Part shown: positions 1 through 64,000 of the stretch, piece after piece
How positions within the stretch are numbered: the stretch's first letter is position 1
Layout: each line of letters opens with the position of its first letter
Notes under the pieces: generated by a model
Seen by the model: the letters and a program-made list of their open reading frames with translations, nothing else
What the model was told of the DNA's origin: nothing
Databases searched by the model: none
DNA from: Pyronema omphalodes
Lineage: Eukaryota > Ascomycota > Pezizomycetes > Pezizales > Pyronemataceae
Assembly: GCA_024516155.1 (NCBI GenBank)
Contig: JAJJXM010000013.1
Span: 1-64,000, forward strand
Reading direction: 5' to 3'
DNA: 64,000 nt
Made by a program: the position numbers and the translations under genes

Positions 1-503
1 GAGGACTGGGCACAGTGGTACAACACAAGCCCGAAACCCAAGACGTACGACGCTCCTCATAGGAAATCACTCGATGAGGCGTACACCACCGTACCCAGAA
101 AGGTCTCAACGGCGATCCTAGGCCTCCGAACCGGACACGGATACTTCCTGGATTACCTGGCACACCCCCCCACCCCAACCTACCCCACCCGCGCATGCCC
201 CTGCCCCTTACACCCCCCCCAAACACCAAAACACCTGCTGCTCTCCTGCGCGCTCTTCACCCCACACAGGATTCAGCTTCGAAACCTTCTGAAACTCCCA
301 CGCCACCGACAACTCGAGTTACACATGATCCTACACACTAAACACGAAATCCGAACCCTCGCCACCATGATCTCTGACTTGCAGTTGGCCACATCTGAAT
401 GGGCACATTCGGTACTCAGTAAGCACCCCGAGGAGGCTAACAGACCCAGCAGAAACACCTTGATGACGGGCTGGGGGACATTATTGGACCCAGCAGAGGA
501 ACA

Positions 504-507
<4 letters not shown>
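1..507 (+). pseudogene. LINE ORF2 C-terminal fragment (Tad1/I-like reverse transcriptase polyprotein)
   Basis: Frame 1 is open from the first base to a TAA at 505-507, about 168 codons, so the protein enters from outside the window. It has the usual tail of a fungal LINE ORF2: an RNase H-distal segment containing LGLRTGHGYFLDYL, then a Cys/His knuckle of the zf-RVT type (ACPCPLH ... PKHLLLSCALF), then a helical end. Reverse transcriptase and endonuclease domains are not in the window. The stop codon merges directly with a poly(A) tract, as expected for a LINE that ends at its own tail. It is not the missing end of the LINE ORF1 at 5569, because ORF1 should lie upstream of ORF2 on the same strand. 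Confidence 0.75.

Positions 508-538
<31 letters not shown>
506..538 (+). repeat. Poly(A) tail of the LINE
   Basis: About 33 consecutive A residues start within the TAA stop codon of the LINE fragment. This marks the 3' end of the retroposed copy. Confidence 0.85.
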
Positions 539-539
<1 letters not shown>

Positions 540-913
540 ATGTATGATAATAAGAATGTATATAGATAAGGAGAGGGGGAGAGAGGAAGCGAGGAAAGGG
601 AGATGGGAAGGAGAGAGAGGAGGAGGAATGGCGGAAGGGAGGAAGGAAGGGAGATGAGAATGAGGAGGAGACGGAGGGACGTAACGGGGACGAGTGGGAA
701 GGGAGAGAAGAGGGGACGGAACGGCGGGAGTGAGTAAGGTTGTTTGGGGCAGACTGAGAAAAAAAAAAAAAAAAAAAAGGGGGGACGTACGCGGGGAAGG
801 GGGCTACACCCCGACAACAGCATGACCGCTCCGAGGCGTTCTCGGTGACCCTGGAAGTAACATTCCAGGGTTAACAATGTACATAGTTAGCATCCACCAT
901 AACCGTAGGGTTA
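539..913. repeat. Purine-rich low-complexity stretch and second A run; no gene
   Basis: 539-757 is almost entirely A and G (GAGAGGAAGG-like). It is followed by a run of about 19 A at 760-778 and a short G run. 779-913 is ordinary sequence with a near-palindrome at about 849-872 (CCTGGAAGTAACATTCCAGG). The long minus-strand frame here is a low-complexity shadow (poly-F, S, P), not a gene. The second A run may be the tail of another small retroposed piece. Confidence 0.6.
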
Positions 914-1192
914 GTGTAACGGCGAACAAGGGAGAGATAGCTGACGGAGAACCTGAGGGCTCTTCTCAATCATTCACTCTTGACTTCAATGGATATAACC
1001 TTATAATAACTTCAACGTTAGAAACTCTTAAGCTGTGTCTAGCATCAACTTAAGGACTTTCTGTGTTTAGAAGTTGAGGAAATAAACAAAGATTTCAAGG
1101 GACAAAGAGATCCAAAGACGGGGACGAGAACGAGGACGTAAACAAAGATTTCGACAAAGTATTTGAATTTGTAAATAAACAAATAACTGTGT
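914..1192 (+). repeat. Left arm of the inverted repeat
   Basis: Matches the reverse complement of 2067-2338 over about 270 bp with scattered substitutions and small indels. By eye it is above 90% identical. Confidence 0.85.
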
Positions 1193-1379
1193 AAGGAGAA
1201 AAGAAGAACAAAATAAACAAACAAAGAAACAATCCTCTTATATACAATTTTTCCTCCTTACACGCCGAGCCACTACTTGCAGAATTTTCCCGAAAAATAA
1301 CTAAGTAAACAACGCGGTCGCGGTTGCGCGTTCTAGACGCGCTAACGCATTCGTACCAAATTAGCGTGTTTGCATGCAC

Positions 1380-1910
1380 AGCCTCGTCGCGCGCTCGTTA
1401 GCGTAACTCGCGTGCGGGTAGCGTACTTCGCGTGCGCGCTAGCGTAACCCTAAGCGTAGTCACGCGCGCGCTTCTGTAACCCTAATCGTGCGCGTGCGTC
1501 CGTAACCCTAACCCTAGCTGTGCGCGTACGGTCACAAACCTAACCCTAGTTTGTGTGCGTGCGGGTGCAACCCTAACCCTAGTCACGTGAATCCAGATCA
1601 GCTGCGATTGGAAAGATGGTGCAATACTGATAAGGTCACATGACTAGATCTTATCTTATCGATAAGATGATCGTGCCCTAGCCCTAGTCAAGTGTGCACA
1701 CATTAGTAGACCAGTGCGCGTGCATACTGATCTACTATTGATTAGAACACGTGACCGATCTTATCTAATCGGATAAGATGATCGGTAGACAGTAGGTATG
1801 GAATTTCCGAAAAGGGATCCGAGCTGACCCCTAACCCTGGGGGTAAGTCACGTGACCTTTTTGAAATTTGGGAATTGAGCGTAACCCTAACCCAGGCGAG
1901 TGACGAGTGA
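1380..1910. promoter_or_regulatory. Telomere-like CCCTAA motifs and GATA/E-box sites in the inverted-repeat core
   Basis: At least eight (T)AACCCTA motifs are scattered, not tandem, between 1440 and 1890, mixed with CG-rich GCGCGTGCG runs. Two related blocks, near 1646-1676 and 1757-1787, contain facing GATAAG motifs. CACGTGAC E-box-type sites occur near 1585, 1748 and 1850. In fungi these resemble Tbf1/telobox, GATA-factor and bHLH sites. That they act as an LTR promoter is inference. Confidence 0.4.
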
Positions 1911-2066
1911 TGATCGAAGACCGAAGGATAATAGAAATAAATAAACAAACGAGTGCTGGATAATGAAGCGAATGATAAATAGGTGAATGAATGACGAGGA
2001 GGGGGAAGGTAATAATTCTCGAGCCGTGACAGTTAGATGCGTGTAAAAAAAAAAAAAAAAAAAAAA

Positions 2067-2338
2067 AAATATTTGTTTATTTACAAATTCAAATACTTTG
2101 TCGATCTTTGTTTACGTCCTCGTTCTCGTCCCCATCTTTGGATCTCTTTGTCCCTTGAAATCTTTGTTTCTTTCCTTAACTTCTAAACACAGAAATCTCT
2201 CAGTTGATGCTCGACACAGCTTAAGAGTTTCTAACGTTGAAGTTATTATAAGGATATCTCCATTGAACTCAAGAGTGAATAATTGAGAAGAGCCCTCAGG
2301 TTCTCCGTCAGCTATCTCTCCCTTGTTCGCCATTACAC
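2067..2338 (-). repeat. Right arm of the inverted repeat
   Basis: Reverse-complement copy of 914-1192. A poly(A) run precedes it on the plus strand. Its outer end at TTACAC (2338) joins the broken pol of element A. Confidence 0.85.
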
Positions 2339-2360
2339 GGTAGCGCGTTCCGGTTCTTTC

Positions 2361-3477
2361 GGTCCCTTCATTCAATCTTCGGTAATCCACGCATAAACGT
2401 AAGGATCCGTCTGATTTCTTAACAAATAATATCGGCGAGGCGGCTGATGATTGGGAGCGTTGTATGAAGCCTTTTTCCAGATTCTCATCTAGCCAAGCTT
2501 TTAGTGTCTGTAACTCGTTGCGTGATAACGAGTATAGTGGACCGAAGGGGGGAACGAATGCCTCTTTCAACGGGATCTTGTGGTCGTAGGGTCGGTGTGG
2601 GGAAGTTCCTTTGCGTCGGCTTCCTTGAACAGGTCGAGATAGCCGTGGTATTCTTCGGGGATCATGTCCGTTAATTCTTCATCCGTAAGGGGGGGTTTGT
2701 CTACTAAGGGGACGGAGATTTCATTCAGCGATCGCGAAAAAACTGTCAGATTTTCATCCTCTACCATCTCTTGGAAATCGGAGATGGTCAGGCTGGAGAT
2801 TGCTATCGGAGGGTCGTCTGGAGGGTCGGGGACCGGGTTTTTCATTTCCTGCATGGAGTCTGTGTCGGGCTCGTGGACGACGGGAGGGGGCCTCGAGTCC
2901 AGGACCTCGACACCGGTCATGCTCACTGGTAGCGGGGTGCAGTTCCTTAGGCAATATTGAGAATCGAAGCTCACGGTGTTGGAGCGAAAGCTTATCGTCG
3001 CGTCGTGTTCTTCGGCCAGGGGATGCCCGGCACCACCGGGTAGTGGCCTAACTTGGTGCCGAACATGGGGAGGGTTTCGAGTGACCATTGATGGTGCACT
3101 CTACTTGGGCAAGGTGGGTGATTGTCCAAGGATATTGGTCGGCCGTCAATAACTTCGACCGTTCGGGCTGTGGGTAAGGGTGTCACAGGGAGTTTGTGAT
3201 GGCGAGCAAAATTGCGATCCACGAATGCAATGCCAGTGGCGCCGCAGTCAACGAGCGCTACGGTCTTCACCGAGCGGTTATTAGAGAACAAGGAGCAAGA
3301 GAGGACAAGGTGTTTGCATTCTAATTTGCCAGTAAAACTTGCGCCTGATAACAATAACGTGTCTCCAATAATCGTCCTACCAGCGGCAGAGCCATCATCC
3401 GGGGGCTGGTTGAGTCTTTTCCCGAAACATCTTCTTCACCATCCAACAATTCAACACTTGCAACTTTGACATTAGTC
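2361..3477 (-). pseudogene. pol: Element A pol fragment: retropepsin and start of reverse transcriptase
   Basis: Three overlapping minus-strand frames make up the start of pol. The protease signature VALVDCGATG lies near 3230-3260 (DCGA variant of the D-T/S-G triad). A linker with many acidic residues and the motif [13 protein letters not shown] follows at about 2640-2680. The reverse transcriptase start has [13 protein letters not shown], then [17 protein letters not shown] and CVDYRRLNE. Homology stops at about 2361, so the fingers are present but the catalytic YxDD region is gone. Frames change near 3000 and 2570. No function is likely. Confidence 0.75.
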
Positions 3478-4988
3478 TTAGCGGGGCACGAGGCTGCCAT
3501 GTTGCCGAGGCCACCGCAGTAGAGACAACGTCCTTCTGACAGTAGTGCGTTCTTGTGCTGATAGTTTCTGGCGGGGTCCCTGGGCAGGGGTCTGTTGCTG
3601 GAAGAGGCGGGTAGTTGACTGGGTAGCGGGGGTGGGGCGCCTTGTGGCGGGGGTGGTGGTGTTAGTGGGTTTGACTTGGCCGCGGTTGGTACGCGGCTCG
3701 CGAAGATTCTCCAGGGCTCTCAACTGAGAGTCCAACTTCTAGCACTGTTCGACAAACTCATGGATTGTAGTGGTGGGGGGTGCGCCAACCAACTTTTCAT
3801 GCAATTCAAGGGATAGGCCGTTCCCTAGGGCAACAATGGTAGCGGCTTCATCCCAACCCAGTTCTGCAACCAGGCTGGAGAACTCTGCATAGTAATCAGA
3901 GAACTCACGGTTGTTTTGGCGGAGATTCTGAAGTTTGAAACGAGCCGTTGCGCGCTCGTCCGGGTCTCCAAAGGTACATTGCAAGATTTTGATGACGTCC
4001 TCGACGTCGGTTAGGGCCCAGCGGTGACCATTATCCTTGATATACGGGAAGATCTGGTCGAGGGCGCGTCCGCGGAGGCGGCCCATGGCGTAGGAGATTC
4101 GTTTGTGGGGGGTTGGAAAGCGCAATTCGTCGCTTACCAATTTAATACGAAGCAGGGAAACAACACGGCGGAGGTCCTCCTTTTTGGACCCATCCAAGGT
4201 TCGTGGATCCGGAATTTTATCACCGGTGACACGGATGCCGGGGGAGGCGAGCAACATATTAATGAGGTCACGCTGATGCGTGATCACCCTCTCATAGTAT
4301 TGGTTCTCGTTTGCATCTGCTTGTTCCTCGGGGGTTAGGAGCATTTCTGGGTCTCCGGGGGGGAGTCTTGGGACTGTCGCGATGATAGCGGGGGCGGGGG
4401 CTGCTGCTGTGGCTGTGGCTGGGGTGGGGGGCGCGGCGGCTTGCGGCCCGCTGTCTGGTGCGTTGGTGCAGACCTGCACGGACCGAGTTTGAATAACAAC
4501 GGCGGGAATGGGGGCAAGGGTGGGGGCTTCCGGAGCACGGGAGGCGACAGGACTGGAAATCTTGGTGCTGGTACGGGAGCCGGGGGTCTCTGTGAGGTCG
4601 TATAATATGTAGCCGGTGGGATGATCCTGGGCGTCTAGGATTGAATCGGGCGAGCTGCTTGGTGAACGTGACCGGGTCGTGACCGTTCGGAAACTGGGTC
4701 ATGGAAGCAGCGTTGACGTGCTGCCAATGCACTTCCTCGATGATCTTAACGTGCATGTCCACGGGCTCGGAGGATAGGCTGAAGTCTGATGGTGTAACAG
4801 ACATACTCCTGGTAGTTATAATTCTGGAGTTCTCAATGCACAAGTAGGTAGCCGAGATCTTCTGCTCTTCTGAGGGTTCGTCGGACGGCGCCAGCGAATC
4901 GGTTAGGTATTCCAAAGGTCTCTGCTAGGGTGTGGGTTTCTAAGGCTTGTTTCAAGGTGTGCGTCCAGGCAGAATCGGTTGGGTTCAT
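3478..4988 (-). pseudogene. gag: Element A gag, degenerate
   Basis: A probable start Met lies at 4988, just downstream of the 5' LTR and primer site. The best-preserved part, 3739-4479, encodes a capsid-like gag (GDPDERATARFKLQNLR, DYYAEFSSLVAELGWDE, VALGNGLSLELHEKLV), typical of retrotransposon gag proteins. It is preceded by an alanine/proline-rich stretch. A TAG at 3739-3741 interrupts an otherwise continuous frame into KLDSQLRALENLREPR. The knuckle at 3486-3527 reads CLYCGGLGNMAASC, so the metal-binding His is replaced by Asn. The N-terminal quarter has at least one frameshift near 4850-4900. Confidence 0.75.
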
Positions 4989-5010
4989 GCGTGTCGGTCG
5001 AATAATTTTG

Positions 5011-5250
5011 CTATCGAACGTAATATCAGGGACTACGAACGGATGTTCGAGGGACACACTGAACACTACCGGGAACGGGGGACTAGGCGGGCTCCAGGAC
5101 ACGGGAACAGGAAGACAAGGACCGAAGTGCTCGACAGACGGCCGGCACACTAGACAAGGACAAGGACAGGAACAAGAGTGACGTAAGTCTTGACGACTGG
5201 GAGATGAGGAATCTTATTAAACATCGAGGGAAAGACACAAGACGTTCGAT
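5011..5250 (-). promoter_or_regulatory. Self-priming pair of element A (primer site 5011-5021; LTR partner 5242-5250)
   Basis: The sequence right after the LTR (minus sense ACGTTCGATAG) is complementary over nine bases to ATCGAACGT inside the LTR. Tf1/sushi-group elements use such a pairing to prime reverse transcription from their own RNA. No tRNA-like TGG primer site is evident. Confidence 0.5.
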
Positions 5251-5567
5251 GGAGAACTCAGTCGACAGGAAGGCAAGCCTCCTTATGTACAAAGGGGTGG
5301 CCAGCACTCTTGCTGCGCCGTCATCCACCATCGCTACATGAACAGCTTCCGTTCTCCATCATCTAACCTGCGACGCCACATCTTCTAGAGCTCGTGGTAC
5401 GTCATCCATCATCAATCCATCAATCATCAACAACGGCATGGCACACACCACAACACATCGACAACACAACACGGCACAATGACGACAACGGCACGACGGC
5501 AACAACAACAACGACAACACAACAGTGATGCAACAACACAACGGCTCGTCAGCCGTGTGCCGTGACA
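5023..5567 (-). repeat. 5' LTR of element A
   Basis: In minus sense it begins TGTCACGGCACACGG at 5567 and ends near 5023, just before the primer site. It aligns along much of its length with the LTR at 33168-33748 (shared TADE-coding start, GTTGTG-rich block, GATGACGTACCA, GGCGTCGCAGGTTA, ATCGAACGTCTTGTG). The block at about 5430-5560 is a CAACA/GTTGT microsatellite that reads as a Val/Leu/Cys-rich stretch. Confidence 0.7.
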
Positions 5568-5568
5568 C

Positions 5569-6060
5569 CGCCTCAACAAACAAGCCTCCACGATGCTGAT
5601 CGCCCTCAGTGGTGCGGTAAACCTCACCCAAATTGGCACCAGCACCCTCCTTCTCTGTAATCGCAAGTGCCGCATTACAGAATACTGCTCCTGGACACCA
5701 ACCACCCAATGCCGGAACTGCCAAGTTTATGGCCACTGCACCTCTCTCTGCGAGGCAGAGAAACCCACTTGCGCCATCTGCGCCCAACCACACAGCACCA
5801 AGGACCACCAATGCCCTGTCCCCTCCTGCCGCGCTGGAAAGACCTGCAGCCACCCACCGATGAAATGGGCGTTATGCAACGCCGCTCATACTTCGACCAA
5901 CCCTCTTTGCCCCGTACGTATCAGTCACCTTCCGGCCGGAAAAGGCAAAGCCCCTTACACCGATAACGATGAGTCTATGGAGCGCGAGCGAGCTTTAGAG
6001 ACACCTCCAGTCTCTTACAAACACATGACAACTGCCCTACCTGACCGGCGTACATCGTAG
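5569..6060 (+). pseudogene. LINE ORF1 (gag-like) fragment with CCHC knuckles
   Basis: The frame is open from the LTR boundary of element A to a TAG at 6058-6060. It has the RNA-binding tail of fungal Tad1/I-type LINE ORF1 proteins: CRNCQVYGHCTSLC, then CAICAQPHSTKDHQC, then CPVPSCRAGKTCSHPP and a final CxxC-type repeat ending in LCPVRI. The N-terminal half lies beyond the insertion point of element A and is absent. The apparent start Met at 5593 is probably internal. It is not continuous with the ORF2 fragment at 1-507. Confidence 0.75.
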
Positions 6061-6300
6061 CCTTTCCTTTGTTTGTTTTTGTTTTGATGGGATAGGTTAG
6101 GTTTCCTTTGTAGTGTTTATGTGTTTTGTTTTTGTCTCTGGTTCTGTTTTGTTTGGAAATACCCTGGGCATAGCCGGATCTCCTGTACGTAGTATTATAG
6201 GTCGCGCGGGTGGTTGTATCCCAGAGCAACTGTGGTGTTGCAGGGTATGGGCATCAAGTAGGTGGAGAGCAATAGCCATAGTAGCTCTAGTCGGAATAAA
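6061..6300. other. T/G-rich spacer, no gene
   Basis: It runs from the LINE ORF1 stop to the start of recognisable LTR B sequence. It contains TTTGTTTGTTTTTG-like stretches that may be the LINE inter-ORF region. No coding or RNA feature was recognised. Confidence 0.5.
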
Positions 6301-8636
6301 ACAAAGATCAGATTAGTTTACTTCCTAGCTCTTGGGAAAATATGTATGTTGAATATCATTCACACGGACAACGACTGATCGAAAAAGCCTCTGTATCGAA
6401 AGCCGCAATACCCAGGTTCACACTATAAACTTCAGGCTCAAGCTACGAAGTTTACTTATCGACACGAACACGGAAGACCCTCTTCTAGTGCAAGACAACA
6501 CCAAACGATCCTCCATACAAAAATCACAAAGAAAGACATTCAACCAGCAATGGCCGCTCGAAGAATCACCGGCACTAATCGTCACAACGATGGACCTGAT
6601 GGCCTTATGGGCGACACCGTCAGCATCGCCCGCACTCGCTCTCGGGAGGAAGTTACTTCGGTTGGAACTCCTAGAGTCCACCATGGAACTACCCTCCATC
6701 TGGGTGAGGTCTCTGAATGGGTCACTCTAATGATGGAAAGAATGAACGCGAATGACAAGGATATCACAAGGTTGGTTGAGGCAGTCGGATCTGGGGCTGC
6801 CAAGAACGATCAGTTAGAACGGGTAAAAAGACTTCACCAAGAAACGGCCCAGGGAATGCAAAAGGCCTATGACACCTTAGCAAAGAAAGGAGACCTGGAC
6901 CAAGAGGTAAACCTTCAAACCACGACTCGACTCGTCCAGGCCAGCAACGATTTTCCGGGCCAAGTTTGGAGGACCATTGGCAATCTTGCCACGGATGCAC
7001 AAGCAAAGGAGGCAGCTCAGCAGGCAGCTGCAGAAAGACTCAACCAGGGCATGCAAACAATGAATGCTATCCTTGAGGCATTCGCCCAAAGGCAACTCGA
7101 AATCAACAAAGAAATTGAGGAATGGGCATTCCAGAAGAATACACAGGACGCCATCAGGAAGGAGGATGATGAAGAAAGGGATAGGAGGATTCCAGCTCTT
7201 TCTAGAGCTGAAGAGGTGTACCAGCAACGTCTGCTGGATTTCCAGGAGCAGAGAGAGGAGGAAAAATTGGAATTGGTAAACAAGGTTATTGACCTTGTTA
7301 TGTCAAAGATCCAGAGGAAGGAGCATTTCGATGCTAAGTCTTTAACTGAGGCTATGCATGAGGAGATGACTCCCAGACCTCCCTCACTCGGAAGAGCACC
7401 AGAGGTCCCCTTACCTCCATCAGAGGATGGAATCCCGGCAGACAACGGCAGAAGTGGTGGTAGGGGCAGTAAACCACCAGGAGGAGGACTCCCACCACCA
7501 CCACCACCCCAATCTGATGCTACGGACAGCGAGGATTCAGATGATACATATATTAGGAAAGCTTTGGAAACGAAGCGCCAGGAGCGCAAAGAAAAGGCTC
7601 AACAAAGAATACCTGAAGCAAAGAATGCCACGGAGGCATTCTTGGAATCACTTGTCGGGAAATTACAGCAATTGGGGGTTAATGAGCCGAGCAGACCTAA
7701 AATGCCGGAGATGAAGGCTCCTCAATATTTTTCCTGGGACAGACAAGAATTTGTTCAGGGCTTGGTGGATGTCAGTTCAGGACTATATCGCAACATACGC
7801 CAAGGCGTTCCCAGATGAGGATGATCAGGTGAAATGGGTAGGCAGTTTACTTACTCATAAGGCTGTAAGTTGGCACCAGGAAAGGCGCGTATCAATTCAA
7901 CGACAAGGATTCACGGATACGCGGCAAGCTTTCTCAAGCTCTATTGAGACAAGGTTTGATGATGAGCGGGAAGCCCAAAAAGACGTTAAGGGGATTGCAG
8001 AGCTCCAGTATGAGGGGGACATTGATGATTATATTACAAAATTGGAGGATCGCAATATGCGCGTTGGGGCAATTGGGCCAATGTATAGGGATGTAATCTG
8101 GGAGGCCATGTCACCGGCCATTAAAAAGATGGTATATCAAAGGCTTGGGGGGGATCCCAACAGATGATGAAGGAATGATTGATGCAGTTAAGGAAGCTGC
8201 TCACGTTGTTGAAAATTTGGAAGAGGAATTGAAGGGTCACAAGAAAAAGACTTTGGAAGTGCGGGAGGACCGCCATAAGGATAAAGGGAAGAACAAGGAA
8301 ACTGTGCGCCCTAAGGAGGTGCAGCACAAGGATAAGTTCAAGGATAAAAAAGAGAAAAAGAGTTTTTCAAAAAAGGACAAGAAGTCCATTTTTGCGTCAG
8401 GAAGGGAGGCTCTGAACAATGTTCCTCAGAGCGAAATCGATAAACATAAAAAAGATAAAGCTGACTGTTGGAGGTGCGGAAGATCTGGACATAAAATGTT
8501 GGATTGTTATGCAAAAGAAGACGGTTGGGGGAACAGAGCTCTCCGGCGAAGGAAAGGTGGCTTCCTCTGGCAAGAGGAAGAGAGACGATGATGATGATGG
8601 CAATAAAGGGCAGGAGAAGCCCAAGGAAACTAGCCA
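6301..8636 (+). mobile_element. Ty3/gypsy element B, 5' fragment (LTR end plus gag)
   Basis: This is the 3' end of a 5' LTR (about 6301-6422, ending CCCAGGTTCACA), a primer site CTATAAACTT, and most of gag. It stops abruptly at 8636 within the gag tail, where the truncated LTR of element D begins. It belongs to the same subfamily as B' (21765-30599). Pol is missing. Confidence 0.75.
6550..8591 (+). pseudogene. gag: Element B gag, frameshifted
   Basis: Starts at the Met at 6550, about 130 nt after the LTR. The first 390 codons are open: a long charged, coiled-coil-prone region (EEWAFQKNTQDAIRKEDDEE) and a proline-rich spacer. The frame then shifts near 7735 into the capsid-like core (KWVGSLLTHKAVSWHQERR) and again near 8150. 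A basic, Lys-rich region and a CCHC knuckle (CWRCGRSGHKMLDC) end the protein. Order and motifs match gag of C2 and B'. The two shifts sit at short homopolymers. Confidence 0.8.
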
Positions 8637-9289
8637 GTACTTACCTCGTACACAGGATGTCCCTGCAGCGTTGCCTTTGGTATAATCGTCGAGGGTTGGT
8701 CTTGGTGGGGAAATGGGTGAGTAATCGGAATGGGTAAGTAGCTGGGGATGGGCTGGGTTGGTGGTCACAGTTGGATGATCGAACTTCAGTGTGTAGATAG
8801 GATTGTGTAGATAGATAGTTGATTGCGTACTAAACTAATGAAATACAAATGTCCCCTTATATATCTTCCTTCCTGTGATCATGTGATTTCCCAACTTATC
8901 TGTCCCGCAAATATTCCATCCATCATGAGACACCCTTCACCCCACCGTGACTTCCAAACCTAACTAAAACATGAACAAAACACAATACAAAACATGAACA
9001 AAACACAATACAAAACATGAACAAAACACAATACAAAACATCATCAAAACATGATACGAAACATCAACAAAACATAACACAAAACCGTATTCCAAACCCT
9101 CCTCGTTCCATCCCGAACTTACCCCCCTGTCCTTCGCCTAAACCCTAACTGCTCTCGCCTAGCCCTAGCTCCACCTCCTCGCCTAAACCCTAACCGTGAC
9201 ATACGCCATCCCTAGTGTCACCCCCAGGAACCACAGCCCGGCTGTGGTTACAATTGCCCCCAGAAGCATATCCGTAGCGGTTCGTGATA
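8637..9289 (-). repeat. 3' LTR of element D, truncated at its end
   Basis: Minus sense starts TATCACGAACCGC at 9289 (TGTCACGAACC in the 5' copy at 33018) and runs to 8637. It lacks the last ~110 bp present in the 5' LTR (32279-32390). It contains TTAGGGTTTAGGCG motifs, three to four 23-bp repeats at 8966-9080, a TATA-like box near 8862 and the ACGCAATCAA self-priming partner near 8830. The first ~105 nt encode the C-terminus of the extra reading frame described for D. Confidence 0.8.
8966..9080. repeat. 23-bp tandem repeats within the D LTR
   Basis: Units of the type AACATGAACAAAACACAATAC occur three times almost perfectly, then degrade. The same array, with deletions, is in the other D LTR at about 32705-32815. 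Confidence 0.8.
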
Positions 9290-10123
9290 GTAGCTCCCCC
9301 CCCCCCCAGGCCGAGACTCCGACGAGGGTTGTCTGGGGTTCCCCGTGGGGACGAGGTCGGGGTTGTCGCTGGCGACGGTGATTGCGGTTCTGGCGGCGGC
9401 ATCTGCCGGATAGTCGTTGGTGGCGGGGAGAGTCTCCTCCGAACCCAGTGCTGGAGTGCTGCGGCAATGAGGACCCCTCGAATGGCGGTGGGGTGTGGTT
9501 CGGCGGTGGCACCTCTTCCTTTCCAGTGGGTGGTCCGTAAAAGGAGAGGTTTATCGCGAGTCGTTCGGGGTCCCTGTTCGGGACATGAGGTAGACAGGGA
9601 CATACCTCTTCTCCATCCAAGTCTCGCTCGAGGTTTCCGAGGCCAGCTCGGGTGCTGTTGGTGGCTGTTCCCCGTTGGGGTGTTGTTGGTCCTTCTCCGG
9701 GACGGGAGTTTGTTCATCCGGTGTCGGCGGCGGGAGGTGATGAGGAGCGGGCTGGCCCCGTGGCGCCGCATCTGGCCTCATGGCCGTCTATTTTTTCCAG
9801 AAACCCGCAGTCGTAGCAGACACTCTTTCCCCGCTGCCAGGCCCGACAGGCCTTCCGAACATCTAGATTTTCCTCCGGATCACTGCTTCTAACTCGGGAT
9901 CATGCATCCGTCCGCAGGTACATTCGTTGGTTCCTTCCTGTCCAGCGGTTGAAAAATAGTTGTGGTTCTCTTTCGATTGTCGATGTGTGGCGCAGTAGTC
10001 GTCATAGCAAAAGGTCCAGTGTTGGGCATCGTGTGGGGGATACGTGGTTGTCGGTGGGGGGGCGTTCTGGCGGTACCAGCCGCCGGAGTGTTGGTCCTTT
10101 TCGGGGTTTATGGGGCTGGCCAT
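9183..10123 (-). CDS. Extra reading frame of element D (ORF3): Cys/His domain, Pro-rich middle, C-terminal hydrophobic segment
   Basis: Not recognised as any known family. From Met 10123 it has HWTFCYDDYCATH (H-x3-C-x4-C-x2-H), then CTCGRMHDPELEAVIRR. After a frameshift near 9863 comes KACRAWQ...CYDCGFLEKIDGHEARC (C-x2-C-x8-H-x3-C). A Pro/Arg-rich low-complexity middle and another shift follow. The last frame (9183-9620) has AINLSFYGPP, VSAWGGGE and a hydrophobic stretch around MLLGAIVTTAGLWFLGVTLG, ending at TAG 9183. The last ~105 nt are inside the 3' LTR. Element E has the same order and motifs, so the protein was under selection. A zinc-binding, membrane-anchored product is inference. This copy is broken. 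Confidence 0.6.
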
Positions 10124-11446
10124 GGTTCTGACAACCTTGGGGCTGCTTTTTTTTGTAGGTTGTGTGAAATCGTCGGATAGCGTCGGGGCAATTCGTGAAG
10201 TTCTCCGAGGGTACCAAGTCTGGTCGGGATCAGGGAATCCCGTTCACGGTACACGATACTGGAGTCTATTTGGGTGGTAGCGGGAATCAACTATCTCCTC
10301 CACTTCCCATTCCTCTTTGTCTTCAATGATAATGGGTGGGGGAGAAGGTTGGACGTGCCCGGGGATCGTTGTAAGAGGAGGTTGAGCTAGCTCAAGCAAT
10401 GATATGTGCAATACAGGGTGTATCTTCACACTGGCGTGGAGGTCCAACTTATACGCTCTTGTTCCCATGCGCTCGAGGATGGTGTATGGTCCCATCAGCT
10501 TGTAATCCAACTTGCTGGATGGGCGACTTGTCTTCACATTTCTCCTCCGCAACCACACCCTATCCCCCTGCCTCAGCACAGGATCCGGGTGTTTTCTGAT
10601 TTGCCTGTTCTGCCTGGGCAGCCTGTGCATATCCGATTTCTGCCTGTAGTTCCCGGTGGAGGTTGGTGAGGGCTGAGACGTATTCCACCACCTCCAAATA
10701 TCCTCCTTCTACTCTTCCCAGGCTGGGTGCAAACCGCGGATGATACCCATAATTGGCGAAAAAGGGGGTAACCTTCGTTGTCTCGGATTGAGTGTTGTTA
10801 TAACAAAACTCCGCCAGTGGGAGTAGCTTTTCCCAGTCATCCTGCTGGTAATTGCAGTACGCCCGCAGGTACTGTTCAAGGGTAGCGTTCGTGCGTTCGG
10901 TCTGCCCGTCGGTCTCTGGATGGAATGCGGTGCTGAGCTTCCTCGTCGTCCCCATTGCCCCCATCACCCGTTTCCAAAACGTCGAAGTAAATAGAGACCC
11001 GCGGTCTGAGACGATATCATTAGGAAGTCCGTGGGCCCTGACCACATGCCTCAGGAATCCATCCGCCAGTTCTTCCGGCCCCATCGTGTCCGTATAGGCC
11101 ACAAGGTGAGCCATCTTTATGACTCGATCCACCATTACCCATAGGGCGTTGTTTCCTCCTCCTGGCGGAAGTCCGGTGATAAAGTCCATGGCCACCGAAT
11201 CCCACGGCGTCGCTGGTGGCTGTAAGGGCTTCAGGAGCCCGAAAGGAGCGTGCCTAACTGGCTTAATTCTTTTGCAGGTATCGCAGTGGTCTACGTATCG
11301 GTTGACATATTGGCGTTGCTGAGGCCAATAATAATTTCTACTGATTAGCTCCAAGGTCCTTGCCCGCCCTGGTGTCCCGCAACGAGTGCATCGTGGTGGT
11401 CATGTAGGAGCCGTAGCCGCAATCCATGGTCGTCTGGTACCCATAT
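10124..11446 (-). pseudogene. pol: Element D integrase and chromodomain
   Basis: Continuation of D pol after the E insertion. The His/Cys domain (ELISRNYYWPQQRQYV ... HCDTCKRIK) and the catalytic core are well kept: MDFITGLP with the first Asp, IVSDRGSLFTS with the second, FHPETDGQTERTNATLEQYL with the Glu. At about 10620 the frame shifts into the GPY/F module (DRVWLRRRNVKTSRPSSKL, LDYKLMGPYTILERMG), then a chromodomain start (EEWEVEEIVDSRYHP) and end (NCPDAIRRFHTTYKKK, about 10150-10217). A run of eight A near the end has probably slipped. The left border is the CATAT duplication of element E. Confidence 0.85.
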
Positions 11447-12226
11447 TGTCACAACGCTCCCGTGACATGGTCCTGGCCTCCGCCGTCACCACCGCAGGGC
11501 TATGGGTGGTTACCATCACCCTAGCAACCTGCTACGCCATCATGAAGTGATAGGGATAGGGTTAGGGCAAGGGGCTGGGCCCCTTGCCGGGGATTTCCAT
11601 ATGTTAGGAGTTATTTATTATTTGAACTTATTTTAGGTATCACGGTGGCTAGGGAAATGTTGGAATCGTTTACTTATCTCTTATGTAGTTGGAGTTACGG
11701 CGGTTAGCAAGGTAGTTATCTTTTGGTTATGTATTGTTTCTTTAGTATTTGGAATTGCGGCGGTTAGCAAGCTATCTTTTGGTATGTACTGTTTCTGTAT
11801 TATTTGGAATTACGGCAGTTAGCAAGGTAGTTATCTTTTGGTATGTATTGTTCCCTTGTTCTATTAATTGGAATTACGGTGGTTGGCAGTGGAGGGGGAT
11901 GTTGGTCATGTATTTAGTTATCACGGCGGTTAGCATTGGAGCATTCTCCGCAGGCAGAGAATGCTGAGTCACGAGTCATGAAGGAACAAGTATAAGAGGA
12001 GGAAATTTGTTTGTAGTTTATTTCTTCACGCAATCAAGTTTCTATTTACTATAATCCGTTCTACAAAAGTGCCCTTGTGATATCCCCATCTCTTCTAAAC
12101 TCACCTGTGATGTCCCAGCCAAACCCTCGCCCATTCCCAACCTACCAGCCTTACCTAAACCGCCCTCCTCGCCGCCGCTACCCTCGCGCTGCCTGTCGTC
12201 AGTAACCGTGGATACGGATTCTGATG
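11447..12226 (+). repeat. 5' LTR of element E
   Basis: Begins TGTCACAACGCTCCCG and ends near GATTCTGATG, followed by the primer site TTTGATTGCGTCC. It contains GGGATAGGGTTAGGG, several ATTACGGCGGTTAGCA repeats (11690-11935), an inverted repeat at GCATTCTCCGCAGGCAGAGAATGC, and a TATA box (TATAAGAGG, 11991). The first ~100 nt read SRDMVLASAVTTAGLWVV and on to TGA, the intact version of the ORF3 tail. Confidence 0.88.
11690..11935 (+). repeat. Imperfect ~50-70 bp tandem repeats in the E LTR
   Basis: Units of the form TTGGAATTACGGCGGTTAGCAAGGTAG... recur five to six times with TTATCTTTTGGTATGTATTG spacers. The same array is in the 3' LTR (18490-18740). They lie upstream of the TATA box in U3, where such repeats often bind activators; that role is inference. 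Confidence 0.7.
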
Positions 12227-12239
12227 TTTGATTGCGTCC
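12028..12239 (+). promoter_or_regulatory. Self-priming pair of element E (LTR 12028-12037; primer site 12227-12239)
   Basis: ACGCAATCAA in the LTR, 37 nt after the TATA box start, is complementary to TTGATTGCGT at 12228-12237 immediately after the LTR. The position close to the expected transcript start is what the Tf1 mechanism predicts. D has the same pair. Confidence 0.6.
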
Positions 12240-12297
12240 TGTGTACGACACCCAACGCGGAACGAAAACCCAGAAAACCCAGAAGTAGGCGAACACA

Positions 12298-13354
12298 GTG
12301 GCGTCCTTTCAGCTAAAAGAGCTCGGAGAACATATCGAACAAGAACCGACCGGATCGGCAAGCCCAGTGACCCCCGAACAACCATCCAGACCGCAGAACC
12401 CCGAATCCCCCGAACTGCCCCATACCCCTACCGACGACCCTGCGGAAATGGCGACCCCGGCAGGATTAGGACTTGTCACTCCCGTCACAATGACCCAGGA
12501 GCAGTTGAACCAGATCCTCATCCAACTCCATCGCCCCACGACAAACAGTAACCCAAAGGTGGAAGACCCGGAGCTGTACTATGGGGAAAGAACCAAGCAG
12601 AGGACATTCCTGACGCAATGCGAACTGAAGTTCAATTGCGAAGGGAAACGGTTCGGCACCGAACAAAAAAAGGTAAACTATGCGAGCTCCCGATGCAGAG
12701 GTAACGTTGGGCATGGATCGAGCCGTCCATCAAGGAGGGGAAGAGCGTATACACGACATGGGAGGCCTTCAAGACCGCTGTCAGTAGGGCTTTCGGGGAA
12801 GCCGACTCAAAAGAAGTAGCAAGAAGAAACTTCAAGATCATCAGGCAGGGCGCGCGATCCGCCGCTTCATACTGGGCCGAATTTCAAAGAATCAAATCCC
12901 ACTTAAGATATAATGACGAAACCAACATCGATCAATTCAGTGATGGACTAAATACAGACGTCCAACAACAGTTAGCACTCCTCGACGAACGACCGACGGA
13001 CCTCATGGAATTCGCGAACAAGGCCATAGCGTTAGACAACCGACTATTCAATTTCCAAATCCTGAGGACCCGATATGAACCTCAATTCTATCACCACCCC
13101 CACCTGAAGGGGCAGGGACACGACTCTCGACTCTCCGACCCCGAACCGATGGAATTAGATTCCACTCGCGGACCGAAACCAAGGGATAGGATGGAGGAGG
13201 ATAGGCGGAAGCGGAATAATCATGTTTTAACTGCGGGAAGGTGGGACACTACGCTGCGAAGTGCCCAAGTAAGAAATTATACTGAGCAGCGGAAACTACA
13301 TTGGTAGAACAGGGACTCGGTGAGACGTCGGGAAAAGAAAGTCCCCAGGAATAA
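12298..13354 (+). pseudogene. gag: Element E gag
   Basis: Opens soon after the primer site; the exact start is uncertain. A proline/threonine-rich N-terminus is followed by ELYYGERTKQRTFLTQCELKF, a shift near 12690, then the gag core (WAEFQRIKSHLRYNDE, FSDGLNTDVQQQLALLDE, ALDNRLFNFQ) and a shift near 13215. It ends in a perfect CCHC knuckle (CFNCGKVGHYAAKC, 13223-13264). The gag frame meets TAA at 13352-13354 inside a stem-loop shared with D. Confidence 0.8.
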
Positions 13355-13377
13355 AAGGAAAAGGTGGATTCCTGGGG
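13343..13377 (+). promoter_or_regulatory. Stem-loop at the gag end of element E
   Basis: CCCCAGGAAT (13343-13352) pairs perfectly with ATTCCTGGGG (13368-13377) across a 15-nt loop. The gag-frame TAA starts on the last stem base. D has the same 10-bp stem and 15-nt loop at 31080-31114 with a compensating pair change. Position suggests control of gag/pol expression. Confidence 0.6.
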
Positions 13378-13429
13378 CAACTGTCGCCCACCAGTTCAAA
13401 CACGGCAGGACCGGCGGATAGAATATCGA

Positions 13430-14300
13430 GTGTAGGACCATACGGGAGAAACGAAAAGATTATCCTGCGAGTAAAATTAATCGGACGAAATAAGAAAGAA
13501 CACCACACAACGGCCATGATCGACTGCGGGGCCACGGAGAATTTTATAGATCGAAATACGTGAGACAGCATGGATTGCCCTGCGCGAAAAAATAAACGCC
13601 ACGAAAGGTTCTCGCTGTAGACGGACGGGAATTGGATGGGGGCCCAGTAACCCACGATGCCATGGTGACCATGGTGATCAACGACCATAGGGAAGAAATT
13701 AGGCTCCACTGTATTACCATTGGCAACGCACCCATTATCCTGGGACTGCCTTGGTTGCGGAAACACAACCTCAGGATCGACTGGAAGGAGGGAAGGATTG
13801 TCTTCAATTCCGAAAAATGCGGAAAGAACTGCCTTCCCACCTTACCCCATGCCACGACCGTGACGGAACGAGGGCGGAAAAAGAATATAATCGACAGATA
13901 CATGAGGAAGCGGAGCACGCCTATGGTATGGAAGGGCCGGAAGATATGCTCCAGACGGATGAGGAAGATGAGCTTCGCATCCAAGAGATTTGGGGAGAAA
14001 GTATATGAGAGGGTGAAGAAGGAGAAGAAGTGGAAGAGTCGGAGAACGAGGATATGGAAAGCGTACAGGGATCTAGGCGCGCGGAATCCACCGAGGACGA
14101 TCCCGACTCGCTTCAGCGCGCTTCGCGGCAACCCCTGCAATCGCCGGCCAACCAGAAGGAACCGGGGAACTGGGAACCCGCTCCCGCCAAATCAATCGCT
14201 ACTGCGCCAGCCAACCAGAAAGAACCGGGGAACTGGGAAACCGCTCCCGCCAAATCAATTGCCACTTCCGGGGAATTGGAACTCGTGGGTACAATAACCC
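13430..14300 (+). pseudogene. pol: Element E retropepsin and linker
   Basis: Protease signature MIDCGATENFIDR near 13515-13550, then the flap/second half (LAVDGRELDGGPVTHDAM, ITIGNAPIILGLPWLRKH). A charged, glutamate-rich linker (about 13860-14300) contains a 21-residue unit repeated twice (period 63 bp, 14147-14272; core NQKEPGNWE). One or two shifts occur around 13565-13620 and near 14000. The equivalent linker in D carries a larger repeat array. Confidence 0.75.
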
Positions 14301-15680
14301 GAGCGGCGAAGAACAAACATGATTCCCTGGAAGGAATAATACCAGCAGAATATACAGATTACCTCTCCGTATTCAGGGAAAAAGAGGCGGTAGGGTTGCC
14401 TCCGCACCGACATCATGACCACCAAATCCCCTTGAGGAAGGGAAGATTCCGCCGTTCGAACCCCTGCGAGCTCTCGATGAGGAACGCCTGCGAGTATTGA
14501 GGGATTACTTGGAAGAGAATGAAAGGAGGGGTTGGGTCCGACGGTCGACGTCTCCAGCGGGAGCCCCAATCCATTTCGTTAAGAAAAAGGATGGTACCTT
14601 GCGGTTATGCGTTGACTACCGACGACTCAACGAAATCACAATCAAAGAAAGCACCCCACTCCCGCTGATAGGGGAAGCGTTGGATAGACTTTCCAACGCC
14701 AAGATCTATACAAAGTTGGATGTGCGAGATGCATACCATAACCTCTGAATAGCCACAGGAGATGAATGGAAGACTGCGTTCCGGACCAAGTATGGTCTAT
14801 ACGAATATTTGGTAATGCCATTTGGCTTAACAAATGCTCCAGCTTTGTTTCAACGATGGATGAATGAAGTCTTAAGTGATTACCTCGACATCTTTTGCAT
14901 CGCCTATCTCGACGACATATTGATTTACTCGGATAATATGGAGGAGCATCGGAAACCCGTTCGCATGGTCCTGGAAAGGTTAAGAGACGTATGACTCACC
15001 CTGAAACCCTCGAAATGTGAATTCAACACGAAAAGGACGGAATACCTGGGATACATCATATCCCCCACAGGGTTGCAAATGGACCCCGACAAAATTAGGG
15101 CGGTTAAGGAATGGAAGGAACCGGTAAATGTGAAGGGAGTCCAAAGTTTCCTGGGGTTCGCCAATTTCTACCGTTGATTCATCCGGGATTTCAGCAAGAT
15201 CACCACGCCATTGACACGATTCACGAAAAAACAGGTACCCTGGGAATGGCACGAGAACACAGCGAGCCTTTGAGCAACTCAAAACGGCAATGATATCCCA
15301 ACCGATCCTGCAACATTTCGACACGGATCGGCCACTCACCCTGAAAACAGACGCCTTAGACTATGCCATGGGGGCAGTCTGCTCACAACCCGACGACTCC
15401 AACGTACTGCACCCCCTGGCCTGTTTTCAAGAAAGTCAAAAACGCGGAGCCCAATTATGACATCCACGATAAGGAGCTCCTGGCAATAGTGGAAGCATTA
15501 CAAATGGTCTACATACTGCAAATCGACAAAACACAGTATCCGGATACTGTCAGACCATAAAAACCTGGAGTATTGGCAAACGAAGCGGGACCTCAACCTC
15601 CGACAGGCCCGATGGGCAGAAGAACTGGCTAACTATGACTTCACCATCACGTATCGACCAGGGAAGTTGCTGGAAAACCC
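14300..15680 (+). pseudogene. pol: Element E reverse transcriptase and RNase H
   Basis: Linker motif IIPAEYTDYLSVFREKEA leads into RT ([61 protein letters not shown] with the catalytic [13 protein letters not shown]). From 14497 the frame is interrupted only by TGA at 14746, 14992 and 15175, each at the place of an Arg codon. RNase H starts near 15320 ([13 protein letters not shown]; the usual ETDASD is altered) after a shift, with [16 protein letters not shown] following. Confidence 0.8.
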
Positions 15681-17287
15681 GACATATTGTCCCGAGACTC
15701 AGGAGACTCTCCCTGTGAAGGGGAGATGAAGCACCGGCAGAATCGAAGCCGAGTCCTCCTCCCCCAGGAAGGTTTTCATGTGAACGGGACACAATTGATC
15801 AGACTCACCCCGGACACCCCCCTCATGACCGAAATTCGGAAGAAGACGGAGACCGATACAGAACTTCAGGAGGTAATCCGCAAAATTCGGGGAGGAATAA
15901 CCCGAGACAATAGGGTCCCCTTGGGGTTATGCGAGGAAAAATGGGTTACTCCTATACCAGGGATTGATATGGGTCCCTGATGACGACGACCTGAGGTGAC
16001 AAATTCTACGACAACATCACAACTCCCAAGCCGCGGGGCATCCGGGACGGGCAAGGACCTTGGAGTTGGTCAGCCGAAATTTTTATTGGCCACAACAACG
16101 ACAGTATGTGACTCGATATGTCGACTACTGTGATACGTGTAGACGTATCAAACCCATTAAGCACGACCCCTTCGGTCTCTTACGACCATTACAGATTCCA
16201 GAAAGACCATGGGCATCCATCTCCACGGATTTTCACAGGTCTTCCGGAAGATGGGGGACTGAATACGATATGGGTGATTGTGGACCGCTTGACGAAGATG
16301 GCACACTTTGTACCATGTAGGGACACTATGGGGCCTAGGTCACTTGCGGACGGGTTTCTCACACATGTGGTACGGGCCCACGGACTCCCCAGCAGCATCA
16401 TCTGGGACCGGGGGTCCTTATTCACCTCTCAGTTGTGGAAGAGGATTATGGAGCCAATGGGAACCTCGAGGAACCTGAGTACGGCGTTCTACCCAGAGTC
16501 CGACGGACAGACAGAGAGGGTCAATGCGATCCTCGAGCAATACCTCAGCGTGTATTGTCACTACCAACAGAACAATTGGAACCAACTTCTTCCTATGGCG
16601 GAGTTCTGCGACACCAACTCCCGCTCAGGAACGACCAAGGTATCCCCCTTCTTTGCGAATTACGGATATCATCCCCGTTTTACAACCCACCGCTGGGTGA
16701 AGTCGCGGAAGGAAACCCCGAGGTCTCCAAATATGTTGGCGCCCTCAACCGACTTCACGAGGAACTAAGGGCAGAGGTCCACTATGCCCAGACTGCTCAT
16801 GCAGAACAGGCGAACCGGCATCGACACCCGGATCCGGTCCTTCGAGTGGGAGATCGGGTCTGGCTGAAGAGGAAGAATGTGAAAACCACCCGGCCCTCCA
16901 ACAAGCTCGACTACAAGTTATTGGGCCCCTACACCATCTTATCTAAGGTAGGGTGGCGAGCTTATAAGCTGGACCTCCCCCCAAACGCAAAGATCCATCC
17001 AGTATTTCACATCTCCCTGCTAGAACCGTCTCAACCTACTTCGACCACCATCCCAGGCCATATTCAGCCCCCTCCGCTACCGATTATCCTCGACGACGAG
17101 GAAGAGTGGCAAGTTGAAGAGATAGTGGATTCTCGACGCGACCGGGACAAACCAATATCGAGTCAAGTGGACTGGTTTCCACGACCCCGATACGACCTGG
17201 TACCCTGCCGACAATTTCCAAAACTCCCCCGACGCCATCACCCAATTCCACCACAGGTACCCTAAGAAACCTGCACCACAGCTGTAA
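15680..17287 (+). pseudogene. pol: Element E integrase with GPY/F module and chromodomain
   Basis: His/Cys domain at about 16010-16150 (HNSQAAGHPGRARTLELV, YCDTCRRIK). The catalytic core is in shifted frames (VIVDRLTKMAHFVPC; IIWDRGSLFTS; YPESDGQTERVNAILEQYL). GPY/F module DRVWLKRKNVKTTRPSNKLD and LLGPYTILSKVG, then chromodomain WQVEEIVDSRRDRD, a one-base shift, and YRVKWTGFHDPDTTWYPADNF to TAA at 17285-17287. That stop overlaps the ATG of ORF3 as TAATG. Confidence 0.85.
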
Positions 17288-18356
17288 TGGACGACAGAAC
17301 GAGTTCTGAGGACCCCCCGTCCGCTTTGGGCTGGTACCGAACCCCTGATCCTCCGGCAGAAAAGAAATCCCCCCACCCCACGATCCCGCACGCAGAACTA
17401 CACTGGTCGTTCTGCAACAACGACTCCTGCTCCATTCACCTCCAATTGAACTAAACAACAATCACTTCCCAGCGGTGGCGCAAGCAATTGCGGCACGCAT
17501 AAAAAAATCATGTAGCTGCGGGCATCTACATGATCGCGAGTTAGAATGGGTGATCCGAGACCGAAGGATGGACCCGCACAAGGCCTGCAAAGCATGGCAA
17601 GAAAGGAAGAGACTCTGCAAAGGTGTGCAAGTTCTTGGTCAACAAAGACGGACACGACCAGAGATGCGGCATCAGGGGATGTAAACCCCCCGACGGAGAC
17701 CGAGACAACGACCCCACCCTGCAGAACGAGCCCGAGACAGGAAGGGAACCTCCCGTCTCCACAGGAAAATCAGGAAAACGAACCACCCCGTCCCCGCGAA
17801 CTGGAATCAGAGGTACCTCACCATGCATACGATCCGACACCAACTCCCATGTAATTATGATGACCGGACCCTCGGACCACTAGAAGGTGGCAATCAACCT
17901 GTCCTTCTATCAGACAGCGGATCCGGAGCAGCATCTCCCCACCGTCGACTCCCGACCAACCAACGACCCTGACATCCGCCCCTTGTTCGGATCCCCGGAG
18001 CCCCCCGCCTCAGGGCACCAACAAGATTCAAATACCCCCGTTCTCCTTAGGGGCACCAACAAGAACAAACAACGGCGCCCCCCTTAGGACACCACAAGAG
18101 CAATACCGCCTTATGTCCTCGAGGACATCACCAGGACGTCGTACTTCGCCGACGTTGGGGAAGGCAGTATCGGGCACGGTCCACCATCCGGAGGCAGCGT
18201 GGGGGACTGGCCTACGGCCTCGCCCAGTCTCGGCGTGGAGGGGGGGGCTTATGTCACAACGCTCCCGTAACATGCTCCTGGCCTCCGCCGTCACCACTGC
18301 AGGGCTATGGGTGGTTACGCATCACCCTAGCAACCTGCTACGCCATCATGAAGTGA
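17287..18356 (+). CDS. Extra reading frame of element E (ORF3): Cys/His domain, Pro-rich middle, C-terminal hydrophobic segment
   Basis: The ATG at 17287-17289 overlaps the pol stop (TAATG), an arrangement compatible with termination-reinitiation. Order as in D: HWSFCNNDSCSIH (17401-17439), CSCGHLHDRELEWVIR (about 17512-17560), KACKAWQ and then CKFLVNKDGHDQRC (about 17586-17664), AINLSFY (17890), a Pro/Arg-rich stretch, RPVSAWRGG (about 18220-18245), and SQRSRNMLLASAVTTAGLW running into the 3' LTR. It needs several frame changes and has a one-base insertion near 18318, so this copy is dead. Spacing of Cys/His residues is identical to D. Family unknown. Confidence 0.6.
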
Positions 18357-19040
18357 TAGGGCTAGGGTTAGGGCAAGGGGCTAGGGCCCCTTGCCGGGGA
18401 TTTCATATGTTAGGAGTTATTTATTATTGACTTATTTTAGGTATCACGGTGGCTAGGGAAATGTTGGAATCGTTTACTCTATCTCTTATGTAGTTGGAGT
18501 TACGGCGGTTAGCCAGGTAGTTATCTTTTGGTTATGTATTGTTTCTTTAGTATTTGGAATTGCGGCGGTTAGCAAGCTATCTTTTGGTATGTACTGTTTC
18601 TGTATTATTTGGAATTACGGCGGTTAGCAAGGTAGTTATCTTTTGGTATGTATTGTTCCCTTGTTCTATTAATTGGAATTACGGCGGTTGGCAGTGGTGG
18701 GGGATGTTGGTCATGTATTAGTTATCACGGCGGTTAGCATTGGAGCATTCTCCGCAGGCGGAGAATGCTGAGTCACCAGTCATGAAGGAACCAGTATAAG
18801 AGGAGGAAATTTGTATGTAGTTTATTTCTTCACGCAATCAAGTTTCTATTTACTATAATCATATCTACAAAAGTGCCCTTGTGATATCCCCCATCTCTTC
18901 TAAACTCACCTGTGATTTCCCAGGCAAACCCTCGCCCATTCCCAACCTACCAGCCTTACCTAAACACCGCCGCCGCCCTCCTCGCCGCCGAAACCCCCGC
19001 GCTGCCTGTCGTCAGTAACCGTGGATACGGATTCTGATAA
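18252..19040 (+). repeat. 3' LTR of element E
   Basis: Near-identical to 11447-12226. It starts TGTCACAACGCTCCCGTAACATG and ends at GATTCTGATAA, before the CATAT duplication. The polypurine/G-rich stretch GTGGAGGGGGGGGCTT directly precedes it as the plus-strand primer. The high similarity of the two LTRs contrasts with the decay of the coding region. Confidence 0.88.
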
Positions 19041-19045
19041 CATAT

Positions 19046-20640
19046 CAACCCTTCATACAGCAGCAGCCCCTCCCGTTCTTCGCAAAGTCCCAATGCTACC
19101 TTCCGTCTATCTTCTCCCCAGTCCGTCATTTTCTTAATACCTCCTGTATCTCCTGATCCTCCCTTGTCTTCTGTTAATTTCTCTTACAATTCCTAGTCGA
19201 CCTGTATTTCCATGACCTCGGCAGAGTTGATCCAGAAGGTCTGCGGCGGCAAAAGGACTCGTTCCCTGTTCTGCCGGTGTTTCAGCTCCCCTTCCCAAGG
19301 AGATCTTCCTGATTCTCTCGATAGGATGTCGGGCTTTCCGCAAGTTTGCCAGGGTCGATAGTTTATTGGGAAGTCGTAGTCCGTCAACATTCCCAGCCCA
19401 CCTTGCTTGTCGTAGGTTTAGGTCTTTTTTCGTCGTCCAATATTGCCAATTTTTATGATCCGTTACTAAAAGCAATTTGTGTTGAGTATTCCTGCAGTCG
19501 TACCCCCTTTAGTTTAATCCTTCCACTATGGCGAGAAGTTCTTTATCATGTAATATCGTAATTTAGTGTCTGGGTCCTTCAGTGTTGCGCGAAAATATCC
19601 CAATGGATGTAGGATGCCCCTGGTCGTCTCGCTGTGAGCAACTGCACCGATGGCGCAGTCCGACGCATCTGTCTCCAGGGTTAGGGTTTTGTGGGGTCGA
19701 AATGGTCGTAGGATTGGTTCAGAAATCATTGCCCGGATCAGTTGTTCGAATCCTGATTTAGCCGCGTCGTCCCAATTTCCATGCTACATCATTTCTCGTC
19801 AATTTTGTAAAAGGCGCCGATGTTTTGCTGAAATCCCGGATAAACCTCCCGATAGAAGTTGGCAAACCCTATGAAACTCTGGATTCCCCTTCACGTTTGT
19901 TGGTTCCCTCCATTCTGGCACTGCCTTTTACCTTTTCCCGGATCCATCCGTATCCACGTTGGTGATATGATAATATCCCAAATACTCAGTCTCCGTGGTG
20001 TGAAATTCGCATTTTGGAGGCCTTGAGTCTCTCTTACCTTATCCACCCGTTGCAAAACTTCCTCACATGTTGTTGGTGTTGATGCAGATCATCCGAGTGA
20101 ATGAGGATGTCGTCAAGATATGCCAGACAGAAGATATCTACATAGTCACTGAGGACCTCGTTCATCCACCTCTGGAAGGATGCTGGAGCGTTGGTAAGGA
20201 CCGAAATGGCATGACCAAATACTCAAAAAGGCCCGTATTTCGTCCGAAAAGCAGTCTTCCATTCGTCCCCCTTTGCGATTCGCAGGTTATGATAGGCGTC
20301 CCGTACGTCGAGTTTCGTGTATATTTTTGCGTTGGATAGTCGATCCAACGCTTCCCCTATCAACGGGAGAGGTGTTCTATCTTTCACTGTGATCTCGTTA
20401 AGTCCCCGATAATCCACACAGAGTCTCAGTGTGCCATCCTTCTTTTATACAAAATGAATCGGGGCCCCCGCCGGTGATGTCGAGCGGCGTATCCATCCCT
20501 TCTCCAGACTAGTGTCCAACTATTCCTCAACGTTCTCAGCCTTCCCTCGTCCATGCTCGAAGGGGTCCGAATGCCAGAACCCCTCCCTCCACCAACGGAA
20601 TCCGATGGTCGTGATGGGCGGTGTGGGGGGCGTCCGGACA
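19046..20640 (-). pseudogene. pol: Element D reverse transcriptase, RNase H and integrase start
   Basis: Minus strand, reading from 20640 down. RT has [19 protein letters not shown] and [20 protein letters not shown], with the YLDD box near 20106-20125. RNase H has LTLETDASDCAIGAV (19670-19690) and KLRYYMIKNFSP. The connection domain LLVTDHKNWQYWTTKKDL lies near 19430-19470. Several frame changes occur. The CGA codon that is TGA at 14746 in E is still CGA here (about 20286). Confidence 0.8.
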
Positions 20641-20675
20641 CCTCTTCCTTATCGAATACTTGCAAGAAGTCATGA

Positions 20676-21160
20676 TATTCTACTGGAACAATATCACTGG
20701 CTGAGCGCGGGGTCGGTTCCTGCCGTCGCGAGTTGGGCTGAACTCGGGGATAAGGGCACCTGAACGGAGGCATACTGCACGTCCCGTAGCGATCCCATGG
20801 CGGCGTAAGCGATCCAGCCGAAGGTTCCTTCCCGTGCCTCCTCATCTTCGTCCTCTTCCTCGTCTCCATAGGCTTGCATTCGAAAAGGATCCTTTTGTGC
20901 ACCATCCTGGATCCGTTATATTCTACTGAACAATATCAACTGGCTGAGCGCGGGGGTCGGTTCCTGCCGTCGCGAGTTGGCTGAACTCGGGGATAAGGGC
21001 ACCTGAACGGAGGCATACTGGACGTCCCGTAGCGATCCCATGGCGGCGTAAGCGATCCAGCCGAAGGTTTCCTTCCCGTGCCTCCTCATCTTCGTCCGTC
21101 GTCCCTCGTCTCCATAGGCTTGCATTTCGAAAAGGATCCTTTGTGCACATCCTGGATCCG
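20676..21160 (-). repeat. Tandem duplication of ~242 bp
   Basis: 20676-20917 and 20918-21160 are near-identical. Both run from TTCTACTG-AACAATATCA through GCGATCCAGCCGAAGG to CATCCTGGATCCG. They differ by small indels, which suggests recent slippage or unequal exchange. Confidence 0.85.
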
Positions 21161-21540
21161 TTTCCGTTCCTCCTTTTCTTCTTCCCCCCTTCGCGCTGCA
21201 TTCGAAAAGGATCTTTTTATGCAGCATCCCGGAACTCTTTCCGTTCCTTCCTCTTTTCCATCCTTTCCTTCGTTCTGCATTCGAAAAGGATCGTTTTGTT
21301 CGTTATTGAAGATCCTTTTCTGTTCCTTCTTCCCATAGTCCCTCCTGTCCTTCATTCGAAAAGGATCATTTTGTTCGTTAATTTGGATCTCTTTTCGTTC
21401 CTCCTCCTCCTGGTCCTTCTCGACCATCATTCGAAAGGGATCATTTTGTCTGTCTTCCCAGGTCCCTTGTAGCTCCTCCTCTTCTTCGTCCCTTCCCATG
21501 TCCTCCTCGAACCCCCTTCGAAAAGGATCATCTTGTGCTC
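21116..21540 (-). repeat. Minisatellite coding a ~25-residue NDPFRM repeat
   Basis: Six or more units of about 75-87 bp, each beginning TTCGAAARGGATC on the plus strand, at about 21126, 21200, 21278, 21355, 21430 and 21518. In minus sense the consensus is (E)QNDPFRM followed by a charged stretch rich in Glu, Lys and Arg. The frame 21086-21499 stays open through most units. Confidence 0.75.
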
Positions 21541-21764
21541 TGTCTTGGACCCTTCCTTGTTACTCATCTTCCCTCTCCTTTCCTGGTCCCCTTTGATCTT
21601 CTTCGCCACGGATCATCTTCTTGTTTCTTCTTTTTCGTTCGATCGTCCCAGGTTTCCTCCTTTCTTCCCATCTTGCTTCGCATATTCTTTCTTCCCTGGC
21701 TGCGGTCTGCGCAGTGTCCAGTTGATATTGTTGAAAAGCGTCGTCTTCCGTTACCGTGGTCGCG

Positions 21765-23109
21765 TGTGAACCTGGGTATTGAGGCTTTCAATACAGAGGC
21801 TTTCCGATCAGTTTGTGCTTCGTCTGAAAGATATTCAACTAAAAGATTTTCCCAGAGCTAGGAAGTAAACTAATCGATCAACAGGCCGAATAAACTTAAG
21901 GGTCTCTCTCGAGGTAATGGTGTAGATAGGTATAGTCGTAACAAGAGATCAAGTTTCTGATGCTGGAGGAGACGGTGGGAAGACTTAGGGTCTTTATAGA
22001 CTTTCGTCTACAAGTTCGCCCAGACTTCCCAAGGGAACCAACTTCCAAACTAAGCAGGAGATAAGACGTGAGTCAATTCTTTGACAATCTGCCGATGGCT
22101 CGCATCATGCTGCATGCGCAATTATATTAATTGCTCACTTGCATGATGACCTTCGTGTCAGATTAATCCTTGACATTCCTTGCCGTGCTACCACACCTTC
22201 CAATCAGGTATTGGGGTTAAGCGCCTAGTGGAGGGTACTCCACTTGAGCGCATAATGCAGTGACTCCTCTGATAATGACATGTGAGTCATATATCTTATG
22301 AGTCGTCTTGATCATAGATCTCCCTAGAGAATCTCGATTGCGAGTGAAGGAATCTGACATCATAAGGCAGACTATGCCTACCGGAGCGCACTGCCCCGTC
22401 ACATTCCTGTGTGATGTCATTTGCCCCCCTGCGCGCACTTGCGCGCAGCCACACCCTGGTGTGTACGCAAACGCCGTCTTATCTTGCAGTTGGTAGTCAT
22501 TGGCCTAAGGTCGCGTCATATCAGTTCCATCCAACAGTTTCCCTGAGCGGTGTTCCTTGCTGCAGAACGTCGTCTCATGCTGATGCAATCTTGACCCTTG
22601 TCCTGCGCTCCACTCCTGTTGGCTGACTAGACTCTGCCTTCGTTCCTTGGCCGACTATCCTTCCAACTCAGACCTCGATGATCACATTCGCCTGCCTTGC
22701 AATGCTCCTGAGAATTCCCTTCTCTTGCAAGCCCCTGGTAGCCTGGCTTGTGGAACACAACCTCAAGTATAAGGAGGTGTCCCTTCGCCGTCGTCTTCTG
22801 TTCTCCATCAGCGTCGTCTGTAGTTTTTCTCATGGGTAGTCGACACCCATGAGGTAAGTTTATACATCGTTCCCATCCATCTGATGATCCTCCAAAACTG
22901 ACAGTGAATAACAGGTAGCGACGCCTCGGCCGGGATCCTCGTGAGTGTCTTTCGGAAAGTCACGATCACGTGACGTGGCTAGCTGGAGCTCCTCAGGGGT
23001 TCCGCCCGGGATACTAACCTTATTATCATTCTCTTCCTGCGAGTTTGCCATGTTCTCTAAATGTTATACATGTTACCTATTCTATACTCACACAATATAG
23101 GGTGTGACA
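21765..23109 (-). repeat. 3' LTR of element B'
   Basis: 1345 bp. Minus sense starts TGTCACACCCTATATTG at 23109 and ends CCCAGGTTCACA at 21765. A purine-rich plus-strand primer (GGGGGGAGGTGG) lies just outside at about 23110-23123. It contains the two U3 hairpins near 22428-22452 and the long one at 22102-22149. Confidence 0.9.
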
Positions 23110-23280
23110 CCACCTCCCCCCTGTTCAAGCTTCGTCCCGAAGCAAGTAGCTTATCATTCTGTGATCGCACCTCGCCGCAGCCAAGTGACTTAGTGATCAT
23201 ATATGGATGTAGTCCTCCAGCCCCTACATCCTACTACCAACTCGACCTAATGAAAACCTCGTGGGAAAAACATTAAGCCT

Positions 23281-24980
23281 TAATCCTTGAGTCGGTAGTC
23301 CCTCGGAGAATCAGGGTACTTGAGATGAAACTCTCGTAACTTCTCCTGACCTCCTACTGAAAAGTTGTCGAATGGTTCTGCCGTCCAGTCTTTTTGTTGG
23401 GCCAACCTAGCCATTTAACAAGGTACAATACTCGATTCCAGATTTATAGCTGCTCATGATTCATCGATATCGTATTCCTCGCTTCCCTCAACATCATCTG
23501 CCTCCCGTAAAATTTTATTGTGTCTGGTGGAGCCCGAGTTCCTGCTCTAAAGGGCTCAAGTAAAGAGGTATGGAAGACGTTGTGTATCTTCCATTTCCGT
23601 GGGAGCGTAAGTTGAACTGCTGTTGGGGAGATGACTTTTCGACTTGGAAGGGACCATGTAGTTTATGATCTAACTTCTTGATGGGCGTCTTGTTCGTATG
23701 TTGCGTCCATCTAACATAAACCAAGTCTCCTACTTGGTAATCTGGTGCCTCCTGTCGTTTCTGGTCTGCATATGTTTTCATTCGTTCTTGTGTTTTTGAA
23801 GGGTTGACTTGGCTCCTTCGTGAATGGTATGCATCCAGTGGGGCGTAGGCTTTGCTGGCTGGGTTGCGCACAGCAGTTGCCGAAGGGTTGCTCGTATTTG
23901 GGTAAAACCCATAGTTAGGCGTAAAAGGGTGAAAGTCCAGTTGCGGCTTGTGACTGAGTTATTGTATGCGAACTCAGCCATGGGTAAGAGATCAGCCCAG
24001 TCGTCCATTTCGTGGTTAACAAAAGAGCGGAGGTAAGCTTCAATTGTTTGGTTGAGCCGTTCCGTTTTGTCCATCTGTTTGTGGGTGGAAGGCTGTTGAC
24101 ATTCTTGGTTTTATTCCTAACGTTCCAAGAAATGCTTTCCAGGTGGTGCTTGTGAACCTGGAGTCTCTGTCCGACACTATGTCCTTGGGTAAGCCGTGCA
24201 ACTTCCAAATTTCCTTTGCGAAAAATCCTGACAAGGTCTGCAGTTGTCTTGCCATCTTTCTGTAGGGGAATGAAGTGCGCCATTTTAGTAAATCGATCAA
24301 CTATAACCCATAGTTGATCACACCCATTTGATTCTGGTAGGTCGGTGATGAAATCCATAGCAATAGACTGCCATGGGGCATATGTTAATTCCAAAGGTTG
24401 CAACATCCCATACTTAAGGTGCCTAGCCGTCTTGTCCTTCTGACATTCCAAACAGCTTGATATATTCAATTATTTTTCATCCATCTTCGGCCACCAAAAG
24501 TTTCTTCTTATTAATTCAATGGTCTTATCCTGACCAAAGTGTCCTGCAATTTTCGAGTTGTGCTCCGATTCCAGGACCATGTTGACTAAATCCTTTGGCA
24601 CCCATAACTTCTCTTTCCGATAGATTATGCCATCTTCTATCGTTAGTGGATCCTTTATTTTGTTTGCTGCTTTTTTATAATTTTCGTCCAGTTCTCCAGC
24701 TCTTTAACCATCTTCAAAAATTCGCCAGACCATTTAACAGAAGGAATAGAATTAGCCGTGCTGAAGAAACATGAATGAAGTTCCTTCTCCTCCACTGCTG
24801 ATTGCTGAAATCGATGCAAAATGTTCTTTGTGAAGGATAGTCGTAATCGGCTGATCCTCACCTCCCCCCTTTTCAGGGCGGAACTCCGGACGCCTTGACA
24901 ATGCATCTGGCTTCCCATTCTTACTTCCAGGTCTGTAAAAAATTTAAAGTCAATACCAGCAAGTTCTTGATCCCACCTTG
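23281..24980 (-). pseudogene. pol: Element B' integrase and chromodomain
   Basis: Integrase: SSCLECQKDKTARHLKYG (Cys pair), [45 protein letters not shown]. The Glu region is frameshifted around 24050. GPY/F-like module and KKLDHKLHGPFQVE at 23600-23700. The chromodomain end near 23281-23420 matches C2 (QKDWTAEPFDNFSVGGQEK). Confidence 0.8.
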
Positions 24981-26975
24981 CTTGACACGATTGAGTACTT
25001 TTGTTTGTGGTGAAGTACTCAAATTTTGATGGTCGCTGAATACCTGACACTGTGTGCATTGCTCCCTCCAAGTATCTTCTCCATATTTTAAACGAATCCA
25101 CAATAGCTAAAAGCTCTTTATCATGGATTTCGTAGTTGATTTCTGCCGGAGTAAATTTCCTGGAGTGAAAAGCAATAGGGTGCAGCTTCCGTCCTCTCCT
25201 TTCTGAGAAAGGACTGCGCCTAAGGCAAAGTCAAGACAGCATCAGTTTCAACAATGCAACCTTTTTAGGATCAAAATGACCCAATATTGGTGCCTTCGTA
25301 AACCTCTGCTTCAACTCATCAAATGCCAATTCCATGGCAACAGTCCATTCCCACTATCTTTGGATCGCCCTTGGTAGATTCAGTAAGAGGACGACAAATT
25401 CTTGAAAAGTCCTTTATGAATCGGCGATAGAAGTTTGCAAATCCAAGAAAGCCTTGTGTCCTCTTCAAGGATCTAGGAGGTTCCCAAACCAGGACGGTTT
25501 CCACTTTATCCTTTGGCCATCTCAATTCCCTTTTCGCTTATAATATACCCCAAAAATTCCACTTTGTTTGTCCCCCAAACACATTTTTCCGGAGATATTA
25601 CCAGCCCATTTTCTTCCAGTCTTTTTAAGACTTCCTTAACCAATTCATCATGTTCCTCCTCCGTCTCCGCGTAAATCAGAACATCATCAATATAAGCAAT
25701 CACTCCCTGATCCAACATGTCCCTAAAGATATGATTCATCATATCTGGAATGTGGCCGGTGCATTGCTTAATCCAAAGGGCATAACCAAAAACTCATAAA
25801 GCCCATACCTGCATCTGAAGGCTGTTTTCCATTCATCGCCTTCTTTGATCCTAATCAAATGATAACCGTTCTTCAAATCCATTTTCGTGAAGAACCTAGC
25901 TCCTCTTACTCTGTCTTGTAATTCAGACATAAGAGGGAGGGGGTAGCGATTTGCTATTGTTATTTTATTAATCCCCCTATAGTCAACACAAAGCCGTAGA
26001 CCTCGCCCATGGGGTTTTGGCACAAAGAGAATGGGTGCTGCGGCAGGAGATTTTGATGGTCTAATCTTGCCTGTCCTTAGCATTTCTTTTAGCCATTCTC
26101 TGAGTGTCTCCAGTTCGACTTCATTAAGCGCATAGACTGGTCCCCAAGGAGGAGTCTCTCCTTCCTTTAAGTCTATGGCATGGTCGTAAGACTTGTGTTC
26201 TGGAAGCTTGTCTGCTGCTTCCTTGGTCATGATATTGATCCACTTACGGAATTTCTCAGGGACTTGTTGAAGTGCCTCTGACAATTCCTCTTTAGTGGCA
26301 ATGGCTGATATGGCCTATAACTGAGGCCTCAGGGTGGTCGAGTACTCGTCTATCGACCTTAAGGGAAATGTACTGGCCTGAGCCTTAGTACAATGTTCGG
26401 TGCAACGTGGAGTTGTGAAGGAGATGTTATTGCTTTCTCCCCACATGTTGCAAGGTTGGTGTTTTGCCATCCACCAGTAAGGTAGATGACATCGCAGTCG
26501 CTGTCAAGAGGGGCGACTTCGAAGGATTCGGCTGCAAAGTGTTGTTTATGTTGCAGCATGAAAGGTACCGTAAAGAATTCTCCAGCTCCAGCAACTACCT
26601 CATTATTGAAGTTGCGATTTGAAGAGGCTGGTCTCTCTTCACAGTAGGAATTTTGTAAGTTTGGACAAAACCTTTGTCCAGTAAAGCTGAGGTGGAGCCT
26701 GTATCAAGTAGGACTCGCACCGTTCGAATTTGTTCTTTGACCAATTCAACACCATGTTGATTATTGGCCTTTTTCCGTGATAAGGTGGAACCAAGGCTTC
26801 CATTTGTTTCCTTGGAAGAGGTTCCATTGTCGGTTCGTCGATTTTTTGTCTTGATCGACCCCAAGTTGTCTGTTGATTTTCTTTTTGTTCCACAACATAA
26901 TATTTCCTGCGTCAGATGTACATTCCTCCTCCTCAGGTGACGCAACCCTAGAGGATCTTAAAAATCCGACTCCTC
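24980..26975 (-). pseudogene. pol: Element B' protease, reverse transcriptase and RNase H
   Basis: Protease VRVLLDTGSTSALLDKGF (about 26660-26720) has the classic DTGS triad. RT at 25739-26284 and 25506-25742 has [43 protein letters not shown] and AYIDDVLIYAET (catalytic YIDD). [19 protein letters not shown] follows at about 25390-25450. RNase H (to about 24980) is broken around 25180-25260, where the [14 protein letters not shown] motif is scrambled by indels. Confidence 0.8.
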
Positions 26976-26989
26976 ATCATTGCTCAATC

Positions 26990-29140
26990 TCCCAAATCCT
27001 GGGCTGAGCATCTTCCATTATTTCATCCTCATCCTGCCGCACTGCTGCGGTCTTTGTCTTTTTTGTTTTCCTTGGGCTTCTCCTGCCCTTTTTCCATCAT
27101 CATCATCGTCTCTCTTCCTCTTGCCTGAGGAAGCAACCTTTCCTTCGTCCAGAGAGCTCTGTTCCTCCAACTGTCCTTATTGCGAACAATCGAACATTTT
27201 ATGTCCCTGATCGTCCGCATCTCCAACAGTCAGCCTTTTCCTTCTTATGTTTATCAATTTCGCTCTGAGGAACATTCGTGCGAGGCTCCCTCCCGACGCA
27301 AAAATGGACTTCTTGTCCTTCTTTCCAGTGAAACCTTTTTTCTCCTTTTTATCCTTGAAACTTGTCCTTGTGCTGCACCTCCTTTTGGGCGCACAATTTC
27401 CTTATGTTTTCCCTTATCTTTATGGACGGTCCTCCCGCACTTCCAAAGTCTTTTTCTTATGACCCTCAATTCTTCATCCAAATTTTCAACAACGTGAGCA
27501 GCTTCTTTGACTGCATCAATCATTGCCTTCGTCGTCAGTTGGATCCCCACAACCTTTGATATACCATCTTTTTAATGGCCGGTGTCATGGCCTCCCAAAT
27601 TACGTTCCTGTACATGGACCAATTGCTCCACACGCATATTAGGTCCTCCAATTGGTATTAATCATCAATATCTCCATCATACTGGAGCTCTGTAATCCTT
27701 TTAACGTCCTTCTGGGCCTCCCGCTTATCCTCAAACTTGTTTCAATAGAGCTTGAGAAAGCTACCCATGTATCTTCAGTCCTTGCCTCTGAATATTTTCG
27801 CCGTTCCTGGTGCCAACTGAGAGCTTTGTGAGTAAGCAAGCTCCCAACCCATTTTACCTGGTCATCCTCGTCCGGGAACGCCTTGGCGTATGTTGCAATA
27901 TAGTCTTGAACAGACATCCACCAAGCCCTAAATAAATTCTTGTCTTTCCCGGAAAAATATTGTGGAGCCTTCATCTCAGGCATTTTGGGGTCTCCTCGGT
28001 TCGTTGACCCCAGATTGCTGCAATTTGTTGACAAGTGATTCCAAAAATGCTCCGTTGCATTTTTTGCTTCAGGCTTCTTTTGTTGAGCCTTTTGTTTGCG
28101 CTCCTGGCGCTTTCTCTCCAACGCTTTTCTGATGTATGAATCATCTGAGTCTTCGCCGTCCGAAGGATCAGATGGTGGTGGTGGAGGTGGTGGGAGTCCT
28201 TCCTCCTGGTGGTTTACTGCCCCTACCACCATTTCTGCCGTTGTCTGCAGGGGTTCCATCTTCTGATGGAGGCAAGGGGACTTCAGGTGCTCTGCCGAGG
28301 GAGGGAGGTCTGGGAGTCATCTCCTCATGCATAGCCTCGGTTAGAGACTTAGCATCGAAATGTTCCTTTCTCTGGATTTTTGACATAACAAGGCCAATAA
28401 CCTTGTTTACCAATTCCATCTTTTCCTCCTCTCTCTGCTCTTCATAATCCAGCAGACGTTGCTGGTGCACCTCTTCAGCTCTAGACAGAGCTGCAATCCG
28501 CCTATCTCTTTGTTCATCATCCTGCTCTCGGATGGCGTCTTTGTGTATTCTTTTGAAAGGCCCATTCCTCGATCTCCTTGTTGATCTGTAATTGCCTCTG
28601 GGCAAAGGCTTCGAGGATGGCATTGGTCGTCTGAATGCCGTGTTTTGAGTCTTTCTGCAGCCGCTTGGTGGCTGCCTCTTTGGTTTGAGTGTCCGTGGCA
28701 AGTTCGCCAATTGTCCTCCAAACTTGGCCGGCCAAAGTCAGTTGCCTGGCCATGAACGAGTCTGGTAACGGTTTGAAGGTTGACCTCTTGGTCAAGGATT
28801 GCCCTTCTTTGCTAGGATGTCCGTAAGCTTTCGCATCCCCTGGGCCATTTCCTGATAGAGTCCCTTCATCCGTTGTAGTTCTTCGTCATTGCAGCTCCTG
28901 ATCCTGCTGCTTCCATCAATCTCTTAATGTCCTCCTCAGTCGAATTCATCCTTGTCCATCATTAAAATCACCCACTGTGGTACCTTCGCCTAGGTGAAGA
29001 GGTGGTGCCATGATGAAACCCTTGGTTGTCCCACAGAGGTGACTCCTCCCAGGAGCGAGGACGGGTGATGCTGACAGTATCAGCCATAGGCGCATCAAGT
29101 CGTCATGGGTGGCACCGCCGGTGAGTCTGTGTGAGGCCAT
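26990..29140 (-). pseudogene. gag: Element B' gag
   Basis: Starts near 29140 with MASHRLTGGATHDD, corresponding to the start of B and C gag. The charged coiled-coil region lies at 28168-28800, the proline-rich spacer near 28190, and the core (FRAWWMSVQDYIATYAKAF, QVKWVGSLLTHKALSWHQE) at 27700-27960. The Lys-rich tail and knuckle region at 27000-27550 are damaged. The end reads GAT TTT TAA near 26962, the same frameshift context as in C1 and C2. Confidence 0.75.
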
Positions 29141-29258
29141 TGTAGATTGAAGTTTTCGTTTGTAGTTTTTGAGGAGTGTTGGTGTTTCTTGCCCTAGAAG
29201 AGGGTCTTCCGTATTCGTGTCGAAAGTAAACTTAGTAGCTTGAGCCTTAAGTTTATAG

Positions 29259-30599
29259 TGTGAACCTGGGTATTGAGGCTTTCAATACAGAGGCTTTCCG
29301 ATCAGTTGTGTGCTTCGTCGAAAGATATTCAACTAAAATTTCCCAAGAAGCTAGGAAGTAACTAATCGATCACAGGCCGAATAAACTTAAGGGTCTCGTC
29401 CTGAGGTATTGGTGTAGATAGGTATAGTCGTAACAAGAGATCAAGTTGCTGATGCTGGAGGAGACGGTGGGAAGACTTAGGGTCTTTTATAGACTTTCGT
29501 CTACAAGTTCGCCCAGACTTCCCAAGGGAACCAACTTCCAAACTAAGCAGGAGATAAGACGTGAGTCAATTCTTTGACAAATCTGCCGATGGCTCGCATC
29601 ATGCTGCATGCGCAATTATATTAATTGCTCACTTGCATGATGACCTCGTGTCAGATTAATCCTTGACATTCCTTGCCGTGCTACCACACCTTCCAATCAG
29701 GTATTGGGGTTAAGCGCCTAGTGGAGGGTTACTCCACTTGAGCGCATAATGCAATGACTCCTCTGATAATGACATGTGAGTCATATATCTTATGAGTCGT
29801 CTTGATCATAGATCTCCCTAGAGAATCTCGATTGCGAGTGAAGGAATCTGACATCATAAGGCATACCATGCCTACCGGAGCGCACTGCCCCGTCACATTC
29901 CTGTGTGATGTCATTTGCCCCACCTGCGCGCACTTGCGCGCAGCCACACCCTGGTGTGTACGCAAACGCCGTCTTATCTTGCAGTTGGTAGTCATTGGCC
30001 TAAGGTCGCGTCATATCAGTTCCATCCAACAGTTTCCCTGAGTGGTGTTCCTTGCTGCAGGACGTCGTCTCATGCTATGCAATCTTGACCCTTGTCCTGA
30101 GCTCCCTCCTGTTGGCTGACTAGACTCTGCCTTGTTCCTTGGCCGACTATCCGCCCAACTCAGACCTCGGATGATCCTATTCGCTGCCTTGCATGTCTCC
30201 TGAGAATTCCCTTCTCTTGCAAGCCCTCTGGTAGCCGTGCTTGGTGGAACACAACCTCAAGTATAAGGAGGTGTCCTTTCGCCGTCGTCTTCTTTCTCCA
30301 TCAGCGTCGTCTGTAGTTTTCTCATGGGTAAGTCGACACCCATGAGGTAAGTTTTCTCGTTCCCATCCATCTGTGATCCTCCCAAACTGACAGTGAATAA
30401 CAGGTAGCGACGCCTCGGGCCGGGATCCTCGTGAGGTCCTTTCGGAAAGTCACGAATCACGTGACGTGGCTAGCTGGAGCTCCTCAGGGGGTTCCGGCCC
30501 GGGATACTAACCTTATTATTCATTCTCCTGTCGAGTTTGCCATGTTCTCATAATGTTATACATGTTACCTATTCTATACTCACACAATAGGGTGTGACA
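29259..30599 (-). repeat. 5' LTR of element B'
   Basis: 1341 bp, close to 21765-23109. TATA-like GTCTTTTATAGAC lies near 29485 (minus sense TATAAAAGA). The self-priming partner CCCTTAAGTTTAT is at 29381-29393 and its complement, the primer site, at 29245-29256. Confidence 0.9.
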
Positions 30600-30604
30600 T
30601 CGCG

Positions 30605-31020
30605 TGAGGTGAGCTCGAGGTCCCTAAGCCCCTCTTAGCGCAACGCGCCAAGGCGAACGTAACTCTTCCCTCGTTCCAGTCGATACTGGGGTTCTGCGTC
30701 CGGAGCCATGGAAGCCCCACAATGATAGGTGAGTTTCCAATCGTGATACAATGCCGTCGAATATCCTCCTGGTGGTTGTTGATCTGTAGTCTCACCATAG
30801 CTTCGTGGGTGACTGGTCCACTAGCTATCTCTCGTCCGTCCACTGCCAACACCCTTCGTGGGACGTCCTTCTTCTTCAACGGATCCCCACCCTTTCCGCA
30901 TATTCCTTATCGATGAGTTCTCCTCGCTCCACAGTCTACCATGGCCGTCGTGGTGTGTTCTCGGTTATCTTTTCCTTTTATTCTACTTTCAATCTGATCT
31001 TTTCATGTCGCCGGAATGGA
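30605..31020 (-). pseudogene. pol: Element D retropepsin
   Basis: RRVLAVDGREIASGPVTHEA and CITIGNSPIIVGLPWLRTQN (30650-30880) are the second half of the protease and closely match E. The active-site strand MVDCGA lies near 30935 in a shifted frame. The downstream part continues on the other side of B' at 21759. Confidence 0.8.
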
Positions 31021-31077
31021 CCTACGCTAGATATCATGTAGGCTGGTTCCGGATTGTCTGGTTCGGCGGAACTCTTC

Positions 31078-32200
31078 GTCCCCAGGAGTCCACCTTGTTC
31101 TTTTACTCCTGGGGATCCTTTTTTCGCGTTCTTCTTCGACTTGCTCCTCGACGATGTTGGCTTCTGCCGCCCGTACTTCTTCGTTCCCCCGTTGGTTTCT
31201 TGTGGGGGCATTTGGCGGCATAGTGGCCCGTTTTCCCGCAGTTGAAACACTCATTGTTTTTTCGTCGTTTTTCTTCCTCGTCCTATCCCTAGGCCTGCCC
31301 CTCCGAGTGGCATCCAGTTCCATTGTCCGGATCTGAGAAAGTCGATCTCGGTGGCCGTTTTTCGGATGGAAATTCTGGTACTGACTGAGGTTCAAATCGG
31401 TTTCGCAGGGTCCGGAAATTGAACAGCCGTTGTCCAATGCAATTGCTTTGTTTGCGAAGTCGATTATCTCTCGTTGGACGGGTCTCGAGGATGGCGAGTT
31501 GTCTTTGCACGTCAACATGAAGGCCATTGCTGAACTGATCAATATTTTTCGTCGTTATAACGCAGGTCCGCGATAATTCTCTGGAATTCGGCCCAGTACG
31601 CTGTGGCAGACCGATTTCCTTGACGGACATTCTTGAATTTCCTTCTTGTCACTTCCCTTGAGTCCGCCTCTCCAAATGCCCTCGAGACGAGTCCTGAATG
31701 CCTCCCAGGTGGTATACGTGCTTCTCCAGTCTCGATGGAGGGCTCAATCCATGACCACGCATTTCCCCGACACACCCGCGAACTGGCGTAATTAACCCTC
31801 TTAATGTCCCTCCCGCCGAACCTGTTCAGTTAACAGTTGAACTTCAACTCGCACTGAGTCAGAAAGCCCGAAGCTTCGTTCTCTCGCCGTGATACAGTTC
31901 GGGTCCCTGAACCTTGGGATTACTGGTCGGGGAGGGGCGATAGGTGAGTTGTTGGAACAGTTGCTGGAGCTGTTCCTGGGTTATCACGACCGAGGGTGGT
32001 GTCATACCACTCGTTCCTTTTGGGAGGCCATTGGTGATTCTAGGGCCTCGGGGATCTGTGCTGGTCCCGGTGAATCCGGGGTCTGCGGGCGGGATCGGTG
32101 CTCGGGGGTTACTGGGCTCGCTGGACCGGTTGCTGCCCTTTCTATGACCTCGCTCAGATCCTTCAATCGGAACGGATCCACGGTACTGGTTGTTTCTTAT
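31078..32200 (-). pseudogene. gag: Element D gag
   Basis: Proline/serine-rich N-terminus (SPVTPEHRSRPQTPDSPG) near 32090-32130. The core around 31540-31780 has AFGEADSREVTRRKFKNVRQ and YWAEFQRIIADLRYND, followed by ALDNGCSISG. The knuckle CFNCGKTGHYAAKC is at about 31210-31252. The gag frame ends at TAA 31103-31105 inside the stem-loop shared with E. An alternative frame through the same place (EKRIPRSKRTRWTPG) is also conserved in E. Confidence 0.75.
31080..31114 (-). promoter_or_regulatory. Stem-loop at the gag end of element D
   Basis: In minus sense CCCCAGGAGT pairs with ACTCCTGGGG across 15 nt. Compared with E, one base pair has changed on both sides (A-T to G-C), so pairing is kept although both substitutions alter amino acids. 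Confidence 0.6.
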
Positions 32201-32265
32201 TTGTTTTCTTGGTTACGTTTTGAAGCCCTTCGTGCTTCCTTTAGTTGTATCGGGTGTCGTTCAGA

Positions 32266-32573
32266 GGACGCAATCAAATGTCAGAATCCATCTACACACA
32301 GACGACAGGCGATACACGGTTGGATTGCTATGCAATCGGGTTCCGCTCTGGGCGTCTAGGTAAGTTAGTCACCGGCTCAGGCAGTACTTACCTCGTACCA
32401 GGATGTCCCTGCAGCGTTGCCTTTCGTATAATCGTCGAGGATTGGTTTTGGTGGGGAATAGGTGAGTTATTCGGAATGGGTAAGTAAGTGGGAATGGGCT
32501 GGGTTTTGGTCACGGTTGGATGATAGGACTTCAGTGTGGAGATAGGATTGTGTAGATAGATAATTGATTGCGT
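32266..32573 (-). promoter_or_regulatory. Self-priming pair of element D (primer site 32266-32278; LTR partner 32564-32573)
   Basis: TTGATTGCGT just inside the LTR end is complementary to ACGCAATCAA in the LTR. The partner lies about 27-30 nt downstream of the TATA-like TATATAAGGGG at about 32592-32602, where transcription should begin. Confidence 0.6.
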
Positions 32574-33018
32574 GCTAACTATGAAATACAAATGTCCCCT
32601 TATATACCTTCGTTCCTGGCTCATGTGATTCCCCAACTTATCTGTCCCGCAATATTCCATCCATCATGAGACACCCTTTGTCCACCGTGACTTCCAACCT
32701 AACTAAAACATGAACAAAACACAATACAAAACATAAACAAACACAATACAAAACATAAACAAACACAATACAAACATAATCAAACATGATCGAAACTAAA
32801 CAAAACATAACACAAAACCGTATTCCAAACCCTCCTCGTTCCATCCCGACTTACTCCCCTGTCCTTCGCCTAACCCTACCTCCTCTCGCCTAGCTCTAGC
32901 TCCACCTCCTCGCCTAAACCCTAACCGTGACATACGCCATCCCTATCGTCACCCCCACGAACCACAGCCTGGCGTGGTTACAATTCCCCCAGGGGCATAT
33001 GTTTAGCGGTTCGTGACA
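32279..33018 (-). repeat. 5' LTR of element D
   Basis: Minus sense begins TGTCACGAACCGC at 33018 and ends TTCTGACA at 32279. It carries the same telomere-like TTAGGG block, 23-bp repeats and TATA box as the 3' copy. The start again encodes a hydrophobic tail similar to the 3' copy (LWFVGVTIGMAYVTV), with small deletions. Confidence 0.85.
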
Positions 33019-33167
33019 AGTACCTCGTGAAATGGAAGGGACACGATTCCCTGCCCTGGGAACCTGAAACTCATCTATCGGAGACCAAAGCCGCCGAAAG
33101 CTTTCATCAATAGTATCCGGACCAACCATCTCCGCTCCCAGGACACTCGAGCCCAAGGAGGGGGTAC
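33019..33167 (+). pseudogene. Element F pol end: chromodomain fragment
   Basis: KYLVKWKGHDSLPWEPETHL and KAAESFHQ, then TAG, then YPDQ: the second half of a chromodomain in plus orientation, followed by about 60 nt and an LTR. The first half is missing because D lies directly at the KYLV codons. No extra reading frame separates pol and LTR here, unlike D and E. Confidence 0.8.
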
Positions 33168-33748
33168 TGGCACGGCTCACGGCGGACGAGCTGTGCCGTT
33201 GTGTTATTGTGTTGTTTGTGTTGTGTGTTGTTGTGTCCTTGTGTTGGTGTGGTGTGGTGTTGTTGGGTTGTTGTGTTGTTGTGTTGTTGTGCTGTTGCGT
33301 TGTTGTGTTTTGTATTGTGCCGTACCGTCTTGTTGCTTGTCTTGTTTTGGATGACGTACCATGAGCTGTGAGCGATGTGGCGTCGCAGGTTACTAGTGGA
33401 TGATTGAGAACGGAAGTCGCAGTGTGTCGCGATTTTGCTTCACAGCCCGCGAGGGTGCTGGCCAATTTCTGTACCTCAAGGGCTTGCCTCCCCGTGTCGG
33501 TGTTCTGCATCGAACGTCTTGTGCTTCCTCCTTGTTCGTTCAGAATCCAAGACTCTCTCTTTGCCTGACGGCTTCTTCCCACTTCTTGTCCTTGATCTTG
33601 TCACTGCCGCTGTCGTGTTACGACTGTTCTGTGGTACGCCTCCAGTCCTTGTCTCTGTTTCGGTCCGTGTAGAGAACCCAACCCTGTCCCCGTGTCCGCG
33701 TCCCCGTGTCCCCTCGATCGTCTCCGTGCCGTCTGCTTGTTCCTGACA
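33168..33748 (+). repeat. 3' LTR of element F (family A-like)
   Basis: Starts about TGGCACGGCTCACGGCGGACG and ends TTCCTGACA at 33748. Same family as the LTR of A. A GTTGTG microsatellite (33180-33320) reads as a Val/Cys/Leu-rich run, with flanking TADE and DDVP codons shared with A. Confidence 0.7.
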
Positions 33749-34505
33749 TGGAGTTTCAAATATTTACCAGTCAAGGGAACAAAGAAGACAGGGAGCGAGC
33801 AAGTGCATATATATAGTGGCTCCACCCGCACCTAGGCACTACAGCCTTAGCCGCTATTCACCATTAATCTCCTCCTTTTCTCGTAACCGGAGGGGTTCAT
33901 GCCCGGGTGTCCATCCCGCGGAACTTTTCCATTTTTCCTCGCAATTCTGCACGTCCCTTTGTTTCCAATCCTAGCCACTAAGAAGAATTACAATGAATAT
34001 CAAAAATTGATTGCGTAGCTCGTTTTCCCCTGTTTTTTCCTGTGTTATCTTGCCTTCCCGAAACGCGCACCATGCTCTATCCTCATCGTACACGAGCGGT
34101 CATAGCAGCCTATAGCCGAGTCATCCTCGTCCAGTTTACCTTCCCATCATTCCTTCCTTCCACTCATAAGCTCGTCATTACCGCGGCTCTTCACCGAGCT
34201 TTCCAGCATTAACCATTGTCTATCCTGCGTTACTGAGCTGTACATATCCTGGGTCCGGCATTCCAAACCTCCAGACAGCTCCCCTGACCTGTATTATGGC
34301 TGTACTGAATGTCGCCGACACCGCCTGGGTCCCCTCCCTCCACCTCGCTCCACCTTGCTCCACCCCGCCTCCGCATCTCTAACCCTGTTCCTTACTTCTG
34401 CCATCCTTGGTTTGCTAAGTACCATACCGCGACGGTAATGCCAACACCATAGGACCGCTGACGCCGCTATAACTCCTAGCAGCATGTTGTTGTTGCTTCT
34501 TGACA
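33749..34505 (-). repeat. LTR G (solo or broken), D/E-like architecture
   Basis: Minus sense begins TGTCAAGAAGCAAC at 34505; the left limit is uncertain. It contains ACGCAATCAA (34007-34016), the self-priming motif of D and E, and its first bases read SRSNNNMLLGVIAASAVLW in the same phase as the D and E LTR starts. A TATATATA stretch lies near 33810. No internal region is attached. Confidence 0.45.
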
Positions 34506-34923
34506 ACTTGAAGCGATCTCAGAGAGCCTACTCTCCTGTGCTACACGCATTGATGCCTACTGCTCTACGATTGCCATATACACATCTATCTATTTATTGA
34601 ATCATACGCTGACCGGGGCCTTAAAAGGCCTATGCAGTAAAAACAACAAAACAGCCAATACCCTACACGTTAAATCAACCACCTTATGAGGCCCGCCGAT
34701 CTCCGTTGTCCCAGATATCCACCTGATTACGATATCAAAAAACAAAGAACAGAAAAGAAAGAACACAACAAATCAACACCGAGCAAATGAAAAGAAAAAC
34801 AACAGAGTGACATAGATCACCACGCAATGAACACCTCCGTTTGTATCTAATCCTGAGTGGTACCTTTATGGCATCCTACTCCACTCTCTTTGCCACATCT
34901 GTTTGTTGAAGAAAGTCTAATAT
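34506..34923. other. No gene recognised; probable 3' flank of the third LINE
   Basis: AT-rich sequence with GGCCTTAAAAGGCC (palindromic, about 34617-34630) and AACAAAAC runs. It could be the LINE 3' untranslated region, which runs in this direction. No poly(T) tail was found. Confidence 0.4.
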
Positions 34924-35839
34924 ATGTTCTGTCACTCGTTCATCTTTGACAACGCCACCAATTCATCCTTGTCCCTCAACCCATTGTCTTCCCCTTCACC
35001 TTCTCACCTTCTTCGCATCCCACATAGAATTTCTCGCTTCAATGCCTTACATTCGCCAGACGGTGTCCACAGGTTTTCTTCTCCCAATTGCAAACCAGCA
35101 CACTATCCGAGTCTTTCTTCTTGAGTCGTACGTGATGTGTGCCAATGAACGCGTGGCCAAACGCTCATTGGAGGAATACAGCTGCTGTCCTTTTTGGGAT
35201 CTTTCTGAGAGCCTGTCTTATTCCCCGAGATTTTTTGGTCGGTGGCAGCGGCTTTTTTTCAAGGTTTGTTATGATCCATTCTGTCGTGAGTTTGGTAGAT
35301 CGTTCCGTGGCGAGCCGGTTGACATGCGCAAGTGAGGCCCATTTCATCAATGCACACTTTTGCATGAGACATGTATATGTACCCTTCATTGGTGTGCGGC
35401 AAACGCTTTTGCTGCAGCGTCCGCCATCACATTCCCCGTGATTCCAATATGTCTTTGGATCCAACGGTATTCGATTTGCACCCCCAGGAGTTAGAGTTTC
35501 CTCTCGTACTGTGGATCCAAGAGGAAATCATTTGTACTGGCCCTTCATTGTCATGTTTGCAAGCGCCTCCGTGCAGCTTGCGCATCGCAGAAGCTCGTTA
35601 CTTCTAGAAAAAACCATCCCGTCGGTCCTCAGGTTGTGAGCTTGTCGAAGAGCTTTATGAATAGCATATAGTTCTGAATCGAATACTTCTTGATTTGTTC
35701 CTGATTGGAATTCTTTGGAGTGTAATCATTATTGACCTGGTGAACCACTGCTGCCCCAGTATGGTCATTCAGGAGTTTTGAGCCATCCATCCAAACGCAT
35801 TCGGATCCCTGTTCCCTCCATTCTTGTGCGATCGCTGGG
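34924..35839 (-). pseudogene. Third LINE, 3' part: RNase H and C-terminal region
   Basis: Reading down from 35839: VWMDGSKLLNDHTGAAVVHQ is the first RNase H strand with its Asp. Near 35430-35450, RHIGITGNVMADAAAKAFAAH matches the conserved end of LINE RNase H (GHxGIxGNxxAD). AFGHAFIGTHHVRLKKKDSD and CNWEKKTCGH match the Cys-rich end. The frame is interrupted by many small indels. It continues the LINE at 52313-54546, from which the family C tandem separates it. Confidence 0.75.
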
Positions 35840-35844
35840 CCTTG
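35840..35844. other. Left target-site duplication of the C tandem (CCTTG)
   Basis: CCTTG at 35840-35844 is repeated at 52308-52312, directly outside the outermost LTR ends. No CCTTG flanks the middle LTR. Confidence 0.9.
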
Positions 35845-37232
35845 TGTGACACCCTAAATGTGTGAGGATAGAATTGGTATCATATATAACGCAATGGAGA
35901 ATATGGCAAACTCGACAGACAATGAATAGTCAGATTAGTATCCCGTGCCGGAACCCCCAGAGGAGCTCCACAAGCCACGTCACGTGATTCGTGACTTTCC
36001 GATAGGACCTCACGAGGATCCCGGCCCGAGGCGTCGCAACTATTATTCAATGTCAGTTTGGGAGGATTCGAAAGAGAAGAGATTGGGGAACACTTACCTC
36101 ATGGGTGTCGACTTACCCTTGAGCAATTACGAACGACGCTGATGGAGAACGAAGACAAAGACGAAAGGACACCTCCTTATACTTGAGGAGTGTTCGGAAG
36201 TTCACGGCTACAAAGGGGTCTGCATCGGAAGTGAGATCCAAGGATGTGCGCGGTGCGACGAAATCATCCGGTGTTACTTTTGGGTGAATGGTCAGCCAGG
36301 AAGGCAAGGCAGAGTGTAGTCGGCAAACCGGAGTGGGGCTATGGACAAGGGTCAAGATTGCTAAGGCATGAGACGACGTCCATAAGCATGCAACCCTCAA
36401 GGAATCTGTTTGGTGGAACCGATATGTCGCGCCCTTAGGCTATTGACTACCAACCAAGGAACAGCTCGGGGTTTGCATCCACACCAGGGTGTGGCTGCGC
36501 GCAAGTGCGCGCAGGTGGAGCCATAATGACATCACACAGGAATGTGTCGGAGTGATCCACTCCGGTAGGGCATGGATGCCTTATGATGTCAGATTCCTCC
36601 ACTCGCAATCGAGATTCTCTAGGGAGATCTATGATAGCACGACTCACAAGATAAATGACTCACATGTTATTTGTCAGAGGAGTTCATGCATTATGCAGTC
36701 AAGCGGAGTTGCCCTCCCATATGACTCATAACCCTGACACCTGATTGGAAGGTGTGGTAGTACAGAGAGGAATGTCAAGGATTAGTCTGACGATAGCAGC
36801 ATCATGCAAGCAAGTAATCAATATGATTACGCACTTCGTATGATGCAATCTATCAGCAAGCGTCTCAGAAATGACTCTTGTCTTATCTCCTAGGCTCAGT
36901 TTGGAATTGGTTCCCCAGGAAGTCTGGGCGAACTTGTAGACGAAAGTCTATAAAAGCCTTTGTCTTCCCTTCTCTCCTCCATCATCAACCATTTGATCCT
37001 CTACGCGACGATACCTATTATCACCAACGATACTCCGAAGACAACCCTTAAGTTTATTCCGCCTGTGATCGATTAATCTCTTCCTAGCTTATCTTTGACA
37101 AGCTCTATTAGTTCTTGGGAACGAAGTGTCTGTTGGTCTTGGGAACGAAGTGTCTGTCAACACTGAGAACGAAGCACTAGAGATACAATCGAGATAAGCC
37201 TCTGCATAGTCGAAGCTGTGCCCAGGTTCACA
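35845..37232 (+). repeat. LTR1 of the C tandem
   Basis: 1388 bp. Starts TGTGACACCCTAAATG (TGTCACACCC in the others) and ends CCCAGGTTCACA. It is the most diverged of the three. It has two copies of the TTCTTGGGAACGAAGTGTCTGT unit near 37109-37158. Confidence 0.93.
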
Positions 37233-37247
37233 CTATAAACTTAAGGG
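37045..37247 (+). promoter_or_regulatory. Self-priming pair of C1 (LTR 37045-37057; primer site 37235-37247)
   Basis: CCCTTAAGTTTAT in the LTR is perfectly complementary over 13 bases to ATAAACTTAAGGG just after the LTR. Confidence 0.6.
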
Positions 37248-37340
37248 TACAAGCTACCAAGTTTATTAATCGATACGATAACGAAAAGACCCTCTTCTAG
37301 GGCAAGAAGATCAATTTCACAAAGCACCTACTACTCAGCA

Positions 37341-39511
37341 ATGTCCTCCTACCGCAGAATCACTGCATCCCCGGCAGCCCGTCACGATGACGATGTTTCC
37401 ATGGAGATATGGTGGAAGTCCATCGCCCTCAATCATGGGACCAACTCTCTGCAGCTGGTAAAGCTGTAGTTCGCCAGGGAACCACTGTCAGCAGGGACCA
37501 ACTTCCAGAATGGTTCGTCAAGATTGTGGACAGGATGGAGACAACTGAACAAGATGTGCAGGCATTGATTGAAGCCCTGAAGAAAGAAGGAGTTTCTGTA
37601 CAGACCGATATGCAAAACGTCAAGAATCTGTACCAAGAAATGTCAGGCATTATGCAAAATGCCTACGATGTTGTTATTCGACAAGGCGACATCGACAGAG
37701 AACTCAACCAAACTGCCATCGTTAGACTGACCCAGTCAAGCAATGATTCAGTTCCTCAGGTTTGGAACGCCCTTGGTGAACTAGCCACGGACGATCAAGA
37801 AAAGCAGACGGCCAACCACCAGGCTGTTCAACAACTCAACATTGGTGTACAGATCATCAGTGATTACCTCCAAGGATTCTCCAACCCTCAACAAGGATGG
37901 GAATTTCGGTGTGAAGGCTGGGCAGCCACAAAGAACCAGGCGACCAACAAAGGGACGAGCAAATCCGTCTTTTAGCCCACAATGAGCAGAACAGCAACGA
38001 AGGCTTTTGGAGTATGAGACAGAAAGGGAAAATGAAAAGAAGGAGATTATCGATAAGGTCATTCAAAGGGTCATGGACATGACAGCCAACAACATACCTA
38101 TCGATGCACAGTCACTTGCGGATGCGGTACAGACGAACCCCAACGCAGAACTGTTCTCCCCAAGCATTTTTCAGGTGGCAGTAGAACACAAATCTACCAC
38201 CCTCTAGAAACGACACACCCCTCCAGCAGCAGGAGGAAATGGAGGACGAGGCAATGGCCCTCCAAGAAGAAGGGTTACCATTCCCCCTCCTGAGCCCCTC
38301 CGATGATGGTCAAGGAAGACCCAGACAGCCAGAAACGCCCCCCTCGTCAAAAGACTAGAGAATAAAGAGAAGCTGAGGAGGATGCAACAAGATTCCTCAC
38401 TTCCATTATCGACAAGATCCAAGGACCCAGAGATGCACCAAAGAGACCCAAGATGCCAGAACTCAAGGCACCTCAATTTTTCTCAGGAAAGGACAAGACT
38501 CTGCTTAGAGCCTGGTGGATGTCAGTACAGGATTACGTGGAAACATATGCCACATCCCTGGCCTGATGAAGATGCGCAGGTTAAGTGGGTTGGTAGTCTA
38601 TTCACCCACAAGGCTTTAGCATGGCACCAGGAGCGCAGGAAGTCTATTCAGAAACAGAAATTGAAGGATACTTGGGCTGCATTTTCCAGTGCATTTGAGA
38701 CAAGGTTCGAGGATAAGAGGGAGGCTCAGAAAGACGTCAAACGCATTACAGAACTACAATACGATGGTGATATCGATGATTATATCACTAAGTTGGAGGA
38801 TCTGAATATGCGCGTTGGAGCACTGGGCCCTATGTTTAGGAATGTCATATGGGAGGCTATGACACCAGCTATCAAGAAGATGGTTTACCAAAGGTGTGGA
38901 GAGGTTCCCAATGATGATGTTGCCCTGATTCATGCAGTCAAAGAAGCTGCACATGTTGTGGAAGGCTTGAATGAAGAATTGGGGTATACAAAGAAAAAGA
39001 CCTTAGAAGTGCGTGGGGAACGCAAGGATAAAGGGAAAGAAAGGGAAGCTGCTCGCCCACGTGAGGTGCAGCAGAAGGACCGAAAGGTTAAGGATAAGGG
39101 ATCCAAGAAGGAATTTGCTGGGAAAAAGGACAGGAAGTCAGATAAACCGGCGGTTTATGCCTCAGGAAGGGAGGCTTTGCAAGGAGTACCCCAAGCCGAA
39201 TCGACAAACATAAGAAAGATAAGGCTGAATGTTGGCGATGTGGTCGTGCTGGTCATAGAATGTACGACTGCTATGCAAAGAAGACAGTTGGGGGAACTGA
39301 CCTGGCAAAGGATGGAAAGGTAGCTTCTTCAGGAAAGAGGAAGCGGGACGATGAATATAATGAAGAAGGGCAAGAACAGGAAAAGCCCAAGGAAGCCAAG
39401 AAGGCGAAGACTGCTGCAGTAAGGCCACATGAGGAAGACACTCACATGTCTGATGCGCAACCAAGGATTTGGGAATTGGAGGATGAGGAAGTCATTGATT
39501 CGGATTTTTAA
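37341..39511 (+). pseudogene. gag: C1 gag
   Basis: Starts MSSYRRITASPAARHDDD at 37341 and matches C2 gag at nearly every base. It is broken by single-base losses and gains (near 37402, 37975, 38130, 38560, 39200). The knuckle frame (39260-39511) runs to EVIDSDF and TAA at 39509-39511. That end is cleaner here than in C2 and shows the -1 frameshift context GAT TTT TAA. Confidence 0.85.
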
Positions 39512-42500
39512 AGTCCTCTAGGGAAGCGTCACCCGAGGAGGATGGATATGAAGACGCAGTAATAGGGAAATGCGCAGGAATAAAAAGGAAATCAATGGAC
39601 AGCCTTCTGTCGACCAGGACTAAGAGTCGACGCAAAGACAATGAAGCAGCTATTCCAGTTACCCAGGAATCAGCTCCCACTCCTCCCCACCATGGACCGA
39701 GACCAATTATCAACATGGTTCTCAACTGGTTCCAAGAATCGACAACGCACAGTTAGAGTCCTTCTTGATACAGGATCTACTGCTGCCCTCCTGGACAAAG
39801 CCTTTGTCCACAAATACAAAATCCCAACCGTTAAGAGAGACACCCCTTTACAAATCCGCAACTTCAACAATGAGATAGTTGCTGGAGCAGGCGAAGTCTT
39901 TACGGTTCCCTTTATATTGCAGCATAAGAAACACTTTGCTGCAGAATCTTTCGAAGTCGCTCCACTAGATAGTGACTGCGATGCTATCCTGCCTTATTGC
40001 TGGATGGCACTACATCAGCCCTGCAACCTACGGGGAGATCAAGACAAAATCTCCTTTACATCCTCACGTTGCAAAGAAAAATGTACAAAGGCACAAGCCA
40101 GTGCCTTCTCACTCAAGGTCGATAAACATGTCCTCGACCATCCAGAAGCCTTGGTCTTAGGCCACATCTCATCTGTATCCACCAAGGAGGAATTATCTGA
40201 GGCCCTTCAGCAAGTCCCAGAGAAATTCCGCGGCTGGATCAACATTATGACAAAGGAAGCTGCAGATAGGCTTCCTGATCACAAACCCTACGACCATGCG
40301 ATTGACCTAGTTGAAGGCGAAAAGCCTCCTTGGGGACCTGTCTATGATCTCAACGAAGTTGAGCTAGAGACACTTAGAGAATGGTTGAAGGATATGCTGC
40401 GCACTGGTAAAATCAGACCTTCCAAGTCACCAGCAGTAGCTCCTATTCTCTTTGTCCCAAAGCCTCATGGCAGAGGTCTACGGTTATGTGTTGATTACCG
40501 GGGCATCAACAAAATTACAATTGCCAACCGGTACCCACTCCCACTCATGTCAGAATTACAAGACAGAGTTAGAAGGAGCAAAAATATTTACGAAAATGGA
40601 CCTCAAGAATGGATATCATCTCATCAGAATAAAAGAAGGAGATGAATGGAAAACGGCCTTTCGATGCCGATATGGATTATATGAATTTTCGGTTATGCCT
40701 TTTGGCTTCAGCAATGCCCCAGCCACATTCCAAGATATGATGAATCATATCTTTAGAGACATGTTGGATCAGGGAGTAATTGCGTATATTGATGATGTTC
40801 TCATATATGCTGAGACAGAGGAAGAACACGACAAATTGGTTAAGGAAGTGTTAAAAAGATTGGAAGAAAATGGGCTGGTTATCTCTCCGGAAAATGTGTT
40901 TGGGGACAAAACAGAGTGGAATTTCTGGGTTATATTATCAGCGAAAATGGCATTGAAATGGCAAAGGACAAGGTACAAACAGTCCTGGTATGGGAACCCC
41001 CTAAATCCTTGAAAGAAACACAGGGCTTTCTTGGATTCGCAAACTTCTATCGCAGATTCATCAAGGACTTCTCCAAAATATGTCGACCTCTCACAGAATC
41101 AACAAAGGGCGATGCGAAGAAATGGGAATGGACTGTTGCTATGGAACTAGCATTTGATGAGCTCAAAAGTCGTTTCACTACTGCACCAATCTTAAGTCAT
41201 TTTGACCCAAGACAGGTTTGCATTGTTGAAACAGATGCTTCAGATTTTGCTTTAGGCGCAGTTCTATCCCAGAAGGGGGAAGATGGAAAGTTGCACCCCA
41301 TTGCTTTCCACTCAAGAAAATTCACTCCTGCTGAGATTAACTATGAGATCCATGACAAAGAGCTGTTGGCTATTGTGGACTCATTTAAAGTATGGAGACG
41401 ATATCTTGAGGGAGCAATGCACACTGTCCAAGTTTACAGCGACCACCAAAATCTTGAGTACTTTACAACAACAAAAGTACTCAATCGACGTCAAGCGTGA
41501 TGGGCTCAAGAGCTTGCTGGTGTTGACTTTAAGATTTTTTATAGACCTGGGGTTAAAAATGGGAAACCTGATGCTCTATCTAGGCGTCCGGAGTTCCGAC
41601 CTGAAAAAGGGGGGAGGTGAAGATCAGCCGATTACGACGATCCTGCATAAGAGTCATTTTGCATCCATTTCGTCAATCAGCAGTGCTGGAGAAGGAACAT
41701 CATTTATTATTTCTTCAGCACGTCTCTCCTCTATTCCTTTTATTAAATGGTCAGAAGAGTTCTTGAAGATGGTACAGGAAGCTGGTAAGCTGCATGAGAT
41801 TTACGTGGAGGCAACAAAGAAAATCAAGGAACCATTGACGATAGATAATGGCATAGTCTATCGACAGGAAAAACTATGGGTACCAAAGGATTTGGTAAAG
41901 ACAGTTCTGGAATCTGAACATGACTCGAAAATTGCAGGTCACTTCGGACAGGACAAAACAATTGAATTAATACGAAGGAACTTCTGGTGGCCAAGAATGG
42001 AAGAACAAATAATAACTTATGTAAAGAGTTGTATGGAATGTCAAAAAGACAAAAAAGCACGGCACCTCAAGTACGGATTACTTCAACCTTTGGAACTACC
42101 CTATGCCCCATGGCAATCAATCGCCATGGACTTTATTACGGACCTACCGGAATCAAATGGATGTGATCAACTCTGGGTAGTAGTTGATCGATTTTCGAAA
42201 ATGGCCCACTTCATACCATTGCAAAAGACGGCAAGACACACTGCAGACCTTGTCAGAATCTTTGCTAAGGAAATTTGGAAATTACATGGGCTGCCTACAG
42301 ACATCATTTCGGATAGGGACTCCAGGTTCAACAAGTACGACCTGGAAAGCATTCTTGGGACACTAGCCATCAAGCCTAGAATGTCCCACAGCGTTCCACC
42401 CTCAAACCGACGGACAGACGGAACGACTCAACCAGACAATTGAAGCTTACCCTCCGCTCTTTTGCAATCTGAGATGGACGATTGGGTTGATTTGTTTGCC

Positions 42501-43204
42501 AGTGCAGAGTTTGCCTACAATAACTCAGTAACCACCGCTACAGGACTCTCACCTTTCTATGCGAATTACGGTTACAACCCCATTGCCAGCAACCCCACTG
42601 CAACTGCTGTGCGAAATCCAGCCAGCAAAGCATACGCTCATTGGATGCATACAGTGCATGAAGGTGCTAGTCAGCATTACAGAAGGCACAAGAAAGAATG
42701 AAGAAGTATGCAGACCTTCAGCGAAAGGAGGCCCCTACTTACCAAGTTGGAGACTTGGTTATGCTCGATGGACGACACATAAAAACAAGACGCCCATCAC
42801 ACAAATTGGATCACAAATTACATGGTCCATTCCAAATCGAAAAGGTCATATCCCCAACAGCAATACGTCTCACACTACCAAGAAGATGGAAGATTCACAA
42901 TGTCTTCCACACTTCCCTACTGGAGCCCTTCCACACTGGAACCAGAGCTCCACCAGACCCAAACAAAATTCTTCGGGAAGCAGACGATGTTGAGGGAAGC
43001 GAGGAGTACGACATAGACGAAATTATGAGCAGCTACAAATCAGGCAGCAGAGTACTTTACCTCGTCAAATGGCTAGGGTGGCCCAACAAGAAAGACTGGA
43101 CGGCAGAACCCTTCGACAACTTTTCAGTAGGAGGTCAGGAGAAGCTAAGAGATTTCCATCTCAAGTATCCTGATTCTCCGAGGGACTACCGACTCAAAGA
43201 CTAA
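39508..43204 (+). pseudogene. pol: C1 pol, frameshifted
   Basis: Same domains as C2 pol: protease DTGSTAALLDKAF (about 39757), RT with YIDDVLIYAET (about 40787), RNase H, integrase, chromodomain (43060-43150). It is broken by indels near 40575, 40893, 42230-42480 and 42670, and by TGA at 41500. A block at about 42130-42620 differs from C2 by dozens of substitutions while flanking sequence is near-identical. Confidence 0.9.
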
Positions 43205-44018
43205 TGCTTGATGTTTTTCCCATGTGGTTTTCATCAGGTAGAGTTGGTAGTAGGATGTAGGGGCTGGAGGACTACATCCAAAATTGATCACTTAAGTCAC
43301 TAGGCTACGGCGTTGCGATCACAGAAAGATGAACTACGAGCTTCGGGACGAAGCTTGAACAGGGGAGAGGTGGTGTCACACCCTAAAATGTGTGAGGATA
43401 GAATTGGTATCATATATAACGCAATGGAGAATATGGCAAACTCGACAGAGAATGAATAGTCAGATTAGTATCCCGGGCCGGAACCCCCAGAGGAGCTCCG
43501 ACAAGCCACGTCACGTGATTCGTGACTTTCCGATAGGACCTCACGAGGATCCCGGCCCGAGGCGTCGCAACTATATTCAATGTCAGTTTGGGAGGATTCA
43601 GAAGAGAAGAGATTGGGGAACACTTACCTCATGGGTGTCGACTTACCCTTGAGCAACTACGAACGACGCTGATGGAGAACGAAGACGAAGACGAAAGGAC
43701 ACCTCCTTATACTTGAGGAGTGTTCGGAAGTTCACGGCTACAAAGGGGTCTGCATCGGAAGAGAGTTCCAAGGATGTGCAGAGCGGTGCGACGAAATCAT
43801 CCGGTGTTACTTAGTTGGGTGAATGGTCAGCCAGGAAGACAAGGCAGAGTCTAGTCGGCAAACAGGAGTGGGGCTATGGACAAGGGTCAAGATTGCTAAG
43901 GCATGAGACGACGTCCATAAGCATGCAACCCTCTCAAGGAAACTGTTTGGTGGAACCGATATGACGCGCCCTTAGGCTATTGACTACCAACCAAGGAACA
44001 GCTCGGCGTTTGCATCCA

Positions 44019-44051
44019 CACCAGGGTGTGGCTGCGCGCAAGTGCGCGCAG
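44019..44051 (+). promoter_or_regulatory. Paired hairpins in U3 of LTR2
   Basis: CCACACC-AG-GGTGTGG is followed at once by CTGCGCGCA-AG-TGCGCGCAG, two perfect hairpins with 2-nt loops. Both are kept in LTR1, LTR3 and the diverged B' LTRs (the first with one end mismatch). Either protein-binding palindromes or RNA/DNA structure is possible. Confidence 0.6.
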
Positions 44052-44336
44052 GTGGAGCCATAATGACATCACACAGGAATGTGTCGGAGTGATCCACTCC
44101 GGTAGGGCATGGATGCCTTATGATGTCAGATTCCTCCATTCGCAATCGAGATTCTCTAGGGAGATCTATGATAGCACGACTCACAAGATAAATGACTCAC
44201 ATGTTATTTGTCAGAGGAGTTCATGCATTATGCAGTCAAGCGGAGTTGCCCTCCCATATGACTCATAACCCTGACACCTGATTGGAAGGTGTGGTAGTAC
44301 AGAGAGGAATGTCAAGGATTAGTCTGACGATAGCAA

Positions 44337-44384
44337 GCATCATGCAAGCAAGTAATCAATATGATTACGCACTTCGTATGATGC
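44337..44384 (+). promoter_or_regulatory. Long nested inverted repeat in U3 of LTR2
   Basis: Outer arms GCATCAT/ATGATGC enclose an inner stem GTAATCA-ATA-TGATTAC. In B' the inner stem is GCAATTA-ATA-TAATTGC: two positions changed on each side with pairing preserved. Copies are at 51892-51939, 22102-22149 and 29595-29643. Confidence 0.65.
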
Positions 44385-44590
44385 AATCTATCAGCAGATG
44401 CGTCTCAGAAATGACTCTTGTCTTATCTCCTAGGCTCAGTTTGGAAATTGGTTCCCTAGGAAGTCTGGGCGAACTTGTAGACGAAAGTCTATAAAAGAGC
44501 CTTTGTCTTCCCTCTCTCTCCTCCATCATCAACCATTTGATCCTCTACGCGACGATACCTATTATCACCAACGAATACCTCCGAAGACAA

Positions 44591-44796
44591 CCCTTAAGTT
44601 TATTCCGCCTGTGATCGATTAATTCTCTTCCTAGCTTTATCTTTGGATAAGCTCTATTAGTTCTTGGGAACGAAGTGTCTGTCTGTTCTTGGGAACGAAG
44701 TGTCTGTCAATCACTGAGAACGAAGCACTTGAGATACAATCGGATAAGCCTCTGCATAGTCGAAGCTGTGCCCAGGTTCACACTATAAACTTAAGG
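44591..44796 (+). promoter_or_regulatory. Self-priming pair of C2 (LTR 44591-44603; primer site 44785-44796)
   Basis: CCTTAAGTTTAT in the LTR is complementary over 12 bases to ATAAACTTAAGG two bases after the LTR end. The partner is about 100 nt after the TATA box, further than in D and E, so the transcript start would have to lie well downstream of the TATA. Confidence 0.6.
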
Positions 44797-44891
44797 CTAC
44801 AAGCTACCAAGTTTATTAATCGATACGATAACGAAAAGACCCTCTTCTAGGGCAAGCAAGATCAATTTCACAAAGCACCTACTACTCAGCA

Positions 44892-47066
44892 ATGTCCTCC
44901 TACCGCAGAATCACTGCATCCCCGGCAGCCCGTCACGATGACGATGTTTCCATGGGAGATATGGTGGAAGTCCATCGCCCTCAATCATGGGACCAACTCT
45001 CTGCAGCTGGTAAAGCTGTAGTTCGCCAGGGAACCACTGTCAGCAGGGACCAAGCTTCCAGAATGGTTCGTCAAGATGGTGGACAGGATGGAGACAACTG
45101 AACAAGATGTGCAGGCATTGATTGAAGCCCTGAAGAAAGAAGGAGTTTCTGTACAGACCGATATGCAAAACGTCAAGAATCTGTACCAAGAAATGTCAGG
45201 CATTATGCAAAATGCCTACGATGTTGTTATTCGACAAGGCGACATCGACAGAGAACTCAACCAAACAGCCATTGTTAGACTCATCCAGTCAAGCAATGAA
45301 TTCAGTTCTCAGGTTTGGAACGCCCTTGGTGAACTAGCCACGGACGCTCAAGAAAAGCAAACAGCCAACCACCAGGCTGTTCAACAACTCAACATTGGTG
45401 TACAGATCATCAATGATTACCTCCAAGGATTCTCCAACCATCAACAAGGATGGAACTTCGGTGTTGAAGGCTGGGCAGCCACAAAGAACCAGGCTGACCA
45501 ACAAAGGGACGAGCAAATCCGTCTTTTAGCCCACAATGAGCAAGAACAGCAACGAAGGCTTTTGGAGTATGAGACAGAAAGGGAAAATGAAAAGAAGGAG
45601 ATTATCGATAAGGTCATTCAAAGGGTCATGGACATGACAGCCAACAACATACCTATCGATGCACAGTCACTTGCGGATGCGGTACAGGACGAACCCCAAC
45701 GCAGAACTGTCTCCCCAAGCATTTTTCAGGTGGCAGTAGACACAAATCTACCACCCTCTAGAAACGACACACCCCCTCCAGCAGCAGGAGGAAATGGAGG
45801 ACGAGGCAATGGCCCTCCAAGAAGAAGGGTTACCATTCCCCCTCCTGAGCCCTCCGATGATGGTCAAGGAAGACCCAGACAGCCAGAAAGGCCCCCTCGC
45901 CAAAAGACTAGAGAAGAAAGAGAAGCTGAGGAGGATGCAACAAGATTCCTCACTTCCATTATCGACAAGATCCAAGGACCCAGAGATGCACCAAAGAGAC
46001 CCAAGATGCCAGAACTCAAGGCACCTCAATTTTTCTCAGGAAAGGACAAGACTCTGCTTAGAGCCTGGTGGATGTCAGTACAGGATTACGTGGAAACCTA
46101 TGCCACATCCTGGCCTGATGAAGATGCGCAGGTTAAGTGGGTTGGTAGTCTATTCACCCACAAGGCTTTAGCATGGCACCAGGAGCGCAGGAAGTCTATT
46201 CAGAAACAGAAATTGAAGGATACTTGGGCTGCATTTTCCAGTGCATTTGAGACAAGGTTCGAGGATAAGAGGGAGGCTCAGAAGGACGTCAAACGCATTA
46301 CAGAACTACAGTACGATGGTGATATCGATGATTATATCACTAAGTTGGAGGATCTGAATATGCGTGTTGGAGCACTGGGCCCTATGTTTAGGAATGTGAT
46401 ATGGGAGGCTATGACACCAGCTATCAAGAAGATGGTTTACCAACGGTGTGGAGAGGTTCCCAATGATGATGTTGCCCTGATTCATGCAGTCAAAGAAGCT
46501 GCACATGTTGTGGAAGGCTTGAATGAAGAATTGGGGTATACGAAGAAAAAGACCTTAGAAGTGCGTGGGGAACGCAAGGATAAAGGGAAAGAAAGGGAAG
46601 CTGCTCGCCCACGTGAGGTGCAGCAGAAGGACCGAAAGGTTAAGGATAAGGGATCTAAGAAGGAATTTGCTGGGAAAAAGGACAGGAAGTCAGATAAACC
46701 GGCGGTTTTATGCCTCAGGAAGGGAGGCTTTGCAAGGAGTACCCCAAGCCGAAATCGACAAACACAAGAAAGATAAGGCTGAATGTTGGCGATGTGGTCG
46801 TGCTGGTCATAGAATGTACGACTGCTATGCAAAGAAGACAGTTGGGGGAACTGACCTGGCAAAGGATGGAAAGGTAGCTTCTTCAGGAAAGAGGAAGCGG
46901 GATGATGAAGATAATGAAGAAGGGCATGAACAGGAAAAGCCCAAGGAAGCCAAGAAGGCGAAGACTGCTGCAGTAAGGCAAGATGAGGAAGACACTCATA
47001 TGTCTGATGCGCAAACCAAGGATTTGGGAAATGGAGGATGAGGAAGTCATTGATTCGGATTTTTAG
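44892..47066 (+). CDS. gag: C2 gag (two or three single-base shifts)
   Basis: Start Met at 44892 (MSSYRRITASP), 110 nt after the LTR. One extra base near 45053 relative to C1 breaks the first 55 codons from the main frame (45076-46776, 566 codons). Order: helical N-terminal region with Gln/Glu-rich coiled coils, proline-rich spacer (about 45770-45910), capsid-like core (LRAWWMSVQDYVETYATSW, WVGSLFTHKALAWHQERR, about 46060-46210), Lys-rich linker. A T-run of four instead of three near 46707 shifts it, so the CCHC knuckle CWRCGRAGHRMYDC (about 46786-46828) is in another frame. The stop context GAT TTT TAG is at 47058-47066. The family forms the virus-like particle. Confidence 0.88.
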
Positions 47067-47068
47067 AG
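47058..47068 (+). promoter_or_regulatory. Putative -1 frameshift site at the C2 gag stop
   Basis: GGATTTTTAG: with Phe-tRNA on TTT next to the stop codon, slipping back one base re-pairs TTT perfectly and continues TTA GAG TCC in the open pol frame, 29 codons before the first pol Met. The same string occurs at 39502-39511 (C1) and near 26962 (B'). Confidence 0.5.
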
Positions 47069-50000
47069 TCCTCTAGGGAAGCGTCACCCGAGGAGGATGG
47101 ATATGAAGACGCAGTAATAGGGAAATGCGCAGGAATAAAAAGGAAATCAATGGACAGCCTTCTGTCGACCAGGACTAAGAGTCGACGAAAAGACAATGGA
47201 GCAGCTATTCCAGTTACCCAGGAATCAGCTCCCACTCCTCCTCACCATGGACCGAGACCAATTATCAACATGGTTCTCAACTGGTCCAAGAATCAACAAC
47301 GCACAGTTAGAGTCCTTCTTGATACAGGATCTACTGCTGCCCTCCTGGACAAAGCCTTTGTCCACAAATACAAAATCCCAACCGTTAAGAGAGACACCCC
47401 TTTACAAATCCGCAACTTTAACAATGAAATAGTTGCTGGAGCAGGTGAAGTCTTTACGGTTCCCTTTATATTGCAGCATAAGAAACACTTTGCTGCAGAA
47501 TCTTTCGAAGTCGCTCCACTAGATAGTGACTGCGATGCTATCCTGCCTTATTGGTGGATGGCACTACATCAGCCCTGCAACCTCTGGGGAGATCAAGACA
47601 AAATCTCCTTTACATCCTCACGTTGCAAAGAAAAATGTACAAAGGCACAAGCCAGTGCCTTCTCACTCAAGGTCGATAAACATGTCCTCGACCATCCAGA
47701 AGCCTTAGTCTTAGGCCACATCTCATCTGTATCCACCAAAGAGGAATTATCTGAGGCCCTTCAGCAAGTCCCAGAGAAATTCCGCGGCTGGATCAACATT
47801 ATGACAAAGGAAGCTGCAGATAGGCTTCCTGATCACAAACCCTACGACCATGCGATTGACCTAGTTGAAGGCGAAAAGCCTCCTTGGGGACCTGTCTATG
47901 CTCTCAACGAAGTTGAGCTAGAGACACTTAGAGAATGGTTGAAGGATATGCTGCGTACTGGTAAAATCAGACCTTCCAAGTCACCAGCAGCAGCTCCTAT
48001 TCTCTTTGTCCCAAAGCCTCATGGCAGAGGTCTACGGTTATGTGTTGATTACCGGGGCATCAACAAAATTACAATTGCCAACCGGTACCCACTCCCACTC
48101 ATGTCAGAATTACAAGACAGAGTTAGAGGAGCAAAAATATTTACGAAAATGGACCTCAAGAATGGATATCATCTCATCAGAATAAAAGAAGGAGATGAAT
48201 GGAAAACGGCCTTTCGATGCCGATATGGATTATATGAATTTTCGGTTATGCCTTTTGGCTTGAGCAATGCCCCAGCCACATTCCAAGATATGATGAATCA
48301 TATCTTTAGAGACATGTTGGATCAGGGAGTAATTGCGTATATTGATGATGTTCTCATATATGCTGAGACAGAGGAAGAACACGACAAATTGGTTAAGGAA
48401 GTGTTAAAAAGATTGGAAGAAAATGGGCTGGTTATCTCTCCGGAAAAATGTGTTTGGGGACAAAACAGAGTGGAATTTCTGGGTTATATTATCAGCGAAA
48501 ATGGCATTGAAATGGCAAAGGACAAGGTACAAACAGTCCTGGTATGGGAACCCCCAAAATCCTTGAAAGAAACACAGGGCTTTCTTGGATTCGCAAACTT
48601 CTATCGCAGATTCATCAAGGACTTCTCCAAAATATGTCGACCTCTCACAGAATCAACAAAGGGCGATGCGAAGAAATGGGAATGGACTGTTGCTATGGAA
48701 CTAGCATTTGATGAGCTCAAAAGTCGTTTCACTACTGCACCAATCTTAAGTCATTTTGACCCAAGACAGGTTTGCATTGTTGAAACAGATGCTTCAGATT
48801 TTGCTTTAGGCGCAGTTCTATCCCAGAAGGGGGAAGATGGAAAGTTGCACCCCATTGCTTTCCACTCAAGAAAATTCACTCCTGCTGAGATTAACTATGA
48901 GATCCATGACAAAGAGCTGTTGGCTATTGTGGACTCATTTAAAGTATGGAGACGATATCTTGAGGGAGCAATGCACACTGTCCAAGTTTACAGCGACCAC
49001 CAAAACCTTGAGTACTTTACAACAACAAAAGTACTCAATCGACGTCAAGCTAGATGGGCTCAAGAGCTTGCTGGCGTTGACTTTAAGATTTTTTATAGAC
49101 CTGGGGTTAAAAATGGGAAACCTGATGCTCTATCTAGGCGTCCGGAGTTCCGACCTGAAAAGGGGGGAGGTGAAGATCAGCCGATTACGACGATCCTGCA
49201 TAAGAGTCATTTTGCATCCATTTCGTCAATCAGCAGTGCTGGAGAAGGAACATCATTTATTATTTCTTCAGCACGTCTCTCCTCTATTCCTTTTATTAAA
49301 TGGTCAGAAGAATTCTTGAAGATGGTAAAGGAAGCTGGTAAGCTGGATGAGATTTACGTGGAGGCAACAAAGAAAATTAAGGAACCATTGACGATAGATA
49401 ATGGCATAGTCTATCGAAAGGAAAAACTATGGGTACCAAAGGATTTGGTAAAGACAGTTCTGGAATCTGAACATGACTCGAAAATTGCAGGTCACTTCGG
49501 ACAGGACAAAACAATTGAATTAATACGAAGGAACTTCTGGTGGCCAAGAATGGAAGAACAAATAATAACTTATGTAAAGAGTTGTATGGAATGTCAAAAA
49601 GACAAAAAAGCACGGCACCTCAAGTACGGATTACTTCAACCTTTGGAACTACCCTATGCCCCATGGCAATCAATCGCCATGGACTTTATCACCGACCTAC
49701 CAGAATCCAATGGATGCGATCAGCTATGGGTAATAGTTGACAGATTCTCTAAGATGGCCCACTTCATACCACTGCAAAAAGACGGCAAGACAACTGCAGA
49801 CCTTGTTAGAATCTTTGCGAAGGAAATTTGGAAGTTACATGGGCTACCTACGGATATTGTGTCGGACAGAGACTCCAGGTTTACAAGCACCACCTGGAAA
49901 GCATTTCTTGGGACACTAGCAATCAAACCTAGAATGTCCACAGCGTTCCACCCTCAAACAGATGGACAGACGGAACGACTTAACCAGACAATTGAAGCAT

Positions 50001-50758
50001 ACCTCCGCTCCTTTGTCAATCATGAGATGAATGATTGGGTTGATCTATTGCCAATGGCTGAGTTCGCTTACAACAACTCAGTAACCAGCGCTACAGGACT
50101 ATCACCTTTTTATGCGAATTACGGTTACAACCCCATTGCCAGCAATCCCATTCCAACAGCTGTGCAAAACCCGGCCAGCAAAGCATACGCTCATTGGATG
50201 CATACAGTGCATGAAGGTGCTAGGTCAGCATTACAGAAGGCACAAGAAAGAATGAAGAAGTATGCAGACCTTCAGCGAAAGGAGGCCCCTACTTACCAAG
50301 TTGGAGACTTGGTTATGCTCGATGGACGACACATAAAAACAAGACGCCCATCACACAAATTGGATCACAAATTACATGGTCCATTCCAAATCGAAAAGGT
50401 CATATCCCCAACAGCAATACGTCTCACACTACCAAGAAGATGGAAGATTCACAATGTCTTCCACACTTCCCTACTGGAGCCCTTCCACACTGGAACCAGA
50501 GCTCCACCAGACCCAAACAAAATTCTTCGGGAAGCAGACGATGTTGAGGGAAGCGAGGAGTACGACATAGACGAAATTATGAGCAGCTACAAATCAGGCA
50601 GCAGAGTACTTTACCTCGTCAAATGGCTAGGGTGGCCCAACAAGAAAGACTGGACGGCAGAACCCTTCGACAACTTTTCAGTAGGAGGTCAGGAGAAGCT
50701 AAGAGATTTCCATCTCAAGTATCCTGATTCTCCGAGGGACTACCGACTCAAAGACTAA
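47063..50758 (+). CDS. pol: C2 pol polyprotein, intact: protease, RT, RNase H, integrase, chromodomain
   Basis: Open from the gag stop to TAA at 50756-50758; 1202 codons from the Met at 47150, a normal chromovirus length. Counting from that Met: protease DTGS at residues 58-61; RT about 250-430 with [10 protein letters not shown] and catalytic YIDD at 397-400; RNase H from [14 protein letters not shown]; integrase zinc domain (His near 775, Cys pair near 812-815); catalytic D near 845, D near 906 and E near 942, a D-D-35-E spacing; GPY/F-like module KLHGPFQIEKV; chromodomain with YLVKWLGWPNKKDWTAEPF near 1155-1175. All catalytic residues seen are present, so this copy may encode active enzymes. 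Expression probably needs the -1 shift at 47058-47066. Confidence 0.95.
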   Translation, partial: LESSREASPEEDGYEDAVIGKCAGIKRKSMDSLLSTRTKSRRKDNGAAIPVTQESAPTPPHHGPRPIINMVLNWSKNQQRTVRVLLDTGSTAALLDKAFVHKYKIPTVKRDTPLQIRNFNNEIVAGAGEVFTVPFILQHKKHFAAESFEVAPLDSDCDAILPYWWMALHQPCNLWGDQDKISFTSSRCKEKCTKAQASAFSLKVDKHVLDHPEALVLGHISSVSTKEELSEALQQVPEKFRGWINIMTKEAADRLPDHKPYDHAIDLVEGEKPPWGPVYALNEVELETLREWLKDMLRTGKIRPSKSPAAAPILFVPKPHGRGLRLCVDYRGINKITIANRYPLPLMSELQDRVRGAKIFTKMDLKNGYHLIRIKEGDEWKTAFRCRYGLYEFSVMPFGLSNAPATFQDMMNHIFRDMLDQGVIAYIDDVLIYAETEEEHDKLVKEVLKRLEENGLVISPEKCVWGQNRVEFLGYIISENGIEMAKDKVQTVLVWEPPKSLKETQGFLGFANFYRRFIKDFSKICRPLTESTKGDAKKWEWTVAMELAFDELKSRFTTAPILSHFDPRQVCIVETDASDFALGAVLSQKGEDGKLHPIAFHSRKFTPAEINYEIHDKELLAIVDSFKVWRRYLEGAMHTVQVYSDHQNLEYFTTTKVLNRRQARWAQELAGVDFKIFYRPGVKNGKPDALSRRPEFRPEKGGGEDQPITTILHKSHFASISSISSAGEGTSFIISSARLSSIPFIKWSEEFLKMVKEAGKLDEIYVEATKKIKEPLTIDNGIVYRKEKLWVPKDLVKTVLESEHDSKIAGHFGQDKTIELIRRNFWWPRMEEQIITYVKSCMECQKDKKARHLKYGLLQPLELPYAPWQSIAMDFITDLPESNGCDQLWVIVDRFSKMAHFIPLQKDGKTTADLVRIFAKEIWKLHGLPTDIVSDRDSRFTSTTWKAFLGTLAIKPRMSTAFHPQTDGQTERLNQTIEAYLRSFVNHEMNDWVDLLPMAEFAYNNSVTSATGLSPFYANYGYNPIASNPIPTAVQNPASKAYAHWMHTVHEGARSALQKAQERMKKYADLQRKEAPTYQVGDLVMLDGRHIKTRRPSHKLDHKLHGPFQIEKVISPTAIRLTLPRRWKIHNVFHTSLLEPFHTGTRAPPDPNKILREADDVEGSEEYDIDEIMSSYKSGSRVLYLVKWLGWPNKKDWTAEPFDNFSVGGQEKLRDFHLKYPDSPRDYRLKD

Positions 50759-50916
50759 TGCTTGATGTTTTTCCCATGTGGTTTTCATCAGGTAGAGTTG
50801 GTAGTAGGATGTAGGGGCTGGAGGACTACATCCAAAATTGATCACTTAAGTCACTAGGCTACGGCGTGGTGCGATCACAGAAAGATGAACTACGAGCTTC
50901 GGGACGAAGCTTGAAC

Positions 50917-50929
50917 AGGGGAGAGGTGG
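50917..50929 (+). promoter_or_regulatory. Polypurine tract of C2
   Basis: AGGGGAGAGGTGG directly precedes the TGTCACACCC start of LTR3, the usual primer site for plus-strand synthesis. The same tract is at 43361-43373. Confidence 0.8.
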
Positions 50930-52307
50930 TGTCACACCCTAAAATGTGTGAGGATAGAATTGGTATCATATATAACGCAATGGAGAATATGGCAAACTCG
51001 ACAGAGAATGAATAGTCAGATTAGTATCCCGGGCCGGAACCCCCAGAGGAGCTCCGACAAGCCACGTCACGTGATTCGTGACTTTCCGATAGGACCTCAC
51101 GAGGATCCCGGCCCGAGGCGTCGCAACTATTATTCAATGTCAGTTTGGGAGGATTCAGAAGAGAAGAGATTGGGGAACACTTACCTCATGGGTGTCGACT
51201 TACCCTTGAGCAACTACGAACGACGCTGATGGAGAACGAAGACGAAGACGAAAGGACACCTCCTTATACTTGAGGAGTGTTCGGAAGTTCACGGCTACAA
51301 AGGGGTCTGCATCGGAAGAGAGTTCCAAGGATGTGCAGAGCGGTGCGACGAAATCATCCGGTGTTACTTAGTTGGGTGAATGGTCAGCCAGGAAGACAAG
51401 GCAGAGTCTAGTCGGCAAACAGGAGTGGGCTATGGACAAGGGTCAAGATTGCTAAGGCATGAGACGACGTCCATAAGCATGCAACCCTCTCAAGGAAACT
51501 GTTTGGTGGAACCGATATGACGCGCCCTTAGGCTATTGACTACCAACCAAGGAACAGCTCGGCGTTTGCATCCACACCAGGGTGTGGCTGCGCGCAAGTG
51601 CGCGCAGGTGGAGCCATAATGACATCACACAGGAATGTGTCGGAGTGATCCACTCCGGTAGGGCATGGATGCCTTATGATGTCAGATTCCTCCATTCGCA
51701 ATCGAGATTCTCTAGGGAGATCTATGATAGCACGACTCACAAGATAATGACTCACATGTTATTTGTCAGAGGAGTTCATGCATTATGCAGTCAAGCGGAG
51801 TTGCCCTCCCATATGACTCATAACCCTGACACCTGATTGGAAGGTGTGGTAGTACAGAGAGGAATGTCAAGGATTAGTCTGACGATAGCAAGCATCATGC
51901 AAGCAAGTAATCAATATGATTACGCACTTCGTATGATGCAATCTATCAGCAGATGCGTCTCAGAAATGACTCTTGTCTTATCTCCTAGGCTCAGTTTGGA
52001 AATTGGTTCCCTAGGAAGTCTGGGCGAACTTGTAGACGAAAGTCTATAAAAGAGCCTTTGTCTTCCTCTCTCTCCTCCATCATCAACCATTTGATCCTCT
52101 ACGCGACGATACCTATTATCACCAACGAATACCTCCGAAGACAACCCTTAAGTTTATTCCGCCTGTGATCGATTAATTCTCTTCCTAGCTTTATCTTTGG
52201 ACAAGCTCTATTTTCTTGGGACGAAGTGTCTGTCAACACTGAGAACGAAGCACTAGAGATACAATCGGATAAGCCTCTGCATAGTCGAAGCTGTGCCCAG
52301 GTTCACA
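50930..52307 (+). repeat. LTR3 of the C tandem
   Basis: 1378 bp. Near-identical to LTR2 except for a few indels and a single rather than double TTCTTGGG(A)ACGAAGTGTCTGT unit near 52214. It ends GTTCACA, then the CCTTG duplication. Confidence 0.95.
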
Positions 52308-52312
52308 CCTTG

Positions 52313-54546
52313 TCTGGTGTCTCATAATCACTGTGCCCAGTTCCTTCTCCCAGTCCCTGGTTGTACACTCTCCACCTTCTGGAATCCCGAAAGTTTTAAG
52401 CACCGCTTGTGGGTATTCCTGACCGCCTCTGCTGTAGCGGATCGATTCTGCCGGCTGGTTGGCACCTTGCCTTCTGGTCTCGCGAGAGTCCTCGCTTTGA
52501 CTCGCTTTTGTGGGCCTCTTGCAATGGCAATTTTTGGCTTCATGCCTCCCAGGCCATGAGGAATCCTTTCGGAGTCGTTTGAGACACCCAGTCGCCATCC
52601 GGGCTTGGTAGTCTATGATCTTTCGTAACTCTTCCAGCCGAGATTGGTCCCGTGGTGAATTGTCTTCTAACGCTCCAAGTTCAATCCCATATACTGCAAC
52701 AGACTGAACTGCTGCTTTTGTGTTTTCGAGGAACTTTGTAAGGGGCAACCTTGTGTCCTGCACAGTGTGGCGATCCGTGCTTGCTGCGCTTTGCGTTAGC
52801 TATCCATCTCTTGTGGTGCTGTACCAGTGATAGTTCGGGGTCCAGCGAGATACCCAACCAACGTATTCCTTCTTCATTGTATGACATTCTGTGAGGCCCA
52901 ACCCAGATCAGCTCACGGGTTTCACGCTGATGCTAACGATGTCGAGAGCAGAAGATTGCTTCCGTTTTCTCAACATCAAACTGCACTGCCTGCACTTCTC
53001 GGTAGCGCAAGCAAGTGCCTTCTGTGCGCAACGGTTCATGAACTGGGTAACTTCTGACTCTGTGCTGCCTTCCACAGACCATGCAACATCATCAATAAAT
53101 GACAGCCCATCTGCATTGTCCACATCTTTTGCGATCAGTGCTCCCAAATCTGCAATGTACATGAGGAAGAGGACTGGTGATACCGGTGGGCCATGGGGAA
53201 GGACTGTGTTTGTCTCGATGGCCATTCCAACATCACCATTCATTGTTATTTCGACTTTCCGTACAGATATTCAGCTTTCGGTCCAGGAGATCAGATCCTC
53301 ATGCATTTTTGCACACCCGATTTTGTGCACCAGACCTGCGGTCTCATATGTCCTGGACAGTATTCATCAATACAGCGGTGGCATGGACAGCTGAACACAC
53401 TCTTTGGCCTCCGAATTGTGCTTCATATAGGATCCTACCTTTCTCAAGGTCATCTGTGATGAGAATTGTTGCAACCTTTTTGATGAAGTTGTCAAGGCAG
53501 TTCAAGAGCGAGATTGCCCGGTAGCTTTTTGCCTGGTCATAAGTGTTTTTTTCCTTGGTTTTCAGATGCACATTCCTTTGGCAGTCTTCCATTCCTCTGG
53601 GTGATACCCCAAGCGACAGCACTGTCTCACAAGTGCTGTTATTCCAGTTGGCTCCCACGGGAATAACTCCTTCAGGACAGGAACTCCAAGGGAATCCTTA
53701 CCTGGGGCCTGCTTGTTGCTTCGCTGGTAAAGAGCTGAATAAAGAATGCATCATCAACCATCGTATGCCTGTTACTTGAGGTACTGGTTGTAGATGTGGT
53801 CCTTGATATGGATTCGGAAATGGAAAGGAAACTGCCGCCATCATACACCTCTTTTCCTGATCATCTTCCGGCCTTTCTCCCTCTTCATTCGTCAAAGTTC
53901 CAATGTTTGTGGTCTTCCTCTCCTTCGTACAGTGTAAAACCTCCCATAGCTCATCCCCATTTGCATTCTCCAGCAATGATAACCAGCATTTCCTCTTCTC
54001 TCTCCTTTGCACTCGCTTATAGTTCCTCTGCGCATCTTTCTCCTCCTCCAACCTTACGAGCCCCTGCTGTTTTTTCCTCCGCTTCTTTCCAGCATGTTTA
54101 CTTGCCCCCCTGGCCTCCGGTCCCCACCACTTCTTTGAATATGCGGTGATCCTGAGTTTCCGTGCATATTCATCGAGCATTTCCGTAATCTGCTCCCGCA
54201 TCCATTCTGTTTCTTCTTGCACCTCCTCCCTGTTGCTTGAAGGATCTAGGATTCGCCAGTCACAAGGTCTCACTTGCCATTCGCGTTCTGCTCCTCTACG
54301 CTTCTCTTCATTATCCAACCATTCCTTCACGGCCCACCCTGTTGTGGTTAACCTTCTATCATTTTCTTGGTGCCCTCTATCAACTGACCACCATATAGCC
54401 TCATGATTGGATATCGTTGCATAGGCCGGATCATCTACAACGAAGGTCTTCCTCCCGGGTCGAGTATCCAATTTTCCTTTTTCTACCCTTCGACGCCATG
54501 TGAGGGATGTGGATGACCATGGGAAGAATCGAGATTTTCCATACAC
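52313..54546 (-). pseudogene. Third LINE, 5' part: pre-RT region and reverse transcriptase
   Basis: Read from 54546 down. The first frame (53698-54546, 282 codons) is the charged segment between endonuclease and RT (WVKEWL-like helices, KKWWGPEARGASK, RRKKQQGLVRLEEE). RT follows in shifted frames: KSYRAISLLNCLDNFIKKV (about 53500), AQFGGQRVCSAVHA, PHGPPVSPVLFLMYIADLG (about 53170) and the catalytic SFIDDVAWSVEG (about 53080), then the thumb (GIRWLGISLDPELS, about 52850). No apurinic endonuclease domain is present, so the copy is 5'-truncated near 54550 as is usual for LINEs. Not functional. Confidence 0.8.
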
Positions 54547-54559
54547 AACCTCGGTAGAA

Positions 54560-55280
54560 GCATGCTAAAAATCATGATCGAAAGCAGAAATGGCCGTAAT
54601 CATACCCTGGTAGCAACGCGTATATGATTTGAATGGTATTCTGTGGCAAAGCTTGTCTATATGTGGTGTGCAAAATAGATTACCGACTTAAAAAGTAGTA
54701 TTTCGAAGGCATTGCAAGGGGTTCCATACAGTATATGAAACTGAAATCCATAAGGGTCCAGTTCAATGTTCTAACGTGTTTGTTTGGCGGACAACATTGA
54801 GATGTCAGATTGCGATGACGAAGATTTCCTTGTAAAGCCAAGACATCCCCACATATCAGAGCTTCGAGTAGCCTTCCACCCTCACACTTTCATACTCTAT
54901 CACACGCTGAAGCTCTGCAAGCCGCCAGCGTGACACGAGAATATTCATCACACGTCAGAGAGTAAGTGATTCGTCCCGATCAGACATTTCTAAAAGCATC
55001 GATGAGCAGGTCTTTCTATGGATGACAGCGAAAATGAGCTTTAGAACAGCAATGAGAAGTACATGTTAACTGTATCTAACGTAACGCGTGTCATTATAGT
55101 GAGTAGAAGCGCAAATTTCGAGATGGATCTACAGCACGCGCCACGTGACGCAAACACGAGAAAAACAGAATACCAGGTGAAGAGTACAACTCACAAAACT
55201 GTTAACAGGAAGGCGGCGATTGCACAATCCCGCACGAATACACAGTCAGGACTTCTTGAGCACCAGCTTCTCGTGAAGAG
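54560..55280. other. No supported gene; upstream region of F-box pseudogene 1
   Basis: Short frames only. The frame at 55063-55287 runs into the basic region of the F-box copy and may be its decayed N-terminus, but no motif supports it. Confidence 0.4.
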
Positions 55281-55283
55281 GAC

Positions 55284-56830
55284 ATGACCCTCTGCGTCCG
55301 CGGTGAAGCGGAAAAAGGGAAGGTTAGGAAAAAGAAGAAGAAGCAAACACCAGGCTCTGCCTCCAAAGTTTCACTGTCCACATTCCCAACCGAAGTCCTT
55401 CAGTCAATTGTCGATTTCGTGAAAGGGTCCGATAGAGCAACCTGTAACCGACACTTGTTCAACCTTCGACTAGTCAACCGCTGAATCAGTGTCCTTGTTC
55501 AATCGGTTATCTATGAATCTGTATGGATACCGCGCAAAACAGCCAGAAATCCTTCGGTTACAAAAGATGTACGCCAGCTCCTACGTCTGATTGATGGGAA
55601 TCAGAGCCTTGCGACGTCCATCAAGGACGTGAGATACTATGAGATCCACCCGTAGTGATGCAACGTGCAGAGTACAGCTTGGAAGAACTGAAACATGATC
55701 ACAAAATCTACTCAGAGTTTGCGCAAGAGTTGGACCGGAAACGATCAAAAGGGGGGACCTTTGACTATTCTTTGAGCGAATCCAGTTTACCCCGAATGTC
55801 CATGTTATACGATAGCACGTGTACCCCACTGCTTTTTTCACGTTTGACATACCTCCGCAGCATGACATTTCATGGTTACGTTGGAGGAGGTTACGCCAAT
55901 CTTCTGACACCCTGGGCAAAACAAATCTGGGGGCATATGCCACTAGGATCTCTAGAGGAGTTACGCTGGCAACCATTGGAGGAAGATTACTCCTACCAGC
56001 AGCTACGGTGGAGTCCAGGCGTCGGATCTATCACTCCCAAAAGAAAGCCACCGAATAATGACTGGAATGTCGTTTCCTTTCTCCAGTTTACGCCCCGTCT
56101 GAAACAGCTCAACATCATACACGATATTTTCCTTGCCAGAGCAACCCCACAAACCACCCCGGTATTGCCTTCTTTGACAGCCATCTACATCCAATGCGAA
56201 CACCGGAAGAGACATCCCAATGTATCTTCGAGCTTCTCAAATGTAGTCCAAACTTGAAAAGTCTGAAGAAATTCCATTTTGAGCCTTTCAAGGAACTCGA
56301 ACTGAAAAAGTCACTTCATCTGGTACGCAACTCCCTTGAAGAGATAGATATCTATGGGGAGTTTGAAGGCAGTTACGACATCAGCGGATGTATTGGATCG
56401 TTCAGTGAATTTCCTCTCCTTAAAAAACTAGCGATTGATGCGGCGGCGCTTCTTCCGTTATCATCATCTCATCGTCTGGCCCGCGGATTTCATCTTGTTA
56501 AACTGTTACCTTCCAGCATTGAAGTATTGCATCTAAATCTTTTTGATACAGTTATCTTATTATCTGCAAACCAACCCGTTGATTCGGAAAATCCATTCCG
56601 ATCCCCCTGGCATCCGGTGCTTTTCCCACATTTTATAAGTTGCTCGAGGATGTAGCGCTCGGCAGGAGGTAGGTCCTCTGAAGAAGCTCAAAAGCATTGG
56701 TATCCATTGCGGTGCTTGGAGATTTTCCTCAATCAAGATCTCGGAGGAAGGTACAGATAGACTTTCTGCAATCTGCAGGAGATTGGGAATCGAATGGAAA
56801 TGGAGCGGCGGCAAATTCAAGGACACCTAG
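55284..56830 (+). pseudogene. F-box-like protein, degenerate copy 1
   Basis: Opens with a Lys-rich stretch (KGKVRKKKKKQTPG), then an F-box: VSLSTFPTEVLQSIVDFVKG ... LFNLRLVNR. TGA at 55485 replaces the codon after NR. The repeat-like C-terminal region continues in shifted frames: LTYLRSMTFHGYVGGGYANL, NDWNVVSFLQFTPRLKQLNI, ELKKSLHLVRNSLEEIDIYG, and RRLGIEWKWSGGKFKDT ending at 56830. F-box proteins recruit substrates to SCF ubiquitin ligases, and the leucine-rich tail would bind the target. Same domain order as the copy at 60764-62643. Several stops and shifts make it a probable pseudogene. Confidence 0.7.
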
Positions 56831-57700
56831 AGAACGCAAACGATATGCGTATATCGTTACGCTAGCATTGTTCAGTCAGTCGGAAATCGATGACGGAGTT
56901 TCTGATATTCGTAACCCTTGTTTGTGCTTTACAGAATTCTGAAGGGTTCTGATTGCCATTTAAACATTTATAACTTTCTTCCATAGTTCCATATCATGAC
57001 GTATAGTTCAAATCGACTTATCGTCCGTCCATGCGAAGAAGCTCGTTTCCCCTGTAAAGCCCATCACTCAACACTGTTGTATTCATCGGTGTCATGTCAG
57101 GGAAAGTGCTTGGGGTCTGCATCCCAATATGCTGCGTTCACACAGAAGGAACAATTCACCAATAAGCAATATCCTATGGTGCTCAAAGTTTGAGATCAGG
57201 TAGCGCCTTAGTATTTCTTGGCAAATTCAAAGAATGTGTGGCCCTTACCACAAGCCGAGTCATTTCCCGTGCACGACTTTGTCGCGTCCCTGGGCAACGA
57301 TTTTAGTCTGTATATCCCATCAGAACTGGAACACAATATAGTCATGAACAAACTAATCAATACCTCGTGTAACTTAAGTGCAAGAATTTTTATTAACCGA
57401 CAATGCATTTAATGGAGGAAAATATCACGATCATTGTACAGAGGAGCATATGATGTTCTGGAAAGCCAAATCCGGGTCCGTTCACGGTACATACGTTGAT
57501 ATGGGCTACATGACAAAATATGGAAAGTAAAACAGAAACAGATAAATGTAAACCGACAATGCTCAATACAAACAGGGAAATACACTGTCGCGCATTCCTT
57601 CGAATAGAAAATTCAGTTCTGATTGCATAATTAAAGCCTGTTTTGATGGTTCAGTTTCCTTCTTTGGTGTTGCAAGGCTTTCATATTCCAGTGACTGTTG
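56831..57700. other. No gene recognised
   Basis: Only short unsupported frames. The stretch 57420-57490 resembles 60500-60560 in word content and may be the shared 3' flank of the two minus-strand F-box copies. Confidence 0.4.
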
Positions 57701-57779
57701 ACTCGTATTTCAATTCCCAATGTGTCACACATTGCCGGAAGTGATTCTCTTCCTCGCTTCGGGATCAACACCAATCCAG

Positions 57780-59440
57780 ATGAGAAACGTTCGTCATGAA
57801 TACTGATACTCGGAGCTTCGGAAACGGACTAGTCCTCCTGAGAAGTGTGACGTCCTTGAGGATCTCATACAGTCTCGATGACCGCTCCTGTAACCGTGCC
57901 AGAGAGCTGTGGTTCTTTTGAACTCAACAGTTTAGTCCGGGAAACAAAGAAATCGTATCATATATGTATAGATGTAGCGATTCTAAGGTGGGAGGTAATA
58001 TTCAAGCATACTGTGATCACCGGCCAGCCTTGTGGTGAGGATGGAACTAACCCCTTCACATCAATTGATATTTTCCTGAGCTTCGGAAAATCGTGAAACG
58101 GTCCAACTATCCCGGTGCCGCTGGTATTCAAATTTAATCGCCGCATCAATGTTGATCTCTTCAATGCTGTTTCTAACGAGATTTAACGCTTGTTTCAGTG
58201 GGAGTGCGTCGTAAGGTCCCGGATAGGGAGTATGCGGATGACATATTTTGACTGTCTTTAGCACCGGAGTACACTTCGCCAGTTCCAACAGGCATTGCGA
58301 AATCTGCCTCGGATCCTGATAATGGGCCTCCATGTGAAATGCCGTCAAAATCTGTAACACGGGCAGGTTATGGGGTGTTGCTCTCTCGAAGAACTGATTG
58401 TTTATCAAGGTAAGTTGTTTTAGGCCTGGTGTGAAACGCAAGAACGAAATGATATTCCAGTCATTATTTGGTGGCTCTGATTTACCAGCAGCGAGGCTAT
58501 CATTGTATGGATTGTTCGCAGGCCACGACCTTCGCTCGTACATCTCCCAACTTCGCCGTGTTGCCAGCGTAAGACTTCAAGAGAACGCAGTGGCCAGTGT
58601 TCCCATATCGCCTTGCCCAGGGTGTTAGAAGTATGGCGTATCCTCCTCCCACGTAGCCAGAGAATAAGAATACGTAGGTTGGTAAGTCGTGACAATACCA
58701 ATGGGGTACACATTTGGTCGTAGACTTTCAAAGTTTCGCGTTGGCCGGATTGGTGTAATGGTAGCCAAGGTCTTTCCTGCCGACATTTCCAGCTCCATTT
58801 TTTCGGCAAACTGTGAGTAGATACTGTAATCGTGATTCTGGTCTTGCGAGCTGCAATGAGCATCTTCACGACGGTGCGGGTAGGCCTCATACAGGTAAGC
58901 TCCTTGATACATGTTCAAGGCTCGGATTCAGGTCAATCAGACGAAGGAGCTGCGAACATCGTTCGTAACTGCTGGACGACGACAGCTACGCCTTGGTATG
59001 CGAACAGACTCGACAGGACTGGTTGCAGAAGGTAACGAAATTCGCGATTTACGAGCCGAAGGTTAAGCAGATCCGGATGACAGCTAGCAGTTTTATCTCC
59101 TTTAACGAAGCCAATGATTGAATATAGAATCTCAGTTTGGACATTTTGACAAAGGTGAGCGGGGGCAGAGCTTGATGATCTGTTCTTGCAGGTTGGTGCT
59201 CTTCCGCTTCGTCTTTCGCTTCTTTCGGTTAGGCAGGGCGGATGGCGATTGTCGTTATCGATTGCAAAAATCAGTTGATTGTCGTCAGGGGTGCCTAGCG
59301 TCTTCTTTGCCTTTGGTGTCCAAGCTCGCTGGTGGTTGCCACCGTTTCCGGAGGCGTGTTCTTTTCCGCGGGTTCCGTGTGTCGCGTATTTGTCCCGGCT
59401 CCCGCTGCTGCAGATCCAGCTCGGTTTGTGCGTCTCTTTC
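57780..59440 (-). pseudogene. F-box-like protein, degenerate copy 2
   Basis: Minus strand. Basic region near 59220-59260, F-box near 59010-59140 (EILYSIIGFVKGDKTASC, LLNLRLVNREFRYLLQPV). The middle is at 58420-58918 (HDYSIYSQFAEKMELE; LTNLRILILWLRGRR) and the C-terminal part at 58061-58543 (NDWNIISFLRFTPGLKQLTL, KQALNLVRNSIEEINIDA). All are in different frames. Closest relative is the copy at 60764-62643; together they look like a head-to-tail duplication of about 3.2 kb. Confidence 0.7.
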
Positions 59441-59443
59441 CCA

Positions 59444-59800
59444 CTAGAAATAAAAACTCAATAAGTTAGATATACTCCACATGTCGACCCAATGCCTTCC
59501 GACGAAGTTGTTGTCAACGTCATCCAGAGGAACATCTGCTCCTGGGTCTTTTCCGGGATTTCTGATACGGATGGACCACTCACTTTTGATCGTCTGGTAG
59601 TTTTTTATTGTTCTCTGCTCACGACTGTAGAGCTTGAAGGTGTCGTGGGAGTATGCAGAAATCCAGTTCAAAGCTTTCTAAGTCGGTTTAAACGTTGACA
59701 AGCACATGTCTTGGCGTCCGGAGTACGTTGGCCACCGGTCTTTCGCATCCTGTTGTCATGTGAACATCAATGACGTTGATGACTGGACTCGACCCTTATA
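59444..59800 (-). promoter_or_regulatory. Upstream region of copy 2, duplicated at 62640-62860
   Basis: Shared words with the upstream region of copy 3 include GGATGGACCACTCACTTTYGA / TTGGACCACTTACTTTCGA, GAGCTTGAAGGTGTCGTG / GAACTTGAAGGTGGCGTG and GTCTTGGCGYCSGG. The duplication therefore included the promoter region. Confidence 0.55.
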
Positions 59801-59896
59801 CATCCGGTTGAAGATACTGTAAGGATGATAATACCATTGCTGTGAACATGTATTTACCTTCATCCACGGTATTACATTTACAGGAAATGGCACGTT

Positions 59897-60277
59897 GTGC
59901 AGAAGAAAAATGAGTACGTACGACAATTGATCGCGCTAGGTGGTGTACCAGGTCCAGAAGCGCATTTGGTAAACCACAAGAACAATCAAAGACTATTCAA
60001 CTATAATATTAATCAGGTAATACAACAACAAGAGGTTTACATCGATATTCGTTTCCGTGAAAATCGTCCAAAAAGATTGATATTGACGTCCATGATGTAC
60101 TTGCTTCCCCACTCACGTTACTTTGTGATTCACGCAGTAGATTTCGCGATCGATTACCGAGTGACGCTAATGCACACCGACGTAAGCGAGCGGCGAGCCC
60201 ACCAGTGGCCGTGGCTAAATGCGTTTTCAGGGATACGCGTCGTGTCGCGTCCTGTCGTGAATCCCGTTCTGCAGTGA
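59897..60277 (+). CDS. Hypothetical 126-codon frame between the F-box copies
   Basis: Met at 59897, stop at 60275-60277. The product is basic with no motif, signal peptide or membrane segment that I recognise. It is on the strand opposite the F-box copies and lies in the intergenic part of the duplication. No counterpart was seen next to the other copies. It may be chance. Confidence 0.2.
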   Translation: MQKKNEYVRQLIALGGVPGPEAHLVNHKNNQRLFNYNINQVIQQQEVYIDIRFRENRPKRLILTSMMYLLPHSRYFVIHAVDFAIDYRVTLMHTDVSERRAHQWPWLNAFSGIRVVSRPVVNPVLQ

Positions 60278-60763
60278 TGACTCGGCATGCGGTCTTGAAA
60301 AATAGCGCACGAGCGCGTCGGGAAACAGTGCATGTAACGTCACTAGTCTCATTCCAGGCGCGATAAATGTTCTACGCTGACCGTGATGAACCCTTCCAGA
60401 TTAGATAGTCAGAAGCGTGGAATATATGGCACTGGTGTATGAATCACATTCCCTAACAGAAACGATAGAAGATGAACACATAATGCATTTACAGTTACAC
60501 ACTGCGATGGTCATGACAGAGAGGAGCAATGTGTGATTCTGGAGAATACAACTTCTCAACCGTACTGGCAGTATCGGTTCAAAGGAGCTACAGGGAAAAA
60601 TATCAAAAATTAAAAGAAAAAGGAGACGATCTGATGTAACATTTCGTAATACGGACAAGGAGAAACACAGTGGTAAATTACGTCGAGTAGAAGCGACAGT
60701 AATACACACTATGTCTAGATGAGTCCTGACAGCACTATAAAAGCATGCAACAATATCGCCCAG

Positions 60764-62643
60764 CTATATTTGTTTCGCGTACCAGGGGTCATTGATATCG
60801 CTGGAGTTTCGGGGGCGTTTAATCCCCAATAACTTGCAAATTTCATCAAGTCTTTCACCTTCGTTCGTGATCCGCCGGTCTTCTGATTCCCAAAGCTCGT
60901 TTTGAATAGTGATCCGTCGGAGGTTCGTCAATAGACTAGTCCTAGTCGGACACATGAGATCCTGGAGGATTTCAAGGAGTCTCCGGAATCGCTCCCGAAG
61001 CCAGGCAGATTGATGTGGACCCCCTTGATCCACCGGTTGAATGACAGATACATCAAAAATCGTATCATATACGTACAGATGTAGCGATTCTAAGGTGGGA
61101 GGTAACATTTCACGGATACTGCAATCACCTGGCCAGCTCTGCGATGACACTGGAACTAGTGCCATTATATCCGTTGCTATTCTTCTGAGATTTGGAAAAT
61201 CGTGGAATAGTCCGAGTCCTCCGGTGGCGCTGGAATCCATTTTAATTTTCCCAGTAATTACGATCTCTTCAATGCTGTTTCGAACAAGATATAATGCCTG
61301 TTGTAGTGCCACTCCCTTGTAAGGCGGGGAACTGCTAGGATACCAATGCCACATATCGATAGCCTTTAAAACCGGACAACACTTCGCAAGTTGCAACAGG
61401 CATTTCACATTGTCTTCTGGATTTTCCGCCTTAATCTCCACAGCTGTTAAAACTGTAACAAGGGCGGGTTGTGTGGGGTTGCTCTGTCAAGGAAATAATC
61501 GGAGTGGATGTCAAGTTGTTTGAGGCCTGGTGCGAACCGTAGAAAAGCAATCACATTCCAGTCATTGTTCGGTATCTTTGCTGGGTCCAGCCATCTGCGG
61601 TAATCATATCCATCGTATGTGGGCCAGTATGTGCGCTCGTAGTCGTAATCGATAAACTGTGGTTCCCAGCACAAAACTTCCACAGATTTCAGTGGCGTCT
61701 GTTCCCAGATTTCCTTTGCCAATGGTGTCAGCAGTAAGGCATATCCCCCTCCAACATGACCGTAAAATGAAAGTTTCCGTAGGTTCGTCAATCGCGACAG
61801 GAGAAGTGGGGCACACATGTTGTTATACTGCTCGGATATGTCGTGCTTGTCCGATGGACGTACAGAGAAGACAAACGTCGCTGACTTCTGGCACAGTTCT
61901 CTGGCATACCGCAAGAAGATATTACAATCGTCATTTAGTTCTTCCAAGTAGTAATTATTCGTAATCATATCACCAGGGCCTGTCTCATAGTAGCTAAGTT
62001 CCTTAATATCTTTGGCCAGACTCGGGTTTCCTTCAATCAGACGCAGAAGTTTGCGAATGTCTTTAGTAAGTGCACGATCTGTACCACATTCTGGTGGCAT
62101 CCGCACTGACCCGAAGATGATAGGTTGCAGAAGGTAACGGAAATGGCGGTTCACAAGTCGGAGTTCGGACAAAGCACGGTTGCTGGTTCTTCTTTCAGCC
62201 ATTCTGATGAATCCGATGATTGAAAGTAGAACCTCAGCCGGACACGCTGACAAGGACGCTTCGGAGGTATAGGTGGGCTGAACCGTCGGTTGCAATTTTT
62301 GCTTCTTAGTCTTCGTCTTTCGCTTCTTCCGTTTCTCCTGCGCAGAAAACGACGCGTGTTCTTCAGCGTGAGATGTCGGTTGAACGTTTATTCTGGGGCC
62401 CGAAAGATTATGCTCACTGGATGTTGTAACCACAGTGTCTGTTGTAACGGTTTTCGGAGGCGTAATTGTGTTCCGTGATCCTTTGTGTTGTCTATCTGAT
62501 TCAGGAGACACAGCGATCGATACAAGCTTTTTCTTGCCTTTTTTCCCACTATTACACATTAGATATACTGTACTTCGACTCTGACATACATTTGTGCATG
62601 TGTTGGGACAGGGATACGTAGAAACATGGGATACGGTGTTCAC
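60764..62643 (-). CDS. F-box-like/leucine-rich protein, copy 3, nearly intact
   Basis: The first frame (61447-62643, 398 codons) starts MNTVSHVSTYP. It has a Ser/Thr-rich N-terminus, a basic stretch at residues 103-116 (EKRKKRKTKTKKQK region, nuclear-signal-like) and an F-box at about 130-168 (LSACPAEVLLSIIGFIRM ... ELRLVNRHFRYLLQP). Leucine-rich motifs such as LLLSRLTNLRKLSFYGHVGG follow. The second frame (60764-61441) continues VLTAVEIKAENPEDNVK and ends WYAKQI. The two frames are joined by homology to copy 2 (NLPVLQILTAF), so a single missing base near 61445 separates them: either a recent mutation or a sequencing error. Probable SCF substrate receptor; the target cannot be inferred. Confidence 0.7.
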
Positions 62644-62756
62644 TTGAAAATATTCAATCTGGTTGGACCACTTACTTTCGAACGTTCGATGTCTAGGGCG
62701 TGCAGAACTTGAAGGTGGCGTGAAGAAGGGATGGGCTGAGGTAAAAGTCGCTCTTC

Positions 62757-62775
62757 CGGAGGATTATATATCAGA
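62757..62775 (-). promoter_or_regulatory. TATA-like box upstream of F-box copy 3
   Basis: Minus sense GATATATAATCC, about 120 nt before the Met at 62643. It lies inside the block shared with the upstream region of copy 2, where it is not conserved. Confidence 0.3.
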
Positions 62776-62859
62776 CTGTCTTGGCGCCGGGACAGTCTCA
62801 GCCACCCGAATGTTCCATTCTGGTGGCCCACCGACCATGAAACCCGTTCTACAATCGTC

Positions 62860-64000
62860 TTTGACCCATGGATATCTGGGTTTTATATACCTGAAGGGAG
62901 GTAATTCCATTGCAACGAGCTCGCAGTACCCACCATCAGAGAATGACGTTGTGAGGCAATACAGCTTCTTGAAAAGTGATATATTTCACCTATGAAAAAT
63001 GCACGAATATCAGCATCTTGAACCCTTCGGTACACGTATGTCGCTCCTGCGATACGGCTCTCACCATCAATCATTTGGATTATTGTATATTCCAAATCTC
63101 CACTGGACTGCTTCCAGGACGATTTCAGGTTCTCACGTGACCCTCACGTTACCTCTTACGACTGTCAGGTAGAATGATGTGCTTTTGGTGCATATTGTAG
63201 CATGTATTTCATCGTTCAGTACATTCCACACGCATGATATTCAGCCCTAAACCCCGGTTTCGTCAGCGCAGGACCTGTCTTTTGACCTTGCCGGTACCGA
63301 ATCGTGTATCCTACATACCAGCTGTACCTACACCATGGCCATTGGTATTCATGTTGAAAGAAAACACGGTTTGTCTTGCTAGAAATGGCTCTCCGGTTTA
63401 GCTAATTGAGCGTGTCGAGTATTGGAATGAAGACATTTGACAAGGGAATAATGATAGAGATACATAGGAAAAAAACTTATCAAGAAGGCGATGTCACTGT
63501 AACTGTAAACTGCAGCATATATTGGCTTGGCAATATCCCCACCACGCGTGGCTTACACGGGCGTTCTTTGGTGAACCGTGACGCGACGCGACGCGACGTG
63601 AATCCCTGCAAACGCGTCCCGCAAGCATGACCCGCGGACTGTCGTAGCTCGCTTCTACATGAGCACCATTCTGAGACGAAAGCGTGATACTGATGCTGAT
63701 GCTACTTGTCTTCAATCAATACGTTAACACAGAAAAGACAAGAACAACTTGATGAACCACAGATAATGGAGAATGGTACACCACAGACCGGAGAGCCTGA
63801 ATCATATGGACAACTACAGCAGATCAGGGTGAAATATCTTAACACAGTGCGCACGCGTCATAATGAGTCGATGCATGCACCACGATTGTCAGTATACAAC
63901 ACACACTGACAGCCTTTGATGAGTTGCAATCAGATATTGTATCGTAACCAACAAGATCCCAGGATATCACTGCAAGTCAATCCTCCTTGTTCTGTGCTAT
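62860..64000. other. No gene recognised
   Basis: Only short frames without motifs. A GACGCGACGCGACGCGACG run lies near 63579-63598. The region may hold the 5' end of a gene beyond the window, but nothing supports one. Confidence 0.4.

Follow-up and report, generated by a model that had tools for sequence, protein, structure and literature searches.

A conserved third gene with a Cys/His-rich module and an LTR-encoded hydrophobic tail in two chromovirus families of Pyronema omphalodes

Two related chromovirus families of Pyronema omphalodes (Ty3/Gypsy elements with a chromodomain), here called D and E, carry after pol an additional reading frame, ORF3, which comparison of genomic copies identifies as a genuine, conserved third gene under purifying selection. 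One copy of each family lies in the window, the 64,000-nucleotide stretch of DNA analysed here (Table 1). ORF3 has about 300-355 amino acids, with a Cys/His-rich N-terminal module (a WCCH-type motif, C-x-C-G-x2-H, KACxAW and C-x2-C-x8-H-x3-C) followed by variable linkers and a C-terminal hydrophobic stretch. Our tentative account, to which we give somewhat less than even chances as a whole, is that ORF3 is a genuine chromovirus gene translated by stop-restart, and that its product is a tail-anchored tether bearing zinc motifs.

Architecture of the two elements and ORF3 in the window

The pol genes of both window copies are interrupted by frame changes; domains were assigned from one relative copy of each family. 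The family scan of these copies gave Integrase_H2C2 with E-values of 3.5e-20 (D) and 1.5e-20 (E), an rve core of 32.1 bits (D) and 28.7 bits (E), both under the cut-off of 32.6, and a chromodomain (PF00385) closing pol above its cut-off at 39.1 bits (D) and 45.6 bits (E); YLDDILIYS with flanking reverse transcriptase-like residues was visible by eye in the sequence of E. Element E is inserted in element D: in other copies the D pol fragment now found on the far side of E lies about 2.1 kb upstream of ORF3 (matches to the two at 391272 and 393337 of C177, and at 59702 and 61767 of C12), and in the window this gap is about 7.6 kb longer, which is the length of E.

Table 1. Coordinates of the source DNA and of the features of elements D and E in the window
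Feature	Position	Strand	Remark
Source DNA	contig JAJJXM010000013.1, 1 to 64,000	forward	assembly GCA_024516155.1, Pyronema omphalodes
ORF3 of D	9183..10123	-	broken in window copy; 312 aa in continuous genomic copies
D ORF3 part inside 3' LTR	9183..9289	-	basic flank, hydrophobic helix, stop
D C-x2-C-x8-H-x3-C motif	9768..9818	-	
D C-x-C-G-x2-H-D motif	9899..9922	-	
D WCCH-type motif, W-x2-C-x4-C-x2-H	9983..10018	-	window copy absent from genomic PF03716 matches
D 3' part of pol, integrase to chromodomain	10244..11399	-	interrupted by frame changes; domains from relative copy
E 5' LTR	11447..12225	+	746/776 aligned bases identical to E 3' LTR
E 3' part of pol, integrase to chromodomain	16000..17286	+	interrupted by frame changes; domains from relative copy
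E overlapping pol stop/ORF3 start, TAATG	17285..17289	+	
ORF3 of E	17287..18356	+	broken in window copy; 355 aa in continuous genomic copies
E WCCH-type motif, W-x2-C-x4-C-x2-H	17404..17439	+	PF03716 20.7 bits, below the 22.4 cut-off
E C-x-C-G-x2-H-D motif	17511..17534	+	
E polypurine tract and flank	18222..18251	+	also codes V-S-A-W-R-G-G-L
E 3' LTR	18252..19038	+	
E ORF3 part inside 3' LTR	18252..18356	+	
D pol fragment, far side of inserted E	19134..19783	-	in other D copies lies about 2.1 kb upstream of ORF3

The original prediction, made from the window alone, had placed the Cys/His motifs in these two regions, and we recovered them on the same strands; the frames themselves fared less well, since both window copies are broken and the first reading had crossed frames. 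From the ATG, the D frame stays open for 86 codons and the E frame for 55, and the last Cys/His motif of E spans a frame change, so that its regular expression is intact only in D. The tail motif TAGLW occurs at 9245 (-) in D and 18296 (+) in E, and again at 11491 within the E 5' LTR. A regular expression for the WCCH-type motif had no other match in the six frames of the whole window, which agrees, at the level of this motif, with the earlier view that the window's families A/F and C lack the region.

Continuous copies and purifying selection

To the question whether intact relatives hold a continuous frame, the same genome gave a clear answer: ORF3 is continuous in 20 of the 40 E-type copies and in 21 of the 36 of D type, 41 of 76 together. 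Forty copies were scored per search, yielding 40 E copies from 248 candidates and 36 D copies from 145; besides the window's own copies and their C188 duplicates, the sample takes in a small number of partial matches (L047, L048, L068). Only copies with an unbroken frame (20 E, 21 D) entered the selection tests, and their pairs are not independent. Within families, pN/pS was 0.27 for D and 0.55 for E, and the two shifted frames gave 1.16/1.99 and 1.10/0.91 (0.9-2.0 overall), which bears out the proposal that the kept metal-ligand spacing reflects selection on a protein. Variants common to at least two copies were under tighter constraint than singletons in both families (14 nonsynonymous to 28 synonymous vs 64 to 45 in D, Fisher P = 0.006; 23 to 19 vs 195 to 74 in E, P = 0.029), after exclusion of 1 and 5 nonsense singletons in D and E, respectively. 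The E singletons appear neutral, and some may be sequencing errors, because the window's E differs from its C188 duplicate by 53 substitutions (35 of them transversions) and many indels across 4 kb. The neighbouring D stretch, by comparison, shows no difference from its C188 duplicate across 3.9 kb.

The same picture emerged between families, where one copy of each (L015, L028) shared 134 of 305 aligned residues. The dN/dS of this pair, at synonymous sites near saturation, was 0.36 for ORF3, well under 1, with 0.25 for the Cys/His module and 0.21 for the LTR-encoded tail; constraint on ORF3 was far weaker than on the flanking pol (0.36 vs 0.07). Across 24 representatives, conservation averaged 0.83 in the Cys/His columns vs 0.65 in the rest of the module. 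A rival reading takes ORF3 for a relic in decay, or for a host gene once captured, that has no present role and owes its conservation to the polypurine tract and the LTR ends. The selection tests contradict the relic, and we regard the reading as a whole as very improbable. In its favour are the broken state of both window copies and the polypurine stretch, which is kept as DNA down to third codon positions; against it are the continuous copies, the pN/pS values far below those of the shifted frames, constraint that extends beyond the polypurine tract, and relatives in other records. A search of the same genome with one relative gave at least 235 matches (126 of 463 candidates scored), and four of five divergent places among them held a D- or E-type ORF3; the fifth (L081) had no such frame. 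A host relative could have been missed in this sample.

The tail of ORF3 lies inside the 3' LTR

The region had been described as lying between the chromodomain and the 3' LTR, and most of it does, except for the last 104-107 nt, which are inside the 3' LTR. The 34-35 residues of the hydrophobic tail are thus LTR-encoded in both D and E. Three 5' junctions, found in other copies, define where the D LTR starts; in the window this start reads TATCAC, not TGTCAC. At first and second codon positions of this LTR-encoded tail, D and E agreed in 44 of 67 cases, but at third positions in 12 of 34 (P = 0.006), a pattern that marks the tail, by sequence, as under coding constraint. The polypurine stretch just before it behaved differently: one continuous D copy and one E copy were identical at 26 of 30 nt, including 9 of 10 third positions. 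Because VSAW overlaps the polypurine tract and its third positions are kept, its conservation is largely at the DNA level, and the motif, listed in the original prediction among the shared sequences, is poor evidence for selection on the protein.

The junction between pol and ORF3

The start of ORF3 sits at the stop of pol. The overlapping TAATG was present in 37 of 39 E copies, and a TAA stands 5 nt before the ATG in 31 of 36 D copies; in the window copy of D the pol stop is lost and the junction reads TCA. This placement suggests stop-restart translation. UAAUG restart has precedents in influenza B and the retrotransposon SART1 (PMC5972666), and E has the same overlapping TAATG as the coupling sites of influenza B segment 7 and SART1; the D and E junctions differ from them in lacking both TURBS motif 1 and unusual RNA structure. 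None of the 39 E and 36 D copies checked had UGGGA (motif 1) in the 100 nt upstream, and the folded junction RNA of one copy per family showed nothing unusual (z from -0.64 to 1.03). Motif 1 is, according to the same paper, dispensable in some known cases of termination-reinitiation. A plausible splice acceptor, CCACAG, directly precedes the ATG of E, as would suit an env-like surface protein that is made from spliced RNA, passes through the ER and displays its Cys-rich part outside; the D sequence has AAG instead of CAG at that place.

The predicted protein

In all six ORF3 proteins examined, the KD19 hydropathy maximum fell in the tail (1.61-2.20), upholding the expected C-terminal hydrophobic segment, which was predicted as a single long helix (pLDDT 89-96); with the last 60 residues set aside, the highest-scoring 19-residue segment reached 0.11-1.20. 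An N-terminal hydrophobic segment was absent from all six by hydropathy alone (maximum -1.48 to -0.69), so no signal peptide is evident. This bears directly on the env-like reading, which draws on the position after pol, the C-terminal hydrophobic segment, the conserved cysteines, the candidate acceptor in E and small rotifer ORFs with transmembrane domains that have been suggested to be env-like (PMC5408684). The missing N-terminal segment weighs against it, as does a Cys/His pattern that would fit metal ligands better than disulphide pairs. We consider this reading distinctly unlikely, and "env-like" in its usual sense finds no support in these proteins. By contrast with Env, ORF3 has one hydrophobic segment, which lies in the last 40 or so residues, and shows no N-terminal signal by hydropathy. 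This layout resembles that of a tail-anchored protein, and we infer that the tail inserts in a membrane.

The structure models were of low confidence (mean pLDDT 55 and 63), and searches with them matched no known fold, so the case for zinc binding is the motifs themselves, from which the module may be taken to bind zinc. Ahead of the tail, the D-E alignment shows an arginine-rich segment in both families. This segment, together with the Cys/His module and a long helix at residues 208-240 of the P0014 model, could also belong to a nucleic-acid chaperone or second nucleocapsid, whose zinc motifs and arginines would bind the element's RNA or cDNA and whose hydrophobic end would oligomerise instead of anchoring in a membrane. 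The tail is strongly hydrophobic, however, and the Gag of E already supplies a CCHC motif, which leaves a nucleocapsid-like role rather improbable.

Relatives and the WCCH-type motif

Database searches returned 89 relatives, of which 87 are JGI records, one is an ENA record and one is a Pyronema domesticum protein. The top relative (E = 7e-206, 96% identical) belongs to the same family, and the next stood at 3.5e-69 and 45% identity, so the similarity is not fortuitous. The P. domesticum protein begins within the region aligned to E, and its gene model therefore looks short. We assume that the JGI relatives, too, sit in chromoviruses with tails in their LTRs; the P. domesticum relative and the element type indicate that the lineage of ORF3-bearing chromoviruses is probably fungal.

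The first ORF3 motif resembles the Pfam family WCCH (PF03716, cut-off 22.4 bits), with which it shares W-x2-C-x4-C-x2-H. PF03716 is only a 25-position motif that leaves the remainder of ORF3 unmatched, and most passes were narrow: 89 of 105 genomic matches exceeded the cut-off, six on their own score and 83 by 0.1-0.5 bits when neighbours in frame were counted. The matches inspected were E-type, D-type copies being lower-scoring or missing; four of nine single relatives matched, all below the cut-off (15.6-15.9 bits); 5 of 36 ORF3 members reached E ≤ 1 (best E 0.00033); and the matched stretch was mostly positions 1-17. The family invites comparison with geminivirus V2 (AV2), a silencing suppressor for which a WCCH motif is reported (PMC7831499, PMC8532979), at residues 79-102 in a protein whose residues 1-92 are needed for suppression (PMC7831499). 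ORF3 might likewise counter host RNA silencing at membranes, where it would bind either a silencing factor or a small RNA, and a constraint looser than that on pol would fit an arms race. We nevertheless think this unlikely, given how few matches pass unaided, the sub-threshold score of the window's E, the weak or missing D-type matches and the partial coverage of the model; V2 is moreover a plant virus protein of 115 aa, likened to ORF3 by the reported motif, and the cited passage of PMC7831499 does not establish that this motif is what makes V2 active.

Our literature search, which covered few subscription journals, found no account of the ORF3 protein, in keeping with the original prediction, to which no fungal chromovirus protein of this layout was known. 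One qualification is an "additional ORF" in some of the fungal Gypsy elements depicted in 2010 (PMC2864245), which like ORF3 has no assigned function; the figure legend does not allow the two to be equated. Bdelloid rotifer LTR retrotransposons also carry a third ORF, described as env-like, as a GDSL esterase or as a DEDDy exonuclease (PMC5408684), and some small ones have transmembrane domains. These are animal elements, and the scans of the fungal ORF3 reported none of those Pfam families.

Proposed mechanism and implications

In the tentative account given at the outset, the full-length RNA would be translated, with ribosomes stopping at the end of pol and restarting at the adjacent AUG. 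The Cys/His module would bind zinc; the hydrophobic end would be inserted post-translationally as a tail anchor, the zinc module staying in the cytosol; and ORF3 would then, most probably, tether the element's RNA or Gag particle to a membrane and aid assembly, which is the least supported step. That ORF3 defines an undescribed fungal chromovirus family of tail-anchored, stop-restart metal-binding proteins with an LTR-written anchor, serving a membrane-linked or anti-silencing step, is a broader proposition that we hold as doubtful. Since the anchor lies in the LTR end recognised by integrase and the residues before it coincide with the polypurine tract, one stretch of DNA would, if this is true, serve plus-strand priming, integration and protein anchoring.

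The literature searched says little about third genes in LTR retrotransposons of fungi. ORF3 is such a gene under selection, with relatives in several sequence groups. Should it prove to be expressed, it would be a convenient system for asking why an intracellular element keeps a membrane protein, with particle assembly, defence against silencing, and the remnant or beginning of an envelope as candidate reasons. ORF3 may also serve annotators as a marker. Among the database copies that bear a name, three records read ribosomal protein L32 and one reads fatty acid transport protein, both of which seem to be wrong; the others are called hypothetical.

ORF3 is a conserved gene under protein-level selection

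ORF3, the third frame after pol in the chromovirus families D and E, is a gene with a defined layout, and it is under selection at the protein level. A motif search of the window recovered the frame 3′ of the chromodomain in both families, as originally predicted, and integrase and chromodomain were confirmed in one relative copy of each. Intact relatives were present in the window's own genome (60.8 Mb), which is taken to be fungal and in which 40 copies were scored for each family and 40 E and 36 D copies were examined: ORF3 was continuous from an ATG in 20/40 E copies (355 aa) and 21/36 D copies (312 aa), and the remaining copies were interrupted, partial or without an ATG, with both window copies in the interrupted class. 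Selection on a protein, also part of the original prediction, was borne out by pooled pN/pS values among continuous copies of 0.274 (D) and 0.552 (E), compared to 1.159 and 1.990 (D) and 1.097 and 0.910 (E) in the two shifted frames. Variants found in at least two copies, which are expected to be mostly older than insertion, were more constrained than singletons (D, P = 0.006; E, P = 0.029), and E singletons looked neutral. Between one copy of each family, 134 of 305 aligned residues were the same and dN/dS was ~0.36 across the entire ORF3. By part, the linkers gave 0.40, the Cys/His module 0.25 and the LTR-encoded tail 0.21; all four values are rough because synonymous sites are near saturation. 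As the adjoining pol gave ~0.07 (70-75% identity), ORF3 evolves faster than pol, yet is constrained.

Protein layout and the LTR-encoded tail

The N-terminal region contains no hydrophobic segment, and the motifs run in the order W-x2-C-x4-C-x2-H, conserved K, N and P, C-x-C-G-x2-H-D, KACxAW and C-x2-C-x8-H-x3-C, followed by variable linkers, a short N-L-S-containing segment, a spacer and a hydrophobic tail. Mean identity was 0.83 in the Cys/His columns of the module versus 0.65 in the others (24 representatives, many rows being fragments or decayed copies). Two AlphaFold models were weak overall (mean pLDDT 55 and 63); the better one gave pLDDT 64-87 over the module and pLDDT 89-96 over a C-terminal helix (271-302), with a further helix spanning 208-240. 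A structure search with the models matched no fold. A GHQQ(D/E)QI-type linker repeat of variable copy number occurs in E-type database relatives (e.g. P0006, P0009, P0013 and P0032).

The coding region had been placed wholly between chromodomain and 3′ LTR; its end instead lies inside the LTR. Counted along the continuous frame, the LTR starts at codon 322 in E (18252 in the window) and codon 278 in D; the D boundary was set from three 5′ LTR junctions, the flanking sequences of which diverge from one another immediately before TGTCACGAACC. Within the LTR, the initial 104-107 nt encode 34-35 ORF3 residues, the hydrophobic helix among them. D and E agree in this tail at 44/67 first and second codon positions versus 12/34 third positions (P = 0.006), which, judged by codon position, bears the mark of coding constraint. 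Immediately 5′ of the LTR, D and E agree at 26/30 nt over a G-rich polypurine run coding V-S-A-W-R-G. Plus-strand priming is established biology of LTR elements and best explains this conservation. The predicted VSAW motif is conserved between D and E, but it is weakened as a sign of protein function, since third positions are also kept (9/10). The last D ORF3 codons fall within a telomere-like CCTAAACCCTAAC run.

In the favoured reading, ORF3 would be an accessory protein on the cytosolic side, anchored in a membrane by its tail and bearing a putative metal-binding head, and it may link element RNA or particles to a membrane. Additional ORFs in LTR elements are already known, according to excerpts of PMC5408684 and PMC2864245; in a partial literature search, no account was found of this protein family or of its LTR-encoded anchor.

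Relatives and the WCCH motif

Three database searches (13, 61 and 69 proteins) yielded 89 relatives in total: one annotated Pyronema domesticum protein, one ENA record 96% identical to D, and 87 JGI records. Among 37 sequences with at least 200 aa, a tree resolved separate, well-supported clusters centred on D, on E plus the Pyronema protein, on P0002 and on P0003/P0014; P0066 and P0068 formed long branches. Pfam WCCH (PF03716), described there as a motif in retrotransposons and geminiviruses, fits the first ORF3 motif. It had 105 matches in the own genome, of which 89 exceeded the cut-off (6 on their own score and 83 only with frame neighbours counted); the additional matches inspected were E-type ORF3. 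The window E copy scored 20.7 bits, under the cut-off of 22.4, and 4 of 9 relatives scanned singly matched at 15.6-15.9 bits. Geminivirus V2 is reported to have a WCCH motif (excerpts of PMC7831499 and PMC8532979) and to suppress silencing (PMC7831499, in excerpt); the resemblance is a functional lead, not homology.

The pol-ORF3 junction

In 37/39 E copies, the stop codon of pol overlaps the ORF3 start codon in the form TAATG; in D, TAA lies 5 nt ahead of the ATG in 31/36 copies, the window copy not among these. The E arrangement resembles the UAAUG restart of influenza B and the overlapping stop-restart site of retrotransposon SART1 (PMC5972666, in excerpt), and we infer that small amounts of ORF3 would be made via restart after pol. 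A frameshift fusion would be tight in E, because in 33/38 copies the open stretch of the ORF3 frame ahead of the ATG is no longer than 6 codons (36 codons in 27/36 D copies), and a splice acceptor preceding the E ATG is a possible alternative. No TURBS motif was found in the 100 nt upstream in 39 E and 36 D copies, nor any unusual RNA structure in one folded copy of each family.

Element nesting

E, whose LTR pair is identical at 746/776 aligned bases, sits inserted within D: in other copies, the sequence that a D pol fragment matches lies ~2.1 kb upstream of D-type ORF3, whereas here the fragment and ORF3 are further apart by roughly one E length.

Coordinates of elements and neighbouring features
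Feature	Position	Strand	Remark
Element E	11447-19038	+	5′ LTR start to 3′ LTR end
D pol fragment	19134-19783	-	
Nested D/E locus	~7683-19856		second occurrence: own-genome contig C188, ~391254-403423
Tandem array	8966-9080		23-nt unit, near D 3′ end
Telomere-like runs	9138-9194		D LTR region
Tandem pair	14142-14266		62-nt unit, two copies 92% alike, E internal region upstream of reverse transcriptase
Genomic copy L086	own-genome contig C151:759536-762586		E-type ORF3

Compared with the second occurrence, the D stretch was identical across 3.9 kb. Across 4 kb of the E stretch there were many indels and 53 substitutions, 35 of them transversions; error in sequencing or assembly of the E copies seems a likelier source of these differences than biological divergence, and part of the frame breaks in the window E copy may have the same origin. 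In L086, ORF3 lies on the opposite strand, ~1 kb from the pol end of a different chromodomain element, which suggests another nested insertion.
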